From positions 1-42,330 of IMG/VR virus record IMGVR_UViG_3300032309_000906: a stretch of 42,330 bases of DNA; one strand, 5' to 3'. Source of the DNA: a virus. The notes beneath the pieces were generated by a model. It did no database searches and was not told the DNA's origin. It saw only the letters and a program-made list of their open reading frames with translations. The position numbers and the translations under genes are program-made. This document shows positions 1 to 42,330 of this stretch, piece after piece; positions within the stretch are counted from its first letter, which is position 1, and each line of letters opens with the position of its first letter.

Positions 1-190
1 AAGCAGTTTGATCAACATAATCATTGCTAGTGTATTGATCAACTGCTTTTAACCACTCATCATCAGTTAAAGGCTGATCATTAGTTTCTTCTACCATCTC
101 ATCAGCATGCTCTTTCAAAAAGAAAGTCATCATAACTTGATCGTTATCATCTAACCCATGTAATGCTTCCAGTATGTGTTTAACTCTCAT
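1..190 (-). CDS. Small acidic protein, N-terminal part (gene crosses the window join)
   Basis: The frame opens at ATG 190-188, which overlaps the stop of the secreted-protein gene (ATGA junction). It stays open for 63 codons to base 1. Joining base 1 to base 42330 continues the same frame for 20 more residues to a TGA at 42271-42269, giving an 83-residue protein. The product is acidic and probably helical, with many Asp, Glu and Gln residues. I recognise no family. Its place between the secreted protein and the RecB-like nuclease suggests an early-operon accessory protein. The start is supported by translational coupling, and the closure by the in-frame join. Confidence 0.7.
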   Translation of the reverse strand, partial: MRVKHILEALHGLDDNDQVMMTFFLKEHADEMVEETNDQPLTDDEWLKAVDQYTSNDYVDQTA

Positions 191-852
191 TTCTTTACAG
201 CCTTTCTAACTTTGGCTGTAAATTTTTTCTTAGTTATAACTAACTTGCCATTTTTATCTTTAGTTATAGTTATGTAGTCAGTTGTCGGTGCAATCTTTAA
301 TGCTGTTAAAGTATCAACTAATAAAACACTTCCAGCACTTAAAGTTGTTGCTGTTGCAGTAGCAGTTTCTACTAGCGGTAATGTCGGAGTTGGCTCAGGT
401 GTAGAAATTATTACGGGCGTGTGATCACTTGGCTGAGGTGGTTGCCAAAGTGGTGGATTAGTTATTGGGTTAAATGTTTCTTTTACTTCAACAGTATAAG
501 AAATAATTTTTTGATCATTGATAACCAAAGGTTCAACAGGTTTGACTTCTACCTGTCTAGTTACTGTCCAATCATTTGTACCAATATCTACTTTAACTTG
601 TGTGTTAGGATTATTATTACCAATACCTGCATGACCTTTAGCCTGTAAAACATATTGCTCACCTGCTTGTAAAGTCAGGCGTGAGTATTCAGAACCTGCA
701 CCGCAAGTTCCAGCATCACATACTATTGCTCCGTCAATAGCATTACCATTGGCATCTACTTTTACATAGACATCGGCTTTAGCATTACTAACTGTAATTA
801 ATGCAAAAAGTAAATTAATAACTACTATTGGTACAACTATTCTGTTTTTCAT
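187..852 (-). CDS. Secreted Pro-rich protein of unknown function
   Basis: The 221-residue product starts with a clear Sec signal peptide: basic MKNR, then a hydrophobic stretch, with probable cleavage after NAKA near residue 26. The mature part has a Cys pair at about residues 45 and 50 (VCDAGTC), a beta-rich middle, a Pro/Thr-rich linker at about 128-165 and a Lys-rich C-terminus. No catalytic motif is visible. It sits in the leftward early block and overlaps both neighbours by 4 bases. An exported early phage protein could act at the cell surface, for example in superinfection exclusion, but that is speculation. Confidence 0.75.
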   Translation of the reverse strand: MKNRIVVPIVVINLLFALITVSNAKADVYVKVDANGNAIDGAIVCDAGTCGAGSEYSRLTLQAGEQYVLQAKGHAGIGNNNPNTQVKVDIGTNDWTVTRQVEVKPVEPLVINDQKIISYTVEVKETFNPITNPPLWQPPQPSDHTPVIISTPEPTPTLPLVETATATATTLSAGSVLLVDTLTALKIAPTTDYITITKDKNGKLVITKKKFTAKVRKAVKK

Positions 853-1193
853 AGTTCCATACTCGCTCTCACAGATGTTCCAACCGACCTTGCAATATCT
901 ACTTGAGTTCTAACTCGGTTTGCATTTGAACGAGAAGCCTTAACCATTGCTTCAGCCAACTGGATTGCTTCCCAATGTTCAGCATTACGCCATAGTGCTT
1001 CGTCATCAATTTGAGCCACTCGCAACTTGTGGTTGCTTTGACCAATAGACAAGCGCATTTTTGCCATGTTCATCTCAAAGGCAATCTTTGCTTTGTGGTA
1101 ATTTAATTCAGCCTCACTTAAATCTTTGTGTGCTTCATCAACTTCTTTTGATAATTCTAGAAGTCTGTTTTCAACTTGTTCAGGTGTGATCAT
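849..1193 (-). CDS. Helical coiled-coil small protein
   Basis: The product is 114 residues and almost wholly alpha-helical. A heptad-like stretch from residue 5 to 60 is rich in Glu, Lys and Leu, which suggests a coiled coil. It contains no Cys and no recognisable motif. The start ATG (1193-1191) lies just after the stop of the zinc-ribbon ORF, and the end overlaps the secreted-protein start by 4 bases, so it is an internal operon gene. The function is unknown. Confidence 0.7.
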   Translation of the reverse strand: MITPEQVENRLLELSKEVDEAHKDLSEAELNYHKAKIAFEMNMAKMRLSIGQSNHKLRVAQIDDEALWRNAEHWEAIQLAEAMVKASRSNANRVRTQVDIARSVGTSVRASMEL

Positions 1194-1370
1194 TTACTTT
1201 CCTTCCATAGTTTGACCGCAGAGAGGACACTCTCGGTTTTCTGCTACATAGTTGCCTGTGCATTTACACCGAAAAATAACTTCTCGGTATTGAGGCTTAG
1301 GCGGTTCAGGTAACGGGTGGGGGTATGTTAATGCCCACCCGTCACGCCATGAGTATTCTTTGTTAGCCAA
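1194..1370 (-). CDS. 58-residue zinc-ribbon-like protein with TTG start
   Basis: This short gene begins at TTG 1370-1368, with a strong Shine-Dalgarno (AAGGAG) about 8 bases upstream. It overlaps the end of the winged-helix gene by 8 bases and stops (TAA) directly before the next ATG. The 58-residue product has C35-x-C37 and C48-x2-C51 (CPLCG), a plausible zinc ribbon, after a Pro-rich segment. The ordered Cys pairs and the exact fit between neighbours argue that it is real. The function is unknown. Confidence 0.65.
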   Translation of the reverse strand: MANKEYSWRDGWALTYPHPLPEPPKPQYREVIFRCKCTGNYVAENRECPLCGQTMEGK

Positions 1371-1908
1371 GTAAAACTCCTTGCTTCATCTTGGCTTCTA
1401 CCCACACAATACAATCGTTGCCAATTCTATTCTTAATAGTTTTTCCACTATCAATTAAATAGCCATCAACAACCAGCGACCTACGACCAGCACTTACAGT
1501 TTGGTGAGAACCTTTTAAGTAATCTTCTAACTGGAAGTCAGTAGCCCCACCCGTAGCGACGATGTAGTCGTAGATTCTTCGGCGCATGGTTCCCGTGTGG
1601 GGGAGCATATTTTTTGCGGCTCTCCTAGAAGTTCTTTGAGCCTTCTTAGAAATGCTAATTACATTATCGTCAATCCTGCGTAGCCTTGTTTGCTTATTAG
1701 TTAAGTTATACATGGCAAGCACTATTGCTGATACATCTAACGGACTTAAATGTGGTGCTCTCACATTTGTTTCTTGCAACTTGATCACATCAAATGCGGC
1801 AGGATGAAACTGGCAGTTTTCACTTTGCCAACTATCTATCCATGGGAAAGCCTCACTCATTTTGTAAATCTCGTTGTCGCAGAAATGGCACTTGTCTTTT
1901 ATGTTCAT
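1363..1908 (-). CDS. Winged-helix DNA-binding protein with N-terminal Cys motif
   Basis: The 181-residue product starts at ATG 1908, overlapping the upstream stop as ATGA, with GGAGGG 7 bases upstream. The N-terminus carries C-x2-C at about residues 7-10 and further Cys/His at about 32-35, a likely zinc site. The C-terminal 75 residues read as a winged helix: helix (RRRIYDYIVATGG), recognition-type helix (GSHQTVSAGRRSLVVDGYL) and a beta wing. It is probably a phage regulator or a helicase-loader-like protein. The exact role cannot be read from sequence. Confidence 0.7.
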   Translation of the reverse strand: MNIKDKCHFCDNEIYKMSEAFPWIDSWQSENCQFHPAAFDVIKLQETNVRAPHLSPLDVSAIVLAMYNLTNKQTRLRRIDDNVISISKKAQRTSRRAAKNMLPHTGTMRRRIYDYIVATGGATDFQLEDYLKGSHQTVSAGRRSLVVDGYLIDSGKTIKNRIGNDCIVWVEAKMKQGVLLG

Positions 1909-2105
1909 CAATCAACCCTCCTGCTTGCTATCTCGATGCCATACTCAGTTTTATACAGCACTAAATTTTTTAACTCAGGTGCCATTTTTTCAAAGTTATT
2001 TATTACAGAAAGCACAAAATCGGGGTCATCAGTTTGGCTTGCTGTAAATGCTTTACTTGCTAGTAATTGCATGTAGTCAGAAACCAACTCAGGAACCCTA
2101 GCCAT
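1908..2105 (-). CDS. Small helical protein, unknown
   Basis: The frame could start at TTG 2111, but ATG 2105 (MARVPELV...) is better placed. It overlaps the stop of the upstream annealase fragment by 8 bases and has a weak AAAGG upstream. The product has 65 residues, is helical, lacks Cys and resembles no family I know. Tight packing with its neighbours supports expression in the early operon. Confidence 0.6.
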   Translation of the reverse strand: MARVPELVSDYMQLLASKAFTASQTDDPDFVLSVINNFEKMAPELKNLVLYKTEYGIEIASRRVD

Positions 2106-2538
2106 TAGCAACTGCCTTTGGTGTAGTGATTAAGTTTTTCTGACTATTAAAGACATCTTCTAACTTGCCGAACTTCTCGCCATCCATCTCAGGAATTTCC
2201 ATCTTGAGTAATGACTTATACTTTCCATGCAACTCTCTTAATTTTTCAATAGTGTCGCAAGTAAAGATTTCAGTAAGTATTAGTGTCCAATCTTGAGGCT
2301 GTTCAACCTCTGCAATTGCTTTAACTGGTCGGGCTTGATCAGCCTGAGCCATTTCTTCATCTGAATAAACACCCGACAAATCTTGCGGAAATGCTTTTCT
2401 AAGTGCTAATGCCTCAGCACATTTAGCAAGCATTAAGTCAGGCATTTTTTTCCATATAGGAGATGATGGTTGAGCGTAACTATCCCATTTTGCAACAGCC
2501 CACAAAGGCTCAGCAAAACCATCAGCATAGACACCCAC
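2098..2538 (-). CDS. recT: Bet/RecT-type single-strand annealing protein, C-terminal part
   Basis: The 146-codon frame begins directly after an in-frame TAA (TAA-GTG). It continues the same reading frame as the gene before it. The first part (GVYADGFAEPLWAVAKWDSY, then MPDLMLAKCAEALALRKAFP) is the conserved second half of the lambda Bet/RecT annealase core. The last 60 residues are the variable tail. No Shine-Dalgarno precedes the GTG. Separate expression would therefore need termination-reinitiation or stop-codon readthrough, unless the stop is an error or a disabling mutation. Together the two parts make 256 residues, close to a normal Bet length (261 in lambda). Confidence 0.75.
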   Translation of the reverse strand: MGVYADGFAEPLWAVAKWDSYAQPSSPIWKKMPDLMLAKCAEALALRKAFPQDLSGVYSDEEMAQADQARPVKAIAEVEQPQDWTLILTEIFTCDTIEKLRELHGKYKSLLKMEIPEMDGEKFGKLEDVFNSQKNLITTPKAVANG

Positions 2539-2871
2539 TTATGCGGCAACTGGTGGCGTTGCTTGTAGCCATACATCTGTCCAGTCACCATCTATACCGC
2601 ACCAGTAGGCAGGTGTCTGACCGCGATACTTGCCTGAGCGTTGTGCCACAATTCTCAAACCATCAATGCTGGCTTGGATAGTGTATTGACCACCACGCTG
2701 TATCATGTAAATCTGACGAGCAAATGGATCTAGCCCTGTCTTTTGTGCATGGTGTAAGAAAATTGCTAGGTCGCCTTTGGGTGCATTACCTAGACCGATC
2801 TGCTTAAGTGCCGCAAGTTGTTTATCATCCCAAAACCCTTGGTCACTTTTTACTGCGAGTTCATTACTCAT
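2539..2871 (-). CDS. recT: Bet/RecT-type single-strand annealing protein, N-terminal part (ends at in-frame TAA)
   Basis: The product is 110 residues from an ATG with AAGGCG upstream. It contains the Bet/RecT signatures KTGLDPFARQIYMIQR, YTIQASIDGLRIVAQRSGKYRGQ and WTDVWLQ. Annealases of this family coat ssDNA and pair it with homologous strands, usually beside an exonuclease. Here a RecB/Cas4-like nuclease lies four kilobases downstream in the same leftward block. The frame ends at TAA 2541-2539 inside the conserved core, and the rest of the family's core follows immediately in the same frame. A single A-to-T change from a Lys codon AAA would explain it. Confidence 0.8.
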   Translation of the reverse strand: MSNELAVKSDQGFWDDKQLAALKQIGLGNAPKGDLAIFLHHAQKTGLDPFARQIYMIQRGGQYTIQASIDGLRIVAQRSGKYRGQTPAYWCGIDGDWTDVWLQATPPVAA

Positions 2872-2907
2872 TTGCGCCTTCTTTCATTTGAGGTTATCTA
2901 TATTTAA

Positions 2908-3072
2908 TCAGTTAGCACTGACAAATGGAGTTTGCCAGACGACACGGCAAGGCGTTGTCGCCCCAGCCCGTAAATCACAATCCCACCAAAAACCATTGAT
3001 GAACCAGATTGTGAAACCTATGAGTGCGCCAATAAGAAAACCACGCACCTTGCGACCTCTACGCGTAAGCAT
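2908..3072 (-). CDS. 54-residue membrane protein
   Basis: The ORF starts at ATG 3072, which overlaps the stop of the preceding tiny ORF by one base (TAATG). The product has a basic N-terminus (MLTRRGRKVR) followed by a hydrophobic segment of about 20 residues rich in Gly, Ile and Phe, then a short tail with two Cys. It fits a single-pass membrane protein with the N-terminus inside. The coupled junction and membrane-protein character support it despite the short length. The function is unknown. Confidence 0.55.
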   Translation of the reverse strand: MLTRRGRKVRGFLIGALIGFTIWFINGFWWDCDLRAGATTPCRVVWQTPFVSAN

Positions 3073-3167
3073 TATTGATTAGCCTTACGCTCTTGATCAT
3101 ATAACCATGCCTCAAGCATGGCACCTGCCAAACCACATAGCATGGCAATTATGAATAGACTAAACAC
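3072..3167 (-). CDS. 31-residue membrane peptide, first gene of the leftward operon
   Basis: GTG 3167 follows a strong ribosome-binding site (GAAAGGGG at about 3171-3178 on the complement) and encodes one hydrophobic helix (MFSLFIIAMLCGLAGAML) with a charged tail. Its stop overlaps the next start (TAATG). It is the first coding sequence after the leftward promoter and structured leader. Very small, but both signals are good. Confidence 0.5.
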   Translation of the reverse strand: MFSLFIIAMLCGLAGAMLEAWLYDQERKANQ

Positions 3168-3190
3168 ACGACCCCTTTCTAATCGTTTGG

Positions 3191-3243
3191 TGTTGGCGGT
3201 ACCGACTACGGCACTCTTACTCGGGTATCATTGCGAGCCAACA
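3191..3243 (-). promoter_or_regulatory. Structured 5' leader of the leftward transcript
   Basis: A 7-bp inverted repeat (TGTTGGC ... GCCAACA) closes a 53-base segment. It also holds an inner helix (GATACCCGA with TCGGTACC, one mismatch and one bulge). It lies 5 bases downstream of a possible leftward -10 box (TATACT on the complement, 3254-3249). Transcripts would therefore start almost on the stem, like the hairpins after the rightward promoters. The 3' end reads ACCA, but the element is too short for a tRNA. Confidence 0.5.
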
Positions 3244-3248
3244 TTAAA

Positions 3249-3277
3249 AGTATAAGTTCTTAATTCAACAAAATAAA
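3249..3277 (-). promoter_or_regulatory. Candidate leftward early promoter
   Basis: On the complement, TATACT (3254-3249) sits about 80 bases upstream of the first leftward gene. The expected -35 position (3277-3272, TTTATT) is a poor match, so the call rests on the -10 box, the divergent gene arrangement and the structured leader that follows. Confidence 0.35.
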
Positions 3278-3306
3278 CCATTGATCATTTTTAATTTCTC
3301 GGTGTG

Positions 3307-3369
3307 TTGCATATTTTTTCTGTTAATTCATATAAATAAAAAATTGCAGAATTACTAAGATGATATAAT
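3307..3369 (+). promoter_or_regulatory. Rightward promoter(s) of the SprT-like gene
   Basis: Two overlapping candidates are visible. One is TTGCAT (3307-3312), 18 bases, TATAAA (3331-3336). The other is an extended -10 box TGATATAAT (3361-3369) with no good -35. The second is favoured because a perfect 7-bp hairpin begins 6 bases after it, as at the other rightward promoters. Confidence 0.5.
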
Positions 3370-3374
3370 TGAGT

Positions 3375-3392
3375 TCTCAAAGCAATTTGAGA
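3375..3392 (+). promoter_or_regulatory. 5'-terminal mRNA hairpin before the SprT-like gene
   Basis: The sequence TCTCAAA-gcaa-TTTGAGA forms a perfect 7-bp stem with a tetraloop at the predicted transcript start, 18 bases ahead of the ATG. It probably shields the 5' end of the mRNA. Confidence 0.5.
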
Positions 3393-3410
3393 GTAGAAGA
3401 AAGGGCTACT

Positions 3411-3947
3411 ATGAGAGACAGAGATAGTCAAAGATCACGCCTATACAAGGCGCAACACGAAACCGCTTGGACAAAAGAACCATCTAGGTATGCTAAACCG
3501 TTATACGACAGTTTAATACCAATAGAAAGTTATAACCGATCACCGAACTATGTGATCAATGGAAAACCCCATGCACCTAATTTAGAAGGTTGCCAGAAAT
3601 ACTATAACAATATATTTAAGCGAGCATGGTTTAAGAATCGCTGGAATAGTCATTATGTAATTGTGGTCAAGGGAACAGGTGCAACCACTCTAGGCAGAAC
3701 TATTCGCCTTGCTTACTGGGGCAGGAAGGAGTGGGTGCTGTTGCATGAGTTAGCCCACACTTTAACTCCTTGGCAAGCACCTGCTCATGGTAAAGAGTTT
3801 GCTGGAATACTTTTGTTTCTTGTTCAACAGGTCATGGGCAAGGCAGAGGCAGACAAACTCCGTCAGGCGTTTAAGAAGAATAAAGTCAAATATAACTACT
3901 CAGCACTTCCAGCCGTCAGAAAGCAAAGAAAATTGTGTGCTACATAA
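3411..3947 (+). CDS. SprT-like zinc metalloprotein (putative metallopeptidase)
   Basis: I place the start at ATG 3411, which follows GAAGAAAGGG by about 6 bases. The upstream TTG (3369) lies in the promoter itself. The 178-residue product carries the zincin motif H112-E-L-A-H116 and a third ligand candidate His126 in APAHGKEF. This matches the SprT-like/TIGR04338-type metallohydrolase pattern seen in actinobacteria and their phages. It is preceded by conserved Trp and Tyr residues and followed by a basic tail. It is the first gene of the rightward block. The substrate is unknown; SprT relatives cleave DNA-bound proteins. Confidence 0.75.
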   Translation: MRDRDSQRSRLYKAQHETAWTKEPSRYAKPLYDSLIPIESYNRSPNYVINGKPHAPNLEGCQKYYNNIFKRAWFKNRWNSHYVIVVKGTGATTLGRTIRLAYWGRKEWVLLHELAHTLTPWQAPAHGKEFAGILLFLVQQVMGKAEADKLRQAFKKNKVKYNYSALPAVRKQRKLCAT

Positions 3948-3980
3948 CAAAAACTTTATAAAGAAAAACCTTGTAGATGG

Positions 3981-4009
3981 TTGAGATGAAGTTGTAGTCA
4001 TCTTATTAT
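3981..4009 (+). promoter_or_regulatory. Rightward promoter, repeat copy 1
   Basis: TTGAGA (3981-3986), 17 bases, TATTAT (4004-4009). The 12-mer CATCTTATTATT around the -10 box is identical at the two other promoters near 4927 and 5555. Confidence 0.65.
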
Positions 4010-4016
4010 TTGAGCA

Positions 4017-4031
4017 TAGGCAAAGCGCCTA
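4017..4031 (+). promoter_or_regulatory. 5'-terminal mRNA hairpin, copy 1
   Basis: TAGGC-aaagc-GCCTA is a perfect 5-bp stem 7 bases after the -10 box, followed by GAAAGGG (4039-4045) and ATG 4053. Confidence 0.5.
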
Positions 4032-4052
4032 CTAGTTAGAAAGGGAACTAAA

Positions 4053-4394
4053 ATGAACAAATTGATCGATTACACAATAGTAAAAACCAACGAGAATAAC
4101 TGGTCAGAACTAGAAATTACTCAAACCCATGAGAAGCGTTTTATTGTTCGCATGGCTAGCATTAACTATAGTGACTTTCAAATGAACTGCCTTCCATCTC
4201 TTGACCTTGCTAAGCGTTGCTATACAGCATGGCGCAATGGTTTAGAATTCAATGTAATGCTTTGTGTTGGTTGCGACACCGAAGAAAATGTGAAGTCATA
4301 TCCAGCCCGTAAAGGCACAACTACTAACTACTGCCCATCATGCTACTTAGATCGTTTTACTCAGCATGAAATTGACCTAGTGAGAGGTAAGTAA
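4053..4394 (+). CDS. Zinc-ribbon-containing protein, unknown
   Basis: The 113-residue protein has C71-x2-C74 and C94-x2-C97 (CVGC, CPSC), a classic zinc ribbon spaced by 19 residues, after an alpha/beta N-terminal half. It has its own promoter, a 5' hairpin and a strong ribosome-binding site. It ends one base before the next gene, with which it forms an operon. It may bind nucleic acid or protein; no family is recognised. Confidence 0.7.
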   Translation: MNKLIDYTIVKTNENNWSELEITQTHEKRFIVRMASINYSDFQMNCLPSLDLAKRCYTAWRNGLEFNVMLCVGCDTEENVKSYPARKGTTTNYCPSCYLDRFTQHEIDLVRGK

Positions 4395-4395
4395 T

Positions 4396-4614
4396 ATGGA
4401 ACAAACTCCTAAGAAAAAATACTCTCAAGCAGGTGTAAAGGCTCAAAGTTACGCCCGAGTAGAACTAATTAAACGCCACCGTGCAGAGTATGACGAAATC
4501 TACCGAGCAAAGATGATCGAGTTAGGTGGCACACCAAAACCAACTACTCAAGAAAAGATAGAAATGCTTAAGCAACAAATAGAAAAACTACAAGTAGAAA
4601 TGGAAGGGAAATAA
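4396..4614 (+). CDS. Small basic helical protein
   Basis: The 72-residue product is Lys/Arg-rich. A conserved-looking RHRAEYDEIYRAKM segment at about 27-40 and a C-terminal coiled-coil helix (EKIEMLKQQIEKLQVEME) are visible. The start is ATG 4396, two bases after the upstream stop. It may bind nucleic acid, but that is a guess. Confidence 0.65.
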   Translation: MEQTPKKKYSQAGVKAQSYARVELIKRHRAEYDEIYRAKMIELGGTPKPTTQEKIEMLKQQIEKLQVEMEGK

Positions 4615-4616
4615 CA

Positions 4617-4823
4617 ATGGCAATAAAAATGCTAGATGCTGAAACTGGAGTAGTAATTAGTGGTGGTATTAAAATGGTATTCGTTTGCGATATGTGTGGC
4701 AACACCGCAGATTACTATAACGGGTTTTCTAACTACTCCGTCATAACAGGAAACAAAGTTAGCAAAGAAAGTTATTGCTCAGAAATCTGTGTTAAGAAAG
4801 CAGTTGCACAACTAACGGCATAA
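4617..4823 (+). CDS. Small Cys-rich (zinc-binding) protein
   Basis: The 68-residue product contains C24-x2-C27 (CDMC) and C53-x3-C57 (CSEIC), a treble-clef-like or FCS-type zinc site. It is the last gene of the three-gene unit from the promoter at 3981 and is followed directly by an intrinsic terminator. A GGAAATAACA stretch precedes the ATG. The function is unknown. Confidence 0.65.
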   Translation: MAIKMLDAETGVVISGGIKMVFVCDMCGNTADYYNGFSNYSVITGNKVSKESYCSEICVKKAVAQLTA

Positions 4824-4838
4824 AGTTATTGATCAAAT

Positions 4839-4866
4839 TACCCCCGACAAGTTCGGGGGTTTTTTG
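4839..4866 (+). terminator. Intrinsic terminator
   Basis: CCCCCGA-caagt-TCGGGGG forms a GC-rich 7-bp stem followed by six T residues, 16 bases after the stop of the zinc-binding gene. Confidence 0.9.
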
Positions 4867-4902
4867 TGTGCCAAAACACACCAAAAGAATTAGGTTAGAT
4901 GG

Positions 4903-4932
4903 TTGCACATTGAGTATTAGTCATCTTATTAT
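4903..4932 (+). promoter_or_regulatory. Rightward promoter, repeat copy 2
   Basis: TTGCAC (4903-4908), 18 bases, TATTAT (4927-4932), again inside CATCTTATTATT. The longer shared stretch with copy 1 includes TAGTCATCTTATTATT. Confidence 0.7.
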
Positions 4933-4940
4933 TATGGCAT

Positions 4941-4957
4941 AGCAGAAGGGTTCTGCT
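4941..4957 (+). promoter_or_regulatory. 5'-terminal mRNA hairpin, copy 2
   Basis: AGCAGAA-ggg-TTCTGCT is a perfect 7-bp stem 8 bases after the -10 box, followed by GAAAGGG (4966-4972) and ATG 4980. The stem sequence differs from copy 1 while its position is kept. Confidence 0.55.
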
Positions 4958-4979
4958 AAAAGTAAGAAAGGGTACTAAA

Positions 4980-5390
4980 ATGACTACAGCAACAGTTTCA
5001 CCAGTAATAGCAGAAATGGCATTTAAGCCTGACTTTATTCAAGCAATGGTTGTTTTGAATAACAAAAAGTATGAGGCAACATTTGAGTTAAAAGAAGTTC
5101 CAGCAGATGTAGCATCTGAGTTAATGCAAGAGGCAACAGCCAAAGTAGAAGATTTTATTCACTGGGCTAAGAGCCATGATACAGCAATGGCAGAGAACAA
5201 GATTGCTTCATACCAAGAAGATATTACTCGCAAATTTAACGAGTTAGTATGGACATATAAGTATGATAACTCTCTACGCCTAGATTTTGTTGCACCAAAT
5301 AAAGATTTTGCTGAGAAAGTTGCTCGTGTTTATGCTCGTGAATATCTAAATGTTTATCGTGTTCGTTATGTATATGTAAAGCGTAAATAA
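4980..5390 (+). CDS. Unknown protein, monocistronic
   Basis: The 136-residue protein has a central helical region (residues 45-80) and a C-terminal half rich in Tyr, Arg and Val ending YVYVKRK. No Cys motif, signal peptide or membrane segment is present. It has its own promoter, hairpin leader, GAAAGGG site and a terminator 12 bases after the stop. Such strong single-gene expression signals suggest an abundant product. I recognise no family. Confidence 0.7.
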   Translation: MTTATVSPVIAEMAFKPDFIQAMVVLNNKKYEATFELKEVPADVASELMQEATAKVEDFIHWAKSHDTAMAENKIASYQEDITRKFNELVWTYKYDNSLRLDFVAPNKDFAEKVARVYAREYLNVYRVRYVYVKRK

Positions 5391-5402
5391 ACATAAAAAA
5401 AT

Positions 5403-5430
5403 TGCCCCCGAGAAATCGGGGGCTTTTTTA
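5403..5430 (+). terminator. Intrinsic terminator
   Basis: GCCCCCGA-gaaa-TCGGGGGC forms a perfect 8-bp stem with a tetraloop, followed by six T residues. It closes the 4980-5390 unit. Confidence 0.9.
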
Positions 5431-5433
5431 TTT

Positions 5434-5520
5434 TATAATGTATGATGATCAGACTGTACTGGAAAATCCAGTATGAGTGCTGGCAATTACCTCTACTAAT
5501 AAAATAGTAGGGGTTTTTGT
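5434..5520 (+). ncRNA. Candidate small RNA with its own promoter and terminator
   Basis: Directly after one terminator there is a TATAAT box (5434-5439) without a clear -35. It is followed by a hairpin TACTGGA-aaa-TCCAGTA (about 5457-5473). About 15 bases later a second intrinsic terminator (about 5491-5517, CCTCTACTA with TAGTAGGGG, then T-rich) closes the unit. No ORF fits, so the unit would make an RNA of about 70-75 bases. An alternative is that the second hairpin is only a backup terminator. Confidence 0.4.
5491..5517 (+). terminator. Intrinsic terminator of the candidate small RNA
   Basis: The stem CCTCTACTA/TAGTAGGGG (9 pairs, one G-U) has a loop of six A/T residues and is followed by TTTTTG. 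Confidence 0.7.
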
Positions 5521-5530
5521 CTTTATGTGG

Positions 5531-5560
5531 TTGCATTTGTTTTATTATCCATCTTATTAT
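5531..5560 (+). promoter_or_regulatory. Rightward promoter, repeat copy 3
   Basis: TTGCAT (5531-5536), 18 bases, TATTAT (5555-5560), again inside CATCTTATTATT, preceded by TGG as in the other copies. Confidence 0.7.
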
Positions 5561-5565
5561 TGTGG

Positions 5566-5583
5566 TGTAGGCAGATGCTTACA
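5566..5583 (+). promoter_or_regulatory. 5'-terminal mRNA hairpin, copy 3
   Basis: TGTAGGC-agat-GCTTACA forms a 7-bp stem with one G-U pair, 6 bases after the -10 box, followed by GAAAGGG (5589-5595) and ATG 5602. Confidence 0.5.
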
Positions 5584-5601
5584 TTACAGAAAGGGTTAAA
5601 A

Positions 5602-6579
5602 ATGGCTCATCAATTAGAGCAATTTGAAGATGGCACAACCGCCTTTGCTTCTCGTGAAGAAGCATGGCACAAACTTGGCACAATTACTAAGCGTGCCTTT
5701 ACAGCAGAAGAAGCACTTGAGTTGGCTCAATTAGATTCTGAGGTTACTGTCTCAGAAAATCCTGTTGGGGCTGTTGTAGATGGCAAAGTCTTAACTGTTG
5801 AGGACAAATTTATTACTTACCGCAACCACCCAAAGACAGGCATGTCTGCCCTTGGTGTAGTTGGTAGTCGGTATGTACCAATCCAAAACAAAGATGCTTT
5901 TTCTTTTCTAAATAATCTTGTTGATCAGTCAGGTGCAATTTTTGAAACTGCTGGCTCAATTAAAGGTGGGCGTCAGGTATTCATGGCTGTTCAAATGCCA
6001 GAAGAATTAAAACTTGCTAATGGCATTGATACTCATAAAATGTTTATTATGGCAACCAACTCACATGATGGAAGCCAATCTTTCACAGTTGCAGTAACTC
6101 CTATTCGGGTAGTCTGCACAAATACAGTTCGCCTTGGTTTGGCTCAGGCAGTATCTAAAATTAACCTACGCCATACAGCGAGCGCAACAGGTAAGGTTGC
6201 TCAGGCTAAGGAAGTTCTTGGTTTGGTTTATACCTATGAAGATGCTTTCTCACAAGAAGTAAAACGCCTTGTTGATCAAGACTTTACCGATACACAATTT
6301 GAGAAATTAGTCAATGACCTGTTTCCAATTTCTGATGAGTTCAAGGCTTCAGGTGTTACTAAAATGACTAATAAGAGAGATGATCTGTTGAGCCTTTGGA
6401 CAGCACCTACTCAAATGAATATCGCTGGTACTAAGTGGGCGGCTTATAATGCAGTTGCTGAGTATGCAGATTGGTTCTCACCTGTTCGTGGGGCTGACCG
6501 AGATAAGGCTCGGGCTGAGCGTATCCTTACTGGGGCAACTGATGACCTGAAGGCAAAGGCTCTAACGCTTCTAGGCTAG
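5602..6579 (+). CDS. DUF932 / TIGR03299-like phage-plasmid protein
   Basis: I start the gene at ATG 5602 after GAAAGGG. The longer frame from 5527 would overlap the promoter. The 325-residue product opens with MAHQLEQFEDG...EEAWHKLGT, the usual opening of the DUF932/TIGR03299 family. It also has the typical YRxxxxxLGVVGSRYVPIQNKDAFSFL and VVCTNTVRLGL segments. Members of this family are common on phages and plasmids and have no settled function. It has its own promoter and terminator, so it is probably well expressed. Confidence 0.85.
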   Translation: MAHQLEQFEDGTTAFASREEAWHKLGTITKRAFTAEEALELAQLDSEVTVSENPVGAVVDGKVLTVEDKFITYRNHPKTGMSALGVVGSRYVPIQNKDAFSFLNNLVDQSGAIFETAGSIKGGRQVFMAVQMPEELKLANGIDTHKMFIMATNSHDGSQSFTVAVTPIRVVCTNTVRLGLAQAVSKINLRHTASATGKVAQAKEVLGLVYTYEDAFSQEVKRLVDQDFTDTQFEKLVNDLFPISDEFKASGVTKMTNKRDDLLSLWTAPTQMNIAGTKWAAYNAVAEYADWFSPVRGADRDKARAERILTGATDDLKAKALTLLG

Positions 6580-6594
6580 GACACATTAAAAATG

Positions 6595-6623
6595 ACCCCC
6601 TCTTCGGAGGGGGTTGTTTTTTT
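6595..6623 (+). terminator. Bidirectional intrinsic terminator
   Basis: ACCCCCTC-ttcg-GAGGGGGT forms a perfect 8-bp stem with a TTCG loop. Rightward it is followed by TGTTTTTTT. On the complement the same stem is followed by CATTTTTAA, so it can also stop leftward transcripts that pass the structural genes. Confidence 0.9.
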
Positions 6624-6646
6624 GGAAAAGGTAGTAAAATAGGGTT

Positions 6647-6871
6647 ATGGCACACGCTTCCGTTAATGTAGATATCGGTGCACTCCATGTTGAGATAGAA
6701 ACTGATCAAGTTTATCCAGATGGTATGACCGACTTAATTAACCGTGCCGCAATACTAGTTGGTTCAGCAATTGCTCAAGCGAAAGCCGCAGACATAGACA
6801 TAATGGCAATTTATAATACTGCTGATGATTATGATGACGAAGATGAAGATGAGGAAGCAGAACCAGCCTGA
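6647..6871 (+). CDS. Small acidic protein, unknown
   Basis: The 74-residue protein ends in a run of Asp and Glu (about residues 61-72). An amphipathic Ala-rich helix fills the middle. The ribosome-binding site is weak (AGGG very close to the ATG, AAAAGG farther away), and no clear promoter separates it from the terminator just upstream. Its last 43 bases overlap the convergent gene on the other strand, whose Ser run is the antisense of this acidic tail. The function is unknown. Confidence 0.55.
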   Translation: MAHASVNVDIGALHVEIETDQVYPDGMTDLINRAAILVGSAIAQAKAADIDIMAIYNTADDYDDEDEDEEAEPA

Positions 6872-7125
6872 CTAATTTCAGCCGCACCAGCAATATAGGC
6901 TAAGGCATCCACATAACTATCTAAATGTTTTTTGTTTGCTCTAATTCTATTTATCTTAAAAATTGCCATCATAAGTGCAACATCAATGGCATCTAATGGG
7001 GTTTCAGCATAGCCTTCCCACATCTTGGCACATTGTTCTAAGTTATATTCAAATGACCCGTACTGATCATGGCGATCTTCATTTAATGTTTTTTCTGCTT
7101 GTTTAAGAAAATCTTTTGCTTTCAT
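6829..7125 (-). CDS. DUF6378-like phage protein
   Basis: The 98-residue protein matches the pattern of the small phage family DUF6378: DRHDQYGSFEYNLEQCAKMWEGY, then TPLDAIDVALMMAIFKINRIR, then a D-x3-D-x2-AYIAGAAE end. Similar proteins occur in many phages of marine and soil bacteria, with no proven role. The C-terminus ends in eight Ser encoded antisense to the acidic tail of the convergent gene. It is the last gene of the long leftward block. Confidence 0.75.
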   Translation of the reverse strand: MKAKDFLKQAEKTLNEDRHDQYGSFEYNLEQCAKMWEGYAETPLDAIDVALMMAIFKINRIRANKKHLDSYVDALAYIAGAAEISQAGSASSSSSSSS

Positions 7126-7142
7126 TGAGTTAGTTTAGCAGA

Positions 7143-8204
7143 TTAATCTAACCAAACTTTATACCCAGCAGTTACTCTGCCTTTGATCGGGTCAATGAAG
7201 TGAAGTCGTTGAGAAGGAGTAGCAGTTGCCGCAAGCATAACTCCTGCGTACCTGTTATCAGATTCTGTGGATCCTGTTTGGTATACCGAACCTTGACCAT
7301 TTGCGAGTGCCCACTCTGCGTGCGTGTGGTAGTGACCGATATAGACATCTCTGAAGTCCCACGGATAACTTCCGCTTCTCCATCTATTGACGTGCTGGAC
7401 GATTGTTGCTGGGCTTGCAAAACCATTTCTACCTACCTCATCTCCGTGAATTAGTAACGCCTTATAGTTACCAATCTCAACCCGTTGGATGTCTTCAGGA
7501 CTATCGTTCCAGATTAATCTTTTTTCACCCTTTAATAACTGTCTAGATAATTCATAACACATGCGGTCAAAGTTATCTGAGCGTGGAACATTATCACGCT
7601 TAGAGCCTATTCTGCCGTGGTTTCCCCACTCAGATACTACATATACTTTCTCGTAGTTTGCAAGGGCATACTGGACAACTTCTACAAGAAGTTTAGACAC
7701 AGTTACATACTGCTCAAATAGTGTGGCATCAATTTCAAAGGCTTGAGTTGGAAAGTTAAACAGACCCTCTACCATGTCGCCCCCGAACATAATAGTCACA
7801 TCTTTAACTGGATGATCAGCCCGTTGGATATCTGTAATTCTTATTGCTTTCTTACAAAATTCTAATACCCGTTTTCTCATTACTTCACTATTGTAAGTAA
7901 TAGTTTTCTTTGCACCTTGCCAGTCCGTTAAATGCCAAAGAGCCACCTCTACACCTGTTTTCCTTTTATCAAGGTTAGGTGAAGGGGTGGCTGGTATTGG
8001 TCCTAATGCAATAATTGAATCTCGTGAGGCTTGGATTGTTGCCTCAACTAATTCATCAGTTCTTTGCTTAGATTGCTGTAATTGTTTTTGAGCACGAACA
8101 AGTGCCTTACGCAACTCTGCTATTTCAGGATTGGATTCCTGAGCAAGTTTTATTAAATCATCTTCTAACGACACCAGCACAGACCTTCCGTCGGTGACGT
8201 CCAA
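7143..8204 (-). CDS. Calcineurin-like metallophosphoesterase
   Basis: The frame codes for up to 353 residues from TTG 8204. GTG 8174 with GGAAGG upstream is an alternative start that shortens the overlap with the previous gene. After an N-terminal helical segment (about 13-65) come the metallophosphoesterase motifs: HLTDWQ (D94), GGDMVEG (141-147), WGNHGR (193-198), HGDE (253-256) and GHYHTH (290-295). The first motif has Gln where D-x-H usually has His. The enzyme probably hydrolyses a phosphodiester, perhaps in nucleic acid. It lies after the lysis genes at the end of the structural block. Confidence 0.85.
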   Translation of the reverse strand: MDVTDGRSVLVSLEDDLIKLAQESNPEIAELRKALVRAQKQLQQSKQRTDELVEATIQASRDSIIALGPIPATPSPNLDKRKTGVEVALWHLTDWQGAKKTITYNSEVMRKRVLEFCKKAIRITDIQRADHPVKDVTIMFGGDMVEGLFNFPTQAFEIDATLFEQYVTVSKLLVEVVQYALANYEKVYVVSEWGNHGRIGSKRDNVPRSDNFDRMCYELSRQLLKGEKRLIWNDSPEDIQRVEIGNYKALLIHGDEVGRNGFASPATIVQHVNRWRSGSYPWDFRDVYIGHYHTHAEWALANGQGSVYQTGSTESDNRYAGVMLAATATPSQRLHFIDPIKGRVTAGYKVWLD

Positions 8205-8406
8205 TTACACTATCAGATATTGCATGACCATTATTTCTTAGCACTTTAGCAAGAGCGATATGGCTAACAAGTTTGTCGTCAAATCGTTCTTGTAGCAAGG
8301 TCATTTCTGCCTTTGGTAGTCCTTGTAATAAGGAACAGACAGAACAAAGAGCCTTGCGTGTAGTCGGGAAGTTAGCCTCGTTCTTGAGGTCTTCTAGTAA
8401 TCCCAC
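8158..8406 (-). CDS. Small HTH-like protein
   Basis: GTG 8406 follows the holin-candidate stop directly (TAAGTG), with AAGG at the right distance. The 82-residue product has two Cys (CSVC, about 21-24) and a C-terminal segment (HIALAKVLRNNGHAISDSVIGRHRRK) that reads as a helix-turn-helix with a basic end. It overlaps the phosphoesterase frame by 47 bases. A DNA-binding role is plausible. Confidence 0.6.
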   Translation of the reverse strand: MGLLEDLKNEANFPTTRKALCSVCSLLQGLPKAEMTLLQERFDDKLVSHIALAKVLRNNGHAISDSVIGRHRRKVCAGVVRR

Positions 8407-8667
8407 TTATGCCTTTTTCTTTGTTGCTTTCTTTTTTTGATCAGCCTTAACTAACTTGTTGATCTCAACATCTGCAAGATCAGCAATTAGACCGAAAGAA
8501 GCATCTTTAGGATTAATAGCACGAATTGCTGGTCCGACTGTTGCAACAGCACCAGCCAAAATTAGGTTTTTGATATTCATTTCGCCCATGGCATAGGCTG
8601 TTGATACCGCAACAATAAAACTGCGGCTGTATGAAGCAAGTAATGCTTGAAGTTTTTTACTATTCAT
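8407..8667 (-). CDS. Small membrane protein, holin candidate
   Basis: The 86-residue product has hydrophobic segments at about 12-27 and 32-50, a polar region, and a strongly basic C-terminus (KADQKKKATKKKA). It lies 2 bases after the endolysin gene and has AAGGAG before its ATG. Small membrane proteins with a basic tail beside an endolysin are often holins. The segments are weakly hydrophobic, so another role is possible. Confidence 0.5.
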   Translation of the reverse strand: MNSKKLQALLASYSRSFIVAVSTAYAMGEMNIKNLILAGAVATVGPAIRAINPKDASFGLIADLADVEINKLVKADQKKKATKKKA

Positions 8668-8669
8668 TT

Positions 8670-9179
8670 TTACTCCTTGAACTTAGGCTTGCCGAATCCG
8701 ACTATGGACACGGTTTGAGATTTTCTTAACTTGCCCCCGTTGCTCTTCTTGAAGGCTCTAACTTTAACACAGCACTCCCCACCATTACGCTGATCACCCT
8801 TTTTATCTGCGGCGGTGTTTCCTTCAATGGTCGTTACTGTGCCATCTCCATTATCTTTGACCACAATACCAACATGACTAATTCTGTCTAAATTATCATT
8901 TGGAAAGTCAAAGAAAGCAATATCTCCTTCTTGCGGTGTGGCTGTTTCAGCATCCTGCCATAGTCCTTTATCCTTAAAGGCTTTAGCACCTGCTTGAGTA
9001 GATACACAATTAGGTATCTTTAACCCGACTTGATTAGCGCACCACATAACAAATGAACCACACCAAGGCAAGAAATTTGCTTTAGTAAATGCCCCGTATT
9101 TGGTTTCATTGTCTTTTGGTCCTTCTACTGTGCCAACTTCTTTTTGTGCAACAACTACAAACTCACTTCTTTGGCTCAT
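8670..9179 (-). CDS. CHAP-domain endolysin
   Basis: I place the start at ATG 9179 (MSQRSEF...), which has AGGAAGGG upstream. The longer frame from 9200 overlaps more of the previous gene. The 169-residue product has the CHAP pattern: C40 in PWCGSFVMWCANQVGL, H102 in SHVGIV and E119 in TTIEGNT. Such enzymes cleave peptide bonds in peptidoglycan. There is no signal peptide and no separate cell-wall-binding domain. It therefore needs a holin, and three small membrane or lipoprotein genes lie beside it. Confidence 0.85.
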   Translation of the reverse strand: MSQRSEFVVVAQKEVGTVEGPKDNETKYGAFTKANFLPWCGSFVMWCANQVGLKIPNCVSTQAGAKAFKDKGLWQDAETATPQEGDIAFFDFPNDNLDRISHVGIVVKDNGDGTVTTIEGNTAADKKGDQRNGGECCVKVRAFKKSNGGKLRKSQTVSIVGFGKPKFKE

Positions 9180-9453
9180 CTTTTTGCCCTTCCTGTTCAA
9201 CTGGTTTTGGTTTTGACTTCAACCCGTTAGCACTAACTATACCTGATAATGTGCCAGTTAAAAAGACTGTAAGGGTAGAAACTAGGTCAATAAATTGAGC
9301 GTCATTAGGCGCTTGCTTCATAGGTTGAGTTACGAACACCAATGCCCATAGTAAAGACAGCACAGAAAGTGCAAAGACAGTTGCTAAAATAATGCCAATA
9401 GTAACTATTAATCTTGCATGTAATTCTTCAGGTGTAAATCTTTTACGGTTCAT
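9163..9453 (-). CDS. Two-helix membrane protein of the lysis region
   Basis: I start at ATG 9453 (MNRKRFTPEELHARL...). The upstream extension of the frame only overlaps the lipoprotein gene. The 96-residue protein has two transmembrane segments (about 12-38 and 52-75) and a charged, Lys/Pro-rich tail. Size, topology and place before the endolysin fit a class II holin or an accessory membrane protein. Confidence 0.6.
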   Translation of the reverse strand: MNRKRFTPEELHARLIVTIGIILATVFALSVLSLLWALVFVTQPMKQAPNDAQFIDLVSTLTVFLTGTLSGIVSANGLKSKPKPVEQEGQKDEPKK

Positions 9454-9637
9454 TTTCAAATACCTCTGGAAGTAGGTCTTCTGGACAAGTTCCAGTAACA
9501 TCACAATCGGGGTGCTTGCATTCTTGGTTTTCCCAATTAGCAACCTCTTGGCACGGATAGCGTACCCAACCTTGGTATCCACAAGATGAGAGTAATGGAA
9601 CAATTAGTAGTAAAGCAAGTAATCTTTTACTTAGCAT
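9443..9637 (-). CDS. Small lipoprotein
   Basis: The 64-residue protein has a basic start, a Leu-rich core and a lipobox ending LLSSC at about residue 19, so it should be lipid-anchored. The mature part (CGYQGWVRYPCQEVANWENQ...) has six Cys in all and resembles a small lipoprotein seen in many aquatic phages. It overlaps both neighbours. A spanin-like role would be odd in a Gram-positive host, so the job is open. Confidence 0.7.
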   Translation of the reverse strand: MLSKRLLALLLIVPLLSSCGYQGWVRYPCQEVANWENQECKHPDCDVTGTCPEDLLPEVFENEP

Positions 9638-9866
9638 TCTTATCTGTAATAATTAAAAAGTAAATTTGATCAACACGAGTTTCTAATTTTTTTACTTTGG
9701 CGTCAATATCATTAACTTTATCTTTTACACTTGAGCCACCGTTGGGCTTAAGTTCAGACAAGTAATCTTTGACCATGGCTTTAGTTGTAAATCTATGGAT
9801 TGCCCAGATAAATCCTAGTAAGCCAAGTGTGGCAGAAATGACTGCTGTCCAGTCAGATATGTTCAT
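9627..9866 (-). CDS. Membrane protein with coiled coil
   Basis: The 79-residue product has one N-terminal transmembrane segment (about 7-25) and a C-terminal coiled coil (VNDIDAKVKKLETRVDQIYFLI). AAGGA precedes the ATG. Its topology resembles small phage holins or holin partners in lysis cassettes. It overlaps the lipoprotein gene by 11 bases. Confidence 0.6.
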   Translation of the reverse strand: MNISDWTAVISATLGLLGFIWAIHRFTTKAMVKDYLSELKPNGGSSVKDKVNDIDAKVKKLETRVDQIYFLIITDKNAK

Positions 9867-9875
9867 AGTTGTTCC

Positions 9876-10109
9876 TTATGGTGTGTAAGAGGATTGGTTT
9901 AATTTATGCCAAGCAGTTCCGTTATAGTAAACTAATTGACCAATGTTTGTTGCAAAATACATGTCGCCTTCTCGTGGGTTAGTAGGCAAGTCAGTAGTAA
10001 AATCTAATGAAGGTGCATTAAATCGGTAGGCTGTTTCAAGTGATCTAATACGCCTGTCTAAGTCCCAAAACATTTCTGAGATTACAGGTGGTAAGTTAAT
10101 AAATGGCAT
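9876..10109 (-). CDS. Small virion-associated protein, probable tail component
   Basis: The 77-residue product has an N-terminal helical part (ISEMFWDLDRRIRSLETAYRF) and a C-terminal motif of the type NPREGDMYFATNIGQLVYYNGTAWHKL. That motif recurs in the fibre proteins at 15896 and 31246 as GxxYFNTSTGxxxYxGxxW. It lies just after the large minor tail protein, so a tail-tip role is likely. Confidence 0.6.
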   Translation of the reverse strand: MPFINLPPVISEMFWDLDRRIRSLETAYRFNAPSLDFTTDLPTNPREGDMYFATNIGQLVYYNGTAWHKLNQSSYTP

Positions 10110-10117
10110 CTTTGTCC

Positions 10118-11251
10118 CTAGGTTGTCGTTGGGTCAGTAAGAGTTAAAGTTACTCGTTCAGGACCATCTTCACCAGGTTGAACAGAGATAGCAACTATTC
10201 TATAAACTTGAGATAAGCCAAAACCGCTACCATTATTTGGAAAGCGATCATCTGTAATTCTAAGTAAGCACTCATCACCTGTTTTATATGAACCAAGAAC
10301 TGGTGAGGCGTAGGCTGGTATAACTATCTTTGGAGTAACCACAGGCACTTGCTTTGCTGTGACTTCACCTAATGTCTGCTGGTATAAAATTGTTGGGTCG
10401 TATTGATCAGTATAAGAAACTGTGTCTTCAAGTAGTGGATAACCTGCCGCAATTTGATCTGTTGGGGCTGTTGCAACAGCAACAATTTTTGCCTCATTAG
10501 ATTGAGGACCCACACCATACATTTTATTAGCAACTACTGAGCCATCATCAGGCCATTCGTAGGCAACTATATTGCCCGGAAACTCAAATACTAAAGCATC
10601 AGCATTGTTGGCATTAAAAGTAATACCGCGATATGGGTAGGCTGTTTGAGCGTATTTTCTAGGCTCTAGGTTTGTGTCGTAAGCGACATCTATGTTAAAG
10701 TCAAAACCATCTTGTTGATTAGATAAATCTTTAATTGCACCCCAGACATCTTTGAACTCGTAAGCGTAATAGACACGAGTTACATCTATGCCCGACACAT
10801 TGTTAGGAACAACGACACCAATATCACCACCAGCAAGATCTTGTGCTAAGGTCAATAAGTCTTGGGCAATAAATAATTGATCTTCATTTTCATAAACTAA
10901 GGCTTGGTCGCCATCCATAAAGTTATCTGTAATACGGCGCCGTTCAAAATATGAGCCAAACTCACGGGCTTGAAAACTAAAGTGTTGAGAATCAGTATCC
11001 CAAGTCCTTAGCCATATAATTCCACCCCATATAAGCACACCATCTCGATCTACATAGATAGCAGTGCGACCAGGAATTGTGCTTCCTGTTATGTCGTATC
11101 CTGTTTCATTAATATCTGAACCAAGAATAGTTCCTGAAAAAGAACCTGGTGTGTTAAGTGTTTGAGTAAAACTTACATTGGTTAATGGAAGTTCTGCCAA
11201 GATATCGTTTGTAATTAGGTCAGCAAAAAGATACCTGTATTGAGTAGCCAT
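10118..11251 (-). CDS. Minor tail protein, ReqiPepy6 Gp37-like (tail tip/hub)
   Basis: The 377-residue protein begins with the beta-rich pattern LTNVSFTQTLNTPGSFSGTI...YVDRDGVLIWGGIIWLRTWD. This is typical of the ReqiPepy6 Gp37-like minor tail proteins of actinophages, and a shorter version of hub domains of the Tal/gp27 type. Such proteins form part of the tail-tip baseplate. It lies at the distal end of the fibre gene set. Confidence 0.75.
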   Translation of the reverse strand: MATQYRYLFADLITNDILAELPLTNVSFTQTLNTPGSFSGTILGSDINETGYDITGSTIPGRTAIYVDRDGVLIWGGIIWLRTWDTDSQHFSFQAREFGSYFERRRITDNFMDGDQALVYENEDQLFIAQDLLTLAQDLAGGDIGVVVPNNVSGIDVTRVYYAYEFKDVWGAIKDLSNQQDGFDFNIDVAYDTNLEPRKYAQTAYPYRGITFNANNADALVFEFPGNIVAYEWPDDGSVVANKMYGVGPQSNEAKIVAVATAPTDQIAAGYPLLEDTVSYTDQYDPTILYQQTLGEVTAKQVPVVTPKIVIPAYASPVLGSYKTGDECLLRITDDRFPNNGSGFGLSQVYRIVAISVQPGEDGPERVTLTLTDPTTT

Positions 11252-11260
11252 TTCGCCCCC

Positions 11261-11347
11261 TTATAGTGGCAGAAATTCTGCCTCATCTATTTGATCATCA
11301 ATAGTACGAGTTGGTTCAGTTGAGCAATTGCCATCTCGGAAAGCCAT
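11261..11347 (-). CDS. Possible 28-residue peptide
   Basis: An ATG overlaps the stop of the previous gene by one base (TAATG) and opens a 28-codon frame that fills the gap up to the minor tail gene. The acidic peptide has no motif. The Shine-Dalgarno is weak. Junction type is the main support. Confidence 0.35.
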   Translation of the reverse strand: MAFRDGNCSTEPTRTIDDQIDEAEFLPL

Positions 11348-11577
11348 TAAATTACTATTGCTGAGGCTTCTTCATCTGTTAGTGCTTCGCCAGCAATAAG
11401 TTTTGCTTTAGCAGATGCTTTTAACTCAGCAAGTGCTTCAGCCTCAGCCTCAGCCTCGGCTTTTTCTTGTGCTAGTTTTGCACTTAATTGATCACGCTCT
11501 GCAATTTCTTGTGCTGTTAATGGCACAATAGTTTGAGTGCCTTTGGCACAATCTACTACAATTTTATTCAGCGACAT
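11347..11577 (-). CDS. Small helical tail-region protein
   Basis: The 76-residue product begins with a short beta segment (NKIVVDCAKGTQTIVPLT) and continues as one long Ala/Glu/Lys helix. Small proteins of this design follow tail-fibre genes in many aquatic phages and may act in fibre assembly. It overlaps the gene before it by 14 bases. The role is inferred from position. Confidence 0.6.
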   Translation of the reverse strand: MSLNKIVVDCAKGTQTIVPLTAQEIAERDQLSAKLAQEKAEAEAEAEALAELKASAKAKLIAGEALTDEEASAIVI

Positions 11578-11908
11578 TTACGATCTCCCATTTCTTTTTG
11601 GTTTCATTCCATGTATAAAGTTGATCATCATTTGGTTTAGCAACAGGTGGTTGCCAGTCATGGTTATCATCTAATGTCCATGAAGCAAAAGGCTGTGGTG
11701 CAATAAATACATCTGCACTAGCATCATACTTAAACCCAATGCCAGCAAATTGTTTGCGTGTGCGGTGGTTATAAGATGTTTGAACCCAAGTGCCACCAAG
11801 TCCTAAATCATTAGCAAGAAAATCTTGACCTCTATGTTCTTGGTCATCTGCTACTACTAGAACTCTAAGTACAGTTCCATCACTATCTATTTCTGCAAAG
11901 TGTGCCAT
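11564..11908 (-). CDS. Small tail-fibre-associated protein
   Basis: The 114-residue product has the pattern MAHFAEIDSDGTVLRVLVV ... WVQTSYN ... FAGIGFKYD ... PQPFASWTLDD ... W. It recurs next to tail-fibre genes in many marine and freshwater phages. It ends in a Trp-rich segment. Position after the Gly-rich fibres supports a virion or assembly role. Confidence 0.65.
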   Translation of the reverse strand: MAHFAEIDSDGTVLRVLVVADDQEHRGQDFLANDLGLGGTWVQTSYNHRTRKQFAGIGFKYDASADVFIAPQPFASWTLDDNHDWQPPVAKPNDDQLYTWNETKKKWEIVNVAE

Positions 11909-11916
11909 GTTTCTCC

Positions 11917-13197
11917 TTATTTCGCGTATCTTACTACTACTACACCTGAACCGCCATTACCGCCAGTACCACCGCCACCACCGCCACCGCCTTGGTTAGC
12001 AAGTCCGTTCATATAACTACCAATAGCAAAACCATTACCAGCAGATGCACCACCGCTACGACCAAACCCATTTTGAGATTCAGTTCCAGCACCGCCACCA
12101 GCACAATAGTTTGTATTAAAGTAAGTTACGCCTAAACCACCTGAAATACCACCACTATTACGACCTGTAGCACCGTTTGCTCCTACACCACCCATGCCAC
12201 CGCCACCACCTGGCCAATAAGCATAACTAGAAACTATGGCACCAGTTCCACCATTAAAACCTTGAGTTCCAGTTCCACCTAAAAATGTGTTGTTGTTATT
12301 CCAAGAGCCACCACCGCCACCACAACCACCATTCAATCCGTCTGTATAAGAACTACTATAAGAACCGCCACCGCCACCACCTGTTGCAGTTGTTAAACCT
12401 GTAAATGAAGTATTGCCCCCGTTTGAACCTTGAACACCACTACTTGCACCAGCACCACCAGCACCAATAGTAACAGTTTTGGCTCCTGTTAAAGTTTGAG
12501 TAGAGGCATAAACAAGTCCGCCACCGCCGCCGCCGCCACCTCGATCATAACCACCACCGCCACCACCAGCCGCTACTAAAACATCAGCAACAACGGTTGA
12601 GGTTGGAGTAAATACTCCAGATGAATTAAAAGTATGATACCAATAAGTAGCATCTTGACTTATTACTCCACCAGTTGCTTGTGCGCCAACAGCCGCAGAA
12701 GTTACACCATATAAATAAGCAGTTGAGTATTGAACAAAAACTCCATTACCCCAGTATAAATCTATTTGACTTATAGCCGCAGAATCATTTCGGAGATTAA
12801 CGCTAATACCTGCAACGGAACCAGTTTGATTACTTTCACCAACGCCTATAGATAAAAATGGTTTAATTGTTGAACTTGCATAGTTTGAGATATAAATTTC
12901 ATTGCTCGCAAAAGAATTAGCAGAACTTGCATAAGAAGGGTTCATGCCAGCAAAAACATATTGAGCACTAGTAGGACTTGTAGAAAAAGCGCTACTGTCT
13001 CCTTTAGCCAATAATATTGCCCCATAATAAAGATCAGAATTATTAAACTTAATAAATGCCCAATCTTGGTTTGTGCTATTACGGATTGAGGCTACTAAAA
13101 CTAAGTCAGTATAAGTTTGTGGAATAGAAGTAAAAGTAATGTTGGCTGACCCACCAGCACCAACTGTTACTGCTTGGATTAATTCCATGTTAGGCAT
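11917..13197 (-). CDS. Glycine-rich tail fibre / receptor-binding protein A
   Basis: The 426-residue protein has an N-terminal beta domain (AVTVGAGGSANITFTSIPQTYTDL...), a linker motif DATYWYHTFNSSGVFTP, then a Gly-rich domain from about 205. Long Gly runs alternate with Ser/Asn there, and the end is SGVVVVRYAK. Such domains fold as polyglycine-II sandwiches and sit at fibre tips as host-recognition elements. It is a paralogue of the next two genes. Confidence 0.75.
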   Translation of the reverse strand: MPNMELIQAVTVGAGGSANITFTSIPQTYTDLVLVASIRNSTNQDWAFIKFNNSDLYYGAILLAKGDSSAFSTSPTSAQYVFAGMNPSYASSANSFASNEIYISNYASSTIKPFLSIGVGESNQTGSVAGISVNLRNDSAAISQIDLYWGNGVFVQYSTAYLYGVTSAAVGAQATGGVISQDATYWYHTFNSSGVFTPTSTVVADVLVAAGGGGGGYDRGGGGGGGGLVYASTQTLTGAKTVTIGAGGAGASSGVQGSNGGNTSFTGLTTATGGGGGGSYSSSYTDGLNGGCGGGGGSWNNNNTFLGGTGTQGFNGGTGAIVSSYAYWPGGGGGMGGVGANGATGRNSGGISGGLGVTYFNTNYCAGGGAGTESQNGFGRSGGASAGNGFAIGSYMNGLANQGGGGGGGGTGGNGGSGVVVVRYAK

Positions 13198-13209
13198 TAT
13201 CTATCTCCT

Positions 13210-14517
13210 TTAAACCGCATACCGAATGATCACAATACCTGAACCGCCAGCACCACTAGCAGTAGGGGCACCATTGGAACCACCGCCACCACCGCCACCA
13301 GTATTTACACTTCCATTAATGCCAGCAGTAACACCATAATTAGCACCTGCTCCGCCACCACCTGCACCACCTGCTGATGCTGTTCCATATAATGCACCAC
13401 CGCCACCACCTGCATAAGTAACAGATGAACCTGAGATAGAAGTTGCTACACCATCTCCGCCTTGTGCACCACCATTGGTATTTCCTGCTTCACCTGCACC
13501 ACCGCCGCCGCCAGTTCCGCCACCTGAGCCACCAATAGAATTACCGCCAGCAAAACCTTGATTAGCAGTTCCTGCACCACCAGCATTAAATCCTGAAGCA
13601 CCTTCACCACCACCGCCTGAGCCACCAACTTGTCCAGCAGATGTATAGTCTGGAGTACCACCAGCACCACCACCACCGCCAATAGAAGTTATAGTGCTAA
13701 ATGTTGAATTTGAACCATTACCACCAGGAGCACCACTAGTTCGGGCTGTTGCACCAGCACCGACAGTTACTGTGTAAGCAGTATTAGAAGTAAGTGATAA
13801 AGGTGATTCTAAACTTCCACCACCACCTGTTGCAGTAACTGTGCAACGCAAACCACCTGCACCACCACCGCCACCAATACCTGTACCATAATTTTCTCTA
13901 CCACCTGAACCGCCACCAGCAACTACTAGATAGTCAGCAGTTAAAGCAGTAGAAGGAGTAAATACACCTGAAGATGTAAATGTGTGATACCAATAAGTTC
14001 CATCTGTAGTTACATTGTTTCCACCTAATGCTTTAGGAGAACCTGCAACAATACCGTAGATGTTAAAAGTTGTTCCTGCACCAAAAGTTGTTCCACCAGT
14101 ATAAAAAGTAATTGAATTAACTGCCTGAGTGCTTCTCCATAAACTAGCAAACGCTCTTGTTGCGAAAGTTGTAACTCCACCACGAGATAATATGCTCTTA
14201 AATGTTGCAGTATTTGAATAATTCATAATTTCAATTTTTGCCATGGCTCTTGTGCCATCGGTTATTCCAACAAGAAAAGCATCTAAATCTGTTTGTCTAA
14301 AACTGCTAGCAGTACCGCTACCGCCACTCAAAATTGTGCCACTATAATTTGTAGTGCCAGATATGTTATTAAAGTAAGCATAAATTGCACCTAAGTCAGA
14401 TGAAGTACCATTTATAATTACAATTAAATCAGTATAACCTAATGGAATATTACTGAAAGTAAATGAAGTAGGAGTGCCAGTAATTACTGCTGAGGCTATG
14501 GGCGTATAGGTACTCAT
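13210..14517 (-). CDS. Glycine-rich tail fibre / receptor-binding protein B
   Basis: The 435-residue protein repeats the architecture of its neighbour: a beta domain with TSFTFSNIPLGYTDLIV, linker DGTYWYHTFTSSGVFTP, a Gly-rich domain (about 200-425) and the end SGIVIIRYAV. The spacing of the Gly runs differs from protein A. Two tip proteins of the same design side by side suggest duplication and divergence of receptor binding. Confidence 0.75.
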   Translation of the reverse strand: MSTYTPIASAVITGTPTSFTFSNIPLGYTDLIVIINGTSSDLGAIYAYFNNISGTTNYSGTILSGGSGTASSFRQTDLDAFLVGITDGTRAMAKIEIMNYSNTATFKSILSRGGVTTFATRAFASLWRSTQAVNSITFYTGGTTFGAGTTFNIYGIVAGSPKALGGNNVTTDGTYWYHTFTSSGVFTPSTALTADYLVVAGGGSGGRENYGTGIGGGGGAGGLRCTVTATGGGGSLESPLSLTSNTAYTVTVGAGATARTSGAPGGNGSNSTFSTITSIGGGGGAGGTPDYTSAGQVGGSGGGGEGASGFNAGGAGTANQGFAGGNSIGGSGGGTGGGGGAGEAGNTNGGAQGGDGVATSISGSSVTYAGGGGGALYGTASAGGAGGGGAGANYGVTAGINGSVNTGGGGGGGSNGAPTASGAGGSGIVIIRYAV

Positions 14518-15363
14518 TTATGCTCCCTTAATTCCATACAAAGAAAACTGACTGTTTTGCGTAATGGTTGCACCATTATTAGAAAAAAGTGTTATAGATG
14601 TGAGTGCTGAAGTATTATACCAAGCACCTCCAGTTAAAAAGATATAACCTGGAACCCCGCTGACTGTTCCGTTTACATCAATTCCACTAAATGATCTAAC
14701 GACTTTGGCTTTATTTGTGTTGGCATAATCAAGAAAATCAATAACAGCACTTCCTGGATAATTTGCAACAGTTGTTCCACAATAAGATATACCTATCATC
14801 GAACTACCTGAAACAGCAGTAGCATCACCAGTTGCTGTTGAGCCGTTGCCATACAACCTATGCGTTGAATAGTTAGAGCCAGTATCTGCATTGATCCGCA
14901 TATTGAAGTCATCAAGACCTGCACCAGATCTATTAGTAAAAGCACTATATCTTATTTGTAGATGTTTATAAGTTGAAGGTATTGAAGTAAATGTAATTGA
15001 AGAAGTACCAGCAGAACCTACAGCAATAGAACCTAGAGGGAACATAACGCCAGCATCAGCAACTGCTGGTGTAATTGAATTAGATGAACCTGAAGTTAAA
15101 GATGTAACCCCATAATTGGTAGTTCCTGTTACTGTAAAAGTATAGGCTGTTCCATTAGTTAAACCTGAAACTGTAATCGGTGAAGTTGCACTTGTGCCAG
15201 TAAAACCACCAGGACTAGATGTAGCAGTATAAGTAATTGTGCCTTTACCAATATATGATGAGGCAGTAAAAGCAACAGATGCAGAAGCCTCTCCTGCTGT
15301 TGCTGTTCCAATGGTTGGCGTTGAAGGTTGCAAACCACCAACGATGCTAATTATTCTAGTCAT
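14518..15363 (-). CDS. Tail fibre protein with fibronectin type III domain
   Basis: I start at ATG 15363, which overlaps the previous stop by one base (TAATG). The longer frame from 15432 runs into the previous gene. The 281-residue protein has an Fn3 domain at about residues 13-100 (SASVAFTASSYIGKG ... VSGLTNGTAYTFTV). It is followed by the beta domain shared with proteins A and B (TSSITFTSIPSTYKHLQIRYSA), and ends FSLYGIKGA. It is probably a tail-tip adhesin. Confidence 0.75.
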   Translation of the reverse strand: MTRIISIVGGLQPSTPTIGTATAGEASASVAFTASSYIGKGTITYTATSSPGGFTGTSATSPITVSGLTNGTAYTFTVTGTTNYGVTSLTSGSSNSITPAVADAGVMFPLGSIAVGSAGTSSITFTSIPSTYKHLQIRYSAFTNRSGAGLDDFNMRINADTGSNYSTHRLYGNGSTATGDATAVSGSSMIGISYCGTTVANYPGSAVIDFLDYANTNKAKVVRSFSGIDVNGTVSGVPGYIFLTGGAWYNTSALTSITLFSNNGATITQNSQFSLYGIKGA

Positions 15364-15896
15364 TAGGCGCTCAGATCTCCAATAGCAACCCAAGTATTTT
15401 CTGCACGCTTGATCAATGTAGCAGATGACCATTGGGCGCGAAGTTTTAAGCCCGGAGTTCCATTAATAGTTACACCGCCAGTAGGCGTAATAGTTGTTTG
15501 ACCTGCCCCTGTTTGAAGAATAGTAATAGTTGTTCCAACTGGAAACGCAACAGATGAGTTAAGTGGAACAGTTAAAGTATTAGCAGAAGCGTTGTTTATT
15601 TCAACAAGATCGCTCTGATCAGTTAGGACTAAAGTATAAGATGCGGCTTGGGCGTTTGTAGCAATAGTAATAATTGGTGCAGTTAAAGTTTTATTTGTAA
15701 GTGTCTGTGTGCCAGTTAAAGTTACATCACCGCCACCAATGTATGCTAAAGATGTCCAAGCAGTTGTGCCATCACCAATTTTAACTTTGCCTGTGTCTGT
15801 TTCAAAACCCCACTCACCTGAGGCAAGGGTTGGGTTAGCAGAAGTCCATTGAGAAGCGGTGCCTCTACGGACTTGAATTTGGGTTACGACTGCCAT
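15363..15896 (-). CDS. Tail fibre protein with Mtd-type N-terminal domain
   Basis: The 177-residue protein starts with VTQIQVRRGTASQWTSANPTLASGEWGFETDTGKVKIGDGTTAW. This N-terminal repeat module is found in phage fibres such as the major tropism determinant. The C-terminal 70 residues (PVGTTITILQTGAGQ ... GDLSA) are duplicated in the 333-residue fibre. It overlaps the next gene by one base. Confidence 0.75.
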   Translation of the reverse strand: MAVVTQIQVRRGTASQWTSANPTLASGEWGFETDTGKVKIGDGTTAWTSLAYIGGGDVTLTGTQTLTNKTLTAPIITIATNAQAASYTLVLTDQSDLVEINNASANTLTVPLNSSVAFPVGTTITILQTGAGQTTITPTGGVTINGTPGLKLRAQWSSATLIKRAENTWVAIGDLSA

Positions 15897-16153
15897 TACG
15901 GAGTTCCTCCATTTACTGTCTGATCTGCGGTAGTGGTTGCGTTACCACCATTATACGGGGCTATTCCATCAAATACACCAGCATCTACCATGGTTAGTGT
16001 ACTGCCAGAACTTACGGCTGTCCATGCTGAGCCATCATAAACCATTAAACCTGTTGAAGTATTAAAGTAAAGATCACCAGTTCTAAGTGTTGGATAAGTT
16101 AAGGCTGTTGCACTTGCTGGAACATTTGTAGGGGTTAATGCCAATCTACTCAT
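15896..16153 (-). CDS. Small fibre-type protein
   Basis: The 85-residue protein contains the short repeat module LRTGDLYFNTSTGLMVYDGSAWTAV that is also found in other fibres of this genome. It ends with an Asp/Gly/Asn-rich stretch. It overlaps both neighbours (4 bases and 1 base), so it is translated in the fibre operon. Confidence 0.65.
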   Translation of the reverse strand: MSRLALTPTNVPASATALTYPTLRTGDLYFNTSTGLMVYDGSAWTAVSSGSTLTMVDAGVFDGIAPYNGGNATTTADQTVNGGTP

Positions 16154-17151
16154 GCGCTGAGATCTCCAACTAATAGCCAGTTATTGGTAGAAACTTGAAT
16201 AAGGGTTGCAGATGAGTATTGAGTTCTTAATTTAAGACCAGGAGTAGCATTTATAGTTACTGGGTTAGGTGATGAGGCTCCCACAACGGTTACTTGCCCT
16301 ACTCCAAACTGAGAAATAGTAACTTGAGTTCCAACAGGTAGAGCCTGTGTTGCATTTGAGGCAACAGTTAAAGTAATTGCGCTCGCGTTAGACAAAGTAA
16401 CAAGTTTTTGAGCATCACCTGCGACCAAAGTATAAGTTGTTCCAGATTGAGTATTAACTGTAAAGTTTGGGTCATAGACAGCGGCAGTATTTTGAGTTGA
16501 ACCATCTTGGAAAGTAAGTGTTCCATCAACAGCCACAGCAAACTTCTGAGTTCCTGTAGAATCATTAACCCGAAGTGCTTTACCTGTCTGTCCTGCAATA
16601 CCTTCTAGTGCTAAAGTATTTGTAGCAGTAGCCGATGCAGATATTATTGTTTCTGTTAATTCGGCTCTTGTGCGTAAATCTGTAATGTTTGCGTTTGTAA
16701 TAGATGTAGCACCTGCGGCTACTGCAACATAGGCAAGAGTAATTGAGTTAGAAGGTGCGGCAGGGGCAACAGGGCTTGAAGCAGGTGTGCCAGTTACTGC
16801 TTGGAAAAGAACTTGGTTGTTTGCTGTTCCACCATAAAAAGCATCTTGAACAGCAACCACAATACGATCAATGCGAGGATTAGTTGGGTTGGCTGTTGCA
16901 ATAGCAATAGTTGTAGCACCATCATTGTATGCAATATAAAAACCTTGAGTTGCAGTTTGAGTTCCTGCAATTAAAGCATGACCAGCCGCAACTTGAACAG
17001 ACATACCAGGAGTTGCAGATTGTGCAACAACCATAGAACCATAGTCGGCAACACCTTGACTTTTCCACAAAATTCCAGTTGTGGTAAGACGATCATTCTC
17101 AGCAGGGTGAGAACCATTTTGTAGCCAACTCGGTGGTGTTCTTAGTGCCAT
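16150..17151 (-). CDS. Tail fibre / baseplate protein
   Basis: The 333-residue protein has an N-terminal domain (about 1-170) with GMSVQVAAGHALIAGTQ and RIDRIVVAVQD, typical of phage baseplate-attached proteins. A middle linker follows, then a C-terminal module (PVGTQVTISQFGVGQ ... GDLSA) duplicated in the 177-residue protein. It directly follows Dit, so it may anchor the fibre set to the tail tip. Confidence 0.7.
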   Translation of the reverse strand: MALRTPPSWLQNGSHPAENDRLTTTGILWKSQGVADYGSMVVAQSATPGMSVQVAAGHALIAGTQTATQGFYIAYNDGATTIAIATANPTNPRIDRIVVAVQDAFYGGTANNQVLFQAVTGTPASSPVAPAAPSNSITLAYVAVAAGATSITNANITDLRTRAELTETIISASATATNTLALEGIAGQTGKALRVNDSTGTQKFAVAVDGTLTFQDGSTQNTAAVYDPNFTVNTQSGTTYTLVAGDAQKLVTLSNASAITLTVASNATQALPVGTQVTISQFGVGQVTVVGASSPNPVTINATPGLKLRTQYSSATLIQVSTNNWLLVGDLSA

Positions 17152-17160
17152 TTATGTCTC

Positions 17161-18057
17161 CTAAATGTAAGCATTCCGCCAAGTTACGACACAGGCGGTG
17201 TTTCCGTCTGTTCCAGTAGCGGTAAAAGTATAGTATGAAGTTCCGGGCGGAGCCGCAAACCAAGTGCTTGAGTTGTTCAATAAAGCCCTTCGGTTTATCC
17301 CGTTAAGCGTAACTGTGCGGTAATCGGTGTTCAAAACTAACTGATCATTAGTACCAATAGTGGCATCAATAAGCAAGAAAGCACCAGCAGTTACATCAGT
17401 TATCTTTGGATTGATCGCAGGACCTTGAATAGTAATTAACGGGTAGGTTGTTGTCCATCCGTCATTTGTGATCAAGTTAGGCGCACCTGCACCACCACCA
17501 TAACTCATACCAGTCTGATCAGGATTAGCAGGGTTAGTTGCGGTTGCTGTATAAACTCGGTTATATGTACGACCTGCCACAGCAGTTGCATTAATTAAAT
17601 CTGTGCTTTTTTCTTCATCATCATAGTAGCGTGGGTCAGGGCAAAAGAACTCATAGATTGCAGTTGCCATACCTGAAGAATAATCTGTATTAATTTGAAT
17701 AGCACGGCGCCGAACACGGGCATCTATTCTTTGAAGATCAGAACCTGGTAGTTGGAATTGTAGTAATCCAGTTCCTTGTTGCTGTGGCACAAGATTAGCC
17801 TGAAGCAAATCAAGATAGTAATTCATATTGTAGTTAGTATCACCACGAACAGTAATAGTAAAAGTAAGCATACGACCTGAAAGAAAATCTCGACCAGTCC
17901 ACATACCATCTTGGTAACCACGGTTATCATCTTGGTTACGGATAACAGGTAAATCTTCTAATCCATCTATGGTCATAATTTGATAGACAGAATTACCGCC
18001 ACCAAACTCAAAGTCATTAAACGCAAAACGATAATTAACTAATGAGGCAACTGGCAT
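17161..18057 (-). CDS. Distal tail protein (Dit-like)
   Basis: The 298-residue protein opens with a FNDFEFG region and IDGLEDLPVIRNQDDNRGYQDG. It continues with beta-rich MLTFTITVRGD and a C-terminal segment with YYTFTATGTDGNTACVVTWRNAYI. This fits the Sipho_tail/Dit family, which forms the hexameric hub beneath the tail tube. It comes right after the tape measure gene, the usual place. Confidence 0.75.
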   Translation of the reverse strand: MPVASLVNYRFAFNDFEFGGGNSVYQIMTIDGLEDLPVIRNQDDNRGYQDGMWTGRDFLSGRMLTFTITVRGDTNYNMNYYLDLLQANLVPQQQGTGLLQFQLPGSDLQRIDARVRRRAIQINTDYSSGMATAIYEFFCPDPRYYDDEEKSTDLINATAVAGRTYNRVYTATATNPANPDQTGMSYGGGAGAPNLITNDGWTTTYPLITIQGPAINPKITDVTAGAFLLIDATIGTNDQLVLNTDYRTVTLNGINRRALLNNSSTWFAAPPGTSYYTFTATGTDGNTACVVTWRNAYI

Positions 18058-20996
18058 TATCTTGCTCCTACACGGTATTGAACATCACTTGAAGTTCTAA
18101 CAGCCCAACCTACTTCAGCCGCAATTTGTAGAGGCGAAGCATTTGTCTGAGCATTAACGGTAATGTTATTACCTGCCGCTTGCTGTTGCTGGTAATACTG
18201 AATTGCCTGACCTGTATATCGTGCAGTAGAAGCCACACCAGCCACACCACCAAGTGCTTTAGTTGCAGATTTGTCTGCCATTAAAGCATCTGCCATAGCA
18301 CGAGCAACATCACCAGCACTCGCACCAGCACTTGCCGCAGTATTTACAGCCGCACTAATGTTTGTTAAACCTTTAGTTTTACTTAGATCAGCAACAGCCT
18401 GTGCGGCTACTTCAGCCTGACTTGGAACATAGGCCGACACCACAGGAGTAGGTGCTTGGACATTTGCCAATGCGGCTAATGCGGCTCTCATTTGAGCAAT
18501 CTTTGAATTTAAGGCAGAAATCTGTCCGTCAATTTGTGCAATAGTAGATGCTGTTTCATCACGAATTTGCTTTAATTGTTCATTATATGTTGCAACAGCC
18601 TTAGCAGTTGCAGTAGTTAATTCTGTTGCATATAGAGCAAGTTGATCATTTAAGTCCTTGCCAACCTGAGCAAGTTGGGTTGTTAATTCTTCAGTTGCCA
18701 ATACCATGGTTGAGTTAAGTTGTTCTGCAACACTATCCACACCATGCTGAGATTGTTTCTCAAGTGCTGACCAGTATTCCTGTAATCTTTTTACCGATTC
18801 AGGTGTGCTATTAATAATTGTTTGAGCAAGTTGATGACCAACATCTGGTCCTTGTGCTACAACCTGTTCAATAAATGTCTGAGTAAAACCTAAGCCTGAA
18901 AGTTTTGCGGCATCATCTGCTAAGACATTTGCTTTGCTTAATTGCAAACCAAGAGCATTGATTAATGCGTCAGTTGTACCACCTTTTAGATACTTACCCT
19001 CAAATGTAAGACCTGCAAAAATATCACCAATGCTTTTTTGTGTTGCAGAGCGATAGATACCTCGTAATTGATCAACAGACTGCTTAACTATCTCAGCGGT
19101 TCTTTTTCCAGCATCTTTCTGAGCCTGAGCAACTTTAGTATCATAATCTTTGCGGATTTCAGCAAGGTCAGCAAGGTGGTCTTTAGTTAATTTTGTTTCT
19201 TCTTTATTGGCATCTTGAGTAACTTTGGCACGCTGTTTTTGTAAATCATCAATTTCTTTATAGGCGCTCGCAATAGAATTAACTAACTCATTTTGCAATT
19301 CTTTAATGTTATCTAAAGCATTTTCAATGTTGCCACTAACTGCTTCAACATTTGCTCTTGCTCGTTTTAGTGCCGCATCAGCACTTGCAATAAGAGCCTT
19401 GTCTGTTCCCTTTATAGCATTCTCATAGGCTCTTTGAGCAGAAGTTAATTGAGCGTTTGCAGAAGTAAATTTACTTACTGCCTGATCATAGGAAGTTACT
19501 AATGTCTTTGACTTCTCGATTAATTGATCAACAGGGTCAAGTAATGCAAAACGAATAGAATCATTTATGTCTTTGCCAACTAAACTTTTCCATTTGTCTG
19601 AGATGTTGGTTGCAACAGCAACCATCTTTAATCTAAAGTCCTCAGCATCTTGTCGTGCTTGAAGTAGAGCCTCAGAAACTGCTTCCACATCTTCAGTTAA
19701 GTCAGGAACACCATTACCAAAATCTTTAATTTGAGGTAAAGAAAAGTTAATGTCTATCTTTTTATTAGATAGGTCGTAAAGCCCTTCACCAAAATCAACT
19801 ATTTTATTTCCAGCACTATCAATAGTATTGCCAACACCTTCAATGCCTTTATCTAAAAAGTCAAGGGCTGTTTGAGCATACTTACCAACTTTAGGAAGTT
19901 TAGATAAACCTTGCAATAATAGTTGAAAAGGTTTTAAGAAAAATTTGATCATGCCTTCGGCTACTTGAGCAAAGGCTTTAACTAAATAACCAATACCTTT
20001 AACCATTTGCTGTAAGCCAGTAGCAAAACCTTTACGGAACCAGTCAAACTTATTCCATGCCCAGACAAATGCGGCACCAACAGCGGCAATAGATCCAACT
20101 ATTAAAAGAAGTGGGGCATTTGCCGCCATCCATGCGGCGGCGTTAAGCCATAACTTTTTAGTTAAAGTAACTACTGCTGGAATCATTACACCAACGATTA
20201 CTGTTGCAACACCAAAAAGAATTGCTTGGTTATCTGCTAAAAACTTACCTGTTTTATTAATGCCTGCTATAAATTTATTAAGTGCAACAAGAACAGGACC
20301 ACCAACAGCCTCAGCCAAGTCACCAAAACCTTCTTTAAGAATTGCAAGTTGTCCAGCAGTTGTCTTTGCATAAGCATCTGCCTGACCTTTAAGGCGTGCT
20401 TCTAGTTTGCCCATAGCCTCAGCAACAGCCTCAGCCTTTGGCTTTGTAGCATCTAACTTAATACCAAATTGAGTAAATAAACGAACTGCCCCACCTTGGG
20501 CTCTAACCAATGCTCTTGCCGCATCTTCCATAGAAGTGCTTTGAGCCCTTGCAAGGTTGGCTGAGATGGCTAGTAAGTTTTGACTTTTAGTAAGATCACC
20601 TGTTGCAGTAACTAAGACAGTCATAGCATCTGCGGCTTTTTCAGAACCGAAGCCTAGGCTCTCGTAACTATCAACAAGTTCAGAAGTTGCCTGTAAATTT
20701 TCTTTAGTTGCCAGCCCTTGGTTAGACATGGCTTGACCTAGTCGGTTATAGGACTTTTCTATGTCCATTAATGACTTTACACCGATTGCGCCAAGTGCAG
20801 TAAAGGCGAGCGCAAAACCTTTTAGAACAGCCGTTCCGATCACAGCAGTTTTATTGAATAACGAGATTGACTTTCCAGCCTTAAGAGCCTTTGCTTCCAT
20901 AGCGGTAAGTTGAGTATTAACTTTACCCATCTCAGCAATTGCTTGCTTAGCGTTAGCCTCAATGAGTAAAACTACTGGTGGAAGAAAACCGCCCAT
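18057..20996 (-). CDS. Tail tape measure protein
   Basis: The 979-residue protein is the largest in the genome and lies between the tail chaperones and Dit. It has an N-terminal helical part with a TP901-type pattern (SYNRLGQAMSNQG ... ESLGFGSEKAADAMTVL ... ALVRAQGG). Hydrophobic segments lie at about 260-310, and long coiled coils at about 440-600 and 770-860. At roughly 0.15 nm per residue the tail would be about 150 nm long. No peptidoglycan hydrolase motif stands out. Confidence 0.9.
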   Translation of the reverse strand: MGGFLPPVVLLIEANAKQAIAEMGKVNTQLTAMEAKALKAGKSISLFNKTAVIGTAVLKGFALAFTALGAIGVKSLMDIEKSYNRLGQAMSNQGLATKENLQATSELVDSYESLGFGSEKAADAMTVLVTATGDLTKSQNLLAISANLARAQSTSMEDAARALVRAQGGAVRLFTQFGIKLDATKPKAEAVAEAMGKLEARLKGQADAYAKTTAGQLAILKEGFGDLAEAVGGPVLVALNKFIAGINKTGKFLADNQAILFGVATVIVGVMIPAVVTLTKKLWLNAAAWMAANAPLLLIVGSIAAVGAAFVWAWNKFDWFRKGFATGLQQMVKGIGYLVKAFAQVAEGMIKFFLKPFQLLLQGLSKLPKVGKYAQTALDFLDKGIEGVGNTIDSAGNKIVDFGEGLYDLSNKKIDINFSLPQIKDFGNGVPDLTEDVEAVSEALLQARQDAEDFRLKMVAVATNISDKWKSLVGKDINDSIRFALLDPVDQLIEKSKTLVTSYDQAVSKFTSANAQLTSAQRAYENAIKGTDKALIASADAALKRARANVEAVSGNIENALDNIKELQNELVNSIASAYKEIDDLQKQRAKVTQDANKEETKLTKDHLADLAEIRKDYDTKVAQAQKDAGKRTAEIVKQSVDQLRGIYRSATQKSIGDIFAGLTFEGKYLKGGTTDALINALGLQLSKANVLADDAAKLSGLGFTQTFIEQVVAQGPDVGHQLAQTIINSTPESVKRLQEYWSALEKQSQHGVDSVAEQLNSTMVLATEELTTQLAQVGKDLNDQLALYATELTTATAKAVATYNEQLKQIRDETASTIAQIDGQISALNSKIAQMRAALAALANVQAPTPVVSAYVPSQAEVAAQAVADLSKTKGLTNISAAVNTAASAGASAGDVARAMADALMADKSATKALGGVAGVASTARYTGQAIQYYQQQQAAGNNITVNAQTNASPLQIAAEVGWAVRTSSDVQYRVGAR

Positions 20997-21428
20997 TTAT
21001 AGTCCTCTCGTAAAATACTTAGCCACAATTTGAGGTGCGACAACTTGTTGGAATTTGCGGTAAGCAGGTTCCATATATGGAAAACCCTTCATAGCAGATG
21101 TTCCATGCCATGATCTAGGTGCATATTCTCCACCTAATTCAACAGCCCGAGCATAAACCATAGTCGGTCCTACTATTGCGTTATATGTGCCAAAACCTGA
21201 AGTGTATTTCTTACCAATAATAGAACGCCTTAAATTACCTGTCCTGTTTTTTGGTGGTTGTCCAGCCGTAGCCTTCTCACCCTCTTTACGCCTACCTTGA
21301 ATTTGGTTCTTGGATAGTTGAATAAGTGAAGTCATCATCTCATTACGAGCCATCTCAGCACTTACATTGACGCTGTTGGTCAAATTGTTCCAACTGTTTT
21401 TAACTAACTTCAAGTTATTTGGTATCAT
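20997..21428 (-). CDS. HK97 gp10-like tail/connector protein
   Basis: The 143-residue protein has the HK97-gp10 family look: helical start, RTGNLRRSI, then YNAIVGPTMVYARAVELGG ... PYMEPAYRKFQQ. Such proteins join head and tail or complete the tail. Its start overlaps the stop of the frameshifted chaperone frame (ATGA), and it precedes the tape measure gene. This is unusual, since relatives normally sit before the major tail gene. Confidence 0.7.
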   Translation of the reverse strand: MIPNNLKLVKNSWNNLTNSVNVSAEMARNEMMTSLIQLSKNQIQGRRKEGEKATAGQPPKNRTGNLRRSIIGKKYTSGFGTYNAIVGPTMVYARAVELGGEYAPRSWHGTSAMKGFPYMEPAYRKFQQVVAPQIVAKYFTRGL

Positions 21429-21631
21429 TGTTTTTTTGCTTTCACTTCATCAACAACCATAGCAATAGAAACCAACCAATCCATTAAATAGGCTGGTTGG
21501 TTATCTACCTGAGTAGGTGTCCAACCAAATTTTTCTGCGGCTACATAGTAAAAGTATTCCTGATCAGGATACTCAAAACTTTCATGCCTTTGCTGACCTT
21601 CAAGTACCCATTTTAAGCGTTGGAGTCTCCG
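21425..21631 (-). CDS. Tail assembly chaperone, -1 frame extension (gpT-like)
   Basis: A 68-codon frame without its own start signal begins at CGG 21631-21629, directly at the slippery heptamer C-CCT-TTC (21637-21631). It ends at TGA 21427-21425, overlapping the next ATG. The upstream limit is a TAG just before the heptamer. The product contains YPDQEYFYYVAAEKFGWTP and ends DEVKAKKQ. It would be fused to the first 118 residues of the 123-residue frame to give a protein of 186 residues, as in the G/GT system of lambda. Confidence 0.85.
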   Translation of the reverse strand, partial: RRLQRLKWVLEGQQRHESFEYPDQEYFYYVAAEKFGWTPTQVDNQPAYLMDWLVSIAMVVDEVKAKKQ

Positions 21632-21984
21632 AAAGGGCTATCGGGGTCGCTCTCTGTTGCATCTGACTTAGTTAGGTTTGGAAATAGAATCTCCTGAGCC
21701 TTACCAGCCTCTTCTGAAAGCATGTCGTAGTCAGGCATTGTTAATTCACCTAATACAGAAATCTTTATTGACGGTGGTGGAAATTCAAATGACCACTCTT
21801 TGACCAAGATAGCAATTAACCCATCTACAATAGACAGGGCTTGCATTAAGCCTTCTTCTTTACTTGCATTAGCCAATACTTTTCTGCGGTCTTTAACTCT
21901 TAATGTCTTTGGATCTCTGAAAGTAACTGTCGCCCCACTTGGTAGGGTAATAGTTTTCTCACTAGTTGTTTCATTTTGTGCCAT
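21613..21984 (-). CDS. Tail assembly chaperone (gpG-like)
   Basis: The 123-residue protein lies between the major tail protein and the tape measure protein, the standard place of gpG. It includes TITLPSGATVTFRDPKTLRVKDRRKVL and ends in a Ser/Asp/Pro-rich stretch. Near its 3' end the codons CCT TTC are preceded by C, forming a canonical X-XXY-YYZ slippery site five codons before the TAA. GGAAGG precedes the ATG. Confidence 0.8.
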   Translation of the reverse strand: MAQNETTSEKTITLPSGATVTFRDPKTLRVKDRRKVLANASKEEGLMQALSIVDGLIAILVKEWSFEFPPPSIKISVLGELTMPDYDMLSEEAGKAQEILFPNLTKSDATESDPDSPFGDSNA

Positions 21985-22012
21985 GGTATTCCTTCCCTAG
22001 GTTTGCCTTCAT

Positions 22013-22041
22013 AGTATATGGGCAAAAGAGGGGCGGAGCAA
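22013..22041 (-). promoter_or_regulatory. Candidate promoter for the tail assembly genes
   Basis: On the complement TTGCTC (22041-22036), 17 bases, TATACT (22018-22013), about 30 bases before the chaperone ATG. It lies within the structured gap after the major tail gene. Confidence 0.4.
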
Positions 22042-22080
22042 TGGCGGGAAGGCAACGCCACGCATCTGATACACCCCTCT
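22024..22080 (-). terminator. Attenuator-like hairpin after the major tail gene
   Basis: On the complement AGAGGGG (22080-22074) pairs with CCCCTCT (22033-22027), followed by TTTG. An inner stem TGGCG/CGCCA lies between the arms. The T-run is short, so it is probably a partial terminator that lowers readthrough into the chaperone gene. A similar arrangement is common after highly expressed structural genes. Confidence 0.45.
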
Positions 22081-22100
22081 CTTGCGTCTTAGGCTACTGA

Positions 22101-23090
22101 CTACTGGTATGTACCAGAAGGCAGAGCATTCTGTAAGGACCACTTAATAGGTGCAAAACCACCTGTGGATCCAGCATTAGTTGTGTTAGCAATCGCGTTT
22201 ACATCAACAGCAATAGTTACATAATCAGCACTACGATCAATAACCGCAGTTGTGTATGCACCTTTATTAATGTTGAAAGAAACATAAGTTGCAGAAGCAC
22301 CAGCACCTTGCGCCCATGTTAGGTCTAAGGCTGGTTGAGTGTTATTCAAAAAGCGAGTTAGTTCATCATCATTTTCCATGACGAAAGTAAAGTTGGCTGT
22401 TGAATCTAATGCACCAACAAAAATCTCGTAAGGACCTTGAGCAGTATTAATACCAAAGATTGCCTCAGCCTTACGGGTCATAGTGACTGAACCTGTGGTT
22501 GAATAACCAATAGTTGCACCGCCAATAGACACAGTACCACGCCATACTGGAGTAGGTGTAACTGTGCTAAATGTAGGGGCTGTAACTGCAGTAGTTGTAG
22601 ATGGGTGACCCATTAACTTAGTTGTATATTCCAACATACCATCTGAGTTGAAGGTCATAGTAAAGTCAGTAACCTTGCAACCAGGGTAGTAGCGATTGTT
22701 GGCAACATACATATCTTCTAATGTAAAAGAAGTTGGTTGTGCATCTGCACCGATAGCAGTTGCATTTTTAAGGCTGATCACATGAGTATAAGGGGCTGTT
22801 GCACCACTAGTTGCTACTGAGCCAAGAATTCCACCTACCCAATATCCAACGGTATCTGCAAAAACAGGACCGCCTAAATCAATTTCAGTATGACGGCGAC
22901 CTTGGATGTAGGTGTAGTTTTCTGCCATTGACCCACGAAGACCTGTATCGTAAAGTGGGTTGATAATATCAACAGGTTTGAACGCATCTTTATTAATAGG
23001 AATAAAGTTTGTTGCGTCAACTGGTGTTGCTGGGGTTACCTCTTTAGCAATGCCGAGGTAACTTCTTACGGATGGTTGGGCGTTAGCCAT
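22101..23090 (-). CDS. Major tail (tube) protein
   Basis: The 329-residue beta-rich protein has the tail tube pattern SYLGIAKEVTPATPVDATNFIPI ... GLRGSMAENYTYIQGRRHTEIDLGGPVFADTVGYWV, followed by an Ig-like beta region. The place before the frameshifted chaperones and the length fit an actinophage-type major tail protein. It is followed by an attenuator hairpin. Confidence 0.85.
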   Translation of the reverse strand: MANAQPSVRSYLGIAKEVTPATPVDATNFIPINKDAFKPVDIINPLYDTGLRGSMAENYTYIQGRRHTEIDLGGPVFADTVGYWVGGILGSVATSGATAPYTHVISLKNATAIGADAQPTSFTLEDMYVANNRYYPGCKVTDFTMTFNSDGMLEYTTKLMGHPSTTTAVTAPTFSTVTPTPVWRGTVSIGGATIGYSTTGSVTMTRKAEAIFGINTAQGPYEIFVGALDSTANFTFVMENDDELTRFLNNTQPALDLTWAQGAGASATYVSFNINKGAYTTAVIDRSADYVTIAVDVNAIANTTNAGSTGGFAPIKWSLQNALPSGTYQ

Positions 23091-23094
23091 TTAT

Positions 23095-23316
23095 TCACGC
23101 TCCTGCGCTAATGTCTGACGGGGCAGACGGTTTGACTTCTTCTTTTGGTAATTCCTTTTTGTCTTTCTCAACCGCAGGTGCGGTTTTAGATGACACTAGT
23201 TGAACACCCGAAGCCTTGAAACCATCGGGAGCGTCAAAAGTGTCGCCCTTATTAACGATAAGGCTGAGATCAGGAATTACTCTCTCACCCTCACCAGTAT
23301 ATTCGTAACGAGGCAT
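23095..23316 (-). CDS. Small structural-region protein
   Basis: The 73-residue product has a short beta part (YEYTGEGERVIPDLSLIVNKGDTFDAPDGF) and a Lys/Glu/Pro-rich disordered tail. GGAGAAT precedes the ATG. It lies between the tail terminator and the major tail gene. The first part resembles small phage proteins of the head-tail region. The function is unknown. Confidence 0.6.
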   Translation of the reverse strand: MPRYEYTGEGERVIPDLSLIVNKGDTFDAPDGFKASGVQLVSSKTAPAVEKDKKELPKEEVKPSAPSDISAGA

Positions 23317-23326
23317 TGGTATTCTC

Positions 23327-23830
23327 CTAGTTCTGTATCATTTGAGTTACGGTAAATCGTAAAGCCGCCCAAGTTTCAGTTGCGCCACCTTCGCTAGTTA
23401 GTGGTTCCCCGTATTGGACATCTATTGCTGGTTCTGCGGCTTGCCATATTCTAGTGGGGTCATTTTCACCCAGTTCATGGAAGCCATTTCTTAGTCGTTC
23501 TTTTATGCTATCAATTAATTGATCAAAGGCGGTCATAGCATCTTCAGCATTTCGTTCAAGTGAGTGATGGAATACCTGAAGGGCTATGGAATAATCTACA
23601 CGCTTCCAACCTAGACCAGTTCCGTCAGATTGGACACCACCAATAGCGACACGGCTTTCTGTCTCACTTTCAATAAACACCACACATGCGGCTCTATTGT
23701 TTTGACCAGGAAAACTATTGACTTGGAAGTTAATGCGTTTTGGAAATGAATTAAAAACTTGGTTAAGGGTAGTTATCTGTGCAGATGATATCCAAGTCGT
23801 AATCGCATCTCTGACTACTCTACGGCTCAT
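23327..23830 (-). CDS. Tail terminator / completion protein
   Basis: The 167-residue protein has an alpha/beta pattern: RDAITTWISSAQ, a central beta strand (AACVVFIESETESRVAIGG), VDYSIALQVFHHS and a long helix (AEDAMTAFDQLIDSIKERLRNG). It ends in beta strands (TWAALRFTVTQMI). This fits the tail terminator family. Gene order, after the head-tail adaptor and before the tail tube gene, supports it. Confidence 0.6.
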   Translation of the reverse strand: MSRRVVRDAITTWISSAQITTLNQVFNSFPKRINFQVNSFPGQNNRAACVVFIESETESRVAIGGVQSDGTGLGWKRVDYSIALQVFHHSLERNAEDAMTAFDQLIDSIKERLRNGFHELGENDPTRIWQAAEPAIDVQYGEPLTSEGGATETWAALRFTVTQMIQN

Positions 23831-23834
23831 TTGA

Positions 23835-24731
23835 CTACCTAATTCTGCGGAAGGGCTTTAGTAAATCCATAGCCATCGCCATATCGTCACCGATATTTTG
23901 ATTACCTGCTATACCTTGAGATGGAAGTGTGCCAACGCCCATTACTAGCGAGTTATCACCACGGACTTTAAGCATAGCAGTTGTGGCAAGAATTGTTGCT
24001 TGTTTAACTGAAGGTGGCAAGGCTGATATAGACACACCAGCCGCATGATTGTAGGCGAGCGCATAAGTTAGTGGAACAGTTGTTGAACCAAAAGTATATG
24101 TGCTTGCAACTCTAACAGTTTCAGAATACATACCGTCATAAATCTTTAATTCTAATCCAGCAGTAATGCCTTTACCGCTTGCAACTAGAATACTTGTATC
24201 ACCAGCAGTTTCAGTTGTTGCAGTAACAGTATTTGCGTATCCATTTATGTAAGTGTATTTCAAAAATACTTCTGTGCCTTGTCCGCTTGGGAAACCAAAG
24301 GCAATAGGACCTTGAGAGGTCATCACATTATTTAATCCAGCGTATGGAAAGATAACTTCTGAGTTTTCAAGCCAGCAGACAGAAGGGTCTGAGGCTGTAA
24401 TTAGATTATTTGGATAGTTGCCATACTCAATGTTAGTAAGAGCAATAATAGGACTATACCTTGGGTGGAAACGGATTGTTCCATCACCTCTAATACGAGA
24501 GCGTTGTGTTTCTGTTTCCTCTGTTGCACCAAGAACTTGGTTGCAATAAGTATCTACCCATGATGAAGCACGGGCAATAACATTTACTAATTCGCTATCT
24601 TGGACATCGGGATCAGTAGAATTAAATACGAGATTATCAATATCAATAGCAGTCGGAGCATTACGATATTCATTAGCAGTCAAGTAAGGTGTCGAGAACT
24701 GTTGCGTTGTTGGATTTATTGCACTAGCCAC
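23835..24731 (-). CDS. Head-tail connector/adaptor protein
   Basis: The 298-residue protein (GTG start) has an N-terminal helical part (DSELVNVIARASSWVDTYCNQVLG), the usual opening of Gp6-like adaptor proteins. An inserted beta domain follows (about 80-230), then a helical C-terminus (VKQATILATTAMLKVRG). It lies between the zinc-ribbon gene and the tail terminator, as expected for a connector. Confidence 0.65.
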   Translation of the reverse strand: MASAINPTTQQFSTPYLTANEYRNAPTAIDIDNLVFNSTDPDVQDSELVNVIARASSWVDTYCNQVLGATEETETQRSRIRGDGTIRFHPRYSPIIALTNIEYGNYPNNLITASDPSVCWLENSEVIFPYAGLNNVMTSQGPIAFGFPSGQGTEVFLKYTYINGYANTVTATTETAGDTSILVASGKGITAGLELKIYDGMYSETVRVASTYTFGSTTVPLTYALAYNHAAGVSISALPPSVKQATILATTAMLKVRGDNSLVMGVGTLPSQGIAGNQNIGDDMAMAMDLLKPFRRIR

Positions 24732-25008
24732 TTGACCCGTCCATTTCTATTCTCTCGTTTGTATGCCCACACCTTGAGCATTTCTTAAACCATGAACCAA
24801 ATCCACATTGGGAACAGGTATAGCCAGCCCCAGCAGATGCGCTTCCAGTAAGTCCTGCCTCACCAATACCTTCATGCTTCATTTGTTTAGCATGCTTTGG
24901 ATTTTCTACATTGATCAAACCACTTCGGTCTGCTTTATAAATTTTAGTACCGCGTTCAGTCCTGACTGCTATCTCTTTCAAGCCCTGCGGTGGAATCATC
25001 TTCGGCAT
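24724..25008 (-). CDS. Structural-region protein with C-terminal zinc ribbon
   Basis: I start at ATG 25008 (MPKMIPPQGLKEIAV...), which has GGGAGGG 8 bases upstream. The longer frame to 25083 overlaps the preceding gene more. The 94-residue product has a short N-terminal domain with NVENPKHAKQMKHEGIGEA and a C-terminal zinc ribbon, CSQCG...CSRCG. It lies between capsid and connector genes. Such proteins recur in phage head modules, but the role is unknown. Confidence 0.65.
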   Translation of the reverse strand: MPKMIPPQGLKEIAVRTERGTKIYKADRSGLINVENPKHAKQMKHEGIGEAGLTGSASAGAGYTCSQCGFGSWFKKCSRCGHTNERIEMDGSSG

Positions 25009-25138
25009 TTTGGAAGCCCTCCCAAATTGTGTAGTCAGTACTCTTGCAGACATCACATACGAAATTCTCGTTTTTGTTGCCACGCCTTGCTCTATTGCAA
25101 GAAATACAAATGTATAAAACTATTTGATTATCAGTCAT
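24956..25138 (-). CDS. Small zinc-ribbon protein
   Basis: The 60-residue product has C11-x2-C14 (CISC) and C28-x2-C31 (CDVC), then an acidic tail. ATG 25138 follows the stem-loop behind the capsid gene and lacks a clear Shine-Dalgarno. It overlaps the next gene by 53 bases in another frame. The two Cys pairs favour a real gene. Confidence 0.55.
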   Translation of the reverse strand: MTDNQIVLYICISCNRARRGNKNENFVCDVCKSTDYTIWEGFQNAEDDSTAGLERDSSQD

Positions 25139-25151
25139 AGTAATTTATTAG

Positions 25152-25185
25152 TAAGTGGTGCACCCGTTATATGATGCACCACTTA
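25152..25185 (-). promoter_or_regulatory. Long perfect stem-loop after the major capsid gene
   Basis: TAAGTGGTGCA and TGCACCACTTA form a perfect 11-bp stem with a 12-base loop, 16 bases after the capsid stop. No T-run follows on either strand, so it is not a standard terminator. It may protect the capsid mRNA 3' end or mark a processing site. Confidence 0.6.
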
Positions 25186-25200
25186 TCTAACTATCTTAGA

Positions 25201-26880
25201 TTAAACGTTGCCGATTCCAGAAACTGCACCGTTCCACGCTGGTGCGTAGCATAGGAAAGTTCCACGGAAATAGGTTGAGAAATCATAAGTAAATTGAGTT
25301 ACAGGCCATTGAACGCCCATATAGTCCTGAACATTGAAGACAGACCAAACGTCAGAAACTTCTGTGTCTGGAATTGGCAATGTATAGGATAGAACAGGGC
25401 TTACGCCTTGTTGCAACCATGGGTGAACTGTAAGTGGAACCATCTTACCAGTAATCTCGTTATTGAGAGCACCGATAGTTGCACCACCAACGTAATCGCC
25501 TGTTTCTGTTTGAGTAAGGTTCAAACGATAGTTCGCTGTTGAACCGTTCTTAATAGAATCAGATAGTTGCTTGCGGTCTGCACCGTTGATCAAGATCTCA
25601 TCTGGATCAGCCTTTACAGAATTGTAAAGATTGTAGAATACTGTCTGGTATTCAACGCCCGGATTAGATGTGCTAAATGCGGCACCATTACGGTTATTGT
25701 TGAAACCTGAGTTAGCACCTAGAACAGTTGGAAGAATTCCGTCATATCCTGTTGCATAGGCAGAAGTGTCTGCGTTTGCGCGAGATGCGGCGGCTCCACT
25801 TGTTGAGAAAGCAAAGTTATCGCCTACTAGGTTAGTTGCGGCGGCTCCTTGGATAACGCAAGAATTACCTTGAGATACACCAACGAACTTGCAGTTTGCT
25901 GTTCCTGTTGCAGTTCCAACGTAGATATTGTAACCAATAGCACCTGATACTGCTGTCCATGTTAGATTAAGAACATCACCAGCGGCGATTGTTTCTGCGG
26001 CTACTGCAGAAACGATTGACTCACCGAATCCTGAACCTGAGATACCAGCGTTTGCTGTGATATAGATATAGTAAGCACCTGCGGCTAGAGCAGTTTGACC
26101 TGCTCCTGCAACTGGTGAAGAAGCAACGATACCTGTTGGTGCTGATAGTGCACCGACATAAGGTGAGGCTGTTCCGCGTGCGAATAGCATCATTCTTTCT
26201 TCCATCAACATTGTTGCGTAAAGTGTTGAGGTTGAAGAAAGTTGACGTAGGTCTTGGTAACCCATACCTGAGAAGTTAGCATCAAAAGACACCTGATCAG
26301 ATAGTGAATATGAGTTGTAAGGGAACACTACATCGAACGCATTGTAGGAAATCTGAGGTCCGCGCTCTAACCAAAGTGGGTTAGCAGAACCAGGAGAGAA
26401 GTTATTCTGAGTTGTCTCAGTAATACCAGGCCAGATGTTTCCTTGTCCTCCAGTACCAGTACCAGTGTATCCTGAGATAACTTTGATACGGTGTGAAGTT
26501 CCAACACCCTTCTTACGCGGAATCTTGTTGCGAAGTGGGGTTGGGCGTGGTGTTAATAGTTTTGCTGGTGCCTCAAGGTCAAATGCCGCGAAGGAAGATG
26601 CTAGAGGTGTAGTCAGAGTAATTTCTTTAGCAATATCAGCACTTACTGTGCGTTGTGTTGCTAAAGCATTTTGTAGTGAGCCTAGAACTTCAGGAGTAAG
26701 GCTCTTGTTTGAAGCAAGTGCTTCTAGTTGTGCAGTTGGGTCTTGACCCATTTGTCCATTTACAAAAGAACGAGGTGATGAGAGTGACTTACTCAATTCA
26801 CCAACGAACTCTTCATGGCGCTCTGCGGCAACTTTAGGATTTGACTCTCCGTAGAGGTCAGATGCTTTTAAGTTTTCCAT
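25201..26880 (-). CDS. Major capsid protein with Ig/Fn3-like insert
   Basis: The 559-residue protein follows the protease gene and has an HK97-type layout: helical N-terminal delta region (about 1-90), LLTPRPTPLRNKIPRKKG (about 109-125), spine-like DQVSFDANFSGMGYQDLRQLSST ... TLYATMLMEERMMLFARG, and C-terminal beta strands. Between about 246 and 348 lies a beta-sandwich-like insert with LTWTAVSGAIGYNIYVGTATG, the F/G-strand pattern of Fn3/Ig domains. The insert makes it longer than a plain HK97 fold and probably projects from the capsid. Confidence 0.85.
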   Translation of the reverse strand: MENLKASDLYGESNPKVAAERHEEFVGELSKSLSSPRSFVNGQMGQDPTAQLEALASNKSLTPEVLGSLQNALATQRTVSADIAKEITLTTPLASSFAAFDLEAPAKLLTPRPTPLRNKIPRKKGVGTSHRIKVISGYTGTGTGGQGNIWPGITETTQNNFSPGSANPLWLERGPQISYNAFDVVFPYNSYSLSDQVSFDANFSGMGYQDLRQLSSTSTLYATMLMEERMMLFARGTASPYVGALSAPTGIVASSPVAGAGQTALAAGAYYIYITANAGISGSGFGESIVSAVAAETIAAGDVLNLTWTAVSGAIGYNIYVGTATGTANCKFVGVSQGNSCVIQGAAATNLVGDNFAFSTSGAAASRANADTSAYATGYDGILPTVLGANSGFNNNRNGAAFSTSNPGVEYQTVFYNLYNSVKADPDEILINGADRKQLSDSIKNGSTANYRLNLTQTETGDYVGGATIGALNNEITGKMVPLTVHPWLQQGVSPVLSYTLPIPDTEVSDVWSVFNVQDYMGVQWPVTQFTYDFSTYFRGTFLCYAPAWNGAVSGIGNV

Positions 26881-26901
26881 TTTTATCTTTCTAGTAAAGA
26901 G

Positions 26902-28245
26902 TTACTTAGATTCTGCTGGGGTATTCGCTTTAGCAAGAAAATCTTTTGCCATTTCGCGGTAACCTTTTGCTAGAACCTTGTCGGTAGTGGCAGATGCTTT
27001 GGCTAGATAAATATCAGCCTTTGCTTTCCACTCGGATAGTTGTTTTTCGCCTGTCGCTATGGCAGATCGTTTAGGACCGCCACCTCTTGCGAGAGATTTT
27101 GCCGTTGCTAGTTCAGTTTCTAATTGGTTAGCCTTGTTCTCTACCGCCTCGTTTGCGGATTTCAACGTAGCAACTTCTTTTTCTACCGACTTCATAGCAC
27201 TCTTTACGGCTTTCTCAATGATACTGTTTAAGTCAGTATCAGCGAGCAGGGACTTACTCGTTTCGGGTTCAACCTCAACGAATTCTTCGATTGTTTCTTC
27301 AGTTACAGATGGCAACACTTCAATAGTTGAAGGTGGCACAATAGTATCTACTGACTTTGGTGTTTCTGTTGGGCTGATCATTGTTGCTGTTGATACATCA
27401 GTACGACCATGAGCATTAGCAGGTTGATCGCAACCGCACTCAAGGCACTTATGTGCATCTAATGACTTATCAGCCATTGAATTATCTTCTACTACAATTT
27501 CTTTCTTTGCTTCACCAAGTTCATGCTCAGCCCCACTACCAGCAGGACCTTCAGCAGTTTCTTGTTCAGCACTTTCGCCGTATTGTTTTTCAATATCGTC
27601 ATAACCGTATTCTTTGCACATTGACTTACATTCGTCAAATGCTCTTTTTGCCATGGCATAGCGCTCAGTCATTTCTTCGCGTGAAGGAACTGACTTTGCT
27701 TCACCGTTCATAGGCATTTCTGTTTCGTGCATTTCTTTTTCTATGGTCGTTTCCACTAGTTCCTCTACTTTCACTAACGAAGTTTCACCTTCAACAGACT
27801 TAGCCAATACTAACTGGCAGTTAGGATTTGCTGGGCGATCTACTAGGCTTACTTCTACAATTTGACCGTCAATAATTCTTCCATTGACCGCCTTTGTATC
27901 TCGGACAACTCTAGGTGCCCGAATTCCGATTGAGAAGCCCTTGAGGACACCAGTTTCTACTTTTCTTACAGAAACAGGATCTACTACTAGGGCTGAGATG
28001 TAATGTCCATCTGACTTTGCTTCATATTCTTTTGCCACACCTGCGGCGATATTGCTGTGCTGTTCTCTGATATTGCCACCAGTCATAAACCACTCTGGCA
28101 TAGCACGGCTTAACCAAGCATCATCAGCAATTTGTTGATCAATGTCTAGGCTGTCGTCTGTTGCTTTGCCATAGACAGTAAGTGTGCCATCATCATTTTT
28201 ATTTGTCTTGACGATTTGAGCGTAGGTGGTTGCTAGGTTTTCCAT
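26902..28245 (-). CDS. Prohead protease fused to scaffold-like C-terminus
   Basis: The 447-residue protein has the HK97-type (S78-like) protease pattern in its first 150 residues: His63 in REQHSN, Ser105 in GFSIGIR and the EVSLVDRPANPNC segment (about 131-143). Then come a Glu-rich linker, a short Cys cluster (CLECGCD, about 264-270) and a C-terminal coiled coil (about 345-385). That tail looks like an internal scaffold, so protease and scaffold seem to be one gene. It precedes the capsid gene directly. Confidence 0.8.
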   Translation of the reverse strand: MENLATTYAQIVKTNKNDDGTLTVYGKATDDSLDIDQQIADDAWLSRAMPEWFMTGGNIREQHSNIAAGVAKEYEAKSDGHYISALVVDPVSVRKVETGVLKGFSIGIRAPRVVRDTKAVNGRIIDGQIVEVSLVDRPANPNCQLVLAKSVEGETSLVKVEELVETTIEKEMHETEMPMNGEAKSVPSREEMTERYAMAKRAFDECKSMCKEYGYDDIEKQYGESAEQETAEGPAGSGAEHELGEAKKEIVVEDNSMADKSLDAHKCLECGCDQPANAHGRTDVSTATMISPTETPKSVDTIVPPSTIEVLPSVTEETIEEFVEVEPETSKSLLADTDLNSIIEKAVKSAMKSVEKEVATLKSANEAVENKANQLETELATAKSLARGGGPKRSAIATGEKQLSEWKAKADIYLAKASATTDKVLAKGYREMAKDFLAKANTPAESK

Positions 28246-28253
28246 GGTTCTCC

Positions 28254-28535
28254 TTATGCTGAGTAAGTAATGACGATTGCGCCTGTTGCAGATGCCGCGG
28301 CTGAGATAGCCCAGACAGTATCTCCACCATTTACATAAAAAACTTGATTTGCGTTTGCGCCTATTGTTCTACCAATAGTTGCGCCTGAAGTAGCGATTGT
28401 TTGGTCACCAACAAAGATTGCCGCTGAATGACCGTTATGAATGTTAATAGGAGTTTGACGTGGAATACCAGTTGGCGCGGTAAAGATAGCCGTAGGTGTA
28501 GTAAAAGTAGATGCGTTAACGTGTTGGAAAGCCAT
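28254..28535 (-). CDS. Small beta-rich head-region protein (possible decoration protein)
   Basis: I start at ATG 28535, after AAAGGAG. The longer frame overlaps the MuF gene. The 93-residue product is rich in Thr, Ala, Ile and Gly with alternating beta pattern and no Cys. It lies between MuF and the protease. Position and composition suit a small capsid-bound protein, but there is no family match I can name. Confidence 0.55.
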   Translation of the reverse strand: MAFQHVNASTFTTPTAIFTAPTGIPRQTPINIHNGHSAAIFVGDQTIATSGATIGRTIGANANQVFYVNGGDTVWAISAAASATGAIVITYSA

Positions 28536-28545
28536 TTTTTCTCCT

Positions 28546-29352
28546 TTAGGATATTTCTCTAGTATCAACAATATACGGTGCTATGTCGCACATGCAGTTC
28601 GGGTGAACTGGTGGGTCACCATTTACCCATTGTTCGCCAATTTGTATCGGTGACTGGTTGTAGTTTTCTTGGCACTCATCACATGGGTCAGCAACTAGCC
28701 ACTCAACCATTTCTACACCTGATTCCAAGTATAGTTCTTTACTGGCTTGAACAACTGATCTGCTCATCTCTGTTTGAGCAATAGTCAATGCCCTAACTGG
28801 GTCATCTAGTAATTCATCAAGCAAGATAGATACTTGGCTTGGTGCTAATCCCTGTTCAAGGGCACCAGCAAGTATTGTGCCTATTCTTTTAACTGTGGTT
28901 CTTGTGATTTCATCACTTGTATAACGACCACTAGATATTAAACTATCTAAGGCTGTTGGTCTTCTCATTAATAATGCGGCTGGTTTGTTTCCTGGTGTCC
29001 AGTTTGCCCAATTTGTCCTTAGGGCTTGAGCCACTTCATCACGAGAAAGTTCTTTTTTGATCATTAGTTTAGCAATTTCATAATTTGTTATTGCTTCACC
29101 TAAGACATAAGCATCTGCATAAATTCTAGTTAAAACATCTCGGATTGGTTTTGTTTCAACAATAACATTGACCATCGCCCAATCTCTTGCTTGGGCTGTA
29201 GTTACTCTCACACCCTCAACATCGGGGTGGTGTGCTTGAAACCATGCTTCGGTAACTGAATTTACATCCACAGAGGCAACGATAGCATTCCTAATTGCTC
29301 TTATGTGCCGAAGGGCAAGGCGACGCTTTAATCGCTCCCGATTCGGTTTCAT
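28546..29352 (-). CDS. MuF-like head morphogenesis protein
   Basis: The 268-residue protein starts on the portal stop (TAATG) and is mostly helical. Its C-terminal part has the MuF pattern: RALTIAQTEMSRSVVQASKELY ... VEWLVADPCDECQENY ... PPVHPNCMCDIAPY. MuF proteins are minor head proteins injected or packaged with the DNA. The Cys and His residues probably bind zinc. Confidence 0.8.
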   Translation of the reverse strand: MKPNRERLKRRLALRHIRAIRNAIVASVDVNSVTEAWFQAHHPDVEGVRVTTAQARDWAMVNVIVETKPIRDVLTRIYADAYVLGEAITNYEIAKLMIKKELSRDEVAQALRTNWANWTPGNKPAALLMRRPTALDSLISSGRYTSDEITRTTVKRIGTILAGALEQGLAPSQVSILLDELLDDPVRALTIAQTEMSRSVVQASKELYLESGVEMVEWLVADPCDECQENYNQSPIQIGEQWVNGDPPVHPNCMCDIAPYIVDTREIS

Positions 29353-31232
29353 TAGATACCAAGATAGCGTTCAGCGTACCAACGTGCGGCTTCTAAGTCA
29401 CCCACAGAAACATACTTATTTAAGACATCTGCATAATCACCCTCAATATGCTCAAAGTTAAAATTGCGCTTGTGGTTGCCTTTTCTAACCCACTTGAGGA
29501 AGACTTTTAACTCTTTCTCAACTGCACTTGTTTCTTCTTCAACTGTTTCTTTAGATTCCAATGCCTCAGCCTCAGCAACACCAGCCTCAGGGGCAGGAGT
29601 GCTACCAATTTCAACTTGGTTCTCAACGGGCGTGGCTTCCTCACCTGCAAGAGCGCTTGCGCCAGACGCAGTTGCCGCATCAATAATCCCATCTGGGCTT
29701 AGGAAGAATAAACCACTACCAGAATATAGCATTGGCATATCGGCTTGAGGTGTATCAAGTAATGGTAATCCCATGTTTGATCTTGCCTCATTGACTGTAC
29801 GACCGCCATTTTTGAGTTCAATATCTACTTTACGAGCCTCAGCCTCAGTATCTATCTTGCTCTCAAATAGAATCTTAAACTCTAACTCTCTTGGCATGCC
29901 AAGATATAGATAAGAAATGTTTGTTAGTTGCTTAGACAGCCAATTAGCAAGAGGGGCAATACCAATGCTCTCACCTGATAAGGTTTCGCCTTGTTGCAAT
30001 CCACTTGCGCCTAATGAGCCTGAGCCACTAAAGCCAATTTCTGAAGGCAAGACACCAAAGTGTCCGCAAATGCTTGTGATCAGGTAGTTATCAAATTCTG
30101 ACTTGAATTTTTCACCATAACCGTCAAACTGTTGAGGCTTGAATCCAGCAGGAAGTATGCGAGCGCGTTTTCTTTGTGCTGTTTGTCCTGCAAGATCATC
30201 ATTGAAGATATTTTCATAGGCTCTAAGCAATTCAGGATTATTACCAAAGTTAGCATCTGTTTCAAATAACAACTCAGGCAATACACCATCGGTATATTCA
30301 GCCCGTAGCCATTGCTGACGGCGTAGATAAATGTCTGCAATAGGTAAGGCACGCTCAACAGGTGAGAATCCATAAACTGTCCAAGAGCGTCTGTTCTTGA
30401 TCAGGTAAATTAACTCATCTGCTGTAAATTCACCATCTGCATCTTCACCATCTGTGCTTGCCATAAATTCTGAACGTGGGAAGCCGAACAGAATTTGCTG
30501 GTAGGCAGGGTTTGGTGCCGCAGGGCGCATACCACGGTCATCAATTAATGGTTTAATTGTTGAACCATCTAGTATCTGTAATCCGTAAAGATCACCGCTT
30601 ACTGACTGCTGAGGCCATATAGAAAAGGCATCTAAAACTAGGATTTCTTCAAGTGCTATATTAATCCAGTCATTGAAAGTTAAACCGTTTGACTTATCAG
30701 GTTGCTCCCAAAACTGGCGAAGGCGGTTAATTTCATCTGTGTATTTTGTTCTAGCATCTGCCATCGCCCTTACATGGTCTTTACCAGATTCAGATGATAT
30801 TTTTTCAGAAGCATCTTGGCTCATAACAATATCCCAGTCATAACTGGTAATTTTTGCTTTAATTACTTCAACACATCTTCTTAAAATATCAATTTGATCA
30901 GCCGCAGAGCGTAAAGTTGTAAATGGTACCAATCGGGTTGGTGTGATATTGATATTTTGAGCAGTTTGATATTCATAACGGCGTGGGTCAGCACGACCAT
31001 CTTCACGAACAGGGTTAATAGATCCCGGAATTAATGGGTTACCTGGTGTAAAAGGAACTGTCGGCCATATTGGGTTGCGAGGTAACGATACCGATTGACC
31101 ATATTGCTGGGTATAAATGCCAGCACGATTTACCATGTCTTGTTCAGACATAGTTACTGCCCCTGCTGGTAAATTCGGTGCTTTCTGAATTTCAACCGCA
31201 AGGGCTCTTGCTATTCTATCTAGCAGACCCAC
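29352..31232 (-). CDS. Portal protein
   Basis: GTG 31232 follows AAGGAGG. The 626-residue protein has portal-type features: ...DILRRCVEVIKAKITSYDWDI, LEEILVLDAFSIWPQ, ELIYLIKNRRSWTVYGFSPVERALPIADIYL and NEARSNMGLPLL. These match large HK97/SPP1-type phage portals. Its C-terminal 100 residues are Glu/Ala-rich, then KWVRKGNHKRNFNFEHIEG. It is next to MuF and the head fibre genes, at the head vertex module. Confidence 0.85.
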   Translation of the reverse strand: MGLLDRIARALAVEIQKAPNLPAGAVTMSEQDMVNRAGIYTQQYGQSVSLPRNPIWPTVPFTPGNPLIPGSINPVREDGRADPRRYEYQTAQNINITPTRLVPFTTLRSAADQIDILRRCVEVIKAKITSYDWDIVMSQDASEKISSESGKDHVRAMADARTKYTDEINRLRQFWEQPDKSNGLTFNDWINIALEEILVLDAFSIWPQQSVSGDLYGLQILDGSTIKPLIDDRGMRPAAPNPAYQQILFGFPRSEFMASTDGEDADGEFTADELIYLIKNRRSWTVYGFSPVERALPIADIYLRRQQWLRAEYTDGVLPELLFETDANFGNNPELLRAYENIFNDDLAGQTAQRKRARILPAGFKPQQFDGYGEKFKSEFDNYLITSICGHFGVLPSEIGFSGSGSLGASGLQQGETLSGESIGIAPLANWLSKQLTNISYLYLGMPRELEFKILFESKIDTEAEARKVDIELKNGGRTVNEARSNMGLPLLDTPQADMPMLYSGSGLFFLSPDGIIDAATASGASALAGEEATPVENQVEIGSTPAPEAGVAEAEALESKETVEEETSAVEKELKVFLKWVRKGNHKRNFNFEHIEGDYADVLNKYVSVGDLEAARWYAERYLGI

Positions 31233-31245
31233 TGGCTTAGCCTCC

Positions 31246-32682
31246 TTAGCCTTGGACTACTACGCGATATTGATTTAGAGTAGGTGCGACAGAGAATAGC
31301 AGAGTAATTGTATTAACGGTAGCATGGTTTACATCACAAATTACTTCAGCGTAAGAACCTGTGCTTTCATAAACAGTTACTTGGACATCTCTAGTGTTTA
31401 AGTTGTGAGTAATGGTATATGAAGTTGCTGAACCATCTCCAACATTTGCGTTATATTTAGAAACAACGACTGCAGTATCAATAGCAACAGTATTAGTTAA
31501 TACAGAAATACCATTACCTGCACCGACAGCAAGATCAGAACTTAAGTTAAGACCTGAGGTGGTAGCAAGTTTAATTTCAGCCCCACTTGCGCCTGTCTGT
31601 AATCCATAACCGCTTCTTGGTGCAAAAGTAAAGTTTGTACCAGTTAGCAATACACCATTAGATGCTGTGTAAGTTCCTGCACCTGAGAATTGTTGGAAAA
31701 CAATAGGGTCAGTTCCAACAGTAGTTACTTCATCAACGTTGACCCAACCAGTATTGGCAAGGGTTGTTCCGTTATCAACGAAAGTAAAATCACCACCTGC
31801 AATTTCGGCGGCTGAGTCGAAGTCTGTTGCACGAGTTAAAATCCAGTTTGTGGAAACACTACCGATAGTTGTAAGGGTATAGATACCATTTTGAGATTGT
31901 GTGGTTTGATTTTTGACCAAAATACGAGCATTGAGAGAAGGTGTAGTGCCATCTGTAGTAAATGCCGCTTGAGTTCCAGCGTTTGTTAGTGTTGCACCAA
32001 CACCGCTAGCACCATTGCTATATGTAGCATTTAAGTTTGCAGTTGTGCCAGCATATGAGGCGGCATGGATATTAAGTCCTTGTGCTACATCATCGACATA
32101 TTGCTTATTTGCCGCATCTGTGCTGACTGTTGGTGTGCCTAAGGCTGTTAGTTTATAACCAGCCATTGATAAATCTTGAGATGGGGTAAAGGCGTGTGTG
32201 TGATCTTCTTTAGAAGGTGTAGTTGCTGAACCTGCTGAACCAGCCGCACCGCTAATAGCATTTGGTGTTGCTGTGCCTAAGGCAGGTGTGCCGTGTGTGT
32301 GATCAGCCCGAGCGTATGTGGTTGCTGAACCATTACCACTTGAGGCACCATAAGATGTTTGAGCAGTTACTGTGCCAAAGGCGTTAGTTTGTGTCCATGT
32401 TGAACCATCTGAGTAATAAAATAAGTATGTATCTGTTGCATAGTAGATAGTTCCTGCATCTACTGAACCAGCCGCAGGGCGGTTAGCAAGCAAACCTGAA
32501 CTAATAGCATTACCAGCGACTTCCCACCGTGTGCCATTGTAAATATAAAGTTGGTTATCTACAGTATTGTAGTAAATCTGTCCAGCAGAAGGAGTAGCAG
32601 GTGCAGTTGCGAGGTTTTGAATTACCGCATTCTGTAATTCATTTTTAGTAAGGTCAATGCTGACCAAGAATTTTCTTGCCAT
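31246..32682 (-). CDS. Fibre-like protein within the head module
   Basis: The 478-residue protein has N-terminal GQIYYNTVDNQLYIYNGTRWEV-type repeats and two DHTH motifs (ARADHTHGTP, SKEDHTHAFT, about 125-170) that resemble metal-binding fibre repeats. The anchor-like TDAANKQYVDDVAQGLN follows, and then a C-terminal domain with QNGIYTLTTIGS ... LTRATDFDS ... GTTLANTGWV. These are fibre modules of aquatic phages. Its position between terminase and portal suggests a head fibre or decoration, or a displaced tail fibre. Confidence 0.7.
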   Translation of the reverse strand: MARKFLVSIDLTKNELQNAVIQNLATAPATPSAGQIYYNTVDNQLYIYNGTRWEVAGNAISSGLLANRPAAGSVDAGTIYYATDTYLFYYSDGSTWTQTNAFGTVTAQTSYGASSGNGSATTYARADHTHGTPALGTATPNAISGAAGSAGSATTPSKEDHTHAFTPSQDLSMAGYKLTALGTPTVSTDAANKQYVDDVAQGLNIHAASYAGTTANLNATYSNGASGVGATLTNAGTQAAFTTDGTTPSLNARILVKNQTTQSQNGIYTLTTIGSVSTNWILTRATDFDSAAEIAGGDFTFVDNGTTLANTGWVNVDEVTTVGTDPIVFQQFSGAGTYTASNGVLLTGTNFTFAPRSGYGLQTGASGAEIKLATTSGLNLSSDLAVGAGNGISVLTNTVAIDTAVVVSKYNANVGDGSATSYTITHNLNTRDVQVTVYESTGSYAEVICDVNHATVNTITLLFSVAPTLNQYRVVVQG

Positions 32683-32692
32683 GTTTTTTCTC

Positions 32693-32980
32693 CTAGACTA
32701 TGTACGCGACACCTGCAAAGGCGCCCGTAAATGTGATTACCATTCGGTTTACTGTTGGATAACTTATTGAACCTTCGCATTGTGTTCCACCTGAATCTAA
32801 AACAACCGCAACAGGGTTAAAACCTAGGTTGTGGTTAATTGTCCAAGTAGCACTAGATACTGCTTGTGTGTGAGTGTATGCGATATCGCTTGGAGTAAAA
32901 GCACCAGCAGGTCCTTGAGGACCAGGGGCAGTTACTCGTACCACAGGTTGAGTTACTTGAACTACTACAACTTCACTCAT
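32693..32980 (-). CDS. Small collagen-motif virion protein
   Basis: The 95-residue product has a short collagen-like segment (GPQGPAG, about 20-26), then a beta domain with WTINHNLGFNPVAVVLDSGGTQCEG. That pattern is shared with the C-terminal ends of fibres (TITHNLNTRDVQVTVYESTG in the 478-residue gene). ATG overlaps the previous stop. It is probably part of the fibre complex encoded around it. Confidence 0.65.
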   Translation of the reverse strand: MSEVVVVQVTQPVVRVTAPGPQGPAGAFTPSDIAYTHTQAVSSATWTINHNLGFNPVAVVLDSGGTQCEGSISYPTVNRMVITFTGAFAGVAYIV

Positions 32981-33324
32981 GTTCGGGTCACCTGTGGGCT
33001 CACTTCTACTGTTCCTTGAACAAGTCGGGTTACTACATTTGCTGGTGAAGTAATTTCTAAGTCATAGGCATACTTACCATTTGTAATTGCTGTAGTTTGT
33101 GTCGCTGTTGCACGAACAGCAAGTGTGCCTGTTGCACCTGTAATAGTTATACCATTTCCATTAGTTAAACTCAACACAGTAGTTTTTGCTAATGGTGAAG
33201 TTCTAATCTGTAATGCGGCGGTATAACCAGTTATGTTTACTGCTGTGCCGTTTGGGTTTTCATAAATAAAAGTAATAAACCAGTCAGCCCCTTGATCAAT
33301 AGTGGTGTTATAAGTTACTGCCAC
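32977..33324 (-). CDS. Small beta-domain virion protein
   Basis: GTG 33324 has GGAGAG upstream and overlaps the terminase gene by 17 bases. The 115-residue protein opens TIDQGADWFITFIYENPNGTAVNITGYTAALQIR, a small beta-sandwich pattern common in phage fibre or baseplate accessory proteins. It probably works with the next two genes. Confidence 0.65.
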   Translation of the reverse strand: MAVTYNTTIDQGADWFITFIYENPNGTAVNITGYTAALQIRTSPLAKTTVLSLTNGNGITITGATGTLAVRATATQTTAITNGKYAYDLEITSPANVVTRLVQGTVEVSPQVTRT

Positions 33325-34657
33325 TACTCTCTCCTAACGCTTGATTACAATAAACACAAATTACTTCTGTTTTTTTATTTGGCATCTTACATGCTGGGCA
33401 TATAGTAGCCATGCTTGCAAGGACTGCTTGAGAACTTGAGCCATCTTTCAATTCTGTTAATGCCCAGACTAAGGCATCTAGCCTATCAGGACTTTGTCTG
33501 CTTTCTGGTGTCCAAGTGACCATCTGGTCTTCTAACTTAGAAAACATACCAACATGGTGAACTCTGCCTTGCTCATATAATGCAGATATTGGCTCAGCCC
33601 TTAATTGCTTACCCCTTGAGGCAACAACTTTCTTTACAGGGACTAATCTATCAACTTGCTGGATGGTTGCAATAATCATGTCGCCGCCATTATTTGTCTC
33701 AGCAATAATCTTATCAGCCGACCAATCGTTAAAGGCTTGAACAGCCCTACGACCCCAACCGTCAGGTGTTGCTTTAAGTGTTGCATCTTCAAGCACATAA
33801 AAGTGCCCTTCAGATGTTGCACCTGCAACAACTATTCCAGTTTCATCACTATCTTCATTAGAAGTAACTGCTGGGTCAATGGCTACAACTATGCGGTATA
33901 GAGGTGGCATGTCTTTAGGTTCAAGGCGTTTATCTTCTATCCATGCCCTTGTCCAAAGTGCACCTTCCATGTCTTCAAGTAACTCACCTTGAAGTTCTTG
34001 CCGACCAAGGCGAGTATTTCCATACCTTGCCTCAAGTTCAGCGAGCGCAGTAGAAGCAAGATTGGCTCTGTTTTCATAGGTTGAGCCTCTAGTTATTACT
34101 GCATTATCTCGTTTTAATAAATTCTTTAGTAATGGAACAGGTTTAGGAGTTGTGGTTATAACTGTCTGTGGGCGCTCGCCTAAGCGTAATCCAAACTGTA
34201 ATTGATCATACGCCTCAGGTCTTATCCATGCCGCTAACTCATCACACCATGCCCCATGATGCTGAGGACCTCTAAGTCGGTCAGGCTCTTCAGCCGAGAA
34301 CAATTTAATTCTTGACCCATTGGTTAAAAGAATTTCACCTATTGAGCGATTCCAGTTAGCAAGTGCTTTGTATCTATTCAGAATATTAATTAAACCCGAT
34401 TCACCTTCAGCACATGTATCTCTAGCATCGGCAAATGTAGGCGCGACAACAGCCCATCTAGTTCTGTCTTGTGTAATTGCATGGTGAGCAATCCACTCAG
34501 CCCCAGTACGAGTTTTACCCCAACCACGACCAGACATGATAAGCCAAGTTAACCAATCCCCTTCGGGTGGTATTTGGTTCTCACGAGCATCTTCAAGCCA
34601 AAGTAGGCGAGATGCCACCATCCAGTCTGCTGGCGTCAGTTCTGTTTCTAGCGACAA
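33308..34657 (-). CDS. terL: Terminase large subunit with C-terminal zinc ribbon
   Basis: The 449-residue product (TTG 34657) has a Walker A (GRGWGKTRT, 43-51), Walker B (WCDE, D139 E140) and motif III (VITTTPKP). RNase H-type nuclease acids are candidates at D261 (VVAIDPAV), E320 (IIAETNNGGD) and D394 (SPDRLDALVWAL). After the nuclease fold it carries C420-x2-C423 and C434-x2-C437, a zinc ribbon not usual in this family. It packages DNA into the procapsid and cuts it. The overlap with TerS is 65 bases. Confidence 0.92.
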   Translation of the reverse strand: MSLETELTPADWMVASRLLWLEDARENQIPPEGDWLTWLIMSGRGWGKTRTGAEWIAHHAITQDRTRWAVVAPTFADARDTCAEGESGLINILNRYKALANWNRSIGEILLTNGSRIKLFSAEEPDRLRGPQHHGAWCDELAAWIRPEAYDQLQFGLRLGERPQTVITTTPKPVPLLKNLLKRDNAVITRGSTYENRANLASTALAELEARYGNTRLGRQELQGELLEDMEGALWTRAWIEDKRLEPKDMPPLYRIVVAIDPAVTSNEDSDETGIVVAGATSEGHFYVLEDATLKATPDGWGRRAVQAFNDWSADKIIAETNNGGDMIIATIQQVDRLVPVKKVVASRGKQLRAEPISALYEQGRVHHVGMFSKLEDQMVTWTPESRQSPDRLDALVWALTELKDGSSSQAVLASMATICPACKMPNKKTEVICVYCNQALGESSGSNL

Positions 34658-35102
34658 GGTGTGCTAACTCTTTAACTCTCTGATCAATTTCACTACCGCC
34701 TTCATAGATAGTTACATCGTGCTTTACTTTTGTTTCATCAAGACCAAGATACTTGGCTCGTCTATCCATAATCTTAAGAACCATTACTGAGGCTTGCTGT
34801 GCCGCATTTGGATCATTTTTATTAAGTGCCCTTGGGAACCAGTATTGTGCAAGTCTATCTAATCGCTCTCGCTCTTGAGTTCTGATCTCATCAGCAGGTT
34901 CTTGAAGTGTCCGCTTTAATGCTCTTTCGTAAGCATTGTATGCGGCACCTTTAGAAGCATATCCAACAGCCTTAGCAATATCATCCCACTTTACATGGGC
35001 AAGTCTTAATTCTAAGACCCGTCTTTCTTTTTCAATTACTTCATGTAAAGATGCTCTGCGCCTTTTCGGTTTTACTAGAACAGGCTCAAGGTTTGATTCC
35101 AT
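34593..35102 (-). CDS. terS: Terminase small subunit
   Basis: The 169-residue protein has a basic start (KPKRRRASLHEVIEKE), then an HTH-like LAHVKWDDIAKAVGYASKGAAYNAYERALKRTL. A helical region with RERLDRLAQYWFPRAL ... VMVLKIMDRRAKYLGLDE follows, typical of small terminase subunits of actinophages. It recognises packaging DNA and loads TerL. GGAAGG precedes the ATG. Confidence 0.8.
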   Translation of the reverse strand: MESNLEPVLVKPKRRRASLHEVIEKERRVLELRLAHVKWDDIAKAVGYASKGAAYNAYERALKRTLQEPADEIRTQERERLDRLAQYWFPRALNKNDPNAAQQASVMVLKIMDRRAKYLGLDETKVKHDVTIYEGGSEIDQRVKELAHLVARNRTDASRLDGGISPTLA

Positions 35103-35125
35103 AGTTCTACCTTCCCTTTAAAACC

Positions 35126-35284
35126 TTACAGTAGCAGAGTAGTCACCATATAACCTAGCCATATTCCAAAGATTGCGAGTATGCCAATAATAGAAGTAGG
35201 AGCAGGGAGAGGAAGTTTTAACCATGTAGTTAATACTCCCAATCCCATGCCCACAACTAAGGCAAGGAAGCCTTGTTTAATCAT
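35126..35284 (-). CDS. XapX-domain (DUF1427-like) membrane protein
   Basis: I start at ATG 35284, which overlaps the transporter stop by one base (TAATG). The 52-residue product has two transmembrane helices with GLGVLTTWLKLPLPAPTSIIGILAIFGIWLG. This matches the pattern of the XapX/DUF1427 family (two helices around a Leu/Pro-rich, Pro-Ala-Pro turn). That family's role is unsettled. The coupled position suggests a partner of the precursor transporter, or a small membrane accessory. Confidence 0.7.
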   Translation of the reverse strand: MIKQGFLALVVGMGLGVLTTWLKLPLPAPTSIIGILAIFGIWLGYMVTTLLL

Positions 35285-35952
35285 TAACGAATTTGACCAT
35301 CTAATGTCCACTCATGCTTTGGTCGCACTCCATAAATAAGTGGAAGGCTGATCACAGCAATAGCAAGTTTAATCCACACCATTGACCAGAATATTGCAAA
35401 AACTACACTTAATGGCATTAAGCCATAAAATGCAATAAAGGCAAATACTAAAGAATCAATCGGTGAAGATACAGCATTTGAAGATAAAACTCTGCCCCAT
35501 TGGTATTTCTGACCAAATCTTTGAACCCACTTTGAGTAAACGGCGGTATCAATAAGTTCAGCAATAACCATGGCAACGATAGATGCAAGGACTATGCGCC
35601 ATTGAGGTCCTAGAACCTTGACCCACTCTGTTTGCTCACCAACAGCCATGTCGGGGGATAGATTTGCTACTACCCAGTAGTAACCTGCCATGAGCAGATT
35701 TACAAATGCACCAACAAAAATTGCTACTTTTGCGGCTGATCTACCTGCTACTTTGTGTATAACATCTCGTAGAGTAAATGTAATTGGATAGATTAATGTG
35801 CCAGCATCTAATGACCAACCAAATACTTCAACAATTCTTAGTGAAGCAACATTAGCAATTAATGTCGAGGCTAAATAGATTCCAGTTACTGCTATTAAAA
35901 TGGCTATCCAAACGCTATTTACTTTTGGTTGCCTTTCTTGTGCCTTTTCCAT
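35284..35952 (-). CDS. yhhQ: YhhQ/VUT-family queuosine precursor (7-deazaguanine) transporter
   Basis: The 222-residue integral membrane protein has about six helices and family signatures: YPITFTLRDVIHKVAGR (55-71), AELIDTAVYSKW (131-142) and SSNAVSSPIDSLVFAFIAF (157-175). Known relatives import preQ0 and preQ1 across the inner membrane. AAGGAG precedes the ATG, and a GC-rich hairpin lies just before it. Following DpdA and a ParB-like gene, it probably feeds base for DNA modification. No de novo preQ0 genes (folE, queD, queE, queC) occur in the window. Confidence 0.9.
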   Translation of the reverse strand: MEKAQERQPKVNSVWIAILIAVTGIYLASTLIANVASLRIVEVFGWSLDAGTLIYPITFTLRDVIHKVAGRSAAKVAIFVGAFVNLLMAGYYWVVANLSPDMAVGEQTEWVKVLGPQWRIVLASIVAMVIAELIDTAVYSKWVQRFGQKYQWGRVLSSNAVSSPIDSLVFAFIAFYGLMPLSVVFAIFWSMVWIKLAIAVISLPLIYGVRPKHEWTLDGQIR

Positions 35953-35972
35953 GTTTCTCCTTGGTTTTGGTA

Positions 35973-35996
35973 ACGGGGGCGGACTACGAACCCCGT
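35973..35996 (-). promoter_or_regulatory. Hairpin leader before the deazaguanine transporter
   Basis: On the complement ACGGGG (35996-35991) and CCCCGT (35978-35973) flank a 12-base loop, TTCGTAGTCCGC. An A-rich tail and the AAGGAG site follow. The order stem, GG-TTC-TAG-like loop, A-rich tail and Shine-Dalgarno resembles a preQ1-I riboswitch. The expected CTA partner in the tail is missing, so this is a suggestion only. Confidence 0.3.
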
Positions 35997-36003
35997 CTTA
36001 TGC

Positions 36004-36678
36004 TTAGAGCGTTTCGCTCTTTGCAATAAGTTTAGTTATTAAAGCACCTGCCGCAAGTTTTGTATCGGTAGGTAACTCATTCTTGTTTTCATACAGCATT
36101 GACTTCCACTTTAATCCTGTTTCAGGATTTAATACTGCACTAATTTTATAATCGCCACCCTCACCATCATCTTCAAATTCATTTGTGGTTATTGGTGTGT
36201 CTAAAGCATCCCAACTAAATGAGGCAATTTCCATTAATTCATTTAATTGAGTTTCCGTGTATGGTAACCCCACAGCAAGGTCGTCAGGCAAATCCACTTT
36301 AATCTCAGCGAGCAAGGCTCCCAACTTAGCAAAGTCAGCCCTGCCCCGTGTCTCGTTCATTATGATCGTAAGTTTTTTAGCATTCGCGTCATCTACATCT
36401 ATGACGATTGCGGGAATTTGACCTAACTTTACTAAGTCAGGAACGTTTCTTTTACCTTCTATTTTCTTTTCAATAATTTCTTTTAATGCTTTTAATCTAT
36501 GCTCACCATCAATAATCTGGTAATGATCATCAATAGCCCTAACTAAAATTGGTGCAAGAAAACCATTGTTAGAAATAGATTCTATTTCAGCGTTAAATTG
36601 TTGCTCATTTTGAACATTTGGATTCCATGGATTAGGTTCTACTTTATTAATCTTAAGTAAAGACACTTCTAAATTCAT
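36004..36678 (-). CDS. ParB-like nuclease-fold protein (DpdB-like candidate)
   Basis: The 224-residue protein has the ParB/Srx N-terminal fold: VSLLKINKVEPNPWNPN, a Q-x-L-like box (NNGFLAPILVRA), IIDGEHRLKALKEI (55-68) and IIMNETRG (105-112). The C-terminal half is acidic and unassigned. In bacterial dpd clusters a ParB-like ATPase, DpdB, works with DpdA to insert preQ0 in DNA. It starts one base after the DpdA stop. A ParB-like role in binding or hydrolysing a nucleotide in that reaction is the best inference. Confidence 0.75.
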   Translation of the reverse strand: MNLEVSLLKINKVEPNPWNPNVQNEQQFNAEIESISNNGFLAPILVRAIDDHYQIIDGEHRLKALKEIIEKKIEGKRNVPDLVKLGQIPAIVIDVDDANAKKLTIIMNETRGRADFAKLGALLAEIKVDLPDDLAVGLPYTETQLNELMEIASFSWDALDTPITTNEFEDDGEGGDYKISAVLNPETGLKWKSMLYENKNELPTDTKLAAGALITKLIAKSETL

Positions 36679-36679
36679 T

Positions 36680-37504
36680 TTAATCCTTCCACTTTACACC
36701 TCGTTGTTCCCATAAAGAAGTAATGCCTGTGCCTACATGAGCATAACTCTCAACAGATTTTCTTAAGCCAACCAATACTGCTTCCTTGCTATTTAATTCA
36801 CCTGACTTTGGAATTATTGCGTCAAGTTTTTTTGCTTTGCCCCACTCGGTAATGTATTGACCAAATCTCATTGAGGTTGTCCATGTTGAACTATCTACTG
36901 AGTAATATGGAAAAGACTTCATGCTGTCTAATGCAGTAACTGCTAATCCATGTGTCTTTGGTAAATTTTCAAAACCATAACGTTGGTATAAATGTCTTAA
37001 TACTAAATTCTGCCACTCAATTCTTGATTTAAGTGATACATCATTTCGCGGAGATATTCCAAGAATACTACCAACAGGTAATCTATCTAAAAGTGTATCC
37101 AAGAAAACTTGTGGTTCATCTTGGTGATAAACTTCCATAACCTCTAACCCTTTAGAACGCAAGTAGTCGGCATTGATCAACGACTGCTTCATACCTTCTA
37201 TTCGTTCTTTTTTTGTTGAGGTTCTTCCTGCCTCTCCTGGTATAACATCTAAATTGACAGCTACAACTTTTTTTGCTTTGTGTTGATTAGCGAGCGCCCA
37301 TGTTGCATAAGCATCTATATCTACTTGCTTGCCTGTATTCCATGCTGTAAATGCACCACTATCTAAAATTAAATACTCAGGGTGGTAAGTAATATCAGCA
37401 AGTATTTTTGAATAAGCAAAACTAACTAAAATGTTTGGTGCTTTAAGATCGTTCATTAAAATTATTTGGTAAGGGTTCATACCTAGCGCAAAAGTTAAGC
37501 GCAT
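36680..37504 (-). CDS. dpdA: DpdA-like DNA transglycosylase (TGT superfamily)
   Basis: The 274-residue protein shows the TGT-type barrel: ILDSGAFTAW (46-55, D48), VAVNLDVIPG (81-90), GISPR (149-153), THGLAV (185-190) and YYSVDSSTW (200-208). D204 is a good nucleophile candidate. DpdA proteins exchange guanine in DNA for a 7-deazaguanine; their relative TGT does so in tRNA. The protein is shorter than bacterial tRNA TGT and has no zinc site, fitting phage DpdA types. It heads the DpdA-ParB-YhhQ-XapX run. AAGGTG precedes its ATG. Confidence 0.85.
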   Translation of the reverse strand: MRLTFALGMNPYQIILMNDLKAPNILVSFAYSKILADITYHPEYLILDSGAFTAWNTGKQVDIDAYATWALANQHKAKKVVAVNLDVIPGEAGRTSTKKERIEGMKQSLINADYLRSKGLEVMEVYHQDEPQVFLDTLLDRLPVGSILGISPRNDVSLKSRIEWQNLVLRHLYQRYGFENLPKTHGLAVTALDSMKSFPYYSVDSSTWTTSMRFGQYITEWGKAKKLDAIIPKSGELNSKEAVLVGLRKSVESYAHVGTGITSLWEQRGVKWKD

Positions 37505-37523
37505 TTCTACACCTTCACAACGA

Positions 37524-37572
37524 GAGAAGTCTGCCCATTACAGAAAGGGTTTTGTAGATGGGCAGACCTCTC
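37524..37572. repeat. Long inverted repeat upstream of dpdA
   Basis: The 15-base arms GAGAAGTCTGCCCAT (37524-37538) and ATGGGCAGACCTCTC (37558-37572) pair with one G-U. An inner TACA/TGTA extends the stem. It lies between a candidate promoter and the dpdA start, so it could be a 5' leader hairpin or a protein-binding dyad. Confidence 0.8.
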
Positions 37573-37584
37573 CCATTGGCAGAA

Positions 37585-37614
37585 AGCATAACACATTTTC
37601 ACTCCGTTGGACAA
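37585..37614 (-). promoter_or_regulatory. Candidate promoter of the deazaguanine cassette
   Basis: On the complement TTGTCC (37614-37609), 18 bases, TATGCT (37590-37585). It overlaps the end of the HTH gene, and the long inverted repeat follows about 12 bases later. Confidence 0.5.
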
Positions 37615-37793
37615 CCCGAACGACGGCGTGTCTGAAACTCCAAAACTTCTTGAAGTTTGAAAGTGTTGCGCCTACTGCTTTTACCTATGGGGGTAAGAAG
37701 TTTCCGATATACCAACTGGCGTAAGTTATTTTTACTTATACCAAGAAGCATGGCGGCAACTTCACTATCAATTATACCGTTGCCTTCAGCCAT
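37599..37793 (-). CDS. Excisionase/MerR-type HTH protein
   Basis: The 64-residue product has one HTH of the excisionase type: IIDSEVAAMLLGISKNNLRQLVYRKLLTPIGKSSRRNTFKLQEVLEFQTRR. This is a helix-turn-helix plus wing and C-terminal helix. No integrase is visible, so it is more likely a small transcriptional regulator. The inverted repeat just downstream is a candidate site for it. Confidence 0.75.
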   Translation of the reverse strand: MAEGNGIIDSEVAAMLLGISKNNLRQLVYRKLLTPIGKSSRRNTFKLQEVLEFQTRRRSGCPTE

Positions 37794-37797
37794 TTGC

Positions 37798-37932
37798 CTA
37801 CCATTCTAGCGATATCCATATAAACCCAAGTTCAAAACTAGCACCAAACCTGCCGATATTAAAACCAATGCCAAATGAATATGTACTAAACCCCATGATC
37901 AACCAATAACGGTTAAATATAAACTTGGTCAT
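37798..37932 (-). CDS. Small hydrophobic protein (44 residues)
   Basis: ATG 37932 lies 5 bases after the SSB stop and the frame ends 4 bases before the next ATG, so it fits the operon. The product is rich in Phe, Gly and Ile without a clear single helix. GGTAAGA before the ATG is a weak ribosome-binding site. Confidence 0.45.
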   Translation of the reverse strand: MTKFIFNRYWLIMGFSTYSFGIGFNIGRFGASFELGFIWISLEW

Positions 37933-37937
37933 AAGTC

Positions 37938-38351
37938 TTACCACGGAAAGTCGTCAGCAGGTATTGGGTCATCATCCATGCGGTGCACTATTTCAGGATT
38001 TTGAATTACCATCTTAGGTGTCTTAGGTGGCTTCTGACCAATCCAATCCACATTTATTTCAAGCGAGCGCTTTTCTACTCCTTCTTTATCTACCCAAAAA
38101 GATTCGCTCAAACTGCCTTCTACTTTAACTCTGTCGCCTTTTTTGTAATGAGCCGCAATAGAAGCCGCATCTTCTTCCCATGCAACACATCTAAACCACA
38201 TGGTATCCCCATTTTCCCATGAGCCATTGACTAACCGAGATGGGGTGTTTGCTAACGAAAATCTAACTAAGTTTTTCCCTGTATTTGTAATCTTTAACTC
38301 AGGGTCATTACCAAGATTACCTGTAACTACTATTAATGCTTCACCAGCCAT
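37938..38351 (-). CDS. ssb: Single-stranded DNA-binding protein
   Basis: The 137-residue protein has an OB fold pattern: VVTGNLGNDPELKITNTGKNLVRFSLANT, WFRCVAWEEDAASIAAHYKKGDRVKVEGSL and a C-terminal acidic tail DDFPW. Bacterial SSBs usually end in DDIPF; here Trp replaces the last Phe. GGAGGG precedes the ATG. It should coat ssDNA during replication and recombination with the Bet-like protein. Confidence 0.9.
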   Translation of the reverse strand: MAGEALIVVTGNLGNDPELKITNTGKNLVRFSLANTPSRLVNGSWENGDTMWFRCVAWEEDAASIAAHYKKGDRVKVEGSLSESFWVDKEGVEKRSLEINVDWIGQKPPKTPKMVIQNPEIVHRMDDDPIPADDFPW

Positions 38352-38697
38352 GTTCGCCCTCCTTGATCAATAAATAAGTGCCTTCCTCTGTAAGTATAAC
38401 ACTTGAGCCGTCAGGAAGCATTAAAGGACACGCCTGAGGTTCTCTATATCTTGAAACTATATACCCTTTTTCCATGCTGTCTTTGGGGTTCAAATGAACA
38501 GACTTAGTGCCTAGATTGTGGCACTCATGGTGCAAGGCTAGAAAGTTCTCAACTACATCTTTGCCACCAGCCGACCTTAACTTGCGGTGGTGTAGGGCAA
38601 AATCATTACTTAAGGCTTTACCGCATTTCTCGCAATAGCCTTTGCACCTTTTTAATACTAAGGCTCTTAACTCTGCTACATTTGCCAAGTTCGCCAC
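38341..38697 (-). CDS. HNH endonuclease
   Basis: The 118-residue protein (GTG start) has a zinc-HNH pattern: C22-x2-C25, H36-H37 (ALHHRKLRSAGG), N51 (ENFLALHHECHN) and C59-H60. It lies within the replication block between the zinc-ribbon protein and SSB, with overlaps on both sides, so it is part of the operon and not an obvious homing insertion. The C-terminal part is a short beta domain. It is probably a nicking or cutting enzyme of unknown target. Confidence 0.8.
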   Translation of the reverse strand: MANLANVAELRALVLKRCKGYCEKCGKALSNDFALHHRKLRSAGGKDVVENFLALHHECHNLGTKSVHLNPKDSMEKGYIVSRYREPQACPLMLPDGSSVILTEEGTYLLIKEGEHGW

Positions 38698-39200
38698 TCA
38701 CCCGTCATAGGGTCACGGCACTCAGCATTAATACACATTAAACTATCTTCATATTGAACAACTGATCGGGTTGCACAATACTGGCAAGTAGCACCTGACA
38801 GATACTTATATGGTGCCGCGCCTTGAAGGCGTTGCCTTATCTTTAATGACCAATGATCAACTTCCCCATCTAATGTCTTAGCAAGGTTTTTATCTACAAC
38901 CTCAAGGTTTGACCATACCTTGGTAAGCCATATTAGGCGAGCAATTACTAATGGGTCAGGTCCTGAGGCACTTGGTTGCACATTACATGGTAGGCGTATG
39001 GCTATAACTTCAGACACTAATTTACTGTTTAAGTGTGTCCATTTATGAAACTCAAATGCTGTGCTAAGTAGTGATACAGATAATGGATAACGCCTAGAGT
39101 ATTTAGATGAGCGTTCAGTATTAAGTGACTTGGCATCCATAAACTCCCACAACCTTGGATAGTCCCCTACTAACTCTCTAATGTTCTGGGCTGTTTTCAT
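38676..39200 (-). CDS. Zinc-ribbon protein of the replication block
   Basis: The 174-residue protein is helical in its first 135 residues. It ends with a zinc ribbon C-x2-C...C-x4-C (CQYCATRS, CINAEC) and a Trp-rich tail. GGAGAT precedes the ATG. It overlaps HNH and RusA genes slightly. A DNA-linked role is likely from context, but no family is recognised. Confidence 0.65.
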   Translation of the reverse strand: MKTAQNIRELVGDYPRLWEFMDAKSLNTERSSKYSRRYPLSVSLLSTAFEFHKWTHLNSKLVSEVIAIRLPCNVQPSASGPDPLVIARLIWLTKVWSNLEVVDKNLAKTLDGEVDHWSLKIRQRLQGAAPYKYLSGATCQYCATRSVVQYEDSLMCINAECRDPMTGEWRTWQM

Positions 39201-39568
39201 ATCTCCATAATGCCAATCTGGACACCTAACTTCTGACCATAGATTTTTACAGCAGTTATTCTAACCACTTGACCGTCATCTTTGTAAGCGACACCAGTTA
39301 AACCATCTAAAACTGCTCGGATTAATTTATCCAGATCTGGTGGAACTGTGGGCATTTTGCGATCTACTGTTTTAGGTTTCAACATATTAAAAATTAAAGA
39401 AATTGCTATTGGGCGTTCAGAAGGTTGGCATCCTGCATTTCTGCCCAGCCGAGCAATATCGGCTCGCCATGTAGCAAGCCGATCTGCCCCTGCGTGTATT
39501 GGTTTGCCTTTCATAAACACTAAAGAGCCTTGTGGAACAGGTTTTCCTTCCACAAAGAACTCAATCAT
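39197..39568 (-). CDS. rusA: RusA-like Holliday junction resolvase
   Basis: I start at ATG 39568, 1 base after the upstream stop. The longer frame overlaps the transglycosylase gene. The 123-residue protein has RusA features: FFVEGKPVPQGSL at the start, and PPDLDKLIRAVLDGLTGVAYKDDGQV (76-101) with acidic residues D78, D80, D88, D97 and D98. It cuts four-way DNA junctions, here during recombination-linked replication or before packaging. Confidence 0.9.
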   Translation of the reverse strand: MIEFFVEGKPVPQGSLVFMKGKPIHAGADRLATWRADIARLGRNAGCQPSERPIAISLIFNMLKPKTVDRKMPTVPPDLDKLIRAVLDGLTGVAYKDDGQVVRITAVKIYGQKLGVQIGIMEI

Positions 39569-39569
39569 G

Positions 39570-39959
39570 TTAGTACCAACCCACCCCTTTTTTATCTCTT
39601 TCTTTCCATGCTTCCCATGCTTTACACGGGTTGCCATAGCGATGCTCGATATAACGAAGCCCGTTATCTATCTGAGTAGTAAAATCCTTAGATTCTTCAC
39701 CCAGCATTTGAGCAATTCCGAAAGCGGTGCTTTTCGGGTTGTCTGCTAAAGGTCTCCAGTTACTTTCTTTCTGCCAAAGTGCCTCTAGGCACTCCCAGTT
39801 GTTTCTTAAATAACCTCTATGTTTTAACTCGTTTTGAGCATATTCTTTCGGGGTCATTTTAACTTGATCAGCCACAGGGGCTTCTGCCTCTGACGTTGGT
39901 ACTAAAACTATTAGAACTGCGACTCCCATCGTAGTTGCTAGAGTTAGATTACGCTTCAT
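39570..39959 (-). CDS. Exported transglycosylase-like protein
   Basis: The 129-residue protein starts with a signal-like MKRNLTLATTMGVAVLIVLV (cleavage near 25). Its catalytic-domain pattern is ECLEALWQKESNWRPLADNP (E65), STAFGIAQML and QIDNGLRYIEHRYGNPCKAWEAW. This resembles actinobacterial transglycosylase/Rpf-like domains. AGGAG precedes the ATG. A peptidoglycan-cutting exported protein in the replication operon is separate from the CHAP endolysin. Confidence 0.8.
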   Translation of the reverse strand: MKRNLTLATTMGVAVLIVLVPTSEAEAPVADQVKMTPKEYAQNELKHRGYLRNNWECLEALWQKESNWRPLADNPKSTAFGIAQMLGEESKDFTTQIDNGLRYIEHRYGNPCKAWEAWKERDKKGVGWY

Positions 39960-39968
39960 GTTTTCTCC

Positions 39969-40226
39969 TCACAAAATGCGTGTTCGTGGCTCGTTGCTTC
40001 CTTGTGGTGTGCTCCTTTTCTGTAATTGACTTTGTAAGTCTTGGCTAGTTTGAGCCTTATAAAAAATTGCCGCCCTTTCAGGTAGGCAAACGGGGCAGGG
40101 AACTGCCCCTTCTTTCTTTTTGGTTTCTCCATGTCTGGAAACCTCTTCATATTCTACAATCTCCCAGCCATTTTCACAATCAATATGATCACAAAGACAC
40201 TCAGGTTTTGGGCAAGGTAGGTTCAT
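39969..40226 (-). CDS. Small Cys-rich zinc protein
   Basis: The 85-residue protein starts on the stop of the previous gene (ATGA). It contains CPKPECLCDHIDC near the start and CPVC (about 44-47), likely one or two zinc sites, then a basic tail. A 64-codon frame that overlaps it at 39956-40150 is a shadow. The function is unknown. Confidence 0.65.
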   Translation of the reverse strand: MNLPCPKPECLCDHIDCENGWEIVEYEEVSRHGETKKKEGAVPCPVCLPERAAIFYKAQTSQDLQSQLQKRSTPQGSNEPRTRIL

Positions 40227-40405
40227 TTGTTTTGCTCAATAATCTTTTGATCTTTCTTGCACCCTCTAAACTTGTGCAAGAGCATCCTGTTCCACACCTC
40301 AAAACCATCATCGCCTCGTGGAAAAAATAAGACAAATCCACAATTAAACTGGCAAGTCATAGATTCATAGTTAGGGTCATGGAACAAATCTCCTACATCA
40401 GCCAT
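40223..40405 (-). CDS. Small protein, unknown
   Basis: I start at ATG 40405, with AAAAGG upstream; it overlaps the replication gene stop by 8 bases. The 60-residue product has a C-x3-C near its middle (CQFNC) and a FEVWNRMLLHKFRGC segment. The pattern suggests a small zinc or metal site. No family is recognised. Confidence 0.55.
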   Translation of the reverse strand: MADVGDLFHDPNYESMTCQFNCGFVLFFPRGDDGFEVWNRMLLHKFRGCKKDQKIIEQNK

Positions 40406-41186
40406 TTTTAATGCCTTTTTCATACATGTCTTGAGCAACTACCATTGAGTAACTTACGAGATCATCAAGGTTTTTACTTGAGGCTTTATCAATAGCCAGC
40501 AAAGCCAACCGCCCAAATCTTTTAGTCAACTGAGCAATCCTCGCAATCTCTCCTGCTTCTAATTTTCTGCTTTGTAACTCAGACACATACCACACAGTCA
40601 GAGCCGTAGCCCCAGCCATGTCGTCAGCACGCTCAAGTTTATCCCACTCATCTTCTACCAGCCTAGACAAATTCCAAGCATTTATCCCGTTTTTTCTAGC
40701 CTCTAAAAGTTTAAGCACTATCCTTTCTGTGGCTTCTTTTGCTGTTTTAACTCTTGGAATAGGAATCTCAACTTCCGTCATCATCTCTTTATTTATAGGT
40801 GTATGTGTATGTGTATTTGTATGTGTATGTGGATCTGTTAATAATTCATTATTAATGCCATTACTTTTTTGTTTCTCTTTCCATCTATTGACCCTTTCTC
40901 GGTTGGCTTGCTTGGCTTTTTCGACCTCTGATTTAGGGGTCTGATACTCCCCGTACGAGGCGATCTGCCAGCCCTTATCTACCTTTAACCATAATCCAGC
41001 CTCTACCAGTTGAGGCACCCACTCATACCCGTCTAACCGCTTCAAAACAGGTTCTATGATCAGCCCGTCAGTTAAATAATGAGAGGCATAGCAAAGTCCC
41101 GAAATGTAGAGCCTAAAGGCTTGATCAGACAAGCCAACAATTTTCGGGTGGTTGGGAAAGTTATCATCTAGCCGAATCCAACTCAT
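40398..41186 (-). CDS. Replication initiator / replisome organizer-like protein
   Basis: The 262-residue protein has an N-terminal winged-helix region (WIRLDDNFPNHPKIVGLSDQAFRLYISGLCYAS ... LDGYEWVPQLVEAGLW), typical of phage replisome organizers of the DnaD/O type. A basic linker and a His-Thr repeat follow (about 119-130), then a helical C-terminal domain. Such proteins bind the origin and load helicase. GAGAGG precedes the ATG. The internal DNA repeat may lie at or near the origin. Confidence 0.7.
   Translation of the reverse strand: MSWIRLDDNFPNHPKIVGLSDQAFRLYISGLCYASHYLTDGLIIEPVLKRLDGYEWVPQLVEAGLWLKVDKGWQIASYGEYQTPKSEVEKAKQANRERVNRWKEKQKSNGINNELLTDPHTHTNTHTHTPINKEMMTEVEIPIPRVKTAKEATERIVLKLLEARKNGINAWNLSRLVEDEWDKLERADDMAGATALTVWYVSELQSRKLEAGEIARIAQLTKRFGRLALLAIDKASSKNLDDLVSYSMVVAQDMYEKGIKNG
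40799..40837. repeat. GTGTAT hexanucleotide repeat within the replication gene
   Basis: Four copies of GTGTAT or close variants, with TTGTAT between, encode the alternating His-Thr linker on the complement. Repeats inside initiator genes can serve as origin sites, but no such function is shown here. Confidence 0.6.
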
Positions 41187-41194
41187 ACCCTCTC

Positions 41195-41335
41195 CTATCT
41201 ACAAGTGGTGCAGTAATTAACTACCCTTATGTTTTTTATTGCTAGGTCGTAAGGTCTGCCACAATGAGCGCAAACCACTTTGGTAAATTCTTTTGGTATT
41301 TCAACCCAATAAAAAGGATTTCGTATTCTCCACAT
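41195..41335 (-). CDS. 46-residue zinc-ribbon protein
   Basis: ATG 41335 follows AAAGGAG that overlaps the end of the nuclease gene. The 46-residue product has C-x2-C at about 23-26 (CAHC) and again at 42-45 (CTTC), a minimal zinc ribbon. The frame fills the gap to the next gene. The start signal and Cys spacing support it. Confidence 0.65.
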   Translation of the reverse strand: MWRIRNPFYWVEIPKEFTKVVCAHCGRPYDLAIKNIRVVNYCTTCR

Positions 41336-41336
41336 A

Positions 41337-42272
41337 CTACTCCTTTACAGATAAGCGGTAAGTTTCTCTGCCTGTTTTCTTTGGAACAAAACCAAGTGAT
41401 TTCAACACTTCAGCCTCATCAATAGTTGAGCGACCAGCAACCTCTGTCCAAGTTACTTTAATACCATCGGCTGTTTGACCATTTGTGCCTTCAAGTGTTG
41501 CCTTTGCCATATCTTGTTTCTTTTCTAACTCTTTAATTGCAATACCAACATTTAGATATTCTTTTGCGGCAAGCACCATTAGTTCATCTGTGATCATTGG
41601 CAAGTCCTTACCATCTCCTTTTGGGCGACCCATGCACCCAGCCTTACCAGTTATATCGTAAAACGGACAGTAGCCTTTACAGAAAGAAGGATCTTTCTCA
41701 GGTTCAGGAACTTGATCAAGGGCACGAATATTGTCTAGCCATTGAAGTGCCTCAAGGGCAACAACTTTATCGTATGCCTCAGTATGGTAAATAATATCCG
41801 CCTCAGTTCCATCTCTTGGGATACAAACCAAAGACACATTTTCTACTTTATAACCATTTGCTTCAAGCAAATAACCATAAACTTGAACCTGCCAGCGTTG
41901 AGATTTGCTTGGAAAATATCCCAAGTTTTTCTTGGTTGTAGTTTTCCAATCAATAACTTCTTTTGTTTCCTGATCATATAAATCTATATGACCTTTTATT
42001 TCATCAGTTTTCATTTCCATCTCAGTAAGAAATCGTGTGCCGTTAGGGTCAAGGCGATCAATTACTTCTTGGATATGTGTATGAATAGCAGTTCCCAAAA
42101 TGCTTGCCATCTTAAATGTGTTCGGGTTTGTAATGCCCTGACCATTTAACTTATAGAACATCTGCCTTTTACAACTTCCAAGTTCTGAAGGTCCTACTTC
42201 TAATTGGTTTGATCTTTCAGAATTACCAGCATCATCAATTAATGCTTTTATTAATTGCGGAACAGCACTCAT
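41337..42272 (-). CDS. RecB/Cas4-like PD-(D/E)XK exonuclease with Fe-S-type Cys cluster
   Basis: The 311-residue protein has a PD-(D/E)XK nuclease core: GHIDLYDQETKEVIDWKTT with D97, D108 and K110, then QRWQVQVYGYLLE. Cys residues at 34, 198, 202 and 213 have the spacing of AddB/Cas4-type iron-sulfur clusters. The C-terminal part is helical then beta. It probably resects DNA ends to give ssDNA for the Bet-like annealase. The start ATG overlaps the gene that crosses the window join. Confidence 0.88.
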   Translation of the reverse strand: MSAVPQLIKALIDDAGNSERSNQLEVGPSELGSCKRQMFYKLNGQGITNPNTFKMASILGTAIHTHIQEVIDRLDPNGTRFLTEMEMKTDEIKGHIDLYDQETKEVIDWKTTTKKNLGYFPSKSQRWQVQVYGYLLEANGYKVENVSLVCIPRDGTEADIIYHTEAYDKVVALEALQWLDNIRALDQVPEPEKDPSFCKGYCPFYDITGKAGCMGRPKGDGKDLPMITDELMVLAAKEYLNVGIAIKELEKKQDMAKATLEGTNGQTADGIKVTWTEVAGRSTIDEAEVLKSLGFVPKKTGRETYRLSVKE

Positions 42273-42330
42273 TTACTTACCCTTTCTTTAATAACACTTC
42301 TGACTGCCTGTGAATAAACCTCACAAAGAT
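42269..42330 (-). CDS. Small acidic protein, C-terminal part (gene crosses the window join)
   Basis: The last 20 codons and the stop (TGA 42271-42269) of the 83-residue protein that begins at 190. The first codon of this piece is split over the join (T from base 1, AT from 42330-42329). The stop overlaps the nuclease ATG as ATGA, and GAAAGGG lies just before it. Confidence 0.65.
   Translation of the reverse strand, partial: LCEVYSQAVRSVIKERVSK

Follow-up and report, generated by a model that had tools for sequence, protein, structure and literature searches.

The window analysed here, IMG/VR record IMGVR_UViG_3300032309_000906 (42,330 bases, one tailed-phage record), carries what is quite likely a salvage-only 7-deazaguanine DNA-modification cassette, in which feedback-controlled import of a precursor would be followed by exchange of that base into the phage DNA. 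Its genes run dpdA, parB-like, yhhQ and xapX on the minus strand, and a preQ1-I riboswitch occupies the yhhQ leader. A gap of 1 nt separates dpdA from parB, the 51-nt gap between parB and yhhQ contains the riboswitch, and yhhQ and xapX overlap in a TAATG junction. The small and large terminase genes follow directly after xapX (33308–35102, minus strand) and served as the query for sibling phages; the other neighbours are genes for an SSB and an HTH protein. A preliminary description of this DNA had identified the four adjacent, coupled genes, and all four open reading frames are present as described except for the start of xapX; the riboswitch between parB and yhhQ had been overlooked.

Gene families of the cassette

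The DpdA-type protein (36680–37504, minus strand; 274 aa) matches phrog_887, a family named queuine tRNA-ribosyltransferase (E = 1e-34), and has homologues by tblastn in 181 phage records, including phage 9g (E = 3e-10), whose DpdA has been tested experimentally (PMC6884629). Its nearest relative among isolates is gp90 of Arthrobacter phage Mufasa8 (47.5% identity), and proteins from viral contigs are 50–57% identical. A scan of viral sequences with the single window protein returned nothing, and an alignment was needed to reach these relatives. An AlphaFold model built from 17 sequences (pLDDT 87.9, pTM 0.87) was searched with Foldseek, and all of the best 50 PDB matches listed are tRNA-guanine transglycosylases (TGTs; E = 2.5e-6 to 2e-5, TMq 0.51–0.67), with a TM-score by query of 0.67 against murine QTRT1. 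Only the fold search gave TGT: phmmer against PDB sequences retrieved none, no family in Pfam (the TGT family PF01702 included) or NCBIfam was matched, and neither was the PADLOC DpdA model. The preliminary description had called the protein a TGT-like transglycosylase with D204 as candidate nucleophile, and the predicted structure bears out the TGT fold. Both D204 and D48, the candidate catalytic aspartates, occur in 90 of 90 homologues, although the patterns used for scanning were themselves partly selective for these residues. The DSGA motif around D48 is similar to the DSGG of TGT, with which it aligns weakly, at a non-significant E value of 0.19 in hhalign. The protein contains no cysteine and therefore has no TGT-type zinc site.

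The interval that separates dpdA from the HTH gene upstream contains a very stable hairpin (37505–37598, minus strand; −47.2 kcal/mol, z = −8.3), which may be a leader, a terminator or an operator.

The ParB-like protein (36004–36678, minus strand; 224 aa) scores above the cut-off for PF02195 (E = 4.5e-12), matches phrog_723 (E = 1e-26) and carries a DGEHR motif. It is 44.7% identical to Mufasa8 gp91, which is encoded directly after the dpdA of that phage, and its match to the DndB-type domain PF14072 falls below the cut-off (E = 0.036). Gene order makes it a DpdB-like partner by position, as had been proposed. In four of the relatives (L013, L014, L015 and L016), dpdA is immediately preceded by another ParB-like gene, which is larger (about 390 aa).

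The preliminary assignment of a preQ0/preQ1-type transporter and a small membrane protein, XapX, is likewise supported by curated families. YhhQ (35284–35952, minus strand; 222 aa), a queuosine-precursor transporter of the QPTR family, exceeds the cut-offs of both PF02592 (E = 7e-38) and the equivalog TIGR00697 (E = 8e-32; 110.7 bits against 50.95). Members of this family differ in substrate, and the Escherichia coli QPTR transports both preQ0 and preQ1 (PMC11130926). XapX (35126–35284, minus strand; 52 aa) is above the cut-off for TIGR03510 (E = 3e-12; 45.9 bits against 27.8) and is 94% and 81% identical to its counterparts in the sibling contigs L097 and L098. We moved its start from the GTG at 35311 to the ATG at 35284 because the siblings start there (MIK) and because this ATG overlaps the yhhQ stop codon; the earlier start was probably placed 27 nt too far upstream.

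XapX recurs in other phage settings. Of 26 XapX-bearing viral contigs, nine have the gene inside or adjoining a dpdA/que cluster, at varying positions; four of these nine had fed the query and the remaining five represent three arrangements, to which L090 adds a further one. Viewed from the other side, XapX is present in 5 of 50 dpdA contigs and in none of 48 terminase relatives, siblings excluded from the latter. These counts support a general link between XapX and dpdA only moderately, and an accessory role of XapX in handling modified purines may be taken as a lead. Its recurrence raises the possibility that XapX is a so far unrecognised part of phage 7-deazaguanine pathways. Unrelated phage dpdA/que clusters with XapX inside them at differing positions are those of L021, L026, L090, L202, L212 and L215. 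In L195 (3289–5699), XapX is flanked by genes for a DNA-methyltransferase-like protein and a dATP/dGTP diphosphohydrolase, a setting that resembles purine modification.

A preQ1-I riboswitch before yhhQ

The element at 35955–36000 (minus strand) is, judged from its sequence and predicted structure, a preQ1-I riboswitch, and would bind preQ1 as its ligand. The match to RF00522 lies on the same strand as yhhQ, spans the whole model and scores 32.1 bits (E = 7.7e-4 in a 4-kb search space and 3.9e-5 in 201 nt), short of the curated gathering score of 39; Rfam run on the entire window at the default gathering threshold did not report it. Because the score is below this cut-off, the assignment is carried by structure, position and conservation. 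The P1 stem is (G)ACGGGG/CCCCGU(U), and the 3' end of the element coincides with AAGGAG (35957–35962), the Shine-Dalgarno sequence of yhhQ. In 8 of 8 copies read, the A-rich tail runs into the Shine-Dalgarno sequence of either yhhQ or queF.

The element is conserved in both sequence and placement. The window and its sibling L098 agree at 45 of 46 nt, and copies precede yhhQ in L098, L016, L017, L182, L183 and L185. In L018, which is without yhhQ, the riboswitch precedes queF, and a weaker copy, probably also before queF, exists in L014/L015; the copy in L016 is weak as well. The L017 type is very similar to the aptamer of Thermoanaerobacter tengcongensis, whose structure has been solved. Among nine aligned sequences, P1 positions pair in 97.8% of cells, against 71% after shuffling, and both sides change in three of the five P1 pairs; this alignment leans towards structure because it was fitted to a model, and the copy in the window was itself among the sequences behind the covariance model. 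The compensating changes are nonetheless seen in the raw sequences, as ACGGGG/CCCCGU, AUCGGG/CCCGAU and AUGGGG/CCCCAU. The covariation analysis covered P1 alone, and a simple loop-tail complement check, scoring P2 pairing by exact 3-mers, was uninformative for P2. Apart from two low-GC chance matches, no comparable element was detected in 52 control loci (760 kb; relatives and XapX phages), and isolate phages searched by blastn with the riboswitch sequence yielded nothing beyond partial matches at chance level.

Bacterial preQ1-I riboswitches hide the yhhQ Shine-Dalgarno sequence when preQ1 binds (PMC10622847, PMC11625349). A close known likeness is the type III preQ1-I riboswitch of E. coli, whose aptamer overlaps the yhhQ Shine-Dalgarno sequence as in the window; that type is bacterial and almost confined to proteobacteria (PMC10622847), whereas the present element is situated in a phage DNA-modification cassette. 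Within the literature searched, most subscription journals lying outside it, we found no report of a preQ1 riboswitch in any virus. Articles naming both preQ1 riboswitches and phages present no viral example in their titles or abstracts, a review of the preQ1 riboswitch family does not contain the words 'phage' or 'virus', and the one article among them on a phage (Seurat) does no more than cite a riboswitch review. The reported case of phage riboswitches is that of the glutamine riboswitches (PMC9004378); if the present assignment is true, preQ1 would be a further class on the short list of riboswitches recorded from phages.

Missing synthesis genes and a reduction series

As the preliminary description had stated, genes for preQ0 synthesis are missing: profiles made from annotated phage proteins (QueC, QueD, QueE, FolE, QueF, YhhQ, ParB and DpdA) were searched against all open reading frames of the window, and matched only the four cassette genes, with no queC, queD, queE, queF or folE. 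A fragment or misassembly as the source of this gap was ruled out by the clean TAATG junction and by the gene order of relatives. The genes at the two window ends (p114, p221; exonuclease) adjoin in L106, and L019 carries recT, p114, exonuclease, a replication gene, ssb, HTH, dpdA and parB in one piece. Because L019 and L106 join the end genes, synteny suggests that the window is near-complete, with little sequence missing.

Siblings identified by their terminase protein (95–99% identical) are available as short contigs, and those whose terminase is 95–97% identical retain queF-queC, or at least queF, ahead of xapX. The order in L098 is parB-yhhQ-queF-queC-xapX-terS-terL; in L097, a queF truncated where the contig stops is followed by xapX-terS-terL. 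More distant contigs hold the full order dpdA-parB-yhhQ-queF-queC-queD-queE-folE-terS-terL (L017/L184 and L185, with L182 and L183 lacking the start) or the same order minus yhhQ (L018 and L019). The 32-kb contig L016 carries dpdA-parB-yhhQ-queF-queC and lacks queD, queE and folE. Since siblings and relatives keep queF-queC or the full pathway, the window most likely lost its synthesis genes: in this comparison of gene orders it most likely ends a reduction series, its cassette deriving from a full-pathway ancestor through loss of queF-queC-queD-queE-folE. The sets with yhhQ-queF-queC and without queD, queE and folE, in L016/L181 (IMGVR_UViG_3300042554_000699) and L098, suggest that these phages draw on a pathway intermediate, for example CDG, or on a host-made precursor.

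Such losses could also mean that the cassette is a decaying remnant, in which case the phage DNA would receive little or none of the base and stay essentially unmodified. The retention of queF-queC, or at least queF, at the same spot in siblings is in keeping with this reading, as is Mycobacterium phage Orion, which has DpdA, no synthesis genes and unmodified DNA; Salmonella phage 7-11 contains only traces of dADG. We nevertheless regard a remnant as unlikely, given four intact open reading frames, catalytic aspartates that are kept, and signatures of purifying selection. The estimated dN/dS ratios point to purifying selection on the three genes analysed, at about 0.16–0.18 for yhhQ, about 0.04–0.05 for parB against L098 and 0.16–0.28 for xapX against the siblings; because the sibling compared still has queF-queC, these ratios span the loss and do not isolate selection after it. 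Moreover, the riboswitch keeps 45 of 46 nt relative to L098, while the yhhQ gene is 85.6% identical (84% for the protein).

Proposed mechanism and known systems

In the salvage reading that we prefer, the phage QPTR/YhhQ would bring preQ1, preQ0 or both into the infected cell, DpdA and its ParB-like partner would swap guanines of the phage DNA for the imported base, and the modified DNA would be shielded from restriction enzymes. The preQ1-I riboswitch would gate translation of the importer, which would be made when little free base is present and shut off when enough preQ1 hides the yhhQ Shine-Dalgarno sequence. Restriction protection by such bases has been demonstrated for phage CAjan and others (PMC6884629). 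The TGT fold, the phage DpdA family, the QPTR family and the missing synthesis genes agree with the salvage logic put forward in the preliminary description, which the riboswitch strengthens. Because the window is without QueF, the inserted base should equal the imported one; the riboswitch suggests that this would be preQ1, with preQ0 as the alternative. We further consider it probable that riboswitch feedback on the importer lets the virus tune how much of the base is available for modifying its DNA, so that modification would track the external base and siblings would differ in how much of the pathway they have kept.

The precursor might instead be made or held by the host, with the phage YhhQ topping up the pool, such that host synthesis would matter more than environmental salvage. 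Host-made preQ0 is one option raised for DpdA-only phages in Hutinet 2019 (PMC6884629), but a phage-encoded, dedicated importer that is coupled to a preQ1 sensor suggests that uptake counts, and gut Actinomycetota mostly do not have QueDECF (PMC11130926), a group to which the host may or may not belong; we hold this alternative to be quite doubtful. A tRNA-guanine transglycosylase working with a precursor importer to raise queuosine-type tRNA modification for translation would suit the TGT fold and the PHROG family name, but is highly improbable for a protein that has neither a PF01702 match nor a zinc site and whose gene adjoins parB, an arrangement also seen in phage DNA-modification clusters; nor are QueA, QueG and QueH found in viruses (PMC6884629).

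Salvage-only cassettes are not new in kind, and the preliminary view that this arrangement is little described holds in part. DpdA-only phages, phage YhhQ and the idea of precursor uptake already figure in Hutinet 2019 (PMC6884629), where 76 DpdA-only phages form group 3 and uptake of an exogenous precursor was proposed; these phages share with the window a DpdA without synthesis genes. The accessible text of the same paper ties phage YhhQ homologues to no group and reports no riboswitch. Two isolates are further precedents. Fusobacterium phage phiFN37 encodes ParB-DpdA-hypothetical-YhhQ, a salvage-only set with an importer like that of the window, and has no annotated or convincing que cluster in its whole 85-kb record; it differs in its distant proteins, its gene order, the extra gene between dpdA and yhhQ, and the lack of a riboswitch match. 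Sinorhizobium phage phiLM21 has a YhhQ-like gene directly after dpdA and no queC in its record, but its dpdA has no adjoining ParB and its YhhQ-like protein is short and below the TIGR00697 cut-off. The order dpdA-parB is also common to Mufasa8 (gp90–gp96, dpdA-parB-queF-like-queC-queD-queE-folE), which, unlike the window, has a full synthesis pathway and no match to yhhQ, xapX or the riboswitch. Bacterial dpd islands (dpdA–K) similarly combine DpdA with a ParB/DndB-like partner, and about 9% of them contain YhhQ (PMC11888242), but they include dpdC and a restriction operon, neither of which is found beside the window cassette.

New here are the preQ1-I riboswitch in the yhhQ leader, the reduction series and the recurrence of XapX in unrelated dpdA/que clusters. 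Hutinet 2019 did not settle whether the DNA of DpdA-only phages is modified, or what the origin of the base would be. With an importer, an inserting enzyme and a base sensor in one operon-like unit, and near-identical siblings that differ by queF and queC, this question becomes testable. If the proposed mechanism is true, it would link the protection of phage DNA to a micronutrient contested by host and community.

The assignment to an actinophage was not borne out, since terminase relatives among isolates are mixed. The nearest cellular YhhQ proteins are those of Acidimicrobiia MAGs (51–54% identity), and the nearest isolate by dpdA infects Arthrobacter. No tRNA genes are present in the window, and the protein at 26902–28245 and a tape-measure-sized protein gave little or no clue to the host. 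Elsewhere in the window, a RecT-like annealing protein is encoded as two adjacent open reading frames (2098–2538 and 2539–2871, minus strand), which may reflect a frameshift, a sequencing error or a real split.
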